A DNA stretch of 64,000 nt from Candidatus Ruthia magnifica str. Cm (Calyptogena magnifica) (GTDB lineage Bacteria > Pseudomonadota > Gammaproteobacteria > PS1 > Pseudothioglobaceae): positions 558,001 to 622,000 of the forward strand of contig NC_008610.1 in NCBI RefSeq assembly GCF_000015105.1. Direction: 5' to 3'. The translations under genes and the position numbers were made by a program. Under the pieces are notes generated by a model. That model ran no database searches. It saw only the letters and a list, made by a program, of their open reading frames with translations, and was not told the origin of the DNA. Positions 1-64,000 of the stretch are shown piece after piece; position 1 is the first letter of the stretch; each line of letters starts with the position of its first letter.

Positions 1-1
1 G

Positions 2-2023
2 GGTGTTTATCAGGCTTATATTGTTGCAGCAACAGCGCACGATGGTCAATATAGACAATCGGGTGAGGCTTATGTGTTTCATCCCATATCAGTTGCTATG
101 ATTTTGGCAGAGTTAAAACTAGACTACTATTGTATTGTTGCGGCAATATTGCACGATTGTATCGAGGATACTTCGGTTACTTATGAGCAAATTAAGCGTG
201 ATTTTAGTGATGAAATTGCACATATCGTAGAGGGTGTATCTAAACTAACTGGGTTAGAATTTCACTCAAACACGGACAAGCAAGCACAAAATTTTAGAAA
301 GTTGTTCTTAGCCATGAGTGATGACATGCGTGTTATGATAATTAAATTAGCAGATCGTTTGCACAATATGCGAACACTTGGCTTCATGCGTCGGGATAAG
401 CAACTTAGAATTGCTAAAGAAACAGTAGAAATACATGCACCCATTGCGCGTCGTTTAGGTCTTAATAGTATTAGGGTTGAACTTGATAATTTGTGTTTTG
501 CTATTATTTATCCATTTCGTAATAAGGTTCTGGTCAGTCAAATTAAAAAACAATGTGGCAATCGTAAGAAAATTATCAGCCACATCCAAACTGAAATAAA
601 AAACCGATTAGATCAAGAAGGTATACCTAATGCTAAAATTAATGGTCGTAGAAAGCAACCTTGTAGTATTTATAAAAAAATGAAAATTAAACATTTAAAA
701 TTTTCTCAGGTATTAGACATGTATGCACTTAGGGTTATTGTAGCTGATGTTGCACAATGCTATCAAGTTCTAGGTATTATTCATAATTTATATAAGCCAC
801 TACCAGGTAAGTTTAAAGATTATGTGGCACTACCAAAATCAAACGGCTATCAGTCGTTGCATACAGTACTATTTGGCCCTAATAAAATTTTTATTGAGGT
901 GCAAATTCGTTCATCTGATATGCATTTTATTTCAGAATATGGGATTGCTGCGCATTGGCACTATAAGAGTAACTCTAATCATAAATTAGAATTGGCTGAT
1001 AACTGGTTAGGCTCATTGCTAGATATTCAGCAAAATTCGGGTACTTCTATTGATTTTTTGGAAAAAACTAAGGCAGACTTATTTCCTTCCGAGGTGTTTG
1101 TTTTTACCCCAGATGGGGACATTATTCAGCTACCTTATAAATCAACTATGCTTGATTTTGCCTATATGGTACATACTAGTATTGGCAATCACACCCTTAA
1201 AGCCAAGGTTGACCAAGTTAATACATCCATTTCTACCGAATTAAAATCAGGACAAACCATTGAAATTATCACTGATGATAAGGCAACTCCTAGGTCTTCT
1301 TGGTTGCAAATTGCTATTACTGTAAAGGCCAGATCCTCAATTAAAACGTATCTTAAAAACGAATCTGCTGCTGAACTAATCCAACTAGGAGAGTATTTAT
1401 TAACCAATGCACTGGATTATCAAAATATAAACACAGATGGCATTGATGAGATTCAGTGGTTAGCATGTCTTAAAGCGTTAAATTGTGACTCTAAAGAAGA
1501 CATGTATATGAAAATTGGACTCTCTGAGATTTTAGTATCAGTTGCACTAAACAAGTTGCAAGGTACTAATGCCAAGCATGTAATTCAAAAAATTAGCATT
1601 CATAAAGCACAAGGCAAAGCCATTAGTTTTGCCTCTTGTTGTCATCCTATTCCTGGCGATAAAGTGGCTGGCGTTTTAAGCACTTCTAAAGGCATGGTAG
1701 TGCATAGAGTAATTTGTGCTAACTTGGTTCGTATTAAGAGCAAAAATGCACAATGGCTTAACATTGATTGGCAAACGGATAAAGACGAGGAATTTAAAGC
1801 AATGATTAATATTAATGTTGCCAACAACAGAGGCACACTTGCCTCTATTGCCAGTATTATTTCAAAAATGAATATCAATATTGAGTGCTTAGAGATTCAA
1901 GAAAAAGACAATTCTATCAAATCACTCAATATGGTAATTAGTGTTACACATATCACTCAATTAAATGAGGTCTTCGTGCAGTTAAAGATGCTTAAATTTA
2001 TTCGAGATGTAAGTAGAGTGTGA
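2..2023 (+). CDS. spoT: Bifunctional (p)ppGpp synthetase/hydrolase SpoT, 5' end outside the window
   Basis: Makes and degrades the stringent-response alarmone (p)ppGpp in the cytoplasm. The frame is open from base 2, so the start lies upstream; about 673 residues are visible. In order I see the HD hydrolase domain with HDCIEDT and KLADRLHNMRT, the synthetase domain with FKDYVALPKSNGYQSLHT, a TGS domain starting near VFVFTPDGD, a Cys-rich segment with CCHPIPGD, and a C-terminal ACT domain. The intact HD motif indicates a bifunctional SpoT/Rel enzyme rather than the hydrolase-dead RelA. iscX follows after about 80 bases. The family assignment is secure; whether this is the only Rel-family gene of the organism cannot be seen here. 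Confidence 0.95.
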   Translation, partial: GVYQAYIVAATAHDGQYRQSGEAYVFHPISVAMILAELKLDYYCIVAAILHDCIEDTSVTYEQIKRDFSDEIAHIVEGVSKLTGLEFHSNTDKQAQNFRKLFLAMSDDMRVMIIKLADRLHNMRTLGFMRRDKQLRIAKETVEIHAPIARRLGLNSIRVELDNLCFAIIYPFRNKVLVSQIKKQCGNRKKIISHIQTEIKNRLDQEGIPNAKINGRRKQPCSIYKKMKIKHLKFSQVLDMYALRVIVADVAQCYQVLGIIHNLYKPLPGKFKDYVALPKSNGYQSLHTVLFGPNKIFIEVQIRSSDMHFISEYGIAAHWHYKSNSNHKLELADNWLGSLLDIQQNSGTSIDFLEKTKADLFPSEVFVFTPDGDIIQLPYKSTMLDFAYMVHTSIGNHTLKAKVDQVNTSISTELKSGQTIEIITDDKATPRSSWLQIAITVKARSSIKTYLKNESAAELIQLGEYLLTNALDYQNINTDGIDEIQWLACLKALNCDSKEDMYMKIGLSEILVSVALNKLQGTNAKHVIQKISIHKAQGKAISFASCCHPIPGDKVAGVLSTSKGMVVHRVICANLVRIKSKNAQWLNIDWQTDKDEEFKAMININVANNRGTLASIASIISKMNINIECLEIQEKDNSIKSLNMVISVTHITQLNEVFVQLKMLKFIRDVSRV

Positions 2024-2101
2024 TTTAAAAAAGCTACTAAATTTTTATCCATACCAAGCCTTAGTTTGGTTAAAATTAAGATTTTACTAAAGGTATTTTT
2101 T

Positions 2102-2296
2102 ATGAATTGGACAGACTCCCTAGATATTGCAATAGCTTTAGATGAGATTCATCCAGGGATTAATCCTAGTATTGTTAATTTTGTTAATCTTAAACAGATG
2201 GTAATTGCACTAGATGGTTTTGATGGTGATGAAAATAAATCAGGTGAAAAAATCCTTGAAGCTATCCAAATGAACTGGATAGAGGAAAGAGAATGA
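2102..2296 (+). CDS. iscX: Fe-S cluster assembly protein IscX
   Basis: Small acidic protein of 64 residues that in other bacteria binds the cysteine desulfurase IscS and iron and tunes Fe-S cluster assembly. The sequence starts MNWTDSLDIAIALDE and carries the family pattern of WTDS, a central FVNLKQM, an acidic DGFDGDE and a terminal KILEAIQMNWIEERE. An in-frame start further upstream exists, but the ATG at 2102 gives the usual family length. It normally sits at the end of the isc operon; here it stands alone between spoT and tolB, and its stop overlaps the tolB start (ATGA), which suggests translational coupling. Confidence 0.9.
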   Translation: MNWTDSLDIAIALDEIHPGINPSIVNFVNLKQMVIALDGFDGDENKSGEKILEAIQMNWIEERE

Positions 2297-3567
2297 AGCA
2301 ACTGCTTGTTCTTATTTTATCACTTTATACTACTCTTGCTTGGACAGTATTAGAAGTTACCATTCTCAAACAAGATGAAAACGCTTTTCCCATTGTTATT
2401 TCTGATTTTTCTGTTATAGGTGATGCAAATCAAGGCAAAATCATTGCACACGTTATACGTAATAACTTTAATCGATCAGGTGAATTTAGTGCCTCTAGTG
2501 TAAATTATGTGATTAATAATAAGCCCAATTTTGATAAATGGAAAGCAAAAAAAATTGAAGCCATTGTGCTTGGTAAGCTAGAAAAAATCAGTAAAAAAGT
2601 TTTTAATGTAGAAATTGAACTACTAGATGTTTTTTCTAAGAAAATACTTTATAAAGATAAATTTGTCGTACACAATAGAGGTATCAGAAGAATTGCACAC
2701 TACTTGTCTGATCAAATTTATCATGTCTTATTAGGCGAAAAAGGCTCTTTTGATACGCGCTTAGCTTACATTTCCGTTACCAATAAAGGCAAAGGCGAAC
2801 GTGAATATCGTTTAGAAATATCAGATTCTGATGCGCAAAATCCACAAACCATCCTAAAATCTAAGAAACCTATTTTATCACCCGTTTGGTCACCTGATCA
2901 AAATAAAATTGCTTATGTTTCTTTTAAAAACGCTCGCTCAGAAGTGTTCATCCAATATCCATTTGTACGTCGAAAAACACAAAAACTGCCTTATTTTGAT
3001 GGTATTGCCTCAGCACCATCTTGGCATCCAAATGGAAAAAATCTTTTGCTTACTCTATCCAAAAACGGCAACAAAGATATTTATTCTTATCAATTATCCT
3101 CTAAAAAACTAACAAGGCTAACCACAGATGTGGGCATAGATACTGAGGCAAGCTATTCATCAGAAGGAGATAAAATCGTATTCACCTCCAACCGTTCTGG
3201 GCAGGTGCAAGTTTATATTAAAGATTTAAAAACTAATAAAATTAACAGAGCAACCTTTAAAGGCAGATATAATGCCAAAGCCGTTTTTTCACCTGATGAT
3301 AAAAGCTTGGCTATGGTGCATAGGGTAGGTAAAGATTACCGTATTGCTTTATTAGATATTGCCACTAAGAATTTGACCATTATGACAAATAATCAATTAG
3401 ACGAATCGCCGTTTTTTTCACCAAATGGTAGTATGATTATATTCGCTACCAATAAAGGTAGTTCTAGTGTACTTTCTGTGGTTTCAATATTGGGTCGTCA
3501 AACTTTTGAACTGGCTAGCAAAGCAGGTGAAGTTAGAGAGCCAAATTGGTCACATTATTTAAAATAG
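2293..3567 (+). CDS. tolB: Tol-Pal system periplasmic protein TolB
   Basis: Periplasmic beta-propeller of the Tol-Pal envelope system, which links the inner-membrane TolQRA motor to Pal and supports outer-membrane constriction at division. The 424-residue protein begins with a hydrophobic signal segment (KQLLVLILSLYTTLA), then an alpha/beta N-terminal domain and repeated propeller blades with the TolB signatures SPVWSPDQNKIAYVS, APSWHPNGK, EASYSSEGDKIVFTSNRSG and SPFFSPNGSMIIFAT. The segment after the signal, LEVTILKQ, resembles the TolA-binding strand at the mature N-terminus of TolB. It overlaps iscX by four bases and is followed by pal after ten bases. tolQRA are not in this window. Confidence 0.95.
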   Translation: MKQLLVLILSLYTTLAWTVLEVTILKQDENAFPIVISDFSVIGDANQGKIIAHVIRNNFNRSGEFSASSVNYVINNKPNFDKWKAKKIEAIVLGKLEKISKKVFNVEIELLDVFSKKILYKDKFVVHNRGIRRIAHYLSDQIYHVLLGEKGSFDTRLAYISVTNKGKGEREYRLEISDSDAQNPQTILKSKKPILSPVWSPDQNKIAYVSFKNARSEVFIQYPFVRRKTQKLPYFDGIASAPSWHPNGKNLLLTLSKNGNKDIYSYQLSSKKLTRLTTDVGIDTEASYSSEGDKIVFTSNRSGQVQVYIKDLKTNKINRATFKGRYNAKAVFSPDDKSLAMVHRVGKDYRIALLDIATKNLTIMTNNQLDESPFFSPNGSMIIFATNKGSSSVLSVVSILGRQTFELASKAGEVREPNWSHYLK

Positions 3568-3577
3568 GAGGCGTTAA

Positions 3578-4150
3578 ATGTCAAAAATAATATTTCTAAC
3601 AACAACAATAGTGCTGTTGTCATCATGTTCATCAGTGGATGATTTGTATAAAAAAGTATTGTTCAAGCCAAGTGTTGTTGTCATTGAAGACAGGACGGAA
3701 AATACACAAGAAAATGTTATTGAGGTGGATCAATCTAGTTTTGAATCGCAAGGGTTTTCTAGAAGTAGTGTAGATATATCAAGTATTGTCGAGCCAGTTG
3801 TTGTAGCAGATTTTAGAAAAACAAACGTTAGTTTTGTTTTGTATTTTTCCTATGATGACACTGAGATTGATGAAGACTCAACCAAGCAAATCGTCAAACA
3901 CGCAAACTTTATGCGTAACAATCCAGAACTAAATTTACGTCTAGAAGGGCACACAGATGAGCGTGGTACACGTGAATATAACTTAGCACTGGGTGAAAAT
4001 CGGGCTTTAAGTGTTAAAGAAATATTAGGCTTGTATGATCTTTCTTCAAGAGTTAAAGTTATTAGTTTTGGTGAGGAAAAGCCCATACTGCAAAGACATG
4101 ATGAGGATGTATGGCAGAAAAACAGACGTGTTGAGTTTATTTATCAATAA
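3578..4150 (+). CDS. pal: Peptidoglycan-associated lipoprotein Pal
   Basis: Outer-membrane lipoprotein that anchors the envelope to peptidoglycan and binds TolB. The 190 residues start with a lipoprotein signal with the lipobox LSSC near residue 16. The C-terminal half is an OmpA-like peptidoglycan-binding domain with YFSYDDTEIDEDS, LRLEGHTDERGTREYNLALGE and KNRRVEF. A GGAGG ribosome-binding site precedes the ATG. It lies between tolB and cpoB as in most gammaproteobacteria. The linker between lipobox and OmpA domain is long and poorly conserved, which is normal for the family. Confidence 0.95.
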   Translation: MSKIIFLTTTIVLLSSCSSVDDLYKKVLFKPSVVVIEDRTENTQENVIEVDQSSFESQGFSRSSVDISSIVEPVVVADFRKTNVSFVLYFSYDDTEIDEDSTKQIVKHANFMRNNPELNLRLEGHTDERGTREYNLALGENRALSVKEILGLYDLSSRVKVISFGEEKPILQRHDEDVWQKNRRVEFIYQ

Positions 4151-4156
4151 AGATTA

Positions 4157-4825
4157 ATGTACTATTTTGGTTTGATTACTTTTTTAAGTATTTTTGCTTG
4201 GCAGCCTGTCAGTGCAGGCATTAATACCGATAAGATGGTAATGAATCACAATCAAAAAATAAAGCGCTTGATGCGTAAAAATAAATCTTTATTGGGAAAG
4301 ATTGAGCTTTTAGAACAACAGCAAAAAATAAGCACTGGAAAAATCAAAGAGTTATTTAACTTAATCACTTATCAAAAATTCAGTACCACCATTGGAAAAA
4401 CCACGCTTAGAGTCAGAGAGTATGATCAAAAAGCCAAGCGCATTTATACGCAAGCACGCAGTTTATTAGTGACGGATCAATACGATCAAGCTATTAAATT
4501 GTTTAAACAATATTTAGCTACTTATCCAAATAATAATTACACTTCAGATGTGCAGTATTGGTTAGCTAAGTCTTATTTAGCTAAAGATAATTTTTACAAT
4601 GCTAGAAATGCTTTTGTTGCATTTCAAAAACAAAATCCATTACACTATAAGTTTTCAAACTCTTTGTTTGAGTTGGCTAGAGTATATATAGAACTTAACC
4701 AACAAGATAAAGCACGTAGTTTGTTAAACACAATGCTGGTTAAATTTCCATCGCATAAAATAATTAATAGAGCCAAACAACTGCTTAGTAAAATCATCAT
4801 TTCTAAGCCAAAAATAAATAAATAA
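4157..4825 (+). CDS. cpoB: Cell division coordinator CpoB (YbgF), TPR protein
   Basis: Periplasmic protein that in E. coli binds TolA and PBP1B and coordinates outer-membrane constriction with septal peptidoglycan synthesis. The 222 residues show a signal peptide ending near QPVSAG, an N-terminal coiled-coil stretch (KIKRLMRKNKSLLGKIELLEQQQK), and tetratricopeptide repeats from about residue 95 (AKRIYTQARSLLVTDQYDQA, then YWLAKSYLAKDNFYNA). It is shorter than E. coli CpoB (263 residues). It starts seven bases after the pal stop and closes the tolB-pal-cpoB run; pabB begins three bases after it, so all four are probably co-transcribed. Confidence 0.88.
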   Translation: MYYFGLITFLSIFAWQPVSAGINTDKMVMNHNQKIKRLMRKNKSLLGKIELLEQQQKISTGKIKELFNLITYQKFSTTIGKTTLRVREYDQKAKRIYTQARSLLVTDQYDQAIKLFKQYLATYPNNNYTSDVQYWLAKSYLAKDNFYNARNAFVAFQKQNPLHYKFSNSLFELARVYIELNQQDKARSLLNTMLVKFPSHKIINRAKQLLSKIIISKPKINK

Positions 4826-4827
4826 AA

Positions 4828-6117
4828 ATGAAGGTTATGCCCATTCCTGATGTTACTTTAGAGGCGTTATCTTACGCTAACCCTGTACGTTATCCATTTT
4901 TGTTAGAAAGTGTTAAACATAATGCTAATAACCGTTTTTCGATACTATTTGCACACCCTGGTAAACAAATTGTACTAAACCACTTAGAAGAATTTAATTT
5001 TTTAGACGAGCTCACTGTTAGTATTGATACGCCATTTATTCACAGCGACTTACCCTTTACTGGTGGTTGGTTTGTATATCTTTCTTATGAATTAATTGGG
5101 CAAATAGAGCCTACTTTAAAGCAAATAATGCACACAAGTGGCCAGCCTATTACTATTGCCGTGCAAATTTCCACAGCCATTATTATTGACCATACCAGTC
5201 ATAAAACTTATTTATTAGACCAATTTGACAACCAACATAGAATAGAGCAAGTGTTAGCAGATATTGGACAATTAAAAGCCATACCTGAACGTAAATTAGT
5301 GGGCACTTTGTTTTCTGAAAAGGGGAGTAAATTTTTATCAGGCGTAGCAAAAAGTCGTGAGTATATTAAAGCAGGGGATGTTTTTCAAGTCAACCTCTCA
5401 AGACAGTGGCAATATCATTTAACTAATGACATTGCCCCAACCCAAATTTACAAAGCATTAAAAAAAACTAATCCCGCTCCATTCTCCGTACTGGCACAAT
5501 TCCAAACGTTTAGTATTATTTCCTCCTCTCCAGAGCGTCTATTTAGTGTGGATGGTAACGTTATACAAACCCGACCCATTGCAGGTACCCACCCTCGTGG
5601 CATAGGTAGTGAGGACAAACGCCTAAAACAACAACTCATCAATCACCCTAAAGAACGAGCAGAGCATATTATGCTGCTTGATTTAGAACGTAATGATTTG
5701 GGCAGAGTGTGCGAATACGGCAGTATCAAAGTTGATGAAATTATGGTGTTGGAAAGCTATCCTTTTGTGCATCATATTGTTTCAAACATCAAAGGAAAAA
5801 TCAAGCCAAATACCACTATTAAACACTTAATCAGCGCACTATTTCCAGGTGGTACCATCACCGGTTGTCCTAAAATTCGTTGTATGCAAATTATTCAAGA
5901 ACTTGAACAAATGCCACGCCAAGCATATACAGGTTCTCTGGGTTATATTAGCAGTAACGGAAAAATGGATTTTAACATTCTTATTCGTACCATTAGCAAA
6001 CAAGACAATCTATTAACTTTAAGGGCGGGGGCGGGTATTGTATTTGATTCTATTGCTAAACAAGAACTGCAAGAAACTAAGCATAAAGCCAGGGGTATGC
6101 TTCAGATTTTTACATAA
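4828..6117 (+). CDS. pabB: Aminodeoxychorismate synthase component I (PabB-like chorismate-binding enzyme)
   Basis: Converts chorismate with ammonia to aminodeoxychorismate for folate, working with a PabA-type glutaminase. The 429-residue length and the C-terminal block GGTITGCPKIRCMQII, followed by AYTGSLGYISSNGKMDFN, fit PabB better than the longer TrpE. However, the motif at residues 250-254 is PIAGT, whereas E. coli PabB has PIKGT with a catalytic lysine and TrpE has PIAGT. Anthranilate synthase activity is therefore possible. The ATG lies three bases after cpoB. The fold is certain; the choice between folate and tryptophan function is less so. Confidence 0.75.
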   Translation: MKVMPIPDVTLEALSYANPVRYPFLLESVKHNANNRFSILFAHPGKQIVLNHLEEFNFLDELTVSIDTPFIHSDLPFTGGWFVYLSYELIGQIEPTLKQIMHTSGQPITIAVQISTAIIIDHTSHKTYLLDQFDNQHRIEQVLADIGQLKAIPERKLVGTLFSEKGSKFLSGVAKSREYIKAGDVFQVNLSRQWQYHLTNDIAPTQIYKALKKTNPAPFSVLAQFQTFSIISSSPERLFSVDGNVIQTRPIAGTHPRGIGSEDKRLKQQLINHPKERAEHIMLLDLERNDLGRVCEYGSIKVDEIMVLESYPFVHHIVSNIKGKIKPNTTIKHLISALFPGGTITGCPKIRCMQIIQELEQMPRQAYTGSLGYISSNGKMDFNILIRTISKQDNLLTLRAGAGIVFDSIAKQELQETKHKARGMLQIFT

Positions 6118-6122
6118 CGCTT

Positions 6123-6152
6123 AAATTCAACTTTTTTATTAATTCTGAATTT
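6123..6152 (+). terminator. Weak hairpin after pabB
   Basis: AAATTCA (6123-6129) and TGAATTT (6146-6152) are perfect inverted repeats around a 16-base loop, followed by a T-rich tract. This could end the tolB-pal-cpoB-pabB transcript, but the stem is very AT-rich and the loop long. Confidence 0.3.
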
Positions 6153-6300
6153 TTGTTTTTTACATCATATTCAAGCATACTTGCTCAATAATGAAACCTT
6201 TGATCTTTATTGAATATAACTCTTTTACTTAGCTTTTTGTTAAGTTTTATTTTGTGTAAAAGTATCAATTAATGACTTATTTCATATTCAATTTTTTCTA

Positions 6301-6406
6301 AGATATCAAGGAAAAGGTCTTTAAACATTGAATATAAAAATACTGTTTTAAAAAATATATTAGGCATGTGAGTGTTTTTAAGTAATTAATGTTTTCCTTG
6401 ATATCT
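6301..6406. repeat. 15-bp perfect inverted repeat with 76-bp spacer
   Basis: AGATATCAAGGAAAA at 6301-6315 is matched exactly in inverse orientation at 6392-6406. A further five-base match (TTCTA) follows outside the arms after a two-base offset, and an ACATT/AATGT pair lies just inside. The whole unit is about 120 bases and ends six bases from the marC stop. It may be a long-looped transcription terminator for the convergent genes or the remnant of a small mobile element with terminal inverted repeats. Confidence 0.6.
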
Positions 6407-6418
6407 TTTAGAAATTTA

Positions 6419-7042
6419 TTAGTTTACAGTCGAAATATAGATAGCACCATCAATACCAACTATCAACATTTGCACCCCAATTACAGCCAAAATCAAACCC
6501 ATTAAACGAGTAACAATACCAAGCCCATCTCTGCCTATTATTAATAATATTTTCGAACTAAAAATAAAACAAAAAAAAGTGATGAGACATAGGAATGCAA
6601 ATACAGATATTGTTACAGAAGTTTCTCCCCATCCTTCTGCTGCTGAATAATTCATTGCTGTTGCAATAGTTCCTGGCCCAGCAAGAAGTGGTACAGCTAG
6701 AGGTGATACGGCTACATTTGAATGATTACTTTCTTGAGTTGTATGTAATTTTGAAACATTTCCTTGAAGCATATGATATCCAACAAGAAATACTAAAATA
6801 CCTCCAGCTATTCGTAATGCAGGAAGAGTTATTCCAAAAAGGTGGAAAATTGATTTACCTAAAACAGAAAATAGTAAAATTATAACAAAGGTGATAATGA
6901 GAGATTTAATGGCAACTTTAGTTTGTTCATGTTTTTCCATGTTTCTTGTTAATCCAGCGAAGACTGCTGTGCTTGCAATAGGATTCATAATGGCAAAAAA
7001 TGCCATGAAAATTGTCACTGCATGCTCAAATAATAGATTCAT
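6419..7042 (-). CDS. MarC family integral membrane protein
   Basis: Member of the MarC/YchE/YhgN family of six-helix inner-membrane proteins with no firmly established transport substrate. The 207 residues begin with FEHAVTIFMAFFAIMNPIAS, which carries the family NPIA element, and contain about six hydrophobic segments, with LLAGPGTIATAMNY in the middle. The length is typical. The start overlaps the stop of a short upstream reading frame by ATGA. There is no antibiotic-resistance operon around it, so the name MarC should not be read as a drug-resistance function. Confidence 0.85.
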   Translation of the reverse strand: MNLLFEHAVTIFMAFFAIMNPIASTAVFAGLTRNMEKHEQTKVAIKSLIITFVIILLFSVLGKSIFHLFGITLPALRIAGGILVFLVGYHMLQGNVSKLHTTQESNHSNVAVSPLAVPLLAGPGTIATAMNYSAAEGWGETSVTISVFAFLCLITFFCFIFSSKILLIIGRDGLGIVTRLMGLILAVIGVQMLIVGIDGAIYISTVN

Positions 7043-7161
7043 TTTTCTAATACCTTTAGTGAACTAATGCCAAAACTCAGCTGACGACTTGGAACCAGCG
7101 GAAAGACGGCCATCAGATAGAGTGCCTTAGTGGTTTGCATAGGGTTTGTTGAGGTTTGCAT
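7039..7161 (-). CDS. Possible small protein (40 aa) translationally coupled to marC
   Basis: A 40-residue reading frame on the minus strand starts at 7161 and ends with a TGA that overlaps the marC ATG (ATGA), the arrangement typical of coupled translation. It includes the stretch KALYLMAVFPLVPSRQLSF, mildly hydrophobic. Its DNA is clearly richer in GC than the flanking spacer, which suggests constraint. ATGCAAACC occurs twice near the start, giving two possible start codons (7161 and 7140). I do not recognise the product. A leader peptide, a small membrane protein or the tail of a lost gene are all possible. There is no strong ribosome-binding site. Confidence 0.35.
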   Translation of the reverse strand: MQTSTNPMQTTKALYLMAVFPLVPSRQLSFGISSLKVLEK

Positions 7162-7432
7162 GGTTTATTTTTACTCTTCTTAAAAATGATAAATATTTTT
7201 TGTTGTATGTTTTTTCTTTTAGAATGATGCGTGTTTTTAAACAAATTATCTAGAGTCTGCTTTATTTTAAATTCTCAAAATCGGGTTAATCGTCTGTTAT
7301 ACACAACCGCTCTGCGGTCACATCTAATTACAGTAACAAAAAATAACCAACTCAATTCACGATCTCAATTTAGCAAATATAATAACAGAATAATTAAAAT
7401 TTTTAGTTGATATTCTTTGTATTTTAATAGTG
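7162..7432. other. Spacer between the marC unit and nadE
   Basis: About 270 bases without a convincing gene. It is AT-rich apart from a short hairpin at 7304-7316 (ACCGC, loop TCT, GCGGT) that has no T tract on either side. Both flanking genes are on the minus strand, so it should contain the nadE terminator and the promoter of the marC unit. I could not single out either. Confidence 0.5.
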
Positions 7433-9313
7433 TTAAGGTTGAAATTTTGATGTTATGGGGTAGCGACGTTCTTTACCAAAGGCATTTTGGCTAATCTTAG
7501 GTCCGGGTGCACTTTGTCTGCGTTTGTATTCGTTGTTAAGTACCATTTGGATGATACGTTTAACAGTTTGTTCATTAAAACCCTGTTTGATGATGCGTTC
7601 AACGGAATATCTTTGTTCGATAAACAGTTCCAGAATTGCATCTAGTTCGTCATAGGGGGGTAGTGAGTCTTGGTCAATTTGATTAGGAGTAAGTTCGGCA
7701 GAAGGTGCTCTGTCGATAACACGCTTTGGAATGATGGTTGATAGGGTGTTTCTGTATTTGGCAAGTTGATAAACTAAGGTTTTACTAACGTCTTTAAGAG
7801 GAGCAAAGCCTCCAGACATATCACCATATAAAGTAGCATAGCCTACTGCCATTTCAGATTTGTTGCTCGTGGTGAGTACGATTTTTCCTAATTTATTAGA
7901 GATTGCCATTAGTAGTGTGCCACGTATACGAGCCTGTAGGTTTTCCTCAGTGGTGTCAGCTTTCATGCCGTTAAATAATATGTTAAGTTGTGTGTTAAAG
8001 CTATCCACTATAGTGTGAATGCTGATTTCATGATAATCAATATTCATTGCTGTGGCTTGAATTTTAGCATCTTCAAGACTCATGCTTGAGGTGTATTCAT
8101 AGAACATCATAATGGCTTTAATGTTCCTAGTACCAATGGCATCAGCAGCAATAGCAAGGGTTAGTGCAGAATCGATACCGCCAGATAAGCCCATTACCAC
8201 GCCATTAAAAACTCCGTTTTTTTCAATGTAGTCTTTAGTGGCAAGTACCAAGGCATTATAAATGGTTTTTTCAATAGGATCAGTGTCAGGTAGTGTGGTA
8301 GGAGAGGTAAAGCTAACACTTTGAATTTTTTCTTTAAATAAAGGCAATTGCAAAGTGATATCGGCATTTGAGTTCATGACAAAAGATGCGCCATCAAATA
8401 CCAATTCATCTTGTGCGCCAACCATATTAACGTAAATAAAATTAGTTTTGGTTGTCAATACGCGTTGTTTAATTTGTTCAATTCGTTGTGAGTGTTTACC
8501 AACTTGGAATGGAGAAGCGTTAATACTAATGATGATTTGTGCACCCTGATTAGCCGTGGTAGAAATAATCTTTGGTGTCCAAGCATCTTCACAGATGACT
8601 AGCCCAATTCTTTTACCTTGGCATTCAAAAATAAAAGCCTTATGACCCGGTTCAAAATAACGTTTTTCATCAAACACGCCATAGTTTGGAAGGTTTTGCT
8701 TGTGATAAACCCACAGTTTCGAGTTTTGAACAAGATAAGCACCGTTGTATAAAACGTCGTTTTTCTTTGAGGGCGCGCCAAATATAATAGAAATATCTTC
8801 AGAGATAGTTTGGCTGATCAAGGTTACTTTATCTTGAACTTGTTGGATAAACTCTTCACGCAATAATAAATCTTCAGGAGGGTAACCAATCAGTGATAAT
8901 TCTGGGAAAACCAACAAATCACAGCCTCGAATATGTGCCTCTTTAGTTAACTTGATAATTTTTTGAGTATTCCCATCTAAATCGCCAACAATGGGGTTAA
9001 TTTGTGCAATGTCTATTTTGATAGATTTTGAGTTATTTGCAAGTTTTTCTAGTTGCTCTTTCCAAAATATGGTCTTTGATTTACTGCCAGTAATTTTTGC
9101 ATGTTCCAGTTTAGTGTGGGCGACGACTTCTGCAGGATTGATGTTTAAAATATTAGCAAACAGCCAAGCATGTGTTTCAGAAAGAGCGGCTTTTCCTGAT
9201 TTATATTTGCTTAAATTGGATTGATTAATTGAATACTTTTGAGAGATTTTATAGTCTGAAAAGCCAGTTTTATTGCGCACTTTAGATAGATAATCCTTAG
9301 TTTTATTTGTCAT
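7433..9313 (-). CDS. nadE: Glutamine-dependent NAD+ synthetase with N-terminal helix-turn-helix domain
   Basis: Final step of NAD synthesis: amidates nicotinic acid adenine dinucleotide using glutamine and ATP. From the ATG at 9313 (AAGGTG ribosome-binding site upstream) the protein has 626 residues, against roughly 540 for the usual two-domain enzyme. The extra N-terminal 95 residues look like a phage-type DNA-binding helix-turn-helix (YKISQKYSINQSNLSKYKSG). The nitrilase-like glutaminase follows (about 98-350) with the triad Glu138 in FPELS, Lys205 in HKQNLPN and Cys241 in ICEDAW. The synthetase domain has the P-loop GLSGGIDSA. No ATG, GTG or TTG codon occurs in the linker, and no methionine appears until about residue 297, so the fusion is real as read. 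Autoregulation, by analogy with NadR, is an inference. Confidence 0.9.
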   Translation of the reverse strand: MTNKTKDYLSKVRNKTGFSDYKISQKYSINQSNLSKYKSGKAALSETHAWLFANILNINPAEVVAHTKLEHAKITGSKSKTIFWKEQLEKLANNSKSIKIDIAQINPIVGDLDGNTQKIIKLTKEAHIRGCDLLVFPELSLIGYPPEDLLLREEFIQQVQDKVTLISQTISEDISIIFGAPSKKNDVLYNGAYLVQNSKLWVYHKQNLPNYGVFDEKRYFEPGHKAFIFECQGKRIGLVICEDAWTPKIISTTANQGAQIIISINASPFQVGKHSQRIEQIKQRVLTTKTNFIYVNMVGAQDELVFDGASFVMNSNADITLQLPLFKEKIQSVSFTSPTTLPDTDPIEKTIYNALVLATKDYIEKNGVFNGVVMGLSGGIDSALTLAIAADAIGTRNIKAIMMFYEYTSSMSLEDAKIQATAMNIDYHEISIHTIVDSFNTQLNILFNGMKADTTEENLQARIRGTLLMAISNKLGKIVLTTSNKSEMAVGYATLYGDMSGGFAPLKDVSKTLVYQLAKYRNTLSTIIPKRVIDRAPSAELTPNQIDQDSLPPYDELDAILELFIEQRYSVERIIKQGFNEQTVKRIIQMVLNNEYKRRQSAPGPKISQNAFGKERRYPITSKFQP

Positions 9314-9632
9314 TATTAACACCTTTATTTGAATGTAATTTTTACTTATTATAGTTAATTTTTACTACTTATATTTGAACATTAAATTAGTTAAAAAATA
9401 CTAATCATGGTAAAAACACCATAAATACTATATAAGCTATTAATTTATGATGAGATTATAAATAATCAACTAAACAATAAATGAGCCAAATTCATAAACA
9501 TTTATTGACGGAATCAAGCTTAGCAAGTTTAAATTTAGCCGTCTAATTTAACATCTTACAAGTTTAACAACCAAAAAATCAGAAGTTTTTGGGTAAACTG
9601 TTCTTATTGTCTTTAAATTAATTTATCTAGTG
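9314..9632. other. Divergent spacer between nadE and the orphan winged-helix gene
   Basis: About 320 bases of AT-rich DNA containing the promoters of two divergent genes. Apart from the paired TAATTTTTACT repeats near nadE I see no coding frame and no strong terminator. Confidence 0.5.
9336..9366. promoter_or_regulatory. Paired direct repeats upstream of nadE, candidate operator
   Basis: TAATTTTTACT occurs at 9336-9346 and again at 9356-9366, exactly 20 bases apart, about two helical turns. They lie 23-53 bases upstream of the nadE start. Two equal sites on the same face of the DNA are what a dimeric helix-turn-helix protein would bind, and the gene itself encodes such a domain. The AT-rich background makes chance repeats possible. 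Confidence 0.35.
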
Positions 9633-10058
9633 ATGGGCTTATTCAGTAAACATAAAAAAAAACGAAAGTTTGATAAAAATCAGGACTGGAGTAAAGGTTT
9701 TAAACGCAATAATACGTTTAAAAATATTGTAAAACAACAAGGTTTAAATTTTAAAGAAAACATTGATATAGATAGTGATTTATACGTATCTTGTACTAAG
9801 AAAGGACTAAGTTGTAATTATGCAGAAATAAGCTCAGACCAAATAAAAATTTTAAAACAATGTAGCATTGAAAGTAGTGCTGATGAGTTGATGAAAATTT
9901 TAAAAAGAACACATAAGACGAGATTTAAAAATGATATTTTAAATCCACTACTTGAATATGGCTTTTTTGAACGAACTATTCCAGAAAAACCTAAAAGCCC
10001 AAAACAAAAATACAGACTTACTAAACAGTTTGTTAATGTTATTAAGATAACAAATTAG
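9633..10058 (+). CDS. Hypothetical protein with RecG-like/ATP-binding-protein C-terminal winged-helix motif
   Basis: A 141-residue basic protein that I cannot name. The N-terminal 45 residues are very lysine-rich (KHKKKRKFDKNQDWSK). The C-terminal segment LLEYGFFERTIPEKPKSPKQ, followed by KYRLT, closely resembles the last winged-helix element of the AlbA-type putative ATP-binding (so-called RecG-related) proteins, where a phrase like LIERTIPDKPxSxxQKYRLT is typical. The large ATPase-like part of such proteins is missing. It may be a surviving C-terminal fragment with a new N-terminus or an independent small DNA-binding protein. GTG at 9630 is an alternative start. hemH follows on the same strand. 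Confidence 0.55.
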   Translation: MGLFSKHKKKRKFDKNQDWSKGFKRNNTFKNIVKQQGLNFKENIDIDSDLYVSCTKKGLSCNYAEISSDQIKILKQCSIESSADELMKILKRTHKTRFKNDILNPLLEYGFFERTIPEKPKSPKQKYRLTKQFVNVIKITN

Positions 10059-10102
10059 CAAATTGATATTTCAATGTAGTGATGTTGGCCTTGTATGATC
10101 TA

Positions 10103-11077
10103 ATGAAAATAGGTATTTTACTAACCAATCTTGGTACACCAGATGCACCTACAAAGGCTGCTTTAAGGAGATTTTTGTCTGAATTCTTATCAGATCCTAG
10201 AGTGATTGATCCGCCTAATAAATTAATATGGTGGCTGGCATTAAATGTCGTTATTCTCAATATAAGGCCTAAAAGATTAGCCAAAAATTATGCCAAAATT
10301 TGGAATAAAATTGGCATCGGTTCTCCATTATTAAGTATCACCAAATTGCAATTAGAAGGTGTTAAAAAAATATTACTTGAACAGCACGAAAACTTAGTCT
10401 TTGAAATGGGCATGCGTTATGGAAACCCTTCTATTTCATCAGCTTTAGATAAGTTACGTGCCAAAGGTTGTGAAAAAATCATTGTTCTGCCACTTTATCC
10501 TCAATATTCGAACACAACAACACTTTCAACATTAGATGCCATTAACCAAACATTAGACTCTTGGGTGCAAAAGCCAGAAATAGCCTTCATTGAACATTAT
10601 TATGACAATAATGGCTATCTTCAATCTCTTACTAATTCAGTGTTAGAGCATCAAACTAAGCATGGAAAGCCAGATAAATTAATGATTTCATTTCATGGCA
10701 TTCCTCAACGATATGTTGATAATGGCGATGTATATTATGATCATTGTGTTAGTACGGCTAAATTACTCGCTAAAAAGCTAGATTTGGATGAAAGTGACTA
10801 CTTATTCAGCTTTCAATCTATTTTTGGACGAGAGCCGTGGACTAAACCACAAACTAAAGAAAGATTAAAAACATTGGCCGGTGATGGTGTTGTACATATT
10901 CAAGTTATTTGCCCAGGGTTTTTGGCCGATTGTTTGGAGACCTTAGAAGAGATTGAATGTGAAAATCGTAATTATTTTATCCAAGCTGGTGGTCGTCAGT
11001 TTAGCTACATTTCTGCATTAAATGACAGAGACGACCACATAAAGATGCTCATCGATTTAATTTCCACTCATTTATAA
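10103..11077 (+). CDS. hemH: Ferrochelatase
   Basis: Inserts Fe2+ into protoporphyrin IX, the last step of heme synthesis, at the inner face of the cytoplasmic membrane. The 324-residue protein from the ATG at 10103 begins MKIGILLTNLGTPDAPT, the usual N-terminus of proteobacterial HemH; an in-frame extension to 10079 lacks family support. Characteristic elements are VLPLYPQYS, the catalytic histidine in SFHGIPQRY, FQSIFGREPW and CPGFLADCLETLEEI. The length matches E. coli HemH (320). It lies 45 bases after the orphan winged-helix gene. Confidence 0.95.
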   Translation: MKIGILLTNLGTPDAPTKAALRRFLSEFLSDPRVIDPPNKLIWWLALNVVILNIRPKRLAKNYAKIWNKIGIGSPLLSITKLQLEGVKKILLEQHENLVFEMGMRYGNPSISSALDKLRAKGCEKIIVLPLYPQYSNTTTLSTLDAINQTLDSWVQKPEIAFIEHYYDNNGYLQSLTNSVLEHQTKHGKPDKLMISFHGIPQRYVDNGDVYYDHCVSTAKLLAKKLDLDESDYLFSFQSIFGREPWTKPQTKERLKTLAGDGVVHIQVICPGFLADCLETLEEIECENRNYFIQAGGRQFSYISALNDRDDHIKMLIDLISTHL

Positions 11078-11267
11078 CTACGTTAAATAATGATTTTTTA
11101 AACTGGACTTTACAAGAAAAACAAATGAAGTTAGCGAAATAAGTATTAGAAGCCTTCAGGTAATGGTACCTTAATGGATATTTTCTTAGTTATGTTGGTA
11201 TTAAATATGAAATAAATGATCAAATTGTCAAAAAGTATTTTTACTCATAAATTGCAAAATTTAGTAC
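11078..11267. other. Spacer downstream of hemH
   Basis: AT-rich sequence with a small perfect hairpin at 11158-11171 (AGGTA, loop ATGG, TACCT) and no T tract. No coding frame is convincing. The nrdA promoter and NrdR boxes begin just after it. Confidence 0.4.
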
Positions 11268-11296
11268 TTGCAAAAATAATTCAAATACACTATATT
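11268..11296 (+). promoter_or_regulatory. Sigma-70 type promoter of nrdAB
   Basis: TTGCAA at 11268-11273 and TATATT at 11291-11296 are separated by 17 bases, the ideal spacing. The -10 element lies inside the first NrdR box, so repressor binding would directly block RNA polymerase. Confidence 0.6.
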
Positions 11297-11302
11297 TAGT
11301 TT
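11287..11302 (+). promoter_or_regulatory. NrdR box 1
   Basis: ACACTATATTTAGTTT fits the NrdR-box consensus acaCwAtATaTwGtgt except at its 3' end. It overlaps the -10 element of the nrdAB promoter. It forms a pair with the box at 11319, 32 bases centre to centre. Confidence 0.7.
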
Positions 11303-11318
11303 TAATTAACTTTTATTA

Positions 11319-11334
11319 ACACTATATGTAGTGT
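11319..11334 (+). promoter_or_regulatory. NrdR box 2
   Basis: ACACTATATGTAGTGT is a near-perfect palindromic NrdR box, 32 bases (three helical turns) from box 1, the standard arrangement for NrdR repression of ribonucleotide reductase operons. It ends 18 bases before the nrdA ATG. Confidence 0.85.
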
Positions 11335-11352
11335 TTTTTACTAGGAGTACTA

Positions 11353-13626
11353 ATGAACCAAGACATTAAAGTCATCAAACGTAATGGACAACAAGAATCC
11401 ATTGATATGGAAAAAATTCATCGTGTTGTGCACTGGGCTTCACAAGATTTAAAAGGCGTTAGTGTGAGCCAAGTTGAAATTAACGCACAGTTGGCATTTT
11501 TTGATGGTATTAAGACGGAAGACATTCATGAAACCATTATTAAATCAGCAGCAGATTTAATCTCAATAGAGGTGCCAGATTACCAATATTTAGCGGCACG
11601 TTTGACTATTTTTCATTTGCGTAAAAAGGCATTTAAATCCTTTACCCCGACCCCGCTTTTTGAACATATTAAAAAATTCACAGATTTGAGTATTTATGAC
11701 AAAGAGATTCTTAATAAATACTCAAAAGAAGAAATTGAAACCCTAGGCGCCTATATTGATCATTGGCGTGATATGAATTTTTCCTATGCCGCAGTTAAGC
11801 AATTAGAGGGCAAATACCTAGTCCAAAATCGTGTTACTGGAGAAATTTACGAATCTCCACAATTGCTTTATGTATTGATAGGCATGTATCTATTCCAAGA
11901 GTATGAAGCCAGTATACGTATGGATATTGTGAAACGCTTTTATGACGCAGTAAGTTTATTTAAAATCTCTCTTCCTACCCCTATTATGGCGGGTGTTAGA
12001 ACGCCCATACGCCAGTTTTCATCTTGTGTATTAATTGAGGTGGATGATGACTTAGATTCAATTAGTGCTGGTGCTGGTGCTATTGTAAAATATGTTTCTC
12101 AGCGTGCTGGTATTGGTATTAATGGCGGCAAAATTCGTGCAATTGGCAGTCCTATTCGTGGTGGCGAGGCAATACATACGGGTTGTATTCCTTTTTATAA
12201 ACACTTTCATACTGCGGTTAAATCTTGCTCACAAGGTGGGGTACGTGGTGGCGCAGCCACTTTATTTTATCCTTTGTGGCACTTGGAAGTTGAAAGCTTA
12301 TTAGTGCTAAAAAACAACACAGGTACTGATGAAAACCGCATTCGCCATCTTGATTATGGTGTGCAATTTAACGGACTAATGTATCAACGCTTTCTAAAAG
12401 ATGATGATATTACTTTATTTTCACCACATGATGTACCTGGTTTATACGATGCTTTTTTTGCCAATCAAGAAGAATTTAAGCGCTTATATGAGCAATACGA
12501 ACAAAATGATTCGATTAGAAAACAAGCTATTAAGGCCAGAGAACTATTTGCTAAGTTCATGCAAGAACGCGCTAATACAGGCCGCATTTATCTACAAAAT
12601 GTTGATCATTGCAATACCCACAGTGCCTTTGATGCCAAGCAAGCACCTATCAAACAATCTAATCTTTGCATGGAAATTACTCTGCCAACTAAACCTTTGT
12701 ACTCAGTTCAGGACGAGCAAGGTGAAGTGGCACTTTGTACACTATCAGCAGTCAATCTTGGTGCGTTAGACTCTTTAAATGAAATGGAAGCACTAACTGA
12801 TATTATTGTGCGCTCATTGGATTGTTTGCTTGATTATCAAGACTATCCAATTAAAGCGGCTGAACTGTCTAGCAAGAGCCGCCGTACACTTGGAATTGGT
12901 GTTACCAATCTAGCTTATTATTTAGCCAAAAATGGCGTGAAATACTCTGATGGATCAGGTAATCAACTTATTCACAAAACTTTTGAGGCGTTGCAATATT
13001 ATTCATTAAAGGCTTCAAATACATTGGCAAAAGAATTAGGCGTTTGTCCATTATTTTCTCAAACTCAATATTCACAAGGTATTATGCCCATTGATTCTTA
13101 TAAAAAAGACATTGATGCGTTCTGTGATTGTAAATTAGAACTTGATTGGGATACTCTACGCCAAAATATTAAATCAACAGGGCTTAGAAACTCAACTTTA
13201 ACAGCTCTTATGCCATGTGAAAGCTCATCACAAATTTCCAATTCAACTAATGGTATTGAGCCGCCTAGAGGGTTTGTCTCTATCAAACAATCTAAAGACG
13301 GTATTTTAAAACAAATTGTTCCAGAGTATGAAAGATTAAAAAATCAATATGAATTACTTTGGGACATTAAAGATAACGAAGGTTATCTACAACTTTGTGG
13401 GATTATGCAAAAGTTTGTAGATCAATCTATTTCTACCAATATGCATTATGATCCTTCACAATTTGAAGGCAATAGAGTTCCGATGAAATTATTTTTAATG
13501 GATTTGTTTAGGGCTTATAAATATGGCATTAAAACACTTTATTATCATACAACTCGTGATGGTGGTGATGACTGGCAAGAAAAAGAAGAAGATAATGCAT
13601 GTGCAGATGGTGTTTGCAAATTATAA
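11353..13626 (+). CDS. nrdA: Ribonucleoside-diphosphate reductase class Ia, alpha subunit
   Basis: Reduces ribonucleoside diphosphates to deoxynucleotides with NrdB. The 757 residues (E. coli 761) begin with an ATP-cone regulatory domain (IKVIKRNGQQESIDMEKIHR). The catalytic barrel shows NLCMEITLP, PCESSSQISNSTNGIEPPR and FSSCVLIE, and the C-terminal redox pair that takes electrons from thioredoxin or glutaredoxin is CADGVC four residues from the end. A GGAG ribosome-binding site precedes the ATG. It is the first gene of nrdA-nrdB-yfaE and is probably repressed by NrdR through the two boxes upstream. Confidence 0.97.
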   Translation: MNQDIKVIKRNGQQESIDMEKIHRVVHWASQDLKGVSVSQVEINAQLAFFDGIKTEDIHETIIKSAADLISIEVPDYQYLAARLTIFHLRKKAFKSFTPTPLFEHIKKFTDLSIYDKEILNKYSKEEIETLGAYIDHWRDMNFSYAAVKQLEGKYLVQNRVTGEIYESPQLLYVLIGMYLFQEYEASIRMDIVKRFYDAVSLFKISLPTPIMAGVRTPIRQFSSCVLIEVDDDLDSISAGAGAIVKYVSQRAGIGINGGKIRAIGSPIRGGEAIHTGCIPFYKHFHTAVKSCSQGGVRGGAATLFYPLWHLEVESLLVLKNNTGTDENRIRHLDYGVQFNGLMYQRFLKDDDITLFSPHDVPGLYDAFFANQEEFKRLYEQYEQNDSIRKQAIKARELFAKFMQERANTGRIYLQNVDHCNTHSAFDAKQAPIKQSNLCMEITLPTKPLYSVQDEQGEVALCTLSAVNLGALDSLNEMEALTDIIVRSLDCLLDYQDYPIKAAELSSKSRRTLGIGVTNLAYYLAKNGVKYSDGSGNQLIHKTFEALQYYSLKASNTLAKELGVCPLFSQTQYSQGIMPIDSYKKDIDAFCDCKLELDWDTLRQNIKSTGLRNSTLTALMPCESSSQISNSTNGIEPPRGFVSIKQSKDGILKQIVPEYERLKNQYELLWDIKDNEGYLQLCGIMQKFVDQSISTNMHYDPSQFEGNRVPMKLFLMDLFRAYKYGIKTLYYHTTRDGGDDWQEKEEDNACADGVCKL

Positions 13627-13708
13627 AGTGAATATAAACCATCAATATTAAATCCTAAACAAAAGATTAAAAGTTTTTGCTTAGAAATAAAAATAAAGGA
13701 GTTATATT

Positions 13709-14845
13709 ATGTCGTACAGCATCTTTAACAAAAAAATTAGTAATACATTAATTCAACCTATGTTTTTTGGTGATAGCATGAATGTTACGCGTTTTGATAA
13801 GCAAAAATTTGAGATATTTGAAAAACTTACCGAAAAACAACTTTCATTCTTTTGGCGTCCAGAAGAGATTGATGTTTCCAAAGATAAAATAGATTTTTCT
13901 AAATTACTGCCTAATGAAAAACATATTTTTGTCTCCAATTTACAATATCAAATTTTGCTAGATTCAGTACAAGGCCGTGCCCCTAATATTGCTTTTTTAC
14001 CGATTGTATCATTGCCGGAAGTAGAAAATTGGATTGAAACTTGGTCATTTTCTGAAACCATTCATTCGCGTTCCTATACACATATTATTCGCGCTATTAT
14101 TAATGAGCCAGGTGTGATATTTGACGATATTATGAAAACGGATGAAATTATTCAACGTGCTGAAAGTGCCTCCAAACACTATGACGGGCTTATTAAATAT
14201 ACTCAGGCGTATTTACTACATGGCACAGGCAAGCTTAAAATTCAAGAAGAAGAGGTGTCAATTGATTTATATTGTTTGAAAAAGCAACTCTATCTTACGA
14301 TTATGTCAGTCAATATTCTTGAGGCAGTACGATTCTACGTTAGTTTTGCTTGTTCATTTGCTTTTGCTGAACGTAAGGTTATGGAGGGTAATGCTAAGAT
14401 TATCAAAATGATTGCTCGTGATGAAGCGCTCCATTTAACAGGTACTCAACACATGCTTAACTTGATGAGTAGCGGCAAAGATGATCTTGATATGCAAAAA
14501 ATTTCCAAAGAGTGCCAAGATGAAGTAATCACCATGTTTAGAGAAGCTTGTGAGCAAGAAAAAGATTGGGCAGAATACTTGTTCCGTGATGGTTCCATGA
14601 TTGGCTTAAATGCGCAGATTTTAAAACAATATTTAGAGTATATCACTAACGTACGTATGAAAGCTTTAAATTTAAGCCTCATATTTGATGAATGCACTAA
14701 TCCATTACCTTGGATTAACCACTGGCTAGATTCTGACAATGTTCAAGTTGCGCCGCAAGAAACTGAAATTACCTCTTATTTGGTCAGCGCTATTGATAAT
14801 ACTTTAGATGAACAAGACTCTGATTTTAACGACTTTGAATTGTAG
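13709..14845 (+). CDS. nrdB: Ribonucleoside-diphosphate reductase class Ia, beta subunit
   Basis: Carries the di-iron centre and tyrosyl radical for NrdA. The 378 residues (E. coli 376) contain [11 protein letters not shown], the radical tyrosine in [12 protein letters not shown], the iron-ligand helix [15 protein letters not shown], and NVQVAPQE near the C-terminus, which inserts into NrdA. The ATG follows AAAGGAG. The gap to nrdA is 82 bases; yfaE follows after eight bases. Overall similarity to the enterobacterial protein is high, so class Ia is clear. Confidence 0.97.
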
Positions 14846-14853
14846 TTAATTAA

Positions 14854-15117
14854 ATGTTTAGAATAGAGGTTGATAATATTAATAGCAAAACTGAGTCATT
14901 ATATGTCTATGGAGATCGTTCCATTCTTACCGAGCTTGAACAGCATAACGTGTTTATTAACCACTCTTGTCGTCAAGGGTATTGTGGTAGTTGCATATTG
15001 CAACTCTTATTTGGTGACGTCATTCATCAGGATTCTTTTATACCTTTATCGAAAGGGGAAATCTTAGCTTGTAGAGCGATACCAGTTACAAATATTAAAA
15101 TTGGTTCAAGAGATTAA
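14854..15117 (+). CDS. yfaE: YfaE-type [2Fe-2S] ferredoxin for NrdB cofactor maintenance
   Basis: Small ferredoxin that in E. coli reduces the NrdB di-iron centre so the tyrosyl radical can be rebuilt. The 87 residues carry the plant-type cluster motif CRQGYCGSC with a fourth cysteine in ILACRAIP. Its place directly after nrdB supports this role. Length agrees with E. coli YfaE (84). Confidence 0.93.
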   Translation: MFRIEVDNINSKTESLYVYGDRSILTELEQHNVFINHSCRQGYCGSCILQLLFGDVIHQDSFIPLSKGEILACRAIPVTNIKIGSRD

Positions 15118-15143
15118 GCGAGTTTAAATATTCCAAGACTTCA

Positions 15144-15415
15144 CTAGCTTTGAGCACACTCTTCTTTAGTTATAATTTCACCAATTGCTTTTAAGTTAAG
15201 ATCAGCAGCTTGAATTTCATCTTCCGGTATAATTTTTTTGTTTTTGCGTTGTGGTTAAAATACCAATGTCCAACCAAAAATAGAAATTGACTATTTATTT
15301 AGAAATCTGTTGTACTAATGATTGCTTCACTTTACCATTGCCAAGATCATACATAATAGGTGGATTAATAGTGTCAATTTTAACAAAGATGCACTATACT
15401 TACGTGTTTTTAATA
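15144..15415 (-). pseudogene. Unidentified coding debris (gene remnant)
   Basis: The spacer between yfaE and the dUTPase gene contains two protein-like fragments on the minus strand, in different frames and separated by stops. The upstream one includes KIDTINPPIMYDLGNGK and ends QQISK. The downstream one includes IIPEDEIQAADLNLKAIGE and ends at a TAG at 15144. Their amino-acid make-up looks like real coding DNA rather than random AT-rich translation. I do not recognise the family. The likeliest reading is an eroded gene. Confidence 0.3.
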
Positions 15416-15466
15416 TAAAGAATGAATTTTAATATTCTCGGCTTAATTTAAAAAAATGTGTACAAT

Positions 15467-16141
15467 TTAGCCACTTATTAAGCAAGGATTTATAACCAAA
15501 TTGTACTCTTTTTCTAATTCTTTGTACAATTGTTCTGGCATTAAATCAGGATGTTCTTTCATGATACGAAAGGCAATAACGTTGTCCTCCATCGTGCCCC
15601 AATTCTTAATATAAATACCTTCTTTATAGCCATGTTTTTGTCTAAAGGTATTGAGTTGATTCTTAACAAGATAGCGTTTGTAAAGTTCTGGCACATCCAT
15701 ACTCATCGTTGCTAGCGCTTTAAAGAAAAGTCCTGTAATTTCATATAAAGTATTTTTAGATTTATCTACATTAGCACCACTTGCTGCGGCCACCAGTTTT
15801 TCTAAAATTTCTATCACAAGTTCTGGGTTTGCCTCTCTTTCTGGCTTTATATTTTCATAATTTTGAGCAAATTGAGTATCACCAAAATGAATGGCCTCAG
15901 ACATAATAAAATGCCAAATATCCACCAATTCAACTTTGGCGTTATCCAAATCGTGCGCTCTTTCAATATCTTTCCAGTGTTTCCAATTAAACGAATCAAT
16001 CGCTTCAGTGGCTTCCATATAAATACAACGCAACCAAGAAATGTAACGCCCATCTTTGGTTATGCCGCTACTCCACTCAGGGCCGTTAATGTTGTTATTT
16101 AATTGCTTTTGCAATTCAAACATTTGCTTAATTTGATTCAT
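15467..16141 (-). CDS. dUTP diphosphatase, dimeric all-alpha type
   Basis: Hydrolyses dUTP to dUMP and so limits uracil incorporation into DNA. The 224-residue protein belongs to the all-alpha NTP pyrophosphatase superfamily (as in Campylobacter and trypanosomatids), not to the trimeric Dut family. The metal-binding helices are visible as EATEAIDSFNWKHWK and AKVELVDIWHFIMSE, giving the ExxE...ExxD pattern, with further acidic residues downstream. It stands alone on the minus strand with long spacers on both sides. Whether a trimeric dut gene also exists elsewhere cannot be judged. Confidence 0.85.
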   Translation of the reverse strand: MNQIKQMFELQKQLNNNINGPEWSSGITKDGRYISWLRCIYMEATEAIDSFNWKHWKDIERAHDLDNAKVELVDIWHFIMSEAIHFGDTQFAQNYENIKPEREANPELVIEILEKLVAAASGANVDKSKNTLYEITGLFFKALATMSMDVPELYKRYLVKNQLNTFRQKHGYKEGIYIKNWGTMEDNVIAFRIMKEHPDLMPEQLYKELEKEYNLVINPCLISG

Positions 16142-16555
16142 TAATAAACCCTTATAGTAATTAATATGAAAAATATCAAGAATTATAATGTAACACTTAT
16201 CAAGTAAAAAAATAATTATGATTTGGGTGAGTATTTATAAATTTGATATCTATCCAATACATACAAAATTACATACTTATTATCTAATTATCAATTTAAT
16301 GAATTTAGTATTAACCAACATGATTTATTTTTTAATAACTTACTGAAATGATTTCTGGATGCACCAACTATTAGTAGCTATTCACTAGACTTAGCCAAAC
16401 TTGCATAAAAACAACCGAATACTCAACCTAGATTTGAGTTAATCAATTTTTTAACATTTAACATTAGGTTTTTTATTACCATGCTTTCTTATAAATCGTT
16501 TCGTTTCTAGATTTTGAGAATAGACAAGGATTAATTCACACGCTTATTTTGGCAT
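16142..16555. other. Long spacer between rnt and the dUTPase gene
   Basis: About 410 bases, AT-rich. A six-base stem with a seven-base loop lies at 16421-16439 (ACTCAA and TTGAGT). No open frame longer than a few dozen codons and no recognised RNA. It may be the graveyard of a lost gene, but I see no protein similarity. Confidence 0.45.
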
Positions 16556-17143
16556 TTAAATTGGTTTGGTATTAAAAATCTTACAAAATAATTCAGCTGT
16601 TTTTTGTGTATCGTATAGTGCAGAATGCGCACAAGAATCGTCCCATTCAATATTAGCCTTACGCATAGCCTTAGCTAGTACAGTTTCGCCATAATGTAAG
16701 GCTGATAAGCTAACGGTATCTAGAGTTGAAAACTGATGAAATGGACTCTTGAGTTTGCACCTATCAGTTGCAGCGTGCAAAAAACCCAAATCAAAAAAAG
16801 CATTGTGCCCTACCAAGATAGCACGAGTACAGCTCTCTTGCTTGAGCTCAGCATACACCTTGGTGTAAATTTGCTTAATGGCGTCAATTTCTTTAACCGC
16901 CATTCTAAATGGATTGTCAACATCAATGCCATTAAACTTTAGCGCACTAGATTCTAACATACCACCTTTAAAAGGTTCAATGTGAAAATGCTGCGACCCT
17001 TTTGGATATAAATTATTCATTTTATCAATACCAATCACAATAGCGCAAATCTCCAACATAGCATCAGTTTTCTCGTTAAAACCACCTGTTTCAGTGTCAA
17101 TAACTACTGGCAAATAGCCACGAATTCTGTCTTTAATTAACAT
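16556..17143 (-). CDS. rnt: Ribonuclease T
   Basis: DEDD-family 3'-5' exonuclease that trims tRNA 3' ends and other stable RNAs. The 195 residues show the Exo I motif VIDTETGGF, Exo II in GHNAFFDLGF and Exo III in HSALYDTQKTAELF, with all acidic ligands and the general-base histidine present. The length is close to E. coli RNase T (215). Its start overlaps the upstream acetyltransferase gene by 11 bases, so the two are probably translated from one message. Confidence 0.93.
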   Translation of the reverse strand: MLIKDRIRGYLPVVIDTETGGFNEKTDAMLEICAIVIGIDKMNNLYPKGSQHFHIEPFKGGMLESSALKFNGIDVDNPFRMAVKEIDAIKQIYTKVYAELKQESCTRAILVGHNAFFDLGFLHAATDRCKLKSPFHQFSTLDTVSLSALHYGETVLAKAMRKANIEWDDSCAHSALYDTQKTAELFCKIFNTKPI

Positions 17144-17555
17144 CTTTAAAAAAAATTGATGAGTTACGATCTTGATTAAATAAGACTTGACGTTTTTTGG
17201 GCAAATCAGTAATTTTCATTTGGATAAAGCCATTTTTAATAAACCAATCTGTGCCATATTTAGTCAATGCAAAAACCTTAGAAAATTTTTCAGCTTTTGC
17301 TTTTTTCATAATCTTATTAAGCAGTTTTAATGAAAGTCCTATTTTTTGCGATTTTTTAGACACCGCTAATGAATAAATCTCCCCTACATCCTCTTTACAG
17401 TTTTTAAGACCTGCACAAGCAAGTAATTGATTATCGTCTATTAAATAAACAAAATCCCCAATGTTTTCATTGATTTGAGCCTTGGTTCTGGGTAATATTT
17501 TTCCCTCCTCAACAAAAGGCTTAACTAGGGTAAAAATTTGTTCGGCTTTAATCAA
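17133..17555 (-). CDS. Stand-alone GNAT acetyltransferase resembling the ArgA catalytic domain
   Basis: A 140-residue GNAT protein. It matches the C-terminal acetyltransferase half of N-acetylglutamate synthase: an LVKPFVEEGKILPRT-like start, acetyl-CoA loop around SKKSQKIGLSLKLL, WFIKNGF, and a tail LFNQDRNSSIFFKD like the NYQRRSK ending of ArgA. The amino-acid-kinase domain of classical ArgA is missing. Short ArgA forms of this type exist and start arginine biosynthesis by acetylating glutamate. It overlaps rnt by 11 bases. An unrelated acetyl transfer role is the alternative. Confidence 0.7.
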   Translation of the reverse strand: MIKAEQIFTLVKPFVEEGKILPRTKAQINENIGDFVYLIDDNQLLACAGLKNCKEDVGEIYSLAVSKKSQKIGLSLKLLNKIMKKAKAEKFSKVFALTKYGTDWFIKNGFIQMKITDLPKKRQVLFNQDRNSSIFFKDVN

Positions 17556-17630
17556 TCTGACGATTCAAATGTTTAATGAAACGCCTATTTTAGTCTAAAA
17601 TTTAATCTTTTTATCATGCGAAGAAAAATT

Positions 17631-19295
17631 ATGTACAACCCAAGAAAATACTCCTCACAAGTTGTTGACGGATTTGAACGCGCGCCAAGTCGTGCCATGC
17701 TTTATCCAGTTGGATTTACAAAAGAGGATTTTAACAAGCCTCAAGTCGGCATAGCAAGCACTTGGTCAATGGTAACACCGTGTAATATGCACATTAATAA
17801 ATTGGCTGATGAGACATTAAAAGGGGTAAATGCCACAGGTGGTAAAGCCATTATTTTTAACACTATTACTATTTCAGATGGTATTTCTATGGGCTCTGAA
17901 GGCATGAAGTACTCTTTAGTCTCACGTGAAGTTATTGCCGATTCAATTGAAACTGTGGTTGGTTGTCAAGGTTTTGATGGTGTGGTTGCAATTGGTGGTT
18001 GCGATAAAAACATGCCTGGTTGTATTATTGGTTTGGTACGTCTTAATCGCCCTAGTATTTTTGTTTATGGAGGCACAATCCAGCCGGGTAAAAATCATAC
18101 AGATGTGGTGAGTGTTTTTGAAGCAGTTGGCCAATTTGCCAATCATACAATTGATGCGATTGAATTAGAAAATATTGAAAAAATAGCTATCCCTGGTCCA
18201 GGCTCTTGTGGCGGTATGTATACGGCTAACACTATGGCATCAGCGATTGAAGCATTAGGTATGAGCCTGCCAAATTCTAGTGCGCAAGATGCTATTTCAG
18301 ATGATAAAAATAACGACTGTGTTCAAGCTGGACAGGCCGTCCTTAATTTATTAAACAAAGACATTAAACCTCGTGACATTATGACCATGAAGGCATTTGA
18401 AAATGCTATTACCGTAATTATTGCATTGGGTGGCTCAACTAATGCTGTATTGCATTTAATTGCCATGGCAAGTGCTGCTGAGGTTAATCTTAAAATTGAT
18501 GACTTTACTCGCATTGGCCAAAAAGTACCCGTTATTGCTGACCTTAAACCATCAGGCAAATACATGATGAGTGAATTGGTTAAAATTGGCGGTACATTGC
18601 CGCTAATGAAAATGTTACTTGATGCAGGATTATTGCACGGAGACTGCCTAACAGTAACAGGAAAAACTCTAGCTGAAAATTTAGAAAATGTTAAGCCATA
18701 CGCTGATTCTCAAGAAATCATTAGAGCACTAGACAACCCAATAAAAAAAGATTCACACCTTAGAATTTTACGTGGCAATCTTGCAACCGATGGTGCTGTT
18801 GCAAAAATTACTGGCAAAGAAGGTTTGAGTTTCAAAGGCAATGCGAAATGTTTTTCTCGTGAAGAGGATGCGCTTGAAGCCATTTTAAATAATCAAATAA
18901 TAACAGGTGATGTGATTGTTATTCGCTATGAAGGCCCTGTCGGAGGTCCTGGTATGCGCGAAATGCTCGCCCCTACTTCTGCAGTTATGGGCAAAGGCTT
19001 AGGTGATAAAGTTGCGTTAATTACCGATGGTCGTTTTTCTGGCGGTACACATGGTTTTGTAGTCGGTCACATCACCCCTGAAGCCTTTGAAGGTGGTGTA
19101 CTGGCTGTGGTTAAAGATGGAGATGAAATCTTAATTGATGCACAAAACAACGTTTTAGAGTTATTAGTTGAGCAAGCAATTATCGATAAACGTCTATATA
19201 ATTGGACACAACCCAAACCAAACTACACCAAAGGTGTATTGGCTAAATTTGCAAAGTTGGCTAAATCTGCCTCTGAAGGTGCAGTGACTGATTAG
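17631..19295 (+). CDS. ilvD: Dihydroxy-acid dehydratase
   Basis: Dehydrates dihydroxy acids in valine, leucine and isoleucine synthesis using an Fe-S cluster. About 554 residues. Cluster and family motifs are [24 protein letters not shown] and, near the C-terminus, [20 protein letters not shown] prefer the ATG at 17631 because purines (GAAGAAAA) precede it; an ATG at 17616 would add five residues. It stands alone, transcribed away from the rnt/acetyltransferase pair; ilvBNC and leu genes are not in the window. Confidence 0.95.
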
Positions 19296-19628
19296 TCGCT
19301 TAACTTTAAAATTATACGCATAAGCGTCATTGGTGTAAATCTCATAAATGGTCGACTGGAATAATTTATTAGGAGCGCAGCTTACACAATGTTATTTTTT
19401 CAAGTAGAGCTTGAAACTAGAATATTTTATTTTTTAGAAAATATTAATGTAGTACTTTCCATTTATAGCATTTAACTATTATCATAAGGACATATTTCTT
19501 CCTTATATCACTATTTTAAAAATAAAACCTATACAAACGTAATAATATTTTTATCTAATTATGCTTTTTATAAAAATATTACTATAAAATTCAGTTTTTA
19601 ATCGTTCTACTAGAAAAATTATCGCACA
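19296..19628. other. Spacer between convergent ilvD and rnr
   Basis: About 330 bases of AT-rich non-coding DNA. ATAAGGA at 19484-19490 and TCCTTAT at 19500-19506 form a seven-base stem with a nine-base loop, a candidate shared terminator of modest quality. I see no coding frame. Confidence 0.45.
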
Positions 19629-21746
19629 TTATTTAGTTGGTACAAATGCCATCTGTCTATCGTCAAGATTAACAGAGGCGACTTGAATTTTTATGGTATT
19701 GCCTAGTTGGTAAATTTTTCCAGTGCGTTCACCTTTGAGTTGATGGTGAATATCATCGAAAATATAATAGTCATCTTTCATGTCACGTATGGCAATCATA
19801 CCTTCTACAAATACGTCGGTAAGTTCGATAAAAATACCAAAACTAGCAACGCCAGAAATAACACCATTAAAGGTGTTACCTATTTTGTCACGCATGTATT
19901 CGCATTTTAGCCATTGTTCAACATCACGTGAGGCGTCGTCTGCTCTACGTTCGGTCATGGATAAGTGTGCGCCAATTTCAAGCATTTTTTTGCTAGGTTT
20001 TCTGCTCTTTTTATCTAAAACGCGCTTAATGGCACGATGTACCAAAAGATCAGGATACCGCCTTATGGGTGAGGTAAAGTGGGTATAGTTTTCAAATGCC
20101 AAGCCAAAGTGTCCTTCGTTAACAGGGGTGTAAACGGCTTGTTTCATGGTACGTAAAACAACTGTTTTAATGATGGTTTCATCGTCTCTACCTTTGGCAC
20201 TTGCAAGCACTTTGGCAAAGTCTTTAGAATCTGGCTGCGTACCACCTTCAAGTGTTAAGCCAATGGCAGTTAAAAATTGGCGAGTAACTTCTACTTTTTC
20301 TACTGTGGGTTTGGGATGAATTCGGTATAAAAAGTCCTCATTATGATGGTTTAAAAATTTAGCACTTGCTTGATTGGCCATCAACATGCATTCTTCAATC
20401 AGTTTGTGAGCATCATTACGAGAGCGAGCAATAATGTTATCAATTTTGCCGTTATCGTTAAATAAAATTTGTGATTCAATGCGATCAAAATCCATTACCC
20501 CGCGCTTAATTTTAGCGTATTTAAGTGCTTTGTATAAATCATACAGTGTGTTTAAATTATCCATCACTGATGCGTATTGTTGAGTGAGGTCTACATCATG
20601 GTGTTCTAAAATTTGGCTAACCTTGGTGTAGGTTAATCGCGCGTGTGATAACATAACGGCAGGATAAAACTTATAATCCAATAAATTTCCATGAGTATCA
20701 ATATTCATTTCACAAGTCATACACAAGCGCTCAACATCAGGGTTAATTGAACATAAGCCGTTCGATAAGACTTCAGGCAACATTGGTACAACGTGGTGTG
20801 GAAAATATACCGAATTGCCACGATCTGTAGCATCTTTGTCTAAGTATAAGCCTTCTTTTACATAGTGTGATACATCGGCAATAGAAACAACCAATTTCCA
20901 GCCTTTGCTGGTGGTTTGTGCGTAAACAGCATCGTCAAAATCACGAGAATCTTCATCATCAATAGTGACTAATTTCATTTTAGTAATGTCAATTCGACCT
21001 TTTTTATCACTATCGGTTACTATACTTGGTAATTTATCGGTTTGTATGAGTGCTTCTGGTGAAAAATCAACCGGAATTCCATTGCGATAAAGGGCGGAAT
21101 CTGTCTCTACGCCTTCATCCATGTAACTACCTAAAATTTGGACAATTTCACCTACTGCTAGGCTTTTTAGGGTTGGGGATTTTGTGATTTTAACAATTAC
21201 GATTTGCTCATCAAGATGCTCTCTATTAATCTTTGAAATGCTAATATTGTGCTTAATACGCTTGTCGTCAACTACAACATAAGCTCCATCTTTTTCAAGA
21301 TGTAAGCGTCCAACCACAGTTTCAATACTTTTTATAACTTTAATAATTTGTGTGTCACCGCGTTGGTTAAGCAAGCGTACTTTAACTCGGTCGCCATGAA
21401 AAACCAATTGCATTTGCTTTGATGATAGTCTTAAATCTTTACCACCTTTATCTAGTGTAATAAAACCAAAGCCTTTTGGATTGGCAATCACTGTACCGGT
21501 CATCACCCAGTTTTTTTCACTAAATTTGTGATACACACCACGCTGATCACAATTTAGCTGCTGATCACGAACCATAGCCCTAAGGCGGTGCGTTAAGGGT
21601 TTTTTTTGATGATGGTCAATGGACAATAAATTGCATAGTTCGTGTAATTTATGTGATTTTTTTTCAAAAAAACTAAGGATATATCCTCTTGAAGGGATTG
21701 GTTTGTTGTATTTTTTTGACTCTCTTTTATAATAGGGATCTGACAT
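19629..21746 (-). CDS. rnr: Ribonuclease R
   Basis: Processive 3'-5' exoribonuclease of the RNB family acting on structured RNA. In order: N-terminal winged helix, cold-shock domains (GTVIANPKGFGFITLDKGGK), the RNB catalytic domain with the aspartate cluster DDEDSRDFDDAVY, the FTSPIRRYPDLLVHR block, and an S1 domain (GVASFGIFIELTDVFVEGM). At 705 residues it is about 100 shorter than E. coli RNase R (813) and stops right after S1, lacking the basic tail. It starts four bases after purA and ends the hflK-hflC-hisZ-purA-rnr series. Confidence 0.95.
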   Translation of the reverse strand: MSDPYYKRESKKYNKPIPSRGYILSFFEKKSHKLHELCNLLSIDHHQKKPLTHRLRAMVRDQQLNCDQRGVYHKFSEKNWVMTGTVIANPKGFGFITLDKGGKDLRLSSKQMQLVFHGDRVKVRLLNQRGDTQIIKVIKSIETVVGRLHLEKDGAYVVVDDKRIKHNISISKINREHLDEQIVIVKITKSPTLKSLAVGEIVQILGSYMDEGVETDSALYRNGIPVDFSPEALIQTDKLPSIVTDSDKKGRIDITKMKLVTIDDEDSRDFDDAVYAQTTSKGWKLVVSIADVSHYVKEGLYLDKDATDRGNSVYFPHHVVPMLPEVLSNGLCSINPDVERLCMTCEMNIDTHGNLLDYKFYPAVMLSHARLTYTKVSQILEHHDVDLTQQYASVMDNLNTLYDLYKALKYAKIKRGVMDFDRIESQILFNDNGKIDNIIARSRNDAHKLIEECMLMANQASAKFLNHHNEDFLYRIHPKPTVEKVEVTRQFLTAIGLTLEGGTQPDSKDFAKVLASAKGRDDETIIKTVVLRTMKQAVYTPVNEGHFGLAFENYTHFTSPIRRYPDLLVHRAIKRVLDKKSRKPSKKMLEIGAHLSMTERRADDASRDVEQWLKCEYMRDKIGNTFNGVISGVASFGIFIELTDVFVEGMIAIRDMKDDYYIFDDIHHQLKGERTGKIYQLGNTIKIQVASVNLDDRQMAFVPTK

Positions 21747-21750
21747 TTAA

Positions 21751-23079
<1,329 letters not shown>

Positions 23080-23124
23080 TTATAACTAATGTTTTTTAAA
23101 AGTAAATTTACTTAAAGTTATTTT

Positions 23125-24081
23125 CTAAAAATGATTTTGAGATAAAAATTTCAAATCAAATGAAAAGCCAGTGGCTGCTCTTGATTTACCAAAAGATTTG
23201 CCAATACCATTATAACGACCACCTTGTGCCAATGCTTTAGAATAGTTTTCGTTATAAGCTGAAAATACAATACCGGTGTAATACTCATGAATTTGCAATT
23301 CGCTAAGGTCAAAAATGGCTTTAATACCTTTGGTATTGAGTTGTTTATCAATAGCAATTAAATCCTCAATGGCTACCTTGGCTTGATTAAGATGGCTAAA
23401 TATTGTCAATGCCTCGCTTAAAATATCCGACTTTCCTTCTAGTTTTATCAAACGAATAAATAAATCAGCATTTTTAAGCGCATTTTTGTTTAAAAATACT
23501 GCTAAATCTGGGGTTGAACGGCATGAGAAAATTGTTCGTAATTGTGCAACGGTTTGTATTGAAATGTTTTCTTGTGCTATCAGTGCATCAAAAATTGTAA
23601 CATTACCCAAACTAAGCACAATTGGGCTAATTGATAATAGTTTTAAGCTTTTTAGCATTAACCCAATCACTTCAACATCAGCGCTAATTTTATCTGAGCC
23701 ATATAACTCAGCACCTGCCTGAATGGGAGATCGTGAGGCATAAAAATCATCCGCTTTGGTTTTTAGGATTGAATTGATATAACAATATTTTTCGACTAAA
23801 TCGCTACCACGTTTGGCATCAATGCGTGCAATTTGTGGGGTAATATCAGCATGCACGCCTAACATTTTACCACTAATAGGATCTAATAATTTAAAAGTTT
23901 TCTCATCAATAGTATCACTGGTTAGCAGTAGTGAATTAACATGTTCAACCATAGGTGGGATAACCAAGCCAAAACCCTTGTCAGCATATAAGTCTAAAAG
24001 CTGACGACGCAGAGACTCAAAAACTAATGCTTGATCGTCAGTGAGTTCATCTATGCCTTCAGGTAGCTGCCATGCCCCCAT
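23125..24081 (-). CDS. hisZ: ATP phosphoribosyltransferase regulatory subunit HisZ
   Basis: HisRS-like protein without aminoacylation activity that activates the short form of HisG at the start of histidine synthesis. The 318 residues begin GAWQLPEGIDELTDDQA and show class II synthetase-like motifs (LLDPISGKMLGVHADITPQIARI) and a C-terminal GGRYNGIGKSFGKSRAATGFSFD. It lacks the anticodon-binding domain of HisRS, which separates it from hisS, and is somewhat shorter than the usual 380-390 residues. It lies between hflC and purA, the typical place for hisZ. Confidence 0.92.
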   Translation of the reverse strand: MGAWQLPEGIDELTDDQALVFESLRRQLLDLYADKGFGLVIPPMVEHVNSLLLTSDTIDEKTFKLLDPISGKMLGVHADITPQIARIDAKRGSDLVEKYCYINSILKTKADDFYASRSPIQAGAELYGSDKISADVEVIGLMLKSLKLLSISPIVLSLGNVTIFDALIAQENISIQTVAQLRTIFSCRSTPDLAVFLNKNALKNADLFIRLIKLEGKSDILSEALTIFSHLNQAKVAIEDLIAIDKQLNTKGIKAIFDLSELQIHEYYTGIVFSAYNENYSKALAQGGRYNGIGKSFGKSRAATGFSFDLKFLSQNHF

Positions 24082-24086
24082 TTTAA

Positions 24087-24944
24087 TTATTTAATTTGCG
24101 GGCTGAAGTGACGGAAAAATTCTGTATTTGGATTGAGTATTAAAATATTGCTTTGATTGGAAAATGATTTCTTATATGATGCTAACGCACGATAAAAAGC
24201 GTAAAAATCTGTGTTCTTATTATAAGCTTGTGCATAGTTATTTGCACTAGCTGCATCGCCCTCACCTCGAATTTTCTCAGAATCACGATAAGCATTTGCC
24301 AAAATAATGGTACGTTTTTTGTCAGCAGCAGCTCTAATAATTTCAGCCTTTTCTGCACCTTTCGATCTAAACTCTTTAGCCACTCGTTGGCGTTCTGCTT
24401 GCATACGACGATAAACTGAATTAGATACCTCTTGTGATAAATCAATTCGCTTAATACGCACATCAACAATTTCAATACCAAATTGAGCAATGTCTTTTTT
24501 AGCAAGCCTGACAATATTGGACATAATTTCACTACGTTCGTTAGAAACTACATCAGCAATCGTACGTTTTGAAAATTCACTTTTAAGGCCAGTTTTAATA
24601 ATTTGTGTTAAACGATTATTGGTCCTTACTATATTACCACCTGTTGATTTGTAGAACTGCTCAGCGTCAATAATACGCCATTTAACATAAGAATCTACAA
24701 TTACATTTTTCTTCTCACTTGTTAAAAATCTTTCGGCTGGTTCATCTAAAGTTTGAATGCGATTGTCAAATTTTATAATGTTATTAACAAATGGCATTTT
24801 GAATTTAAGACCTGGAGATTCCTCAACGGTAATAATTTCACCTAAACGTAATTTAATAACCGTTTGGGTTTCGTTTACTGTGTAAAGTACTGAACTTAAT
24901 ACTAAGAATAAAACAGCAATTATTGCTAAACCTATTTTTTGCAT
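24087..24944 (-). CDS. hflC: HflC, regulator of FtsH protease
   Basis: Inner-membrane protein with one N-terminal membrane segment (AIIAVLFLVLSSVLYTV) and a periplasmic SPFH/band-7 domain; with HflK it encloses and modulates the FtsH protease. The 285 residues include the long charged helix typical of the family (RMQAERQRVAKEFRSKGAEK, then GEGDAASANNYAQAY). Its start overlaps the hflK stop by one base, and hisZ follows after five bases, consistent with one operon. Confidence 0.95.
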   Translation of the reverse strand: MQKIGLAIIAVLFLVLSSVLYTVNETQTVIKLRLGEIITVEESPGLKFKMPFVNNIIKFDNRIQTLDEPAERFLTSEKKNVIVDSYVKWRIIDAEQFYKSTGGNIVRTNNRLTQIIKTGLKSEFSKRTIADVVSNERSEIMSNIVRLAKKDIAQFGIEIVDVRIKRIDLSQEVSNSVYRRMQAERQRVAKEFRSKGAEKAEIIRAAADKKRTIILANAYRDSEKIRGEGDAASANNYAQAYNKNTDFYAFYRALASYKKSFSNQSNILILNPNTEFFRHFSPQIK

Positions 24945-26095
24945 TATCTAGCTCCTCTATTACGGAAAATTTCTCTAACATTACCACCTTGATTGTTGTG
25001 TTGTGTTGATGATTCTTGGGTATTTATTTGTCTAGCATTAATCAATTTGTCAATAGGTAAGTACATCATACTATTAGCTTTAGAATCAACCACTACCTTA
25101 CTGGTAGAGGCCAGTACATTTTCCATAGTTTCGCGATATAAGCGTTCCCTAGTAACTTTAGGTGCTTTTTCATACTCAGCTAAAATTTGTTTAAAGCGTG
25201 ATGCTTCACCTTCTGATTTAGAAATCATTTCAGATTTATAAGCTTTTGATTCCTCAAGCATACGTGCAGCCTTACCACGAGATTTTGGCAAAATATCATT
25301 GGCATAAGTTTGCGCTTCGTTAATCAAACGTTGTTTGTCTTCACGAGCTTTAACCGCATCAGAAAAGGCAGATTGAACCTGTTCTGGTGGCTGTGCATCT
25401 TGCATATTAACTGTTGTTATCAACAAACCAGTTTTATATTTATCCAATAAGTTTTGAGATTTTTCTTTAATATTATCAGCGATATTAGCTCGACCCTCAG
25501 TTAAGATGTAGTCCATAGTATTTTGACCAACAACTTGTCGAATAGCGCTTTCAGATACGTGACGAAGTGTTGTGTCTGGATTAGCAACATTAAACAAATA
25601 AGCTTGAACATCATTTATTCTATATTGAATCGCAAACTTAGCTTCAATCATATTTTCATCTTTAGTCAGCATTAAAGATTCGGATGAAACATTACCACCA
25701 AAGCGTCGATTGTTATTAACCACATTACGATAACCAATTTCAGCTGTTCTGACTTGTTCAACATTAATCCTATTTAAAGTTTCAATTGGATAAGGGATAT
25801 GCCAATGAGGCCCTTGAGAAGTTTCTTCTTGGAATGCGCCAAAACGCAACACAACACCTTTTTCAGCTGGATCGATAATATAAATACCTGACAACAGCCA
25901 GACCAATAAAACCAAAATTAATATATATTTAAAGCCACCTCTTGAAGGAATTTTAGATGTGCCAGCGCTTGATAATTTTTTATTATTAAAGAGACCATCA
26001 AATTTATTTTTAAAATCTTTAATCACTTTCTCTAATTCTGGTGGTGTTTGATTACTACCAGACCAAGGGTTTTTATTATTGTCATTCCAAGTCAT
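24944..26095 (-). CDS. hflK: HflK, regulator of FtsH protease
   Basis: Partner of HflC. The 383 residues start with a glycine- and asparagine-rich cytoplasmic segment (TWNDNNKNPWSGSNQTPP), a single membrane helix (YILILVLLVWLLSGIYII), then the SPFH domain (PAEKGVVLRFGAFQEETSQG) and coiled helix (NEAQTYANDILPKSRGKAAR). It is the first gene of the minus-strand operon; hfq and hflX, which often precede it, are absent here, and lptD diverges upstream. Confidence 0.95.
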   Translation of the reverse strand: MTWNDNNKNPWSGSNQTPPELEKVIKDFKNKFDGLFNNKKLSSAGTSKIPSRGGFKYILILVLLVWLLSGIYIIDPAEKGVVLRFGAFQEETSQGPHWHIPYPIETLNRINVEQVRTAEIGYRNVVNNNRRFGGNVSSESLMLTKDENMIEAKFAIQYRINDVQAYLFNVANPDTTLRHVSESAIRQVVGQNTMDYILTEGRANIADNIKEKSQNLLDKYKTGLLITTVNMQDAQPPEQVQSAFSDAVKAREDKQRLINEAQTYANDILPKSRGKAARMLEESKAYKSEMISKSEGEASRFKQILAEYEKAPKVTRERLYRETMENVLASTSKVVVDSKANSMMYLPIDKLINARQINTQESSTQHNNQGGNVREIFRNRGAR

Positions 26096-26222
26096 TTTAT
26101 TTATGTGTGTCCAAATATAGTGAAAATCGGGGTTATTTTACCCAAACTAAAGCAAGTTTATGCAATTTATTATTACGGCATATAATGTTAAAATAATAAT
26201 TTTCATAAAAATTACAACCATC

Positions 26223-28427
26223 ATGAAAAAGCAATTAGCTCTTTATTTATTGTTCATTCTATTGTCTAGCATCATTAGTGCCGAAAGTTTAGTGTTAGAC
26301 TGCCAAAACAATGCTTTACTTTTTCAGAAACAAGTACTTTCAGACAAAATTAAAGATCTTGATGTTCAAGCAAATTATAGTGAAGTTGTTAAAGATGATC
26401 ATTACCTTTTAAAAGGTAATGTTTCACTAAATTCAAGCACATATTTTCTAAGTGCTGACGAAATTAGTATTAACAAGTTTAGTAAAACATCTATAGCAAC
26501 TGGTCATGTTAAATTTCAAGACAACGAACTTATGCTTACTGGTGATAAGGCTGTGGTTGAAAAACAAGGCGAAGTAACTCATACAACACTAAATAAGGTC
26601 AAATTTCATTATCCTAATTCAATGATAAATGGTCGCGCTCAAGTTGTGACTAATGATGGCACTAAGCAAGTATTTAGTTCAGGTAGCTATAGTTTATGCC
26701 CACTTGGTAATTCTGACTGGCAAATGAAGGCTGGCAAAATCACATTAAATTCTTCAGCAAACAAGGGTGTGGCAGAAGATGTTACTATTGAGTTTTTAGG
26801 AAAGACTATTTTTTATTCTCCTCATTATGAATGGGTGTTGGAAGGTCGTGGTTCTGGATTTTTAGCACCAACATTTGGTAGTTACAATGAATCAGTCACC
26901 AATAAGGGCAACAACTACCAAGTTAGAATTCCTTATTACTTTAATGTTGCTCCTGATCGCGATTTTCTTTTAGTACTAAACCAGTTATCAAGTCGTGGTA
27001 GTGCACTTGAAGGCAAATATCGTCAACTTATCACTAACAATGGTTACTTAGGTTATGGGCGTTTTGAAATTGAAGGTCTTTATTTAGATAAAGATAAAAT
27101 TACTGACAATAGGCGCTGGCTATTAAATTCAAAATTAGACTTATTTAGTACCAAAACTAATTTAAGTATTATTACTAATCGAGTGTCAGATTCGAATTAT
27201 TTTAAAGAAATTACTCATAGTAATATTTCGGATACAAAATTGCAATCTCATGTTGATTTATCTTATAAAAACCAAAAGAAAAATTTAACCATGTCTTTAT
27301 TTGCTGAGTCAGAGCAGCTCATTAATAATGGTAGTGCTTCGTACACGCGTGCACCAGAATTATCTTTTAACAAAGGTTATAAAGTTTTAGGTGGGCGCAA
27401 TGTTAATTTATCATTGATTAGTACAAAATTTATACATAAAAACTCAAACATCACAACCAATAAAACTGGAGTGCGCACTTATGTACAGGCAAAATTTAGT
27501 CGTTCATTAAGGACTAATAACTATTCACTCACCCCAAGTTTAAATTTATCAACAACCGATTATACGATGAATGATGTTGCTAATCAAAAGCGCAATATTG
27601 CTAGTTTTAATCTTGATTCTAAATTTTTCTTAGAAAGAAAAATATCCTTATTTGGTACAAATTTAACCCAAACTCTAATTCCAAGACTGGCTTACAATTA
27701 TACACCTAAAAAAGACCAAAGTGTACTTCCTAATTTTGATTCAGATGATAAAAATGATTCATATGAAGGTTTATTTTCAGGGAAAAAATTTACAGGTATT
27801 GATAGAATTGCCAGTGCTAATGACCTTACCTTTGGTCTTGAATCAGATTTTATTGACGAAGAAATGGGTGATACTTATTTAAGTTTAAAAATAGCTCAAG
27901 TATACCGATTTGATGACATAGGTATGAATGGTAGTGGCGTTTTAACTAGCCAAAGAAAATATTCTGATGCTACCATGTCGGCTAATTTAATGATACGTGA
28001 TTTTGCTTTTAATAATTCACTGCAATACAATCCAAAAACCAACAAAATAAGTAAACGTAATAGTTCGGTTGGTTACATTCTAAGCCCTAAAAAATTTTTA
28101 ACTTTGGCACATCATAATGATAATGGTAAAAAATTAGCTGAATTATATGGCGCTTATCCACTAACACAGAAAATACATGTGTTTGCTGGCATTAATCGAT
28201 CCATTAGTGATTCAATTACTAACAAAGAAACCACAGGAATTGCTTATGCATCTTGCTGTTGGGCGATGCGTTTAGCGCACTTTAAAGAACATGTTAGTGG
28301 TAATGATTATGCTTATGTGACCAAATTCGAGCTGGTTCTTAAAGGATTGAGCGTTACCTCTTCAAATTTATACAAACGCCTAAAAGAAGATGTACCTAAT
28401 TACTTAGTTAATCTTGATAATTTTTAA
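26223..28427 (+). CDS. lptD: LPS-assembly protein LptD
   Basis: Outer-membrane barrel that with LptE inserts lipopolysaccharide into the outer leaflet. From the ATG at 26223 the protein has 734 residues: a signal peptide (KKQLALYLLFILLSSIISA), an N-terminal OstA jellyroll, and a large beta-barrel. Four cysteines sit as expected for the two nested disulfides: one near residue 27, one near 159 (YSLCPLG) and an adjacent pair near 678 (ASCCWAM). The frame is open further upstream, but only the ATG at 26223 is followed by a signal peptide. surA begins one base after the stop. Confidence 0.95.
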   Translation: MKKQLALYLLFILLSSIISAESLVLDCQNNALLFQKQVLSDKIKDLDVQANYSEVVKDDHYLLKGNVSLNSSTYFLSADEISINKFSKTSIATGHVKFQDNELMLTGDKAVVEKQGEVTHTTLNKVKFHYPNSMINGRAQVVTNDGTKQVFSSGSYSLCPLGNSDWQMKAGKITLNSSANKGVAEDVTIEFLGKTIFYSPHYEWVLEGRGSGFLAPTFGSYNESVTNKGNNYQVRIPYYFNVAPDRDFLLVLNQLSSRGSALEGKYRQLITNNGYLGYGRFEIEGLYLDKDKITDNRRWLLNSKLDLFSTKTNLSIITNRVSDSNYFKEITHSNISDTKLQSHVDLSYKNQKKNLTMSLFAESEQLINNGSASYTRAPELSFNKGYKVLGGRNVNLSLISTKFIHKNSNITTNKTGVRTYVQAKFSRSLRTNNYSLTPSLNLSTTDYTMNDVANQKRNIASFNLDSKFFLERKISLFGTNLTQTLIPRLAYNYTPKKDQSVLPNFDSDDKNDSYEGLFSGKKFTGIDRIASANDLTFGLESDFIDEEMGDTYLSLKIAQVYRFDDIGMNGSGVLTSQRKYSDATMSANLMIRDFAFNNSLQYNPKTNKISKRNSSVGYILSPKKFLTLAHHNDNGKKLAELYGAYPLTQKIHVFAGINRSISDSITNKETTGIAYASCCWAMRLAHFKEHVSGNDYAYVTKFELVLKGLSVTSSNLYKRLKEDVPNYLVNLDNF

Positions 28428-28428
28428 A

Positions 28429-29325
28429 ATGAACAAAACTTTACTACTAATTTGTGCATTTTCATTGAATGCATTTACCATACCTAACAGTATTATTGCC
28501 ATTGTTAATGATGATTTGGTCACTTTTGACCAAATTAGTGTTGACATTAAATCTAATCATACCAAAGTGCAAAAGTTAGTCTTGGTCAATCAACAAATAG
28601 ACTTAATTTTGCAACTACAGAAAATTAAGCAACTAAACATTACGCCAAAAGAAAATGCGATTAATAGCATGTTAGGCAACATTGCCTCAAATAATAATTT
28701 AAACTTAATGCAATTACAATCTCTACCTAAATTTGATGAAGTTATTGACCATGTAAAACAAAGTTTATCGTTAGAGGGTCTTAGACAATTTATTGTTGAA
28801 AATCTTGATATTAAACTTACTGAGGTTGAAATAATTAAGCAATTGATTAAAACCCCTAATCATTCAAACAAATTAACGCAACAAATAAAAATTGCACAAA
28901 TCGCCGTTAATTCTATTGATCAAGTAGACTCATTATTGAGATCAAAAGATAGCTTGATTAAAGACTTCTTAATTGATCTAAGCGAGAAAATTAACAAAGG
29001 TGATTCATTCTCTACTTTAGCAAAACTTTATTCGCAGGACGCTTCTTATAAAAATGGTGGTAAATCTGATTGGCTTAATCTATTAAAATTACCGGAAATT
29101 TTTAAACAGAATTTAAAAAACCTTTCAGTAGGTGATTTATCACAGCCATTTAAAATAGGACAAGTCTGGAGAATTGTTAAAATTATTGATAAACGTAGTG
29201 TTGATAACTACTTGATTGAACTTAAAACTAAATTAATACGTCAAAAAGAAAATATCTATTTTAATGATTGGATAAAAAAATTAAGAAAAGAGGCTTATAT
29301 TGAAATTTTTGACAATAAGTTATAG
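28429..29325 (+). CDS. surA: Periplasmic chaperone SurA, reduced single-parvulin form
   Basis: Escorts outer-membrane proteins to the Bam complex. The ATG at 28429 lies one base after the lptD stop and is followed by a signal peptide (LLLICAFSLNAFT). The 298 residues comprise the SurA N-terminal domain (NSIIAIVNDDLVTFDQISVD) and one parvulin domain (FSTLAKLYSQDASYKNGGKSDWL ending near IGQVWRIVKI, quoted here as features of one fold). E. coli SurA has 428 residues and two parvulin domains, so one is missing. In E. coli the parvulin domains are dispensable for much of the chaperone function, so the protein can still work. Confidence 0.88.
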   Translation: MNKTLLLICAFSLNAFTIPNSIIAIVNDDLVTFDQISVDIKSNHTKVQKLVLVNQQIDLILQLQKIKQLNITPKENAINSMLGNIASNNNLNLMQLQSLPKFDEVIDHVKQSLSLEGLRQFIVENLDIKLTEVEIIKQLIKTPNHSNKLTQQIKIAQIAVNSIDQVDSLLRSKDSLIKDFLIDLSEKINKGDSFSTLAKLYSQDASYKNGGKSDWLNLLKLPEIFKQNLKNLSVGDLSQPFKIGQVWRIVKIIDKRSVDNYLIELKTKLIRQKENIYFNDWIKKLRKEAYIEIFDNKL

Positions 29326-30069
29326 ATGTCAAAATCAATTATTATCACTAGTTTTCACGCTGTTCAAGCGCAGTTAAAATCAAATCCTACATGTTTTATT
29401 AAGGTCTTTATATTAAATAAACGGTGTGATAAACGCTTAAACACTCTCACCTCTGAGTTTAACAATTTTGGTATTAGTGTTCAGCGGTGTACCAAAATTC
29501 AATTAGATAAATTAAGTAATCATCAAACCCACCAAGGTGTTGCAGCTGAAATATTATTACCTACCCTACCCGACCAAGGCGAGTTAATCTCTTATGTGTC
29601 TAAATTGGATAATGCTGGTTTTATTTTAATACTTGATTCTATTCAAGACCCTAGAAATTTAGGCGCTTGCTTGCGTAGTGCTAACGCAGCTGGGGTTCAT
29701 TGTGTAGTCATTAACAAAAATGGATCAGCGCCTATTAATTCACTGGTACATAAGACTTCTGCAGGTGCGCTTAATCAGCTAAAAATTTTCCAGGTAACCA
29801 ATCTATCTCGCACCATTAAGGCGCTACAACAAAAAAACATTTGGGTAATCGGTTTAGATGGCTCTGTTAATATCTCCATTTATCAAATAGATTTAACTAT
29901 ACCAAATGCTATTATTATGGGCGCTGAAGGCTCTGGACTTAGAAGGTTAACCAAACAATCTTGTGATCAATTAGCTAAAATTCCCATGCAAGGCAAGGTG
30001 GAAAGTTTAAACGTATCTGTTGCCACAGGAGTGACACTTTTTGAGGTAAATAGACAGCGTCTTCTATAG
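29326..30069 (+). CDS. rlmB: 23S rRNA 2'-O-methyltransferase RlmB (SpoU/TrmH family)
   Basis: SPOUT-class methyltransferase expected to modify G2251 of 23S rRNA. The 247 residues carry an N-terminal substrate-binding domain (SFHAVQAQLKSN, then HQTHQGVAAE) and the knotted catalytic domain with LDSIQDPRNLGACLRSANAA, IMGAEGSGLRRL and ESLNVSVATGVTLFE. It begins immediately after surA. E. coli rlmB sits next to rnr; here rnr is about 8 kb away. TrmH-type tRNA methylation is less likely given the domain layout. Confidence 0.9.
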   Translation: MSKSIIITSFHAVQAQLKSNPTCFIKVFILNKRCDKRLNTLTSEFNNFGISVQRCTKIQLDKLSNHQTHQGVAAEILLPTLPDQGELISYVSKLDNAGFILILDSIQDPRNLGACLRSANAAGVHCVVINKNGSAPINSLVHKTSAGALNQLKIFQVTNLSRTIKALQQKNIWVIGLDGSVNISIYQIDLTIPNAIIMGAEGSGLRRLTKQSCDQLAKIPMQGKVESLNVSVATGVTLFEVNRQRLL

Positions 30070-30185
30070 GCTCAAATTATGTGAATTTTACGCACATATT
30101 TGGTTAGCAATGAAAACAACTATTATCAGTTAAAATTGAAAATAAAAAACGAAGCTGTTTCATCACAAGCATCCAGAATGATTAG

Positions 30186-30210
30186 TGTTTTTAAATGGCA
30201 CTTAAAAACA
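30186..30210 (+). terminator. Hairpin downstream of rlmB
   Basis: TGTTTTTAA (30186-30194) and TTAAAAACA (30202-30210) form a perfect nine-base stem with loop ATGGCAC, 117 bases after rlmB. It may end the lptD-surA-rlmB transcript, though no clear T tract follows on the plus strand. Confidence 0.35.
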
Positions 30211-30348
30211 AAGGTTGTGTATCAATGCAATAGTTTTGGTTTACAGTACGTATAACGTAGTTATAATCAACAAAAGTTTGTGGTATTTGATACGTGGTTG
30301 AATTCTACTCTAGTGCAAATTTTTTTCAAACTTAACATGGTCTTTCCT

Positions 30349-30376
30349 ATAGAAAAAATATGTAAATTTTTTCTAT
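30349..30376 (+). promoter_or_regulatory. Palindrome A upstream of aceA
   Basis: ATAGAAAAAAT (30349-30359), six-base loop, ATTTTTTCTAT (30366-30376): a perfect 11-base stem. It could be a dimeric operator or, in RNA, a hairpin. Its A-run could also pair with the T-run of palindrome B, so the two could form alternative structures. Confidence 0.5.
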
Positions 30377-30379
30377 TTA

Positions 30380-30406
30380 TTGTTTTTTCACTACATGAAA
30401 AAACAA
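30380..30406 (+). promoter_or_regulatory. Palindrome B upstream of aceA
   Basis: TTGTTTTTTCA (30380-30390), loop CTACA, TGAAAAAACAA (30396-30406): a second perfect 11-base stem three bases after palindrome A. It ends 85 bases before the aceA start. Confidence 0.5.
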
Positions 30407-30491
30407 CCTTAAATTCAAATCACCTATGTATGATTGATCTTGAAATAAACGTATAACAAACTATTTTAAAATAACACTAGGGGGATTGTTT

Positions 30492-31796
30492 ATGAATAGA
30501 CAAGAACAAACAAATGTATTGACAAAAGACTGGGCTGAGAATCCACGTTGGAAAAATGTGAAACGCGCTTATAATGCGAAAGACGTTGTACGTCTACGTG
30601 GCTCCATACAGCCTGAATATACTTACGCACGATTAGGTTCTGAAAAATTATGGAAACTGATTAACGATTCTTCTAAAAAGGGTTATGTTAATTGTATGGG
30701 CGCAATCACAGCAGGTCAAGCGATGCAGCAAGCAAAAGCAGGTATTGAGGCAATTTATTTATCAGGTTGGCAAGTTGCTGCTGACGGTAACACATCAGAA
30801 ACCATGTATCCTGATCAATCCTTGTATGCGTATGACTCAGTACCAACAATGGTGCGTCGCATTAACAATACCTTTAAACGTGCTGATGAAATTCAGTGGG
30901 CAAAAGGTATCAATCAAAACGATCAAGAGTATGTTGATTATTTTCTACCTATTATTGCTGATGCTGAGGCTGGGTTTGGTGGTGTATTAAATGCTTATGA
31001 GTTGATGAAAAATATGATTGTCAATGGTGCAGCAGCCGTTCATTTTGAAGATCAGTTAGCTTCGGTTAAAAAATGTGGACACATGGGTGGCAAGGTTTTA
31101 GTTCCCACTCAAGAAGCGATTCAAAAACTCACTTCAGCACGCTTAGCAGCAGATGTAATGGGTATTCCTACGATTGTATTAGCACGAACTGATGCTGAGG
31201 CAGCAACCCTATTAACGTCTGATGTAGATCCTAGAGATGAAAGATTTGTGACTGGTAAACGTACTCCAGAAGGATTTTATATTGTTAAAAATGGTCTTGA
31301 GCAAGCCATTTCACGCGGTATTTCATACGCACCATATGCTGATTTAGTATGGTGTGAAACTGGAAAACCAGATTTAGGTTTTGCTCGTGAATTTGCTCAA
31401 GCAGTATTAGTTAACAATCCAGAACAACTATTAGCATATAATTGTTCGCCCTCATTCAATTGGAAAAAAAATCTAAACGATAGTCAAATAGCCTCCTTTC
31501 AAGAGGATATTGCCGCCATGGGATATAAGTATCAATTCATCACTCTAGCTGGTATTCATAATATGTGGTATAACATGTTTGAACTTGCTCATGAGTATGC
31601 TCAAGGTGAAGGCATGAAACATTATGTTGAAAAAGTTCAGGAGCCTGAATTTGCAGCAGCAGAAAAGGGCTACACATTTGCTTCTCATCAACAAGAAGTG
31701 GGGGCTGGTTATTTTGATGATGTTACTACTGTTATTCAAGGCGATACATCTTCGGTAACCGCCTTAACAGGTTCAACAGAGGCGGCGCAATTTTAA
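30492..31796 (+). CDS. aceA: Isocitrate lyase
   Basis: Splits isocitrate to glyoxylate and succinate in the glyoxylate bypass. The 434 residues include the catalytic signature [13 protein letters not shown], the metal-binding [12 protein letters not shown] and the C-terminal [11 protein letters not shown]. The ATG at 30492 follows the strong ribosome-binding site AGGGGGA; a TTG six bases earlier is a poorer start. Length matches E. coli AceA (434). Malate synthase is not in the window. The long structured leader suggests dedicated regulation. Confidence 0.96.
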
Positions 31797-32161
31797 AGTG
31801 TTAATCTTGTTTCAAATTTGCTTGAAGTAGCATCTTTTTAGAAAAATTACAAAAAAGTAGTTCTTAAAAGATAATTAACTAAAATGTCAGGTGAATCTGC
31901 TATAAGATTGATGTTATTAGTGCGTAATAGGATTTATATTTTAACAGATTTAATTAAAAATAGCAATGGTTATGAGCTTTGGTGAGAGTATTTCGGACGT
32001 CATGATAATAACATTAATTAGCATGCACGACCTAGAAAAATCACTCATAATTTCTCTCATGAGAAGTTACTTTACCTTATCAAATCCATAGACTATATTG
32101 TTCGCGAAACATCTAGCATTAATGAATAATTGTGTTTTATGGCATAAAATTTTTCATGTGA
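31797..32161. other. Spacer downstream of aceA
   Basis: About 365 bases with no convincing reading frame on either strand and only a five-base stem (TTCTC/GAGAA, 32052-32065). There is no strong terminator after aceA. It lies between aceA and a convergent broken gene and may contain further debris that I cannot identify. Confidence 0.45.
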
Positions 32162-33328
32162 TTAATTTAATTGAATACGATGACCACACGGTATATTTTC
32201 CTTGCCTTTAACAAGCCACATCGCTGGATAGCTTTGTTCAAATTCTGGAAACTTGCCTTTGGCATCAGTAAAATAAATCAGTACACTGGGTATGGTATCT
32301 TGTGTATTAACATAATCAAACACAGGATTAAAATTAGTGCCTTTACCCGCCGCCTAATGATGCTGGAAATGTCAGCGTCCCAAGCTTCAAAATGCCATAT
32401 CAGTTCTTTACTAACTTTTTCATCACAAGCAATTAATGTAATTGAGGCGAGTATATTGCTTTTAATGGCATTAATTTCTGTTATAAATTCATCAATTTCA
32501 TCTTGATGAGATTGAGCCAGAAGTGTCAATGGCAACAGTAATATCAATTTGGTTAGATCTAAGTGATGACAATATTGCATTGCCACACTAAGACGTGATG
32601 GTCTAGCATAGGAGAAATCAATTAATTTAACAAATCCACCGTCTAATTTTCCCACTTGTTGTGCACTTGAAGCAAGATTTTTTTGCCATTTACTGCTTAA
32701 TTGTTGAATTTCATCTAGTGTTAAAGGACTTGGCTTATCTACCAAGCCAGAAGAGTTTATATTGTTTTGGTGATTATCTTTGTTATTGTCTTTTAGACTA
32801 TCCTCACGCAATCCACCATCAGACTCATTTGCGTCATCTTTTGGATTGTCATCATATAAATACTGATCCATAGGTTTAGTATCAATACTATCATCAATCA
32901 TTGGGTATATTACTTCTGCAATCATGCCTTGATATTTATGAAAAATAGGTAAATCAAGTGGCGGATGAAACCCTTCTTTTACCAAAAGTGGATTAATGGC
33001 AAAATCACAAGCCAAATCCCATTTGCGTTAATGCACAATTGCATGGCTTCATGAATAAGAACAAACTTAATTTGCTGGTCAATAAAACTTGGATTATAAT
33101 AAAAGCTTTTAGCGTCAGTTGCACTCGTCTTACACCAAGAATCAGCGGTTTTAAGTGGTAGCCGAAGCACTAAATTACCTAAAAAGGTTTGTCAAGAATA
33201 AGTTGTGTACGTGCTTTAATTAGCTTTTCCTCAACTGCTTGCAAATCAATCTTATCAATGTTATTTTCAATCACAACATCTTCGACAATAACCCTTTCCT
33301 GTGGTTCAAGTTCAATAGCTTTAATCAA
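32162..33328 (-). pseudogene. Broken metallopeptidase/VWA-like protein (COG3864 type), partner of a MoxR ATPase
   Basis: Remnant of a gene of the putative metallopeptidase plus VWA-like family that pairs with MoxR-type ATPases. Nearly the full length can be read by joining frames: KLIKARTQLILDKPFLGNLV, TDAKSFYYNPSFIDQ, an altered zinc motif IHEAMQLC where HExxH is expected, ACDFAINPLLVKEGF, a low-complexity acidic linker, the VWA metal site AIDTSGSIS (only in another frame, 32513-32527 region), and a C-terminal segment from IPSVLIYFTDAKGKFPEF to a TAA at 32162. Frame changes occur near 33170, 33020, 32560-32500 and 32355. It probably began at a TTG at 33328, seven bases before the end of the ATPase gene. 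Function is lost. Confidence 0.85.
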
Positions 33329-34335
33329 ACATGATATCAGCAATTTTATTTGCCCAATCAGTAAATTCAGGGATGGTAAAAATATCGCTACCAATACCAC
33401 GTTGCATATCTGATACCAGCATAACACCCAATTCTTTTTGTGGAAAGTTTTTAGCAAAATTAAGAATATGGCCCCATACTTTTTCAGCATAATTAGTGTC
33501 TTAAACGCTGATTGCTCTACCTGCTATTGCTGCACAAATTGCATATTGCAAATCAAGCTCTTTAGGAATTGAGACACTTTCGCCATTAATAATAGCTTCA
33601 AGATCAGGCAAATTAGACATGTGTTCAACAAACGTAGTAATTTCAAACCCCTACCACTTCGCCAACACAAGCACTAGCAGCTTGTCTAAATAAAGATAAA
33701 TCAGTGCCAAATTTATTCAACGCTCTATGTACAAATTCCCAAGTTCTTGATGATGGAAAAGCAACTGGGTTGTGTTTAGCGTCAAACTCAAATAAATGTT
33801 CAGGACGATAACGTAAAAAACCAATAATACGTTCATCAATGTTGTTTTTATATGCCCACGTCACCCAATCATTCAAGTCAACATCAAGCTCAAAATGCGA
33901 AAATCGATTTGCCAAAGGTGCAGGCATGGCCTCGATCACCTTGGCGATTTCCTGCAGCAAATATCACCCCCCAGCCCTCAGACACAATATAATCGCCTAA
34001 ACGGCGGTCAAGAATAAGCTGATATGGTTGGTGGTGCTGAGGTAATTTCATCAAGAAATAAAATACCTTGCTCGCCATGACGCTTTGAATCGGGTAATAA
34101 TGAAGGCACTGACCAGTCAACTAAATCTCCATTTTTAAATGGTATACCACGAAGGTCACTAGGCTCCATTTGTGATAAGCGAATATCAATAATATTAACC
34201 CTATTCTTGGTTGCCACTTATAATTTTGGACTTTCCAATTCCTGGTGCACCCCATAACATAACGGGTGTATGATAACCTTGCATCACTGATACTAACTCT
34301 TCATTAAGAATTTTACTGACTTGTTCTGGACGCAT
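33321..34335 (-). pseudogene. Broken MoxR-family AAA+ ATPase
   Basis: Remnant of an AAA+ ATPase of the MoxR/CobS-like group. It starts with ATG at 34335 and keeps Walker A (WGAPGIGKS), then needs a frame change near 34205 to reach RLSQMEPSDLRGIPFKNGDL and Walker B (GILFLDEITSAPPT), another near 34020 before LILDRRLGDYIVSEGWGVIF, another near 33935 before PAPLANRFSHFELDVDLNDW, one near 33640 before TTFVEHMSNLPDLEAIINGE, and a stop near 33501 before VWGHILNFAKNFPQKELGV. It ends IADIMFD with TAA at 33321. Such ATPases act with VWA proteins in cofactor or metal insertion; the adjacent metallopeptidase/VWA gene is broken too. Confidence 0.88.
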
Positions 34336-34397
34336 GAATACTTGAAATTATTAAAACAGGCCCTATTTTACAGTAACAAAATATAAAATCACTTGAC

Positions 34398-34676
34398 ATG
34401 ACTACCATTAATCTTACTTCAGAAACACTATTCAATTTTCCTTGTGATTATCACATTAAAGTACTTGGCAAGGATTGTGAAGCACTTCAACGTACTATTT
34501 ACAGCATTGTTGAGCGTTATACTGACAAATTACATCCTAATCAAATAACAAAAAAGCACAGCTCTAAAGGTAATTATATGTCTTTTAGCATTCATATTAT
34601 CGCCAGTAGTAGAATTCAATTGGATGCCATTAATCAAGATCTACAAGACTGTCATTTAGTGTCTTATGTTTTATAA
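34398..34676 (+). CDS. ybeD: YbeD family (DUF493) protein
   Basis: A 92-residue ferredoxin-like-fold protein of the DUF493/YbeD family, which resembles the regulatory domain of amino-acid-binding proteins; its precise role is unknown. Recognised by FNFPCDYHIKVLGKDCE near the N-terminus and the pattern KHSSKGNYMSFSIHIIASS. In proteobacteria it regularly precedes lipB, as here, with six bases between stop and start, which suggests a link to lipoate metabolism. Confidence 0.88.
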   Translation: MTTINLTSETLFNFPCDYHIKVLGKDCEALQRTIYSIVERYTDKLHPNQITKKHSSKGNYMSFSIHIIASSRIQLDAINQDLQDCHLVSYVL

Positions 34677-34682
34677 ATTCTT

Positions 34683-35297
34683 ATGCGTATTATCGACCTA
34701 GGGCGTCAAAATTATTTAAACGTTTGGGAACAGATGAAAATATTTACTAATGCTCGTAATAAAAATACTCAAGATGAACTGTGGACTGTAGAACACAATC
34801 CTGTGTTCACACAAGGTATTTCTAGTAAATCAGAACATATTTTGTCAAGTAGTGACATTCCTATTATTCAAACTGATCGTGGCGGACAAATTACTTATCA
34901 CGGTCCTGGTCAAGTGGTTATTTATTGCTTAATTGACCTTAAGCGTCTTGGTGTTGGAGTTAAAAAAATGATTGAAATCATTGAAAATTCAATCATTGAT
35001 TTATTAAAAACCTATGCTATTAAAGCACATCTAAAATCAGACGCACCAGGTGTGTATGTTGATAATGCTAAAATTGCAGCACTAGGTTTAAAGATTAAAC
35101 AATCAAGAACTTACCATGGCTTGAGTCTTAATGTGGATATGGATTTATCTCCGTTTATGCAAATTAACCCTTGTGGATATCAAGATTTGAAAGTAACACA
35201 ACTCTGTAATTTAACGGAAAATAGAGATACCTTAAATACCATTGCTGAGAAACTTAGCCAAATACTCATTAATCATGTTGCAAGAAATAGACATTAA
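34683..35297 (+). CDS. lipB: Octanoyltransferase LipB
   Basis: Transfers octanoate from acyl carrier protein to the lipoyl domains of 2-oxoacid dehydrogenases and the glycine cleavage H protein. The 204 residues show [14 protein letters not shown], the catalytic lysine in [17 protein letters not shown] and the catalytic cysteine in INPCGYQD. It lies between ybeD and lipA, and its end overlaps the lipA start by 23 bases. Confidence 0.95.
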
Positions 35298-36222
35298 AAG
35301 CCTAAAAGGTAAATCTAAAGTGGTGCGTTTAAAAATTAAGCCTGATTCCGAGAGATTGCCCATTAAAAAACCAAATTGGATTCGCATTAAGCACGTTGCT
35401 AGCCAAAAAGTTGAGCAATTAAAAAAAACACTTCGATCACAGAAACTATTTACAGTTTGTGAAGAAGCACAATGTCCAAATTTAAGTGAATGTTTTAACC
35501 ATGGTGCTGCCACTTTTATGATTATGGGGCAAATTTGCACGCGTCGTTGTCCATTTTGTGATGTTGCTCATGGCAAACCAAAAGCACTCGACGTAGATGA
35601 ACCTAAACATCTGGCTAATACCATTAAAAAAATGCAGCTTAAGTATGTGGTAATTACTTCAGTGGATAGGGATGATTTACGTGATGGTGGTGCTCAACAT
35701 TTTAAAACGTGTATTGATAATATCCGGCTAAGCACACCCAAAGTGAAAATTGAAATTCTAACTCCAGATTTCAGAGGTAGGATTGATAAAGTGCTTGAAG
35801 TCTTTAAATCTTGCTCACCTAATGTATTTAATCATAATCTGGAAACAGTACCAAGCCTATACCAAAAAGTACGTCCTGGTGCAAATTATAATTATTCATT
35901 GAGATTGCTAAAAGCATTTAAACAACAACACCCATTTGTCATTACCAAATCAGGATTAATGTTAGGAGTGGGTGAAAGTGAAAAGCAAGTTATTAATGTT
36001 TTAAAAGACTTACGCAAACACAATGTAGATATGCTAACTTTAGGTCAATATTTACAGCCAAGCAAACATCATTTAGCTGTTGAGGCGTACATTCATCCGA
36101 ATCAATTTGATAAATACAAAAAAATTGCACTTAAATTAGGATTTTCTCAAGTTGCTAGCGGACCTATGGTGCGCTCTTCTTATCATGCTGATTTACAAAT
36201 CAAAGGCGAATTAATAAGTTAA
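35275..36222 (+). CDS. lipA: Lipoyl synthase LipA
   Basis: Radical-SAM enzyme that inserts two sulfurs into protein-bound octanoate. From the ATG at 35275 it has 315 residues. The auxiliary cluster is formed by [12 protein letters not shown] and the radical-SAM cluster by [13 protein letters not shown]; the C-terminal MVRSSYHAD carries the conserved serine ligand region. A longer frame from a TTG at 35242 lies entirely inside lipB and is unlikely. It completes ybeD-lipB-lipA. Confidence 0.95.
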
Positions 36223-36312
36223 AAATTAGTAGGAAAAAATATAAACAGGAAAATTTTCTGAGTGTCATCTTTCTCTTTTGTGTAATAAAAGGTGTGAATG
36301 TAACGTTTCGAA

Positions 36313-39300
36313 TCATAAATCGCTCTTGTCTTCTTTCTTCAATAATTCGTTTTTAGCTTGATCTTTTCTATCTAAAACCGTTTTTATCCACTCTTTAGGA
36401 TCTTTGTCTATTTTTTTAGCTTTGACTGGTTTTTCAACATTGTATTTTACATCTGCATCTGCATCACCAGGAAGAAGTCCCATGTTAACTGCAATATTTC
36501 TACAAGCAGCCTCACCAGCAGATAAAGTACCTAGTGGGATTACGACCAAAGTAAGCACAGTAGAAACTAGCACACCAAACAATAACGAAATTGCCATGCC
36601 TTGAAAGATGGGATCTGACAAAATAACACTAGAACCTCCAACCAATGCAAATGCAGTAATCATGATAGGTCGTGTGCGTGAAGAGCATGAATTAATCACT
36701 GAATCAAAAAACGGCATACCCTTGGCATATTCTTGAACAGTAAAGTCAACCAATAGAATAGAATTTCGTACAATAATACCTGCCAATGCAATCCAGCCAA
36801 TCATTGAAGTGGCTGTAAATTCTGCACCTAACAACCAATGACCTGGAACAATGCCTAGTAATGTTAATGGAATTGGTACCATAATAATAGCTGGGATAAT
36901 AAAGTTACCAAACTGCCATACAACTAACATATAAATTACCACCAGTGCTACAGCAAATGCACTTCCCATATCACGAAAAGTCTCATAAGTAACCGTCCAT
37001 TCACCCGTCCATTCAAAACTTGGAACAGTTTGATCTGTTGGCGGTCCTAGATATTCACCTTGTAATTGTTTGCCATCAATCGTTTGATATTTAAGCAACA
37101 AATCATCCACACCCATCATTGCATAAATTGGCGCGCTTAAGCGACCTTTAGGCTCTCCCAACACATATTCAACATCTGCTAAGTCTTTGTGGAAAATTAA
37201 GTCATCTTCCTTTTTATAACTAAACGAACCCAACTCTGAAATTGGAATCATACCACCATGTTGCGAAGGTACAGGTAATTGAGTTAAATAAGACAATTGA
37301 GAGCGTTTAGATAACGGTATTTGTAGGCAAATACGAGAAGGTTCAAGTGCATTCTTTAATCGAATCGTGCCTACATTAAAACTACTCATAGCCATAGAAA
37401 GTGTTTCTTTAATGGTCATAACACTAACACCAAATCGAGAAGCTTTTGCCGTATCCACTTGAAAATTAATAACTGGATATTTATCACGCATTAAATTATC
37501 AATATCTGTCATTGTGTTAGATTCTTTAAATAATTCCGTCAAATCATTTGCAAGTTTATGACGTGTTTCTTTATCTGGACCATATACTTCAGCAACTACG
37601 GGGCGTAATACCGGAGGACCTGGTGGCATTTCAACAACAGCATAATTAGCACCTGCATCTTCCACAATTTGTTTAACCAAAGTTCTTGCTTCTAAAGAAA
37701 TCTCATGACTAGAACGATCTCGCTCTGACTTTTCAACCAACTGAATTTGCAATTCACCCTCTGAGGGAGATTGTCTTAAATAATAATGCCTTACTAGTCC
37801 GTTAAAATCAAAAGGCTTGGCAGTACCTGAATAAGATTGAACGGCAACCACTTCTGGCATATTACGCAATACTTGTGCCATTTTATGTAAGGTTGAAGCA
37901 GTATTCGCTAATGCTGTACCATCAGGCATGTCTAACACCACGCCAAATTCAGACTTATTATCTAATGGCAACATTTTTACAGGAACCGAAGTGGTATAGA
38001 ACATTGACATTGATATAAAAAAAACAACAACCAATCCAATTAAAAAACTCCAGCCATATGCCTTTATATTGAACAGTTTAGAAATGGTTGAATGAAAAAA
38101 ATCAAACATAATCTTCGTTTCTTTTTCTTCTTTTTTGTGCATTTTTCGCAATACATTTAAAGGTGGCGCAAACACCATAATAAAATAAGGCGTAAAAACG
38201 AATGCTGCAAATAATGAAAACATCATTGCAACCGATCCCAGTACTGGGATTGGAGCCATATACGGACCCATCATACCACTCACTGCTGCCATGGGTACCA
38301 AAGCCGCCACCACAGTAAAAGTTGCTAAAATTGTTGGGTTGCCCACTTCACGTACTGCGTCAATTGCAGTGCCAATGGTAATTTTATTATCAATCAGCCA
38401 TCGCCTATAAATATTTTCGGTAACAACAATTGCGTCATCCACCAAAATACCAATTGAGAAAATCAAAGCAAATAAACTCACCCTATCAATGGTCATGCCT
38501 AACATCCATGCAGAAAAAATGGTCATCAATAATACAACTGGAATAACCAGTGTGACAACAATAGCTGGACGAATACCCAAAGCAAACCAAACAAGCATAG
38601 TCACTGCACCTGTGGCAATAAATAATTTTTTAATCAAAGCGTTTACTTTGTTTTTTGCAGATTCTCCGTAGTTTCTAGTAACACTAACCTCTACATTATC
38701 AGGAATTAATCTGCCCTTTAACGCTTCAACTTTGGCGAGAATATTTTGTGCTACTTCCACGCCATTGGTGCCATATTTTTTTGCAATAGCAATGGTTACA
38801 GCTTGTTCGCCAGTAGCTTTTTTACCTGTTTTGTTTGCTTTTCCAGTATAATAACTAACCATATGCTCGGCATCTTCTGGAGCATAATACACATCAGCTA
38901 CATCACGTACATAAATTGGCTTACCATCGCTAACTGTAATTACCAGGTTTTCAATATCTTCAACTTTACTAAAAAAATCACCTGAATAAACCTCCATCCT
39001 AAAGCCATTTAGCTCAATATTGCCTGTGTGTCCCCTGACGTTAGCATTACCAATTGTGTTGGCGATTTGTTGAATAGAGATACCATGTCCAGCTAAACGA
39101 CCTGGATAAGCATCAATATGAAAAATTTCCTTACGCCCCCCAACAATAAAGCCATTGTTAGTATCTTTAACCTTAGCAAGTTGTTGTAACAACTCCAAGC
39201 TCAATGAGCGTAACTGTCCATCATCAAGTGATTTTGACCAAAGCGTTAAATTAATAATTGGCACGTCATCAATTTCTTTGGGCTTAATGAGTGGTTGCTT

Positions 39301-39717
39301 AGCACCTGGCGGCATAAAATCAAGATTTGCCAACATTTTGTCACGTACTTTGATAATAGAGGCGTTCATTTCCTGGCCCACATCAAACTCAACAGTAATA
39401 ATGCCATGACTTTTATCACTAACAGAATAAACATGCTTAACGCCCAAAATATTTGACATTAAACGCTCTAAAGGCTTAACAATAATATTTGACACTTCCT
39501 CAGAAGAAGCCCCTGGATATTCGACAAATAAGTCAATAAGTGGCACAGAAATTTGAGGGTCTTCTTGTCTTGGGGTTGAAATTAAACCAATAATGCCTGC
39601 ACTCAACATAGCGAAAAATATGATAATGGATAATGGCGAAGTAATGAAAGCCTTAGAGAGCTTTCCAGCAATACCTAACTCAAAATCTTCATAGACCTCG
39701 TAATTTTTATTTGTCAT
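36313..39717 (-). CDS. RND-family efflux pump permease (AcrB/MexB-like)
   Basis: Inner-membrane, proton-driven transporter of a tripartite efflux system. The 1134 residues show the RND plan of twelve membrane helices with two large periplasmic loops: an N-terminal helix followed by TPRQEDPQISVP, porter domain VEYPGASSEEVSNIIVKPLE, and TM4 with FSIGILVDDAIVVTEN around residue 425, whose paired aspartates point to proton relay and to the drug/hydrophobic group rather than the heavy-metal group. After the last helix there is an unusual hydrophilic tail of about 80 residues (KPVKAKKIDKDPKEWIK and onward). The membrane-fusion gene precedes it by seven bases. Substrate is unknown. Confidence 0.88.
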   Translation of the reverse strand: MTNKNYEVYEDFELGIAGKLSKAFITSPLSIIIFFAMLSAGIIGLISTPRQEDPQISVPLIDLFVEYPGASSEEVSNIIVKPLERLMSNILGVKHVYSVSDKSHGIITVEFDVGQEMNASIIKVRDKMLANLDFMPPGAKQPLIKPKEIDDVPIINLTLWSKSLDDGQLRSLSLELLQQLAKVKDTNNGFIVGGRKEIFHIDAYPGRLAGHGISIQQIANTIGNANVRGHTGNIELNGFRMEVYSGDFFSKVEDIENLVITVSDGKPIYVRDVADVYYAPEDAEHMVSYYTGKANKTGKKATGEQAVTIAIAKKYGTNGVEVAQNILAKVEALKGRLIPDNVEVSVTRNYGESAKNKVNALIKKLFIATGAVTMLVWFALGIRPAIVVTLVIPVVLLMTIFSAWMLGMTIDRVSLFALIFSIGILVDDAIVVTENIYRRWLIDNKITIGTAIDAVREVGNPTILATFTVVAALVPMAAVSGMMGPYMAPIPVLGSVAMMFSLFAAFVFTPYFIMVFAPPLNVLRKMHKKEEKETKIMFDFFHSTISKLFNIKAYGWSFLIGLVVVFFISMSMFYTTSVPVKMLPLDNKSEFGVVLDMPDGTALANTASTLHKMAQVLRNMPEVVAVQSYSGTAKPFDFNGLVRHYYLRQSPSEGELQIQLVEKSERDRSSHEISLEARTLVKQIVEDAGANYAVVEMPPGPPVLRPVVAEVYGPDKETRHKLANDLTELFKESNTMTDIDNLMRDKYPVINFQVDTAKASRFGVSVMTIKETLSMAMSSFNVGTIRLKNALEPSRICLQIPLSKRSQLSYLTQLPVPSQHGGMIPISELGSFSYKKEDDLIFHKDLADVEYVLGEPKGRLSAPIYAMMGVDDLLLKYQTIDGKQLQGEYLGPPTDQTVPSFEWTGEWTVTYETFRDMGSAFAVALVVIYMLVVWQFGNFIIPAIIMVPIPLTLLGIVPGHWLLGAEFTATSMIGWIALAGIIVRNSILLVDFTVQEYAKGMPFFDSVINSCSSRTRPIMITAFALVGGSSVILSDPIFQGMAISLLFGVLVSTVLTLVVIPLGTLSAGEAACRNIAVNMGLLPGDADADVKYNVEKPVKAKKIDKDPKEWIKTVLDRKDQAKNELLKKEDKSDL

Positions 39718-39724
39718 AATTAAA

Positions 39725-40900
39725 TTAAATACTCATGCCTGAAACCATTAAGATGTTTGGATTAGCCACAATTCTTTCACCAATTTTCAAACCTGACAAA
39801 ACGCTTTTTTTATTTTTGCCAACTTGTTCACCTAAACGTATGAATCTTAATTCTGTTTTATTGGTTGATGAATTAATAACGAACACGCTTGGCAATGAAG
39901 AACGCCACATAATAGCCACTTCAGGAATGGTGGGTGTTAGTACACCAGAGTCTGTTTCAAAAATTTCTACTTCTGCATATGCGCCTGACAATACTGGCAC
40001 ATTTGCTGGCAAATCAAACTTAACTTTAACACTGTGTTTGGCATTATCTGCAATGGGATAAATTTGTGAAAGTTTAGCATCAACCACAATGTTGGCAATA
40101 TCCAATTTAATACGGTATGTTTTGTTAAGTTTTAGACTTCTGACTAGTCTTGAAGGCACATTCACTTCAACTTGAAGATTTTTAATATTGGCAAATTTTA
40201 TTAAAATTTGACCAGGCTGAACAACATCACCCTTATTAATACTTTTAGCCACAATCACACCGTCAAATGGTGCACTAATGTTAACATCTTTTAAGCGTGA
40301 TTCAACTTGCTTTAAGCGTGATTCAACTTGCTTGAGTTTATTTTTGGCTTGCTGATAGTTTGTATATCTAGAGGTTCTATTAGCAAACTTGTCAAAATCT
40401 GGATTACCTTGACCTGATATTTTTAACATAGGATCAGTAAACATTGAAAACATACCTGGTACGCTACCAAACATACCACCTGAGTTTGGGGATACGATTG
40501 ATTGTGAATATTGAACACCTGCATTTCTAAGTGCTTCATTGGCTGAGGCAATTTCTGCATAAGCTGAATCTCTTTGTGCTTGAATAGATTCTTGTTCTAA
40601 TGTGACTAAAATCGAATCTTGTTTAAACATGTCACCTTCTTGACCACCAATGCTTAACACATCGCCAGAAACTTGAGCAACCAAATTAACCTGCGAAGAA
40701 GAAATGACTGAACCGCCTAAAAGTACTCTTTTATCAAGTGACATACCACTCACAACCTGGACATTATAAGCAGATTCAAAATTATTAACACTTTGATTTA
40801 CGTTTCTAAAAGGTGCACCAAATGATGTGATTTGCGTCTGAGAAGATAACGAAAACATCAATAAAATTGATGTGAATAGTAGTAAAACTGATGAGTTCAT
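39725..40900 (-). CDS. RND efflux membrane-fusion protein (AcrA/HlyD family)
   Basis: Periplasmic adaptor linking the RND permease to an outer-membrane channel. The 391 residues begin with a signal peptide (LLLFTSILLMFSLSSQT), then the barrel-sandwich hybrid split in two halves (GGSVISSSQVNLVAQVSGDV and APFDGVIVAKSINKGDVVQP), a helical hairpin, and a beta-barrel. The hairpin carries a methionine/glycine-rich insertion (GGMFGSVPGMFSMFTDPM) and an exact tandem duplication of seven residues (KQVESRL). It is the first gene of the pair; no TolC-like gene is adjacent. Confidence 0.87.
   Translation of the reverse strand: MNSSVLLLFTSILLMFSLSSQTQITSFGAPFRNVNQSVNNFESAYNVQVVSGMSLDKRVLLGGSVISSSQVNLVAQVSGDVLSIGGQEGDMFKQDSILVTLEQESIQAQRDSAYAEIASANEALRNAGVQYSQSIVSPNSGGMFGSVPGMFSMFTDPMLKISGQGNPDFDKFANRTSRYTNYQQAKNKLKQVESRLKQVESRLKDVNISAPFDGVIVAKSINKGDVVQPGQILIKFANIKNLQVEVNVPSRLVRSLKLNKTYRIKLDIANIVVDAKLSQIYPIADNAKHSVKVKFDLPANVPVLSGAYAEVEIFETDSGVLTPTIPEVAIMWRSSLPSVFVINSSTNKTELRFIRLGEQVGKNKKSVLSGLKIGERIVANPNILMVSGMSI
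40290..40331. repeat. Exact tandem duplication, two 21-bp units in the membrane-fusion gene
   Basis: TTTAAGCGTGATTCAACTTGC occurs at 40290-40310 and again directly at 40311-40331 (unit of 21 bases; the last base is part of the unit). It adds one seven-residue step in frame to the coiled-coil hairpin. The perfect identity suggests a recent slippage event. Confidence 0.9.
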
Positions 40901-41096
40901 AATTGGTTTGTTTTTTTTAAAGTGAAAAAAATAAACTTTAACGAGAATTTTATATGATTAAAATACACTGTATCTATTATTTTCTTTAAAAAAGACAAAT
41001 TGCTTTTATCATAATTGGTATAAATATTTGTTTTTAAATAACTTTATTTACTTTTATGGACAAATTTCGCTATAAAAACCTCACAATATTGACCTA

Positions 41097-42095
41097 ATGA
41101 CGACCATTGCTTTCACCGTTGGAGAACCATCAGGCATCGGACCTGATTTGGCTGTTATTTACGCTCAAAAAAAATCAAATAAAAATCTTTTGTTATTTGC
41201 AGATCCAGATGTCTTATTAAATCGTGCAAAACAACTTAATTTAAATATAAAAATCGTTGAATCTGAACAAGCTAGTTCAGCTTATGAACTGCCTATCTAT
41301 CCAATTAAAGTTAACACTCCTGTAAAGTGCGGTATTTTAAACAAAAACAATGCGCAATATGTGTTAAATACACTTGATCGCGCAACTGAGTATTGTCTTA
41401 ACGCACAATGCGATGCTTTGGTTACTGGACCGGTACATAAAAGCATTATTAATCAAGCGGGAATTCATTTTACAGGCCATACTGAATATTTAGCTAACTT
41501 ATCTAATACTGATAAAACAGTCATGATGTTGGCAACAAGTGACTTAAAGGTAGCACTAGCAACCACGCACATGCCACTTTCAGAAGTACCTCAAAATATT
41601 ACCACGCAATCTTTACAAAAAACCATTAGTATTATTCATCAATTCTTATTAAATGACGGTATCGATACACCTAAGATTATTGTGTGTGGTTTAAACCCAC
41701 ATGCAGGCGAAGATGGCTATTTAGGCATGGAAGAGATTGAAATTATCAACCCTTTAATTAAAAAACTAAATAGCCAGGGGTGCGATCTTGTAGGTAGTGT
41801 ACCTGCTGATACAGCCTTTACACCTGATGCGCTGATTGGTGTTGACTGTGTACTTACTATGTATCACGACCAAGGTTTGCCAGTACTAAAAACATTAGGA
41901 TTTAAAAAAGCGGTTAACATCACACTGGGTTTGCCATTTATCCGAACCTCAGTGGATCATGGTAGTGCACTTAGTCTTGCTGGTACTGGAAATATTAGCC
42001 TTGGTAGTTTGAATACTGCGCTGAATTATGCACAAATACTAATAGCCAATCGTAAAAAACGCCAACTTTCACAAGTGGCATCGTCTTATGCATAA
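41097..42095 (+). CDS. pdxA: 4-hydroxythreonine-4-phosphate dehydrogenase PdxA
   Basis: NAD-dependent step of pyridoxal phosphate synthesis by the DXP-dependent route. The 332 residues begin TTIAFTVGEPSGIGPDLAV and contain the family blocks VTGPVHKSIINQAGIHFTGH (with a metal-site histidine), CGLNPHAGEDGYLG and MYHDQGLPVLKTLGF. It heads pdxA-rsmA-apaG-apaH; in E. coli these genes follow lptD-surA directly, whereas here lptD-surA are about 12 kb away. The rsmA ATG lies inside its 3' end (8-base overlap). Confidence 0.96.
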   Translation: MTTIAFTVGEPSGIGPDLAVIYAQKKSNKNLLLFADPDVLLNRAKQLNLNIKIVESEQASSAYELPIYPIKVNTPVKCGILNKNNAQYVLNTLDRATEYCLNAQCDALVTGPVHKSIINQAGIHFTGHTEYLANLSNTDKTVMMLATSDLKVALATTHMPLSEVPQNITTQSLQKTISIIHQFLLNDGIDTPKIIVCGLNPHAGEDGYLGMEEIEIINPLIKKLNSQGCDLVGSVPADTAFTPDALIGVDCVLTMYHDQGLPVLKTLGFKKAVNITLGLPFIRTSVDHGSALSLAGTGNISLGSLNTALNYAQILIANRKKRQLSQVASSYA

Positions 42096-42840
42096 AGCCT
42101 GTAAGCGTTTTGGACAAAACTTCCTTGTTGATCATAGAATTATTGATCGTATTATTGCCACCATCGCCCCAAAACGTGATGATAATTTATTAGAAATCGG
42201 TCCTGGACAAGGCGCCATAACACTACCTTTATTAGATTATGTAGACCAATTAAACGTCATTGAAATTGATCGAAATTTAATTTCAATTTTAGAATCACTT
42301 AAACATTCTAATTTAATCGTTCATCAGGGCGATGTGCTTAAATTTGACTTAAACGTCGTACCCATACCAATCAGGGTGATTGGAAATTTACCTTATAATA
42401 TTTCCTCTCATGTTCTTTTTTATTTACTTAAAAATTTAAACAAAATAAAAGACATGACCTTTATGCTGCAAAAAGAAGTTGTAGAAAGGATAGCAGCAAA
42501 TAATGGCTCTAAAATATATGGACGTTTAAGTGTCATGATGCAGGCGTTTTTTGATGTTCAGATGATTTTTATTGTACCACCAGAATCATTCAATCCTGCA
42601 CCAAGAGTAGAATCTGCCGTTGTGCATTTAAAACCCTTAACACAGCCAAAAACTAAAGACATTAAAATACTTGAAAAAGTTGTAAAATTAGCATTTTCAC
42701 AACGCAGAAAAACGCTTAAGAATTGCTTAAAATCAATACTAACTCAAAAGCAAACTAATATTGACTTATCTCAACGTGCCGAAATGTTAACAATTGATAA
42801 TTTTATTACCTTAACAAAAGACTATGAAAAACAACATTGA
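42088..42840 (+). CDS. rsmA: 16S rRNA dimethyladenosine transferase RsmA (KsgA)
   Basis: Dimethylates two adjacent adenosines near the 3' end of 16S rRNA during small-subunit maturation. The 250 residues show KRFGQNFLVDHRIIDRI, the SAM-binding LLEIGPGQGAITLPLL, the catalytic motif IGNLPYNISS and MLQKEVVERIAA, followed by a small C-terminal domain with FSQRRKTLKN. It overlaps pdxA by eight bases and apaG by seventeen, so translation is coupled along the operon. Confidence 0.96.
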   Translation: MHKACKRFGQNFLVDHRIIDRIIATIAPKRDDNLLEIGPGQGAITLPLLDYVDQLNVIEIDRNLISILESLKHSNLIVHQGDVLKFDLNVVPIPIRVIGNLPYNISSHVLFYLLKNLNKIKDMTFMLQKEVVERIAANNGSKIYGRLSVMMQAFFDVQMIFIVPPESFNPAPRVESAVVHLKPLTQPKTKDIKILEKVVKLAFSQRRKTLKNCLKSILTQKQTNIDLSQRAEMLTIDNFITLTKDYEKQH

Positions 42841-43195
42841 AATAGAGGTTAAAGTGACTTATTTGGAGCATCAGTCTGATGTTTATGCAAGTCAGTACTC
42901 CTATGCTTACACCATTACAATTATTAACAAGGGCAATGTTGGCGTGCAACTTTTAACACGTCATTGGCGTATTCAAGATGAAACTGGATATATTGAAGAT
43001 GTTATTGGCGAAGGTGTGATTGGTCAACAGCCTCATTTGGCGTCAGGAGAATCTTTTCAGTACGCCTCAGGTGCTATTATCAAAACCTTAACTGGTTCCA
43101 TGAAAGGCTCTTATGGTATGGTTGATGACTATGGCGAGCGTTTTAATGTGCAAATTCCTGAATTTGTGCTCAGCAAACCTTATACGCTACATTAA
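42824..43195 (+). CDS. apaG: ApaG protein
   Basis: A 123-residue beta-sandwich (fibronectin-III-like) protein of unknown biochemical role, conserved between rsmA and apaH. Typical elements are YAYTITIINKGNVGVQLLTR, HWRIQDETG, GEGVIGQQPHL and GSMKGSYGMVDDYGE. It overlaps rsmA by 17 bases, and its stop overlaps the apaH start by one base. Confidence 0.94.
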   Translation: MKNNIEIEVKVTYLEHQSDVYASQYSYAYTITIINKGNVGVQLLTRHWRIQDETGYIEDVIGEGVIGQQPHLASGESFQYASGAIIKTLTGSMKGSYGMVDDYGERFNVQIPEFVLSKPYTLH

Positions 43196-43992
43196 TGTCA
43201 GATTATTTAATTGGCGATATTCAAGGTTGTTTTGACGCTTTACAAGCCTTGTTAAAAACAATTAAATTCTCAAGCGATAAAGACCGACTATTTTTTTTAG
43301 GCGATGTAGTTAATAGAGGTAAAAAATCTCTAGCAACATTGCGTTTTATTAAAGATTTAAAAAACAATGCTTCAATGGTGTTAGGTAACCATGATTTTTA
43401 TTTATTGGCCTGCTCACTGGGCAGCAAAAAGCCCAATGAGAAAGACACATTTATGGACATTATCAATGCCAATGATGCAGATTCATTGCTAGATTTTCTG
43501 CATAACCAACCTTTAGTAATTAAATACAAAAATGTCCTTATGATTCATGCTGGCGTACCACCAAATTGGGATATTGATAGGCTTCTTCAACAATCTAAGC
43601 AAGTGCAAAAACATCTTCAAAGCACTAACATTTCACAGTTTTTAGATAAAATATATGGCAACAAACCTAATATTTGGTCTAAAGATTTAACCGAACTGGA
43701 ACAATGTCGATATACTATTAATGCTCTAATGCGACTACGCTTTTGCAAAGCAAATGGTGAATTAGAATTTAGTCATAAAATGAATTATACACATCCACCA
43801 AAAGGTTTTAAAGCTTGGTTTATACACAAAAATCGATTGTTAAAAAATATCGATATATTCTTTGGTCATTGGTCTAGTTTGTCAGACGTTAATCAAACAC
43901 ATATTTATCCTATGGATCATGGCTGTATTTGGCACGGACGATTAAGCGCTATCAGACTAAAGGACAGGAAAGTCTTTTCTATCAGTTGTTAA
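43195..43992 (+). CDS. apaH: Symmetrical bis(5'-nucleosyl)-tetraphosphatase ApaH
   Basis: Cleaves Ap4A to two ADP. It belongs to the calcineurin-like phosphoesterase family; metal-binding motifs are [35 protein letters not shown] and FGHWSS. The 265 residues match the family (E. coli 280). It ends the pdxA-rsmA-apaG-apaH operon and overlaps the 3' end of convergent dapF by four bases, so the transcripts must overlap as well. Confidence 0.95.
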
Positions 43993-44804
43993 ATTTCTAC
44001 CTTACCTTCAAATACAAATTGTACAGGACCTGATAAAAATACATGTCCACCTTGTATGTATTCAATCAAAGTATCGCCACCATTTAAGTGAGCAACCACA
44101 TTTTCTTTTAATAAGCCTTGTTCAACACCATAAACCACCGCTGCACAGGCGCCAGAGCCACAAGCTAAAGTTTCACCAGAACCACGTTCATAAACACGTA
44201 AGTTAATTTCATGAGTATTCAGAATTTGCATAAAACCAATATTAGCCTGATTGGGTAGCAATTCACTTTGTTGAATTCTGAGTGCAATACTACTAACATC
44301 AACTGTATTAACATCTTCAACCAACATGACACAATGAGGGTTGCCAATTGAGACAGCACCTAAATCAAACCCTTCAATTTGATAATACGTGCTTTGTTGG
44401 GGAACTAGGAGTAGGATATCAGCTGGATTAAAACTTGGTTTCCCCATGTCAACACGCACTGTATTGTCATCATTCAAGTACAAATTAATAATACCAGAAC
44501 GAGTTTCTACAACAATTGGATTGTTGTTACTTAAACCTTTTTTACTAACAAAAAACGCAAAACAACGTGCACCATTGCCACATTGTTCCACCTCTAAACC
44601 GTCAGCATTATAGATAACATAACGAAAATCAACATTTTTTGTGTTGCTAGTTTCAACCAACAATAGTTGATCAAAGCCAATGCCTAAATGTCGATTGGCT
44701 AAATTTGCTATTTGTTCAGCATTAAAAGTAATATCACCAGCAAGGTTGTCAACCATCATAAAGTCGTTACCAAGTCCATGCATTTTTACAAAATTAATCA
44801 GCAT
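43989..44804 (-). CDS. dapF: Diaminopimelate epimerase
   Basis: Interconverts LL- and meso-diaminopimelate for lysine and peptidoglycan. The 271 residues contain both catalytic cysteines, in [11 protein letters not shown] and in [14 protein letters not shown], together with [13 protein letters not shown] at the N-terminus. Length equals the usual 274. It is convergent with apaH (four-base overlap) and divergent from the DUF971 gene. Confidence 0.96.
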
Positions 44805-44891
44805 ATTATGTATTATCCACTTATAACTCTCAAGGTTAAGAATAATTGAGTTCTGATAAAATACTGCTTAATTTTCATGTAAAGGCAGCCA

Positions 44892-45245
44892 ATGCAAACA
44901 CCAACTAATATTAATTTAAACAAAGTAAAAACCTTATTAACCATCACCTTTGACAAGATTGATTATCCACTTAGTGCTGAATATTTGAGAGTTTATTCAC
45001 CCTCAGCTGAAGTAGTTGGCCATGGCAAGGGGCAAGAAATTTTGCAACTTAATAAAAAAAACGTAACTATTCTACGTATTCAGCCAACAGGTAATTATGC
45101 CGTTATTTTATTTTTTAGCGATAATCATGATAGTGGTATTTATTCCTGGTCACACTTGCATAAACTTGCTTTGAATCATGACAAACTTTGGCATAAATAT
45201 TTACAAAGACTCAAAGATGCTGGACACACTTACCCACAATTATAA
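44892..45245 (+). CDS. DUF971 family protein
   Basis: A 117-residue protein of the DUF971 family, which corresponds to the N-terminal domain of gamma-butyrobetaine hydroxylase-like proteins; the role of the stand-alone form is unknown, with Fe-S related functions proposed. Recognised by YPLSAEYLRVYSPSAEVVGH, the central VTILRIQPTGNYAVILFFSD and the C-terminal SGIYSWSHLHKLA. Six bases separate it from rseP, on the same strand. Confidence 0.85.
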   Translation: MQTPTNINLNKVKTLLTITFDKIDYPLSAEYLRVYSPSAEVVGHGKGQEILQLNKKNVTILRIQPTGNYAVILFFSDNHDSGIYSWSHLHKLALNHDKLWHKYLQRLKDAGHTYPQL

Positions 45246-45251
45246 ACCCTA

Positions 45252-46589
45252 ATGGCTTTTATTTCATCCCTAGGGTTTTTCTTAATTACCATTGGTATTT
45301 TGGTAACTGTTCATGAATTGGGTCATTTTTTAGTTGCTAAAAAACTTAACGTCAAAGTGTTGCGTTTTTCTATTGGGTTTGGCAAGATTTTAAAATCATT
45401 TAAGTATGGCGAAACGCAATACACACTGTGTGTGCTCCCTTTAGGTGGTTTTGTTAAAATGCTTGATGAAAATGAGACACTAGTTGAAGCGTCAGAAAAA
45501 CACCGTGCTTTTAATCAGCAAAGCGTTTATAAACGTATCATGATTGTTGCAGCTGGACCGATTGCTAATTTTCTTTTAGCTGTTATCCTCTATACTGTTG
45601 TTTTTGTTATCGGTGTTAATGGCGTTAAGCCTATTGTGGGTACACTTGAAAGTCCTAGTATTGCCCAGCAATCAGGCATTAAAATAGGCGATCAACTACT
45701 GAGTATTAATGGCGTTTTAACACCAACTATTAGTGAATTTTCAATTAATTTTATTCAGTCACTGGATGAGAATCATCTTTATGTTGATGTTATTTCCGGC
45801 GCTTCAAATCTTAAAAAATTAGAATTTAACTTATCTGGTGATTTTTTATCTAATCCAGAACAAGGTGTTGATCGCTACTTAGGGTTTAAATTTGCCATGC
45901 CTAAACTTGAGGCTATTATTGACCAAGTTGTGCCTAATTCGCCTGCTTCAATAGCAGGCTTACAAACAAATGATAAAATTTTAAGTGCAAACCATGTTTA
46001 TATCAACTCATGGTATGATTTTGTTAATGTCATTCAAAATAGCTCAAATAAAGAAATTAATTTGCAAATTAAACGCAATGGTAATATTTTAAATACGATA
46101 CTGACACCAAAAATTGAGAACGGTTTAGCCAAAGCAGGTGTTAGAGTTTTGGTGCCTACTGGTTACTTAAATAAATGGCTTGTGCTAGTTAAAAAAAATA
46201 CATTTGACGCTTTTATAGCAGCTAATGAGAAGGTCTATCAACTCACTCTGCTTAACTTAAAAATGATTAAAAAGATGATTATGGGTGACACATCGCTTAA
46301 TCAAATTAGTGGTCCTATTAGTATTGCTAACTATGCCGGAAAAAGTGCTCAAGTTGGCTTTACATCATTTTTATCTTTCTTGGCACTTATCAGTATTGGT
46401 CTAGGTCTGCTTAATTTATTACCCATTCCATTATTAGATGGTGGACATTTGTTTTTCTACTTAATAGAGCTTATTAAAGGCTCAGCTATTAGCCAATCAT
46501 TTCAACAAGTTTTAACAAAATTTGGCTTATTTATTGTTATATCACTAACGGTTGTTGCTCTGTATAATGATTTGTCACGTTTATTATAA
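45252..46589 (+). CDS. rseP: Site-2 zinc metalloprotease RseP
   Basis: Intramembrane protease that in E. coli cleaves RseA to release sigma-E and clears signal-peptide remnants. The 445 residues show the zinc site HELGHF in the first membrane helix, two PDZ domains (near QQSGIKIGDQLLSINGV and SIAGLQTNDKILSAN) and the conserved LLNLLPIPLLDGGHL in a late helix. It precedes bamA by three bases; dxr, cdsA and uppS, which precede rseP in E. coli, are absent. Confidence 0.95.
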   Translation: MAFISSLGFFLITIGILVTVHELGHFLVAKKLNVKVLRFSIGFGKILKSFKYGETQYTLCVLPLGGFVKMLDENETLVEASEKHRAFNQQSVYKRIMIVAAGPIANFLLAVILYTVVFVIGVNGVKPIVGTLESPSIAQQSGIKIGDQLLSINGVLTPTISEFSINFIQSLDENHLYVDVISGASNLKKLEFNLSGDFLSNPEQGVDRYLGFKFAMPKLEAIIDQVVPNSPASIAGLQTNDKILSANHVYINSWYDFVNVIQNSSNKEINLQIKRNGNILNTILTPKIENGLAKAGVRVLVPTGYLNKWLVLVKKNTFDAFIAANEKVYQLTLLNLKMIKKMIMGDTSLNQISGPISIANYAGKSAQVGFTSFLSFLALISIGLGLLNLLPIPLLDGGHLFFYLIELIKGSAISQSFQQVLTKFGLFIVISLTVVALYNDLSRLL

Positions 46590-46592
46590 TTT

Positions 46593-48881
46593 ATGAAAAA
46601 AATTATCACCTTATTTATCTTAGTAGCAAACATTTTAGCTTGTTCAGTTACGTTAGCAGCACCTATTAAAAATATTGAAATACTAGGCCTTAATGTTATT
46701 TCTAGGGGTACAGTTTTAAGCTATCTTCCAATTGAGAAAGGTGATAATTATAACAATCAAGTATCAAGACAAATTATTCGAGCTCTGTATAAAACTAATT
46801 TTTTTAAAGACATTGAGGTTTCTCAAGAGACTCAAATTTTGAAAATTAAGTTAACAGAAAACCCGCATATTAAATATATTGAGGTGATTAATTATTCAAA
46901 TAAAGTAATTCAAGAAAAGTCATTAAATCAAATTTTGAAAACCAGGGGACTTTCTCAAGGTAAAATTTTCAATAAAAGACAACTTGATAAATTAATTACC
47001 CAACTAAAAGCTGTATACACATCAAAAGGTTATTATGACGTTATTATCGCCAAAACTATTAAGATTGATACACAAAATAGAGTGGGTATTGAGCTTAATA
47101 TTAGTGAAGGTAAAGTAGCAAAAATTAGCTCAATGAAAATTACTGGCAATCATATTTTTGATGAAAACGAGTTATTAAATTTATTTGAAATTGGACAGGC
47201 TGACTTTTTTGTTATCAATTATTTCACCGAAAAAGACCATTACTCTAAAGTGGCATTAGATGCTGGCATTGAATCTATGAAATCATTCTATATTAACGCT
47301 GGCTACCTTGATTTTAAAATTAATGAAGTCAAAACAGATTTATCAGAAGACAAGCAAAGTATTAGTATTAACCTTCAGATTAGTGAAGGCATTGAATACA
47401 AAATTGGCACCATTCAATTTACAGGAGACTTACTTAATAATTCTATTGAATATCTTAGAAAATTATTGAGTTTTAAAAAAGGTGATGTGTTTGAACGCAA
47501 AAAAATGATGCAAAGTTTGCAAGCCATTAACGACATATTCTCCAATCAAGGCTATGCTTTTTCTGATGTCAAAGTTGCAACATTAGAAAACACAAGTGCA
47601 CATACGATTAATTTAAGCATTGACATAGCGCCCAATAAAAAAGTTTACATTAACCGTATCACTATTGTTGGCAATACTCGTACTCAAGATGAAGTTATTC
47701 GTCGTGAAATTAACATTCATGAGGGCAGCTTATACTCTAATACTGAACTTAATGAATCTATCGAAAAAATAAAACGCTTAGGTTTTTTCTCCGATGTAAA
47801 AATGCAAGTTTCAAAACTTGAAGGCTTTAAAGATAAAATTAACTTACATTTTAGTGTTGAAGAAATACAAACCGGCATTTTTTCAATTGGCTTGTCACAC
47901 TCCAATAGTACAGGTGCATCGCTCAACTTAGGTGTACAAGAAAGAAATTTTTTAGGTACAGGTAATACACTAAACCTTTCTTTATCTAATTCTAAAGCAG
48001 CAAGAGATATTAGTTTTTATTTTTCTGATCCATATTTTACTCAAGATAGACACAGTATTAGTTACGGCGTATTTTCAAAAAAATTAGACGCATCTGAACT
48101 AAAGTTGGATGAATATAAGATTGATGAAAATGGCTTTAGTTTAGGCTATAGTGTACCAATAACAAAAAAAATAAGAATTGGTGCTGACTTAAGAGCTTCA
48201 AAGCGTGATATTAACTGTGGAACAACCCTTTCTGATGATCATGAACCAATACAATGTGCCAGTGAAGATGAAACTGAACTGAAATTGGGCTTGAATTGGA
48301 GCAACAATACACTAAATGACTTTAATTTTCCAACCAAAGGACAAAAAAATAGTTTAAATTTTAGTCTGGCCTTACCTGTGGCAGATTTTCGTTATTATAA
48401 GTTAGATGCTTCTCATAAAAGTTATTATCCATTGAAAAATGATTTAATTCTCTCCTTTAAAGGTAATCTAGGCTTTGCTCAGGGTTATGATGATAAAGAG
48501 CTCCCTTTCTTTAAACGTTACTATGGTGGTGGTTCTTCATCAGTGCGTGGGTTTGACTTTAACTCCTTAGGAATAAAATACATAGGTAGTGATAAAGTCA
48601 AAGGTGGTGAACTTTCTTTTCTGACTAGCGCCTCAGTCATCTCGCCAATAAAATTTATAGATGATAATAAAAACATGCGTATTAGCGCCTTTGTTGATTT
48701 AGGGTCGATTAGTGAAAAAGCCTCTGGTTTTGACTTGTATGAATTACGTCTTTCAATAGGTGTTGCATTTTCTTGGCTAACACCTATTGGACCATTAGGC
48801 TTTTATGCTGCCAAGCCTTTAATTAAAAAATCAGGCGACAAAATCAAAACGTTTGACTTCACATTAGGCACTAGTTTCTAA
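46593..48881 (+). CDS. bamA: Outer-membrane protein assembly factor BamA
   Basis: Central barrel of the Bam complex that inserts proteins into the outer membrane. The 762 residues comprise a signal peptide (ITLFILVANILACSVTLA), five POTRA domains (the fifth around KVYINRITIVGNTRTQDEVI) and a C-terminal Omp85 barrel with FKRYYGGGSSSVRGFDFNSL, the VRGF lock motif, and a final phenylalanine. It lies between rseP and lpxD; skp, present between bamA and lpxD in E. coli, is missing. Confidence 0.96.
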   Translation: MKKIITLFILVANILACSVTLAAPIKNIEILGLNVISRGTVLSYLPIEKGDNYNNQVSRQIIRALYKTNFFKDIEVSQETQILKIKLTENPHIKYIEVINYSNKVIQEKSLNQILKTRGLSQGKIFNKRQLDKLITQLKAVYTSKGYYDVIIAKTIKIDTQNRVGIELNISEGKVAKISSMKITGNHIFDENELLNLFEIGQADFFVINYFTEKDHYSKVALDAGIESMKSFYINAGYLDFKINEVKTDLSEDKQSISINLQISEGIEYKIGTIQFTGDLLNNSIEYLRKLLSFKKGDVFERKKMMQSLQAINDIFSNQGYAFSDVKVATLENTSAHTINLSIDIAPNKKVYINRITIVGNTRTQDEVIRREINIHEGSLYSNTELNESIEKIKRLGFFSDVKMQVSKLEGFKDKINLHFSVEEIQTGIFSIGLSHSNSTGASLNLGVQERNFLGTGNTLNLSLSNSKAARDISFYFSDPYFTQDRHSISYGVFSKKLDASELKLDEYKIDENGFSLGYSVPITKKIRIGADLRASKRDINCGTTLSDDHEPIQCASEDETELKLGLNWSNNTLNDFNFPTKGQKNSLNFSLALPVADFRYYKLDASHKSYYPLKNDLILSFKGNLGFAQGYDDKELPFFKRYYGGGSSSVRGFDFNSLGIKYIGSDKVKGGELSFLTSASVISPIKFIDDNKNMRISAFVDLGSISEKASGFDLYELRLSIGVAFSWLTPIGPLGFYAAKPLIKKSGDKIKTFDFTLGTSF

Positions 48882-48923
48882 ATCAAACGTATAATTGTAT
48901 TTTGATTTAATCTAAATAAAATA

Positions 48924-49922
48924 ATGTACACATTGGGGGAAATTGCTAAAACTATTAACGCCAAACTCGTGGGTGACGCCAATATTGAAATTACAGGTAT
49001 TGCTACAAGTTTATCTGCCAATCAAACGCAACTAACCTACATCAACGGTAATAAATACAAACAAATGTTAATAAACTCTAAAGCTGGTGTTGTTATTCTT
49101 AATAATAATTTGTTAAAGAACTGTCCTACTAATGCTTTAGTGGTTGATAATGTCTACTTAGCATTTGCAAAAGCCACACACTTATTTAAAAAACAAACTG
49201 TGCATTGTCAAGGTACTCATTCAAGTGCCAAAATCAATTATGCAAAAATAGCACCAAACTGCATTATCGGTAAAAATGTTGTCATTGGGAATCACTGCAC
49301 CATTGCTCCAAATGTTGTCATTGAAGATGATGTTATTATCGGTAATTACACTTTGATTCAGCCAAATGTAAGTATTTTACAAGGCTGTTCAATTGGTAAC
49401 AATGTTGTTATATCCCCTGGCGTAGTGATTGGTTCAGAAGGATTTGGTAATGCTCAAGATCAACAAAAACACTGGTATAGTATTGCACATCTTGGTTATG
49501 TTATTATTGGCAGCAATGTGAGCATTGGTGCCAATACAACCATTGACCGAGGCACGATTGAAGACACTCAAATTCACAATGGTGTGCAAATTGACAACTT
49601 AGTACATATTGCACATAACGTTATTATTGGTCAAGACTCTGCCATTGCTGCTACAGTGACCATTGGTGGTAGCTGCACGATAGGAAAAAGATGTATGATA
49701 GGTGGTGGTGCAACTATTGCCAGCCACATTAGTTTAGTAGATGATATTATTGTGACAGGTGCTAGCACTGTTGATAAAAATCTATCTGAGCAAGGACATT
49801 ACACAGGTTTCACCTCTATTAATAAGCATCAAAAATGGAAGAAAATACAAGTATGGCTGTTAAATCTTGATAAAATCGCTCATTATTTAAATATTAAACT
49901 TAAAGAATTAAAGGGAAAATAA
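48924..49922 (+). CDS. lpxD: UDP-3-O-acyl-glucosamine N-acyltransferase LpxD
   Basis: Adds the N-linked acyl chain in lipid A synthesis. The 332 residues have an N-terminal uridine-binding domain, then a left-handed beta-helix made of hexapeptide repeats ([20 protein letters not shown] and onward), with the catalytic histidine in [13 protein letters not shown] and [15 protein letters not shown] for substrate binding. fabZ starts one base after its stop. Together with fabZ and lpxA it forms the lipid A block. Confidence 0.96.
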
Positions 49923-49923
49923 C

Positions 49924-50367
49924 ATGGAAATGAGCATTCAAGACGTCAAAAACTATCTACCCCATCGTTATCCTTTTTTACTCATTGATAGAGTACTAGA
50001 GCTAGAAATTGGAAAATCAATTGTGGCATTAAAAAATGTTACCTTTAATGAGCCTCAATTTACTGGGCACTTCCCTGAACAACCAATTATGCCTGGCGTT
50101 ATGATTGTTGAAGCCTTAGCCCAAGCAACAGGAATTTTGGCCTTTAAATCTGAGGCAGGTAAGCCAATTGATGGACAAATATATATGCTTGTTGGTATTG
50201 ATAAAGTCAGATTTAAACGCATGGTTGAACCTGGAGATCAGTTACGTTTAGAGGTAGAGGTCATAACAATTAAACGTGGTATTTGGAAGTTTAAATGCAA
50301 AGCAACTGTAGATAATCAAATTATTACGAGTGCTGAACTAATGTGCACTCAAAGAACAGCAGGTTAA
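49924..50367 (+). CDS. fabZ: 3-hydroxyacyl-[ACP] dehydratase FabZ
   Basis: Hot-dog fold dehydratase of fatty-acid elongation. The 147 residues contain [15 protein letters not shown] and the active-site block [20 protein letters not shown] with catalytic histidine and glutamate. Position between lpxD and lpxA is the standard arrangement, where it helps set the balance of hydroxyacyl-ACP between phospholipid and lipid A synthesis. Confidence 0.97.
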
Positions 50368-50390
50368 TTAAAAAAATTAAGGAGTGTAAG

Positions 50391-51182
50391 GTGGCTATAG
50401 ATCCTAGTGCAATTATAGATCCTAGTGCAAAAATTCATAAAAATACTGAAATATGTGCTTATGTCATTATTGGTGCTAATGTAGAAATTGATTCTGGCAC
50501 AATTGTTGAGGTGCACGTTGTTATTCAAGGCCCAACTAAAATTGGAAAGAATAACCATATTTATTCTTTCGCCTCAATAGGTGGAGATCCACAAGATATT
50601 ACTTATGTAGAAGGTCAAGAGTCTAGTTTAATTATTGGCAACGACAATCTCATTCGTGAATTTTGCACCATTAACCGTGGCACCGAAAAAGAAAATTCCA
50701 TCACTCGAGTGGGCTCTAATAATATGTTAATGGCTTATGTTCATATTGCCCATGATTGTCAGGTAGGTGATCACATTATTATGTCCAATAATGCCTCTCT
50801 TGCAGGTCATGTTAGAATCCATGATTGGGCAATTTTGGGTGGCTTCACCTTGGTTAAACAATTTTGTATGATTGGCATGCATACCTATGTTGGTATGGGT
50901 TGCCAAATCAACAAAGACATTCCTGCTTATATGGTCGCCTCTGGTGTGCAAACTCGGGTTAGAAGTATTAACGTCGAAGGCATGAGACGACGAGGTTTTA
51001 GCCCTAATGCGATTGCAGCCATTAAACGTGCCTTTAAGGTTGTTTATCGTGAATCTGGCTTATTAGACCAATCTCTTAAAGAATTAGAACAATCAGAATC
51101 TGACCATCCAGAAGTGGTACAATTTGTTAAATGCATTCGTAGTTCTAAGGTTGGTATTATGCGTGGCCCAACTGAAGAATAA
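50391..51182 (+). CDS. lpxA: UDP-N-acetylglucosamine acyltransferase LpxA
   Basis: First acylation step of lipid A synthesis. I place the start at GTG 50391, six bases after AAGGAG, giving 263 residues (E. coli 262); an upstream in-frame start would overlap fabZ and add 16 residues without homology. Hexapeptide repeats run through the protein, the catalytic histidine lies in AYVHIAHDCQVG, and the C-terminal helical part has INVEGMRRRGFS. The first codons repeat (DPSAIIDPSAKI, from an 18-base direct repeat). lpxB, which often follows, is absent; murJ comes next. Confidence 0.94.
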   Translation: MAIDPSAIIDPSAKIHKNTEICAYVIIGANVEIDSGTIVEVHVVIQGPTKIGKNNHIYSFASIGGDPQDITYVEGQESSLIIGNDNLIREFCTINRGTEKENSITRVGSNNMLMAYVHIAHDCQVGDHIIMSNNASLAGHVRIHDWAILGGFTLVKQFCMIGMHTYVGMGCQINKDIPAYMVASGVQTRVRSINVEGMRRRGFSPNAIAAIKRAFKVVYRESGLLDQSLKELEQSESDHPEVVQFVKCIRSSKVGIMRGPTEE

Positions 51183-51199
51183 TATTTTAGAGATGCTTT

Positions 51200-52729
51200 T
51201 TGGATAAGTCTTTTTTAAAGTCCAACAGTATTATCGCTGCCATGACTTTTCTTTCACGCATACTAGGCTTGGTGCGTGATTATTTTATTGCCCGATATTT
51301 TGGTGCCAACGGTCTAACTGATGCCTTTTTAATCGCTTTTAGAATCCCCAATTTTTTTAGACGTCTATTTGGCGAAGGTGCTTTTTCACAAGCTTTTGTA
51401 CCTATTTTAGCCGAAGCTAAAACCAACAATACACAGGCCGAGGTTCAAAATATTATTAACCACATTGGTACAAAATTTCTTTTTGTGTTAATTCTGATTA
51501 CACTCATTACAGTTGTTATTGCACCCGTCATCATTTTTATGTTCGCTTGGGGTTTTTACTTTTCACCCGACCCAATGCAATTTAACCTGGCATCAGATAT
51601 GTTAAGAATTACCCTTCCTTATTTGTTATTCATCTCTTTAACAGCTTTTTCTGGTGCTATTTTAAATACTTATGATCAGTTTGCAGTGCCTGCATTTACA
51701 CCAGTTTTACTCAATATTTCTATGATTTTGAGTGCTATATATTTATCTAAACACATGGACACCCCCATTATGGCACTGGCATGGGGGGTATTTTTTGGTG
51801 GCATTACACAGCTTTTGTTTCAGATACCTTTTTTAATAAAAATAAAAAAACTACCCAAATTAGCACTTGGCGATCATCAAGCAATTAAAACCTTAAAAAA
51901 ACGTATGTTACCCGCTCTATTTGGGGTTTCAGTATCACAAATAAATTTACTAATCGATACCATGATTGCTTCAGTTCTTGTCAGTGGTAGTGTTTCATGG
52001 TTATATTATTCGGATAGGCTATTAGAACTACCTTTAGCACTTATTGGCATTGCTTTAGCAACAGTATCTTTAGCCAAATTAAGTCAGCATTTTGCTGATA
52101 AAAATGATGAAAAATTTGCACAAACAATCAATAATACTTTAACAATTGGATTATTACTTGGACTACCTGCTTGTGCTGGATTGGTATTGCTTGCTGAGCC
52201 TCTGATTATTACCTTGTTTCAATACGATCAATTTGATGCATTTGCTGTATTCCAATCATCATCAAGTCTGATGGCTTATGGTTCAGGATTAATGGCTTTT
52301 ATTTTTGTTAAGATTTTAGCGCCTATTTTTTTATCCAGAGGAGACGCCAAAACACCAGTTAAAGTTGGGGTCATTGCAATGATATCTAATGTTTTCTTAA
52401 ACGTTATTTTAGGTTTTTATTTTGCTCATGTAGGTCTGGCAATAGCCACTTCTATTTCTGCTTTACTCAATGCCAGTTTGCTCTATTACTATTTAAACAA
52501 GCAATCTATTTTTAATGTTTCTAGTAACTTATATCAAACTTTTTTTAAAGCCCTGGTTGCAAGCTTTATAATGACTGTCTTTATTTTGATTTTTGGATCA
52601 GAGGTTGAACTTTATTTAAAAGCTGATGTTAGTTCAAGAATAACATTGCTTGGCACAACTATTGTGCTTGCAATTATTATATATTTTGCCAGCTTAAAAC
52701 TGTTAAACATAGGAATAAAAAAACAATGA
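51200..52729 (+). CDS. murJ: Lipid II flippase MurJ
   Basis: Moves lipid II across the inner membrane for peptidoglycan synthesis. The 509-residue protein has about fourteen membrane helices of the MOP exporter fold and the family N-terminus FLSRILGLVRDYFIARYFGA followed by NFFRRLFGEGAFSQAFVPIL with the essential arginines. The start is a TTG at 51200; the nearby ATG at 51193 is out of frame and no better in-frame start exists. yggX overlaps its end by four bases. Confidence 0.94.
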   Translation: MDKSFLKSNSIIAAMTFLSRILGLVRDYFIARYFGANGLTDAFLIAFRIPNFFRRLFGEGAFSQAFVPILAEAKTNNTQAEVQNIINHIGTKFLFVLILITLITVVIAPVIIFMFAWGFYFSPDPMQFNLASDMLRITLPYLLFISLTAFSGAILNTYDQFAVPAFTPVLLNISMILSAIYLSKHMDTPIMALAWGVFFGGITQLLFQIPFLIKIKKLPKLALGDHQAIKTLKKRMLPALFGVSVSQINLLIDTMIASVLVSGSVSWLYYSDRLLELPLALIGIALATVSLAKLSQHFADKNDEKFAQTINNTLTIGLLLGLPACAGLVLLAEPLIITLFQYDQFDAFAVFQSSSSLMAYGSGLMAFIFVKILAPIFLSRGDAKTPVKVGVIAMISNVFLNVILGFYFAHVGLAIATSISALLNASLLYYYLNKQSIFNVSSNLYQTFFKALVASFIMTVFILIFGSEVELYLKADVSSRITLLGTTIVLAIIIYFASLKLLNIGIKKQ

Positions 52730-52995
52730 ATACTGTAAAATGCATTAAATTAGGCCAACAACTTGAAGCCTTGGATAGAGCGCCTTATCCTGGTGAATTA
52801 GGTCAAAAAATATTAAGTAACGTATCCAAACAAGGCTGGAAACTCTGGCTTGAATACCAAACCATGTTGATCAATGAAAACAACTTAAATTTGATGGATT
52901 CAAATGCACAAAGTTATCTTAAAGAACAAATGGATAAGTTCTTCTTTTCAAAAGAAGACGTAGATGATATTCAAGGTTACAAGCCCAATGAGTAA
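52726..52995 (+). CDS. yggX: YggX, probable Fe(II)-trafficking / oxidative damage protection protein
   Basis: Small cytosolic protein that protects Fe-S enzymes from oxidative damage in enterobacteria. The 89 residues include VKCIKLGQQLEALDRAPYPG, GWKLWLEYQTMLINENNLN and the C-terminal FFFSKEDVDDIQGYKP, a close family match. In many genomes it is next to mutY; here it overlaps murJ by four bases and gmk by eight. Confidence 0.94.
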   Translation: MNTVKCIKLGQQLEALDRAPYPGELGQKILSNVSKQGWKLWLEYQTMLINENNLNLMDSNAQSYLKEQMDKFFFSKEDVDDIQGYKPNE

Positions 52996-53599
52996 TGGCG
53001 TGTTGTTTGTTATTTCCGCCCCTTCAGGGTGTGGAAAAACTTCATTAGTTAAAGCGCTCATTAAAAAAATTGATCATTTGTGTGTTTCAGTTTCACACAC
53101 CACAAGAGCGCCACGCTTAGGTGAAGTACAGGGTGAAAACTACTTTTTTGTTTCTAAAGATGAATTTAATAAAATAAAAAATAACAACGGCTTTATTGAA
53201 TCAGCACAAGTGTTTGATAATGATTATGGTAGCGCCAAACAATTGGTTCAAAATTTGTTAAATAATGATTCTGATGTTATTTTAGAGATTGACTGGCAGG
53301 GTTTTAGACAGATTAAACAAACTTTTAATCACTCAGTTGGTATTTTTATTCTCCCACCTTCTCAAGCGGTATTAAAAAAACGCTTAACCGATAGAGGACA
53401 AGACAAACAAAGTATTATTGGCAGAAGAATGCATGATGCAGACAATGAAATGCAACATTTTAATGAATTTGACTATCTAATTATTAATGATAATTTTGAC
53501 GTAGCTCTGAATAATTTATCAATCATTGTTCAAGCCGAACGTCTAACGTTAGCACAACAATCAATCAAACACAAAGATTTGCTTAAAACATTGATATAG
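52988..53599 (+). CDS. gmk: Guanylate kinase
   Basis: Phosphorylates GMP to GDP. From the ATG at 52988 the protein has 203 residues, beginning SNGVLFVISAPSGCGKTSLV with the P-loop, then SVSHTTRAPRLGEVQGENYF for GMP binding and RRMHDADNEMQHFNEFDYLI. An upstream in-frame start at 52964 lies within yggX and adds residues outside the family. rpoZ and spoT, the usual downstream neighbours, are not here; rpoH follows. Confidence 0.96.
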   Translation: MSNGVLFVISAPSGCGKTSLVKALIKKIDHLCVSVSHTTRAPRLGEVQGENYFFVSKDEFNKIKNNNGFIESAQVFDNDYGSAKQLVQNLLNNDSDVILEIDWQGFRQIKQTFNHSVGIFILPPSQAVLKKRLTDRGQDKQSIIGRRMHDADNEMQHFNEFDYLIINDNFDVALNNLSIIVQAERLTLAQQSIKHKDLLKTLI

Positions 53600-53647
53600 C
53601 CTATAATATCGACCCTTTCTAATATTTATCGTTAGTTATTTAACAAA

Positions 53648-54490
53648 ATGAATCAAGAATTCGCATTATTACCTGCTAAAAAAATCTCAAATTTGGAGGT
53701 TCAAAAATATCCACCTATCTTAAACAGTGAACAAGAACATGAATTAGCCGTTAAATTGTATGAAAATCACGATTTAAGTGCAGCCAGAAAATTAGTTTTG
53801 TCGCACATGCGTTTTGTCGCCTTTATTGCCCATGGCTACAAAGGCTATGGCCTTGAACAGGCCGATCTTGTGCAAGAAGGTACCATTGGATTAATGAAGG
53901 CAGTTAAGCGTTTTAATCCAAATAGAAATGTACGTCTTGCCTCATTCGCGGTGTATTGGATTCGTGCAGAAATTCACGAATTTATTTTCAAGAATTGGAA
54001 AATCGTTAAAGTTGCCACAACCAAAGCACAACGCAAATTATTTTTCAAACTTAAACAAGCCAAAGCACATATTTATAGTTCATTGAACGAAGAGCAGGCA
54101 GATAAAATTGCTAATGATTTGGGTGTACGTCGTAAAGATGTATTGGAGATGGAATCGCGTTTGCAATTTAACGACGTAACATTTGAAGTGTCTGATGATG
54201 AGGATTCTCTCGCACCAGAACAATACTTAACCAATGAAAACGTCCAAACACCTGAACAGTTGTTACTAATAAACGATTCAAAACAGAATCAACAGCAGCA
54301 ACTTTATAAAGCCTTATCATCATTAGATGAAAGAAGTTTAGATATTTTACAATCTAGATACTTGAAAGAAGAAAAAACAACCCTACATACTTTAGCAGAC
54401 AAGTATGGTATCTCAAAAGAAAGAGTGCGCCAACTTGAAACTAAAGCTATGCAAAAGCTTAAATCAAACTTACAAGAGCAATCTCTTTAA
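53648..54490 (+). CDS. rpoH: RNA polymerase heat-shock sigma factor RpoH (sigma-32)
   Basis: Directs transcription of chaperone and protease genes. The 280 residues (E. coli 284) contain region 2 with DLVQEGTIGLMKAVKRFNP and LASFAVYWIRAEIHEFIFKN, followed by NWKIVKVATTKAQRKLFFKL, the RpoH-box region typical of sigma-32, and region 4 helix-turn-helix (ADKYGISKERVRQLETKAMQ). It lies directly upstream of groES-groEL, its expected targets; it is normally next to ftsX. Confidence 0.94.
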   Translation: MNQEFALLPAKKISNLEVQKYPPILNSEQEHELAVKLYENHDLSAARKLVLSHMRFVAFIAHGYKGYGLEQADLVQEGTIGLMKAVKRFNPNRNVRLASFAVYWIRAEIHEFIFKNWKIVKVATTKAQRKLFFKLKQAKAHIYSSLNEEQADKIANDLGVRRKDVLEMESRLQFNDVTFEVSDDEDSLAPEQYLTNENVQTPEQLLLINDSKQNQQQQLYKALSSLDERSLDILQSRYLKEEKTTLHTLADKYGISKERVRQLETKAMQKLKSNLQEQSL

Positions 54491-54496
54491 AGACTG

Positions 54497-54527
54497 ATTT
54501 TTAAGTTCAAGCATTAAGCTTAAAAAT
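54497..54527 (+). promoter_or_regulatory. Inverted repeat between rpoH and groES
   Basis: ATTTTTAAG (54497-54505) and CTTAAAAAT (54519-54527) form a nine-base stem with a 13-base loop, 33 bases before groES. It is not a CIRCE element, so HrcA control is unlikely. It may be an AT-rich terminator for rpoH or part of the groES leader. Confidence 0.4.
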
Positions 54528-54559
54528 TATTTATTTGTTTATTAATCTAGGAGAAAAAA

Positions 54560-54847
54560 ATGAATATTCGTCCCCTTCACGATCGTGTGATTGTCCGTAG
54601 AACACAAGAGGAAAAAACCACTGAAAGTGGATTAATCATTCCAGATTCAGCCACAGAAAAGCCTTCAAAGGGTGAAATTTTGGCGATTGGTAACGGCAAA
54701 ATTAACGATAATGGTGATGTTATTGCATTAGATGTTAAAGTTGGAGACCAGGTATTATTTGGTCAATATGCGGGTAACGAAATTAAAGTAGATGGTGAAA
54801 CATTGCTAGTTGTACGTGAAGACGATATTGTCGCAATTATTGAATAA
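54560..54847 (+). CDS. groES: Co-chaperonin GroES
   Basis: Heptameric lid of the GroEL folding chamber. The 95 residues begin [20 protein letters not shown] and include the mobile loop and [20 protein letters not shown] strong GGAGA ribosome-binding site precedes the ATG. groEL follows after 12 bases. Confidence 0.97.
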
Positions 54848-56494
<1,647 letters not shown>

Positions 56495-56516
56495 CAATTT
56501 TTTTATTTAAGTAAAT

Positions 56517-56546
56517 AAAAAGCTCCATAAAATGGAGCTTTTTTTT
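56517..56546 (+). terminator. Intrinsic terminator of groES-groEL
   Basis: AGCTCCAT (56521-56528), loop AAA, ATGGAGCT (56532-56539), followed by a run of eight T on the plus strand; with the flanking A and T runs the stem extends further. It lies 23 bases after groEL and is the best terminator in the window. Confidence 0.95.
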
Positions 56547-56730
56547 GGTATGATACTTGTAAAATTATCATATTCAAACATTAAGACCACTGCATTAGCC
56601 TAGCATAACCTATGAAGCACATAAAACAAGGACCCCTCTTACCTAAAAGCTCGTCAAATAGTGAGCTATTCGCCTTATTTTTGTATGGGGAATGCACTAT
56701 TTTTTACACCCTAAGTTGTATTAATTCATT

Positions 56731-58614
56731 ATGAGTAACTACGATTCATCCTCTATTGAGATTTTAACAGGTCTTGAAGCAGTACGTAAACGTCCAGGAA
56801 TGTACACTGAAACTGAGCGCCCAAACCACCTTGCCCAAGAAGTTATTGACAATAGTGTTGATGAAACAATTGCAGGATATGCTTCTAAAATTAGCGTTAT
56901 TTTATACAAAGATGGTTCTTTATCCGTTGAAGATAATGGTCGAGGTATGCCTGTGGATATTCACCCTAAAGAAGGAAAATCAGGTGTTGAAGTTATTTTA
57001 ACCAAACTCCATGCAGGTGGAAAATTTTCAAATGATTCATACCAATTTTCAGGCGGCTTACATGGTGTTGGAATTTCAGTGGTTAATGCCCTATCCACCT
57101 TAGTAGAAATCTGGATTAAAAGGGACGCTAAAGAACATTACATCACTTTTTCAAACGGTTTTAAGCAAACAGAACTTGAAATAACTCGCAAAGTTGGAAA
57201 ACGTAACACAGGTACCACTGTTAAATTCAAACCTGATGCACAGTTTTTTGACACCATTAAATTCTCTGTAACCAAATTACGCCATAATCTACGCTCTAAA
57301 GCGGTTTTATGTCCAGGTTTGGAGGTTAATTTTTATAATGAAATAGATGAAGCAACAGATAAATGGATTTACAAAGAAGGCTTAAAAGATTATCTGTCTA
57401 TATCTTTAGATGTTTTAGATTGCCTACCACCCACACCATTTATTATTGATTATAAAACTGACGAACAGCAACTTAATTGTTCGCTTGCATGGACGCAATA
57501 CAACACCAATGTTGTGGCTGAAAGTTATGTTAACCTTATTCCAACCATTGGTGGTGGTACACATGTTAATGGGTTAAGATCAGGGCTTAATGAAGCCCTA
57601 AAAGAATTTTGCGAATTTAGAAATTTAATCCCCAAAAACATCAAACTCACGCCTGATGATATCTGGCAAAAAATTGCTTATACATTATCTATTAAAATAT
57701 TAGACCCTCAATTTTCCGGACAAACTAAAGAAAGACTTTCCTCTAGAGAGAGTGCTAGTTTTGTTGCCAATGTCGTTAAAGATGCCTTTAGTCTTTGGCT
57801 AAATCAACATACTAGCATTGCAGAGCAAATCGCTCAATTGGCTATTGCCAATGCACAAGCAAGACTTAAAACTAATAAAAAGGTCATTCGCAAGAAAATA
57901 ATTAGCGGTCCTGCCCTGCCTGGAAAATTATCAGATTGTACTAGTACTGATCTTAATCAAACAGAAGTATTTTTAGTTGAAGGTGACTCTGCAGGCGGTT
58001 CTGCCAAACAGGCAAGAGACAAAGAGTATCAGGCTATTTTACCACTACGCGGTAAAATTTTAAACACTTGGGAGGTTGATTCTGAGCAAGTATTGGCCAG
58101 TAACGAAATTCATGATATTGCCATTGCTATTGGTCTTGAGCCTAATAGTGAAGATTTATCTGGCTTGAGATATGGAAAAATTTGTATTCTTGCTGATGCC
58201 GATTCAGATGGCGCACATATTGCTACGCTCATTTGCACTTTATTCGTAAAACATTTCCAAAAACTTATTCAAAAAGGACATATATTTGTTGCAATGCCAC
58301 CCTTGTATCGTGTGGATGCAGGAAAATATGTTCATTACGCCCTTGATGACAATGAACGAGATGCTATTATTAAAAAAATAGAAAATAAAAACAAGCATGT
58401 TAAAATTCAAGTTCAGCGTTTTAAAGGTTTGGGTGAAATGAATCCATATCAACTAAGAGAAACCACCATGCTACCTGATACTAGGCACTTAATTCAACTC
58501 ACATTAGATGATCCATTGCAAGTTTTTCAAACTATGGACATGTTGTTAAGTAAAAAACGCGCAGCTGATCGAAAAAAATGGTTAGAAGAAAAAGGTAATT
58601 TGGCTAATGTCTAA
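56731..58614 (+). CDS. parE: DNA topoisomerase IV subunit B
   Basis: ATPase subunit of the decatenating type II topoisomerase. The 627 residues begin SSIEILTGLEAVRKRPGMY and show the GHKL ATP-binding motifs (AQEVIDNSVDE, VEDNGRGMPVDIHP, GGLHGVGISVVNAL) and the TOPRIM region EVFLVEGDSAGGSAKQARDK with DADSDGAHI. The length (E. coli ParE 630, GyrB 804) and the lack of the GyrB insertion support ParE. queC overlaps its end by eight bases. Confidence 0.94.
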   Translation: MSNYDSSSIEILTGLEAVRKRPGMYTETERPNHLAQEVIDNSVDETIAGYASKISVILYKDGSLSVEDNGRGMPVDIHPKEGKSGVEVILTKLHAGGKFSNDSYQFSGGLHGVGISVVNALSTLVEIWIKRDAKEHYITFSNGFKQTELEITRKVGKRNTGTTVKFKPDAQFFDTIKFSVTKLRHNLRSKAVLCPGLEVNFYNEIDEATDKWIYKEGLKDYLSISLDVLDCLPPTPFIIDYKTDEQQLNCSLAWTQYNTNVVAESYVNLIPTIGGGTHVNGLRSGLNEALKEFCEFRNLIPKNIKLTPDDIWQKIAYTLSIKILDPQFSGQTKERLSSRESASFVANVVKDAFSLWLNQHTSIAEQIAQLAIANAQARLKTNKKVIRKKIISGPALPGKLSDCTSTDLNQTEVFLVEGDSAGGSAKQARDKEYQAILPLRGKILNTWEVDSEQVLASNEIHDIAIAIGLEPNSEDLSGLRYGKICILADADSDGAHIATLICTLFVKHFQKLIQKGHIFVAMPPLYRVDAGKYVHYALDDNERDAIIKKIENKNKHVKIQVQRFKGLGEMNPYQLRETTMLPDTRHLIQLTLDDPLQVFQTMDMLLSKKRAADRKKWLEEKGNLANV

Positions 58615-59299
58615 TACTAGACATAAAATCAAGGCCGTTATTCTTTTATCTGGTGGGCTAGATTCTACTACAACTTTAGCTATTGCCAAAACAAAAAACT
58701 TTGAATGTTATAGTCTGAGTTTTGATTATGGACAAAAACAAAAGTCAGAGTTAAAATCTGCTGAGAATTTTGCCAAAATTTTTGGCTCTATTAAACATAG
58801 AGTTATGAAAATATCTTTATCTAATATTGATTTCTCTGCCTTAACAGATGATAAAATAGACATACCAAAATTTTCTAAAAGCGATGATATTCCGATCACT
58901 TACGTACCTGCTCGTAATACTATTTTTTTATCCTATGCACTATCATGGTCAGAAGTATTAGACTGTCAGCATATATTTATTGGTGTTAATACACTGGATT
59001 ACTCAGGTTATCCTGATTGTAGAGAGATTTATATCAAAGCATTTGAGGTAATGGCTAATCTTGCCACTAAACAAAGTATTGAAGGGAAAAAATTAACCAT
59101 TCATACGCCGCTAATTCATTTGAATAAAGCACAAATTATCAAAAAAGGACTTTCTCTTGGCATTGACTATTCACTAACAACAACATGCTATCAGGCAGAT
59201 AAAAGTGGAAAAGCTTGTGGCATTTGTGATGCGTGTGAATATAGAAAATTAGGCTTTATAGAAGCAAAAGTAGCAGACCCAACCCGATATCAAATTTAG
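58607..59299 (+). CDS. queC: 7-cyano-7-deazaguanine synthase QueC
   Basis: ATP-dependent conversion of 7-carboxy-7-deazaguanine to preQ0 in queuosine tRNA modification. The 230 residues show the PP-loop VILLSGGLDSTTTLAIA, PARNTIFLSYAL, TLDYSGYPDCR and the C-terminal zinc site CYQADKSGKACGICDACEYR. It overlaps parE by eight bases, an unusual partner; other queuosine genes are not in the window. Confidence 0.96.
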   Translation: MSNTRHKIKAVILLSGGLDSTTTLAIAKTKNFECYSLSFDYGQKQKSELKSAENFAKIFGSIKHRVMKISLSNIDFSALTDDKIDIPKFSKSDDIPITYVPARNTIFLSYALSWSEVLDCQHIFIGVNTLDYSGYPDCREIYIKAFEVMANLATKQSIEGKKLTIHTPLIHLNKAQIIKKGLSLGIDYSLTTTCYQADKSGKACGICDACEYRKLGFIEAKVADPTRYQI

Positions 59300-59359
59300 C
59301 ATTATTTACATAAAATACTTTAATAAAAAATTTTAAATTTAATCTTGTATAACCTCTTT

Positions 59360-59387
59360 TTGACGATAAAATAATAGCTATTAAAAT
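59360..59387 (+). promoter_or_regulatory. Sigma-70 type promoter of acpP
   Basis: TTGACG at 59360-59365 and TAAAAT at 59382-59387 with a 16-base spacer, 17 bases before the acpP start, with AAGGAA as ribosome-binding site between. Confidence 0.5.
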
Positions 59388-59404
59388 AGTTAAGGAAATA
59401 ACAA

Positions 59405-59632
59405 ATGAGTATTGAACAAAGAGTAAAAAAAGTTGTAGCTGAACAATTAGACGTAAGCGGCGATATTGATAACAATGCTTCTTTTATTGATGATTTAGGT
59501 GCAGATTCTTTGGATACTGTTGAATTAGTTATGTCTCTTGAAGAAGAATTTGACTGTGAAATTCCTGACGATCAAGCTGAAAATATTACCACAGTTCAAC
59601 AAGCAATTGATTACGTTAACAATAATTTATAG
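59405..59632 (+). CDS. acpP: Acyl carrier protein
   Basis: Carries growing acyl chains on a phosphopantetheine arm. The 75 acidic residues contain the attachment serine in [20 protein letters not shown]. fabF follows after about 80 bases. The usual upstream genes fabH, fabD and fabG are not next to it, so the fatty-acid cluster is split in this genome. Confidence 0.97.
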
Positions 59633-59709
59633 TTTTCGTTTATCAACTTAACGCAATAAAGTTATTTTTCTTAAAATTAAGTGCTTTTTATATTAAGTTT
59701 TAAAACATT

Positions 59710-60948
59710 ATGGGTAAAAGAAGAGTTGTTATTACAGGTATGGGTATGGTTTGCCCAGTCGGTTTAAGTGTAGATGAATCTTGGGATAATATTCTTAAGG
59801 GTCATTCTGGCATTGCTTCACTTACTAATATCGATACCAAAGGTCAATCGGTTACGTTTGGTGGCTCGGTCAAAGGTTTTGAAATTACCGACTACTTAAA
59901 GCCTAAAGATGCCAAAAAAATGGACACTTTTGTCCATTACGGTATGGCCGCTGGCATTCAAGCTATTGAAGACAGTGGTATTGAAGTTACCGAACAAAAT
60001 GCCCATCGTATCGGTGTTACTATCGGTGCTGGCATTGGTGGTCTTGGTACAATTGAAAAAACTGCAGATTTATTCAGAGAAAAAGGAGCAAAGCGCATTT
60101 CACCTTTTTTTGTCACCTCTTCAATTATCAACATGATTTCAGGCAATCTTTCTATAAAATATGGCTTAAAAGGCCCTAATTTTGCTATTGTGAGTGCCTG
60201 TAGTACAGGCACTCACAATATTGGCGGCGCTTCTCGTTTGATTGAATATGATGATGCTGATGTAATGATTACTGGTGGTGCTGAAATGTCAACCACCAAC
60301 TGTGGTTTAGGTGGTTTTGCTGCAGCACATGCATTGTCTACTCGTAATGATGACCCAATAAACGCTTCTCGCCCTTGGGACAAAGACAGAGATGGTTTTG
60401 TGCTTGGTGATGGTGCAGGTGTTGTGGTGTTAGAAGAGTTCGAATACGCTAAAGCACGTGGTGCAAAAATTTATGCACAAGTTTCAGGATATGGCATGAG
60501 TAGTGATGCTTATCACATAACACTACCTTCAAAAGGCGGAGAAGGTGCGGCCAGATGCATGCAAAATTCACTAAAAAACTCAGGTATTAACACCGATCAA
60601 ATTGATTATATTAACGCACATGGTACTTCCACGCCATCAGGCGACCAAGCAGAAACAGATGCTACTAAATTGGCCCTTGATAAGCACGCTTATAACATTG
60701 TCATGAGTTCAACCAAATCTATGACTGGGCATTTATTAGGTGCTGCTGGTGGCATTGAAGCCATCTTTACTGCACTCGCCATTAAAAATCAAATTGCACC
60801 ACCAACCATTAACATCATCAATCAAGACCCAAATTGTGATTTAGATTATTGTGCTAATGAAGCACGAGAAATGACAATCAATCATGCCATTTCTAACTCA
60901 TTTGGATTTGGTGGCACTAATGGCTCAATTGTATTCAGCAAAATTTAA
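59710..60948 (+). CDS. fabF: 3-oxoacyl-[ACP] synthase II FabF
   Basis: Condensing enzyme of fatty-acid elongation. The 412 residues contain the catalytic cysteine in VSACSTGTHNIGGA and the two histidines in NAHGTSTPSGDQAETD and STKSMTGHLLGAAGGIEA, with SFGFGGTNGS at the C-terminus. Length matches FabF (E. coli 413). Confidence 0.97.
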   Translation: MGKRRVVITGMGMVCPVGLSVDESWDNILKGHSGIASLTNIDTKGQSVTFGGSVKGFEITDYLKPKDAKKMDTFVHYGMAAGIQAIEDSGIEVTEQNAHRIGVTIGAGIGGLGTIEKTADLFREKGAKRISPFFVTSSIINMISGNLSIKYGLKGPNFAIVSACSTGTHNIGGASRLIEYDDADVMITGGAEMSTTNCGLGGFAAAHALSTRNDDPINASRPWDKDRDGFVLGDGAGVVVLEEFEYAKARGAKIYAQVSGYGMSSDAYHITLPSKGGEGAARCMQNSLKNSGINTDQIDYINAHGTSTPSGDQAETDATKLALDKHAYNIVMSSTKSMTGHLLGAAGGIEAIFTALAIKNQIAPPTINIINQDPNCDLDYCANEAREMTINHAISNSFGFGGTNGSIVFSKI

Positions 60949-60997
60949 CAGCTTCATTCACATTAACGAAGATTAAAAAATTACTTGAAAATGTTGA

Positions 60998-61201
60998 TTA
61001 TTTTACTGTTGTCAAGTCAACACTTTTGATTTTATCAGCATCAGAAATTAACTCATAGATTGTAATTGTACCATTTTGAATACTATTAAGTGCAACTTCC
61101 TTATTCATGACTAAAGACCAGCTTTCATCAGTTGCAATAAACTGTACAGCGCCACCAATCAATGCTAAGATAATAACAATACTGAGAATAAATTTAATCA
61201 T
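60998..61201 (-). CDS. Small membrane-anchored protein of unknown function
   Basis: A 67-residue reading frame with one N-terminal hydrophobic segment (FILSIVIILALIGGAVQFIA) and a soluble, mildly acidic remainder (NGTITIYELISDADKIKSVD). I do not recognise a family. A purine-rich site (AAGGAA) lies in front of the ATG at 61201, and prlC is 23 bases upstream on the same strand, so the two may be co-transcribed. The hydrophobic segment followed by a short domain fits a membrane-tethered or exported small protein. Confidence 0.6.
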   Translation of the reverse strand: MIKFILSIVIILALIGGAVQFIATDESWSLVMNKEVALNSIQNGTITIYELISDADKIKSVDLTTVK

Positions 61202-61224
61202 ATTTTTCCTTAATTAAGTATGTG

Positions 61225-63135
61225 CTAAAAAATACCATTTGCTTGCAATAAAGCATTAATCGAAGGCTCTTTACCTCTAAACTTTATATATTGTTGCATA
61301 AAATTCAAACTACCACCTATCTCCAAAATATTATACAAGAAATCTTTAGAGGCGTTAGAGCCAATACCGCCTTCCCCTTGTACATAATAATAAGCATCAG
61401 CTGCTAAAACTTCTGCCCATTTATAACTAAAATATCCTGCTGCGTAACTCCCTGAAAAAATATGACCAAAAGTGTTTAAAAATCTATTTTCATCAATGCT
61501 ATCCATCAGCGCTGTTTCTGATCGAACTTGGGTTAATACTTCATAAGTATCTGAATTTGACATGTGTGTTTTAAGATCCCACAATGAAAACTCACACTGT
61601 CGTAACATAGCCAATGCTGAATGGAAATTTTTAGAAGCAATGAGTTTATTAAACAAATCATCGGGCAAAGATTGCCCAGTTTTGTAGTGCTTTGAAATTA
61701 AGGCTATGACTTGTTTTTCAAACGCATAAAATTCCATATATTGGCTAGGAAGTTCCACACCATCCCATGGCACACCAGATATACCTGCAGCACAAGGGTA
61801 TTTAACCTTAGTCAATAGATGGTGTAACGCATGTCCAAATTCATGAAATAGAGTAACAATCTCATCAAATTCAAATAAAGCTGGTTTGTCTTTAGTGTAG
61901 GAATTAAGGTTACAAACCACAAAAGCAACAGGTTTATGAGGTTCAATTAAAGGTTGATAATCTGTCATCCATGCGCCAGAACGCTTGTTTCTTCTAGCGT
62001 ATAAATCAAGATAAATTCTACCAATGAGTCCATTTTTATCACTAACATTTAAAACTTTAACATCAACATGATAGCTATCTTGCTGTATTTTCTCAATTTT
62101 AATTTGATATAAATTTTCAATAGTTGAGAATAGTCCGTTTAATACACTACTCTCTGGGAAGTATGGAGTTAGATCAGATTTTTTAAATCCAAATTTTTGC
62201 TCTTTAAGTTTTTCACTATAAAACCCAAAATCCCACGGTTTTAAATCAATTCCTGAAAGCTTCTTTAGTTCTTCTAACTCTAATTGCGCCTGAGGCTTTG
62301 AACGCTCTACCAAATTATACAAAAACTGAAGCACTTCATCAATTGTACTAACCATTTTAGACATAATAGATAACTGCGCATAATGCTCAAAACCTAAGAT
62401 ATTAGCCATTTCAGCGCGCAATGATAAAATCTCATCCATAATTGGCTTGTTATTATAATCAGTTGAAGTAATACCCAATTCTGAAGCTCTTGATACATAA
62501 GCTCTATACACTTCTTCTCTTAAATCTCGGTTGTCTAAATAAGTCATAACATCCATATAAACAGGCATTTGTAAACTTAACTCATAACCCTTATCAGTTT
62601 TAATTTTTTCTAGTTCATTATCACTATAGCCTTTTAACTCATCTTTATCTACAATTTTTTTCCACTCATTAGTGGACTTTAAAACGTTTCTAGAAAATTC
62701 ATTACTAAGTAGACTTAGTTTTTTCTTAATGGATTTAAATCTATGCGCAAAATTGCCTTCCAAGTCCACACCTGAAAGCTCAAAGCTCTTTATGACATCT
62801 TTAACGATATGTTGTTGTTGCTTATTAAGATTAGTTTTTTTGAGTGTTTTATAAGCTTGATATAAACCTTTGTTGGTAGATATATTAGAATAAAAATTAG
62901 TAATGATTGGCAATGTTTTTTCATATTGTTGATTAAATTCATCACTAAACATGACTGCATTTAAGTGTGAGTTAACACTAGTGAACTTATCCAATTCAAG
63001 AGCCGTTTGATCAGTAGCTGCAACCACACTATTCCAACTAGTACCAAGGCTTGCTTTTTCTACCACCTTAAGCCCATTTCTGGTTAATTTTTCAATGGTT
63101 TTGACAATATTTTTAGGTTGGAAATTTGGTTTCAT
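61225..63135 (-). CDS. prlC: Oligopeptidase A (M3 zinc metallopeptidase)
   Basis: Cytoplasmic endopeptidase that degrades short peptides, including signal-peptide fragments. The 636 residues show the zinc site in LFHEFGHALHHLL and the downstream glutamate helix GVELPSQYMEFYAF, followed by SGSYAAGYFSYKWAEVLAAD near the C-terminus, as in the thimet/PrlC family (E. coli 680). A dipeptidyl carboxypeptidase (Dcp) is the alternative, but the length and motifs favour PrlC. Confidence 0.92.
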   Translation of the reverse strand: MKPNFQPKNIVKTIEKLTRNGLKVVEKASLGTSWNSVVAATDQTALELDKFTSVNSHLNAVMFSDEFNQQYEKTLPIITNFYSNISTNKGLYQAYKTLKKTNLNKQQQHIVKDVIKSFELSGVDLEGNFAHRFKSIKKKLSLLSNEFSRNVLKSTNEWKKIVDKDELKGYSDNELEKIKTDKGYELSLQMPVYMDVMTYLDNRDLREEVYRAYVSRASELGITSTDYNNKPIMDEILSLRAEMANILGFEHYAQLSIMSKMVSTIDEVLQFLYNLVERSKPQAQLELEELKKLSGIDLKPWDFGFYSEKLKEQKFGFKKSDLTPYFPESSVLNGLFSTIENLYQIKIEKIQQDSYHVDVKVLNVSDKNGLIGRIYLDLYARRNKRSGAWMTDYQPLIEPHKPVAFVVCNLNSYTKDKPALFEFDEIVTLFHEFGHALHHLLTKVKYPCAAGISGVPWDGVELPSQYMEFYAFEKQVIALISKHYKTGQSLPDDLFNKLIASKNFHSALAMLRQCEFSLWDLKTHMSNSDTYEVLTQVRSETALMDSIDENRFLNTFGHIFSGSYAAGYFSYKWAEVLAADAYYYVQGEGGIGSNASKDFLYNILEIGGSLNFMQQYIKFRGKEPSINALLQANGIF

Positions 63136-63147
63136 AATAAATTAATA

Positions 63148-63235
63148 TGGTGGAAGGAGTGGGATTCGAACCCACGGTACACAAAGGTACACACACTTTC
63201 CAAGCGTGCTCATTCGGCCACTCTGAAATCCTTCC
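63148..63235 (-). tRNA. tRNA-Ser (anticodon GGA)
   Basis: Reads UCC and UCU. On the minus strand the gene runs from 63235 to 63148 with CCA encoded. The acceptor stem pairs GGAAGGA with TCCTTCC; the anticodon stem CACGC/GTGTG holds the loop TTGGAAA with GGA in the middle; there is a long variable arm as in all serine tRNAs, and the T-arm GTGGGTTCGAATCCCAC is standard. The base before CCA reads A, whereas serine tRNAs usually carry G at that position. Confidence 0.95.
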
Positions 63236-63276
63236 GAAAAAAATTATTTTAATCAAAAATGGCTAATATTTCAAGG

Positions 63277-63605
63277 TTAGCTGATTTTCATACCTAGTTT
63301 GACATTAGAATCAACTGACAAAATATGCAATGATTCACCATCACCTGCTGCAAAGCACCATACCTTGTGAAATACCAAAACGCATTTTTCTAGGTACTAT
63401 GTTTGCAACCATAATGGTGAGCCGTCCTTCTAATTCCTCATTTGTATAATACGCTTTAATGCCTTGCAAACACATTGCGTGTTTCTTGTTCGCCAATATC
63501 TAATGTTAATTGTAATAATTTATCCGTGCCTTGTACATTTTTGGCTTTGATAATTTTAGCAACACCTAAATCAATTTGAATCATATTATCATTCTAGTAT
63601 TTATT
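63277..63605 (-). pseudogene. Decaying C-terminal tRNA-binding domain of methionyl-tRNA synthetase
   Basis: Directly beyond the stop of metG the minus strand still encodes the EMAPII/Trbp111-type domain of MetRS, in pieces: [20 protein letters not shown] and [14 protein letters not shown] in one frame, [20 protein letters not shown] and [15 protein letters not shown] after a frame change near 63463, and [18 protein letters not shown] after another near 63350, ending with TAA at 63277. This matches the E. coli MetG C-terminus block by block, so it is a recently lost part of the same gene. Confidence 0.85.
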
Positions 63606-64000
63606 CTACGCAACTACTTGCATGTTTTGTTTTGAAGCTTCAATAACTTGCTCAATTTTTTCATCTTCAATACGTGACATTAAAGGTTTGAATGTATTAA
63701 TTTGATGCTTGGTTAAAGGACGTTTTAAATCCTGCCAATTGAACGCATCTATATTTAAAAACATCTCAGCTTGTTTTGCCATAACAGGCAATACTGGTTT
63801 AAGATAAGTCATTAACACTCTAAATAAATTAATAGCAAGTGAAGTCACGTCATGCACTTGTTTAGTATCTTTTTTTACCAGTTGCCATGGCTTATGCTCA
63901 TCGATATATTGATTAGCTTTATCGGCTAATTTCATAATCTCACGCATAGCTTGATTATAATTACGCGCTTCATAGTGTTTTTTAATGATATCACCACAAG
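63606..64000 (-). CDS. metG: Methionyl-tRNA synthetase, 3' end, truncated after the anticodon-binding domain
   Basis: Charges tRNA-Met with methionine. The frame is open to the window edge, so only about 130 C-terminal residues are visible: the helical anticodon-binding domain with YEARNYNQAMREIMKLADKA and QYIDEHKPWQLVKKD, as in E. coli MetG. The frame ends with TAG after QNMQVVA, where the linker to the tRNA-binding/dimerisation domain would start. That domain lies downstream in broken pieces. MetRS enzymes without it exist and are active as monomers, so the core enzyme probably still works; the catalytic part is outside the window. Confidence 0.9.
   Translation of the reverse strand, partial: CGDIIKKHYEARNYNQAMREIMKLADKANQYIDEHKPWQLVKKDTKQVHDVTSLAINLFRVLMTYLKPVLPVMAKQAEMFLNIDAFNWQDLKRPLTKHQINTFKPLMSRIEDEKIEQVIEASKQNMQVVA

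Follow-up and report, generated by a model that had tools for sequence, protein, structure and literature searches.

Inverted repeats upstream of aceA in Candidatus Ruthia magnifica as probable remains of a dead IclR-type regulator and its operator

The four inverted repeats that precede the isocitrate lyase gene aceA in Candidatus Ruthia magnifica str. Cm are very probably what is left of a dead IclR-type regulator gene, which lay on the opposite strand, and of its operator, rather than a working RNA switch, and the aceA locus is a case of ordinary reductive evolution. The repeats lie in a window of 64,000 nucleotides (positions 558,001 to 622,000 of NC_008610.1; window coordinates are used throughout) from a genome that consists of a single contig of 1,160,782 bp. 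In the scheme that we favour, the ancestor shared with the relatives outside the genus and the sister genome G007, which still have it, an IclR-family regulator gene divergent to aceA-aceK-glcB; dimers of this regulator would have sat on two palindromes separated by about two turns of the helix and set the output of both promoters. In the R. magnifica genome only scraps of the regulator gene persist on the minus strand and a single scrap is left of aceK and glcB, and a deletion between the tandem operators would have left a single hybrid palindrome (referred to below as S4). The aceA gene would most likely still be transcribed from its old promoter (–10 at 30429–30434) without dedicated control, and would have been kept for making succinate and glyoxylate, not for the glyoxylate bypass.

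The spacer in question measures 422 bp (30070–30491; 27% GC) and separates aceA from an upstream gene (29326–30069, plus strand) that we take, on its sequence, to be rlmB; the same rlmB-like neighbour occupies this position in seven sister genomes (G002, G003, G006, G007, G009, G010 and G011). The four inverted repeats described in an earlier note on this DNA were all recovered, as S1 (30186–30210; perfect 9-bp stem, 7-nt loop), S2 (30247–30259; the 5-3-5 palindrome TACGTATAACGTA), S3 (30349–30376; 11-bp stem, 6-nt loop) and S4 (30380–30406; 11-bp stem, 5-nt loop), with three bases between S3 and S4. Among 2000 dinucleotide shuffles of the spacer, at least one stem of at least 11 bp occurred in 0.8%, at least two such stems in 0.05% and three stems of at least 9 bp in 0.05%, figures that are uncorrected for the spacer itself having been picked from the 64-kb window. 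The 11-bp stems of S3 and S4 thus exceed chance. The whole window holds four perfect stems of at least 11 bp (loop 3–8), two of them being S3 and S4. The other two lie at genes that, on their sequence, we presume to be groEL and fabF: a terminator-like 12-bp stem with a T run behind it, 3′ of the groEL-like gene (56517–56543), and a perfect palindrome longer than any other in the window (60186–60220; 16-bp stem, 3-nt loop), which lies within the fabF-like gene over the codons ACSTGTHN and is probably a coding coincidence.

Protein match, DNA match and alignments place the fossil of a gene for a divergently oriented IclR-family regulator, with stops and frameshifts, on the minus strand of the spacer (30070–30376). 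With the regulator of locus L031 as query against 58 genomes, a protein match covering residues 16–83 was obtained at 30179–30367 (minus strand; E 1.8e-13; six stops), and DNA of the C-terminal end and last codons was still detectable around 30066–30119. The reading frame of the window copy is broken by these six stops and by large deletions, the window spacer being 375 bp shorter than that of L031 (422 vs 797 bp). The L031 locus comes from Candidatus Ruthturnera sp. CSMAG_640 (the sister treated here as L031/G007), and the minus strand of its spacer carries an intact ORF of 228 aa, which stops a single base away from the end of rlmB. On its predicted domains this ORF is an IclR-family regulator, with both IclR_C (PF01614; 2.5e-17, 63.4 bits, cut-off 24) and HTH_IclR (PF09339; 1.3e-9, 38.1 bits, cut-off 22) over cut-off, and it matches solved IclR-type regulators such as 1mkm. 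Its scores against the NCBIfam models all fall below cut-off, both for the nearest ones (PcaR/PcaU/PobR, 92.4 with a cut-off of 284.75; BhcR, 79.7 with a cut-off of 350) and for the IclR model.

Across the R. magnifica genome, PF01614 had no match with an E of 10 or less, and PF09339 had a single one of 10.9 bits, under its cut-off of 22; both families were detected in control genomes. Because no other IclR-family gene in the genome passes the Pfam cut-offs, the S4 operator is orphaned, which argues against the suggestion that an operator is in use here. No open PubMed Central paper was found that pairs 'SUP05' or 'Ruthia magnifica' with 'IclR'.

Two alignments served to compare the stems across relatives: one of seven sequences from the genus, and one, by codons, of the 23 regulator genes that can be aligned as a single piece, of which 21 come from outside the genus. 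S1, S2 and S3 coincide with the former codons LFLSAIYKN, YVVR and IEK...IFS, respectively, the last near the N-terminus of the regulator, and none of the three is perfect in any of the 21 relatives outside the genus. In these 21 loci S1 retains at most five of nine Watson-Crick pairs (an approximate count, given a 2-base indel in the window), S2 at most two of five and S3 between 4 and 10 of 11. Within the genus, S3 takes looser forms with a bigger loop as judged by eye, owing to the high A+T content of the IEK...IFS codons, and its loop was tightened by deletion in the window. Two results lean towards functional stems: G011 too has a perfect S1, which differs by one two-sided change, and G010 a perfect S2. 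Both stems lie over former codons, and neither result was counted as support. S4 is perfect in the window only among the seven genus sequences. Conserved, covarying stems of the kind expected from an attenuator or riboswitch were not found, for S1–S3 in the 21 outside-genus sequences and for S1, S2 and S4 in the seven of the genus, and the check proposed with the earlier note, for stem conservation and compensatory changes in relatives, showed S1–S3 not to be conserved outside the genus. Judging from these alignments, S1–S3 are most likely palindromes among former regulator codons.

The ancestral arrangement is preserved outside the genus, where the gene order is a divergent iclR followed on the other side by aceA, aceK and glcB. 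Among 33 loci chosen from 80, a divergent iclR stands beside aceA in 15 (of which L031 and L032 belong to the genus); aceK is next in all 15 (decayed in L032), and glcB follows aceK in 12, the other three having no glcB match up to the end of the locus. In the 18 further loci no such iclR occurs within the stretch covered. According to the part of PMC8222616 that deals with them, group 1 operators of the IclR family are palindromes with the consensus KTYCRYW3-4RYGRAM, and tandem sites are typically spaced 18–22 nt apart. Tandem palindromes 20–21 bp apart were found in 23 of 27 control regions (19/21 outside the genus and 4/6 inside it), the regions without such a pair being those of the window, G002, L006 and L010. 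The main operator-type site was TTTCATATTATGAAA, or at most three changes away from it, in the 25 loci with a listed site; a 15-of-15 fit to the group 1 consensus was found in 19 of the 27 loci and a best fit of 13–14 of 15 in six. The two loci for which no group 1 site is listed are G002 and the window, whose site lies outside the scanned stretch.

In the window, an operator-like core TTTCACTACATGAAA (30386–30400, part of S4) fits the group 1 consensus at 14 of 15 positions and differs from the clade consensus TTTCATATTATGAAA at four, as counted by eye. One-mismatch matches to the group 1 consensus are no commoner in the window than chance predicts (2 found, 6.1 expected), and the identification of S4 as an operator is therefore based on position and alignment rather than on the motif alone. 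Where a group 1 tandem would have two sites 18–22 nt apart, the window has a single palindrome left. S4 is most likely a hybrid left by a deletion that merged the two tandem operators of the iclR/aceA region; its central five bases, CTACA, have no counterpart among the listed sites of the relatives, which counts against this reading. The idea of paired operators thus holds for the ancestor, as relatives carry tandem IclR-type palindromes at this place, but not for S3 and S4 as the pair, since S3 once belonged to the coding sequence and S4 is the probable leftover of a merged pair.

A putative –10 element, TATGAT (30429–30434, plus strand), lies 30 bp from the right half of S4 by hand count and would place the transcriptional start at about 30441, and a Shine-Dalgarno-like AGGGGGA (30479–30485, plus strand) precedes the ATG in the sequence. 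In 22 of the 23 tandem loci (the exception, L030, has none at either distance) a –10-like hexamer follows the second operator site, at 28–32 bp in 16 and at 19–22 bp in six, distances that were read in AT-rich DNA by a permissive hexamer pattern, uncontrolled for chance, with several loci offering more than one candidate. The two distance classes would be on the same helix face, one turn apart. As the putative promoter is located 3′ of all four stems, S1–S4 would lie upstream of the aceA start, and the aceA leader, if this promoter holds, is most likely about 50 nt long and devoid of any stem; such a leader folds no better than shuffles. Folded as RNA, the segment 30345–30410 forms the S3 and S4 hairpins separately (–16.3 kcal/mol, z –6.3), on which the MFE and centroid structures agree, so that the mutually exclusive folds once proposed for the tandem units are not borne out and pairing between units is not favoured. 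The longer segment 30274–30410 has a z of –2.9, and the S1 and S2 part (30186–30300) a z of –0.2, no better than shuffles.

That these hairpins might nevertheless function as RNA hinges on a candidate promoter-like site, TTTACA-16-TATAAT (30240–30267, plus strand), which scores 11 of 12 and is the only such site on the plus strand of the window (the minus strand has one more). An RNA starting from about 30274 would include the stably folding S3 and S4, and an attenuator or leader switch for aceA, as the earlier note had it, would need this or another start site, the putative promoter being 3′ of all stems. We consider such a switch very unlikely: codons account for S3 and the operator region for S4, no terminator was found in a scan of 30000–30560, S1 and S2 fold like shuffles, the S3 and S4 hairpins form without competition, and promoter-like sites scoring at least 9 of 12 number 6 in 30000–30560, vs 3.3 (sd 2.1) in shuffles. 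Least probable of all is a small RNA made from the spacer. Stable hairpins within 422 bp would be in keeping with one, but the sole match over gathering score in an Rfam search of the window is a tRNA elsewhere (63151–63235), the fossil gene explains most of the spacer, and sisters such as G002 and G006 lack large parts of it. The same promoter-like site could also have turned the dead regulator into a new control region, so that aceA would start constitutively and have a leader of about 218 nt, in which two stable hairpins, one derived from defunct codons and one from the defunct operator, may stabilise the message. Among the seven genus sequences, both hexamers occur in this form in the window only, and they would have been formed by C to T changes in former regulator codons (the direction being judged from sisters). 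We hold this to be unlikely, because C to T changes easily yield such sites in dead AT-rich sequence.

S4 could alternatively be a working operator that was taken over by another transcription factor after the death of the IclR-type regulator. It keeps the TTTCA-N5-TGAAA half-sites, its 11-bp stem is perfect, its distance of 30 bp to the –10 element is that of many relatives, and it is the only exact match in the window to TTTTTTCA-N5-TGAAAAAA (two matches when one mismatch is allowed, against 0.03 expected). S4 also exceeds the sites of the relatives in the length of its perfect palindrome, and this length, together with the S3–S4 fold at the z given above, might be read as a sign of selection that weighs against a relic. 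A takeover nonetheless seems improbable, given that no IclR-family gene over the Pfam cut-offs is left, that G002 still has an open aceA after most of both its operator sites were cut away, and that the centre of S4 is unlike that of the relatives' sites. Our preferred explanation thus remains that of a dead regulator and its merged operator.

The loss extends to the partner genes. The aceA gene itself (30492–31796, plus strand) is an intact open frame with a dN/dS of 0.059–0.064 against three sisters, compared with 0.107–0.132 against four for rlmB, and is under strong purifying selection. Downstream, malate synthase G (glcB) is reduced to a scrap of two pieces (31878–32073, plus strand; 38 aa at 55% identity and 32 aa at 63%), matched with E 3.6e-9 in a small database and, for one piece, E 9.1e-4 genome-wide. 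The malate synthase domain PF01274 has no match in the R. magnifica genome, and aceK none in the window or the genome, the genome search for aceK being without a positive control of its own. With isocitrate lyase intact and no whole malate synthase, the glyoxylate bypass is therefore incomplete in this genome. The suggestion of a regulatory device for the bypass can thus be upheld insofar as a control element of the glyoxylate locus existed here, but the complete bypass that it would have served is no longer encoded. A glyoxylate bypass has been hypothesised for R. magnifica in a portion of PMC2642828, and isocitrate lyase is taken as a sign of succinate production in a portion of PMC3035367; neither main text contains the term 'malate synthase', and no open PubMed Central paper was found to pair this term with 'Vesicomyosocius'. 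The incomplete bypass fits the succinate-production view expressed in that part of PMC3035367. The stretch downstream of aceA (31797–34000) also has a minus-strand VWA-like (DUF2201) gene, seen as two overlapping matches (32925–32377 and 32587–32165); this gene is open in G007.

Within the genus set, 12 genomes grouped together and including that of the window, the regulator is intact in two (G007 and G003), decayed in six (window, G002, G006, G009, G010 and G011) and without a match in four. An open aceA is present in four (window, G002, G007 and G010) and a broken one in two (G009 and G011), the other six having no match at E 1e-3. The malate synthase domain is complete in G007, fragmented in G010 and without a match in the other ten, with glcB scraps found by tblastn in the window, G002, G006, G009 and G011. 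The genus thereby offers a graded series of a dedicated control circuit dying genome by genome: regulator and partners are intact in G007; the regulator is decayed and the operators are kept in G010; operators are merged or cut in the window and G002; the enzyme is broken too in G009 and G011; and in G003 the regulator is intact and the enzyme gone. In G003 (L112, 2326–3440), the stretch beyond the control region reads like transposase genes on unaided reading. In an rlmB tree of eight genomes, those with an intact regulator group with G002 and G010 (86/94) and the window groups with G006 and G009 (66/90), which hints that the regulator may have been lost independently more than once; the aceA tree has no resolution at the corresponding point. 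These observations affect the published idea of a glyoxylate bypass, as isocitrate lyase is the sole intact gene of the operon and is under strong purifying selection, and a supply of succinate or glyoxylate would be a testable reason for the retention of aceA.

In E. coli, an IclR-family protein controls isocitrate lyase, and aceK is part of the aceBAK operon. The loci of the relatives share with this system an IclR-family regulator, isocitrate lyase and aceK in the operon, but their malate synthase is of the G type and the intact sister regulator scores 45.6 against the NCBIfam IclR cut-off of 380. The E. coli IclR site TGGAAATNATTTCCA (Table 1 of PMC8222616, within the part of that paper considered here) has half-sites that, on our reading of the two consensus types, are oriented opposite to those described above. 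The relatives' loci more closely resemble the group 1 tandem systems as presented in that part of PMC8222616, in that the regulator gene lies beside its likely target and AT-rich 15-bp palindromes, 20–21 bp apart, fit KTYCRYW3RYGRAM. The window differs from such systems, its regulator being dead, its sites probably merged into one and the centre altered. Its state is more akin to the gene decay of vesicomyid clam symbionts, for which a portion of PMC2642828 describes reductive evolution and a degenerate nitrate reductase pseudogene still in place in R. magnifica, since here too a ruin was left in place; the main text of that paper does not contain 'IclR' and to that extent makes no mention of the regulator ruin.

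Finally, operator-type palindromes also occur away from aceA. Exact TTTCAYAWTRTGAAA was found at 13 places in 8 of 15 genomes and at none in the genome of the window, while the reversed control pattern was found at one place in the same 15 genomes, in G000. Six of the 13 places are at the iclR/aceA locus. The other seven, all in relatives outside the genus (G013:C85:3362, G013:C104:5589, G020:C12:57305, G020:C35:65118, G020:C106:5008, G022:C1:872017 and G030:C1:1098355), may be further targets of the regulator.
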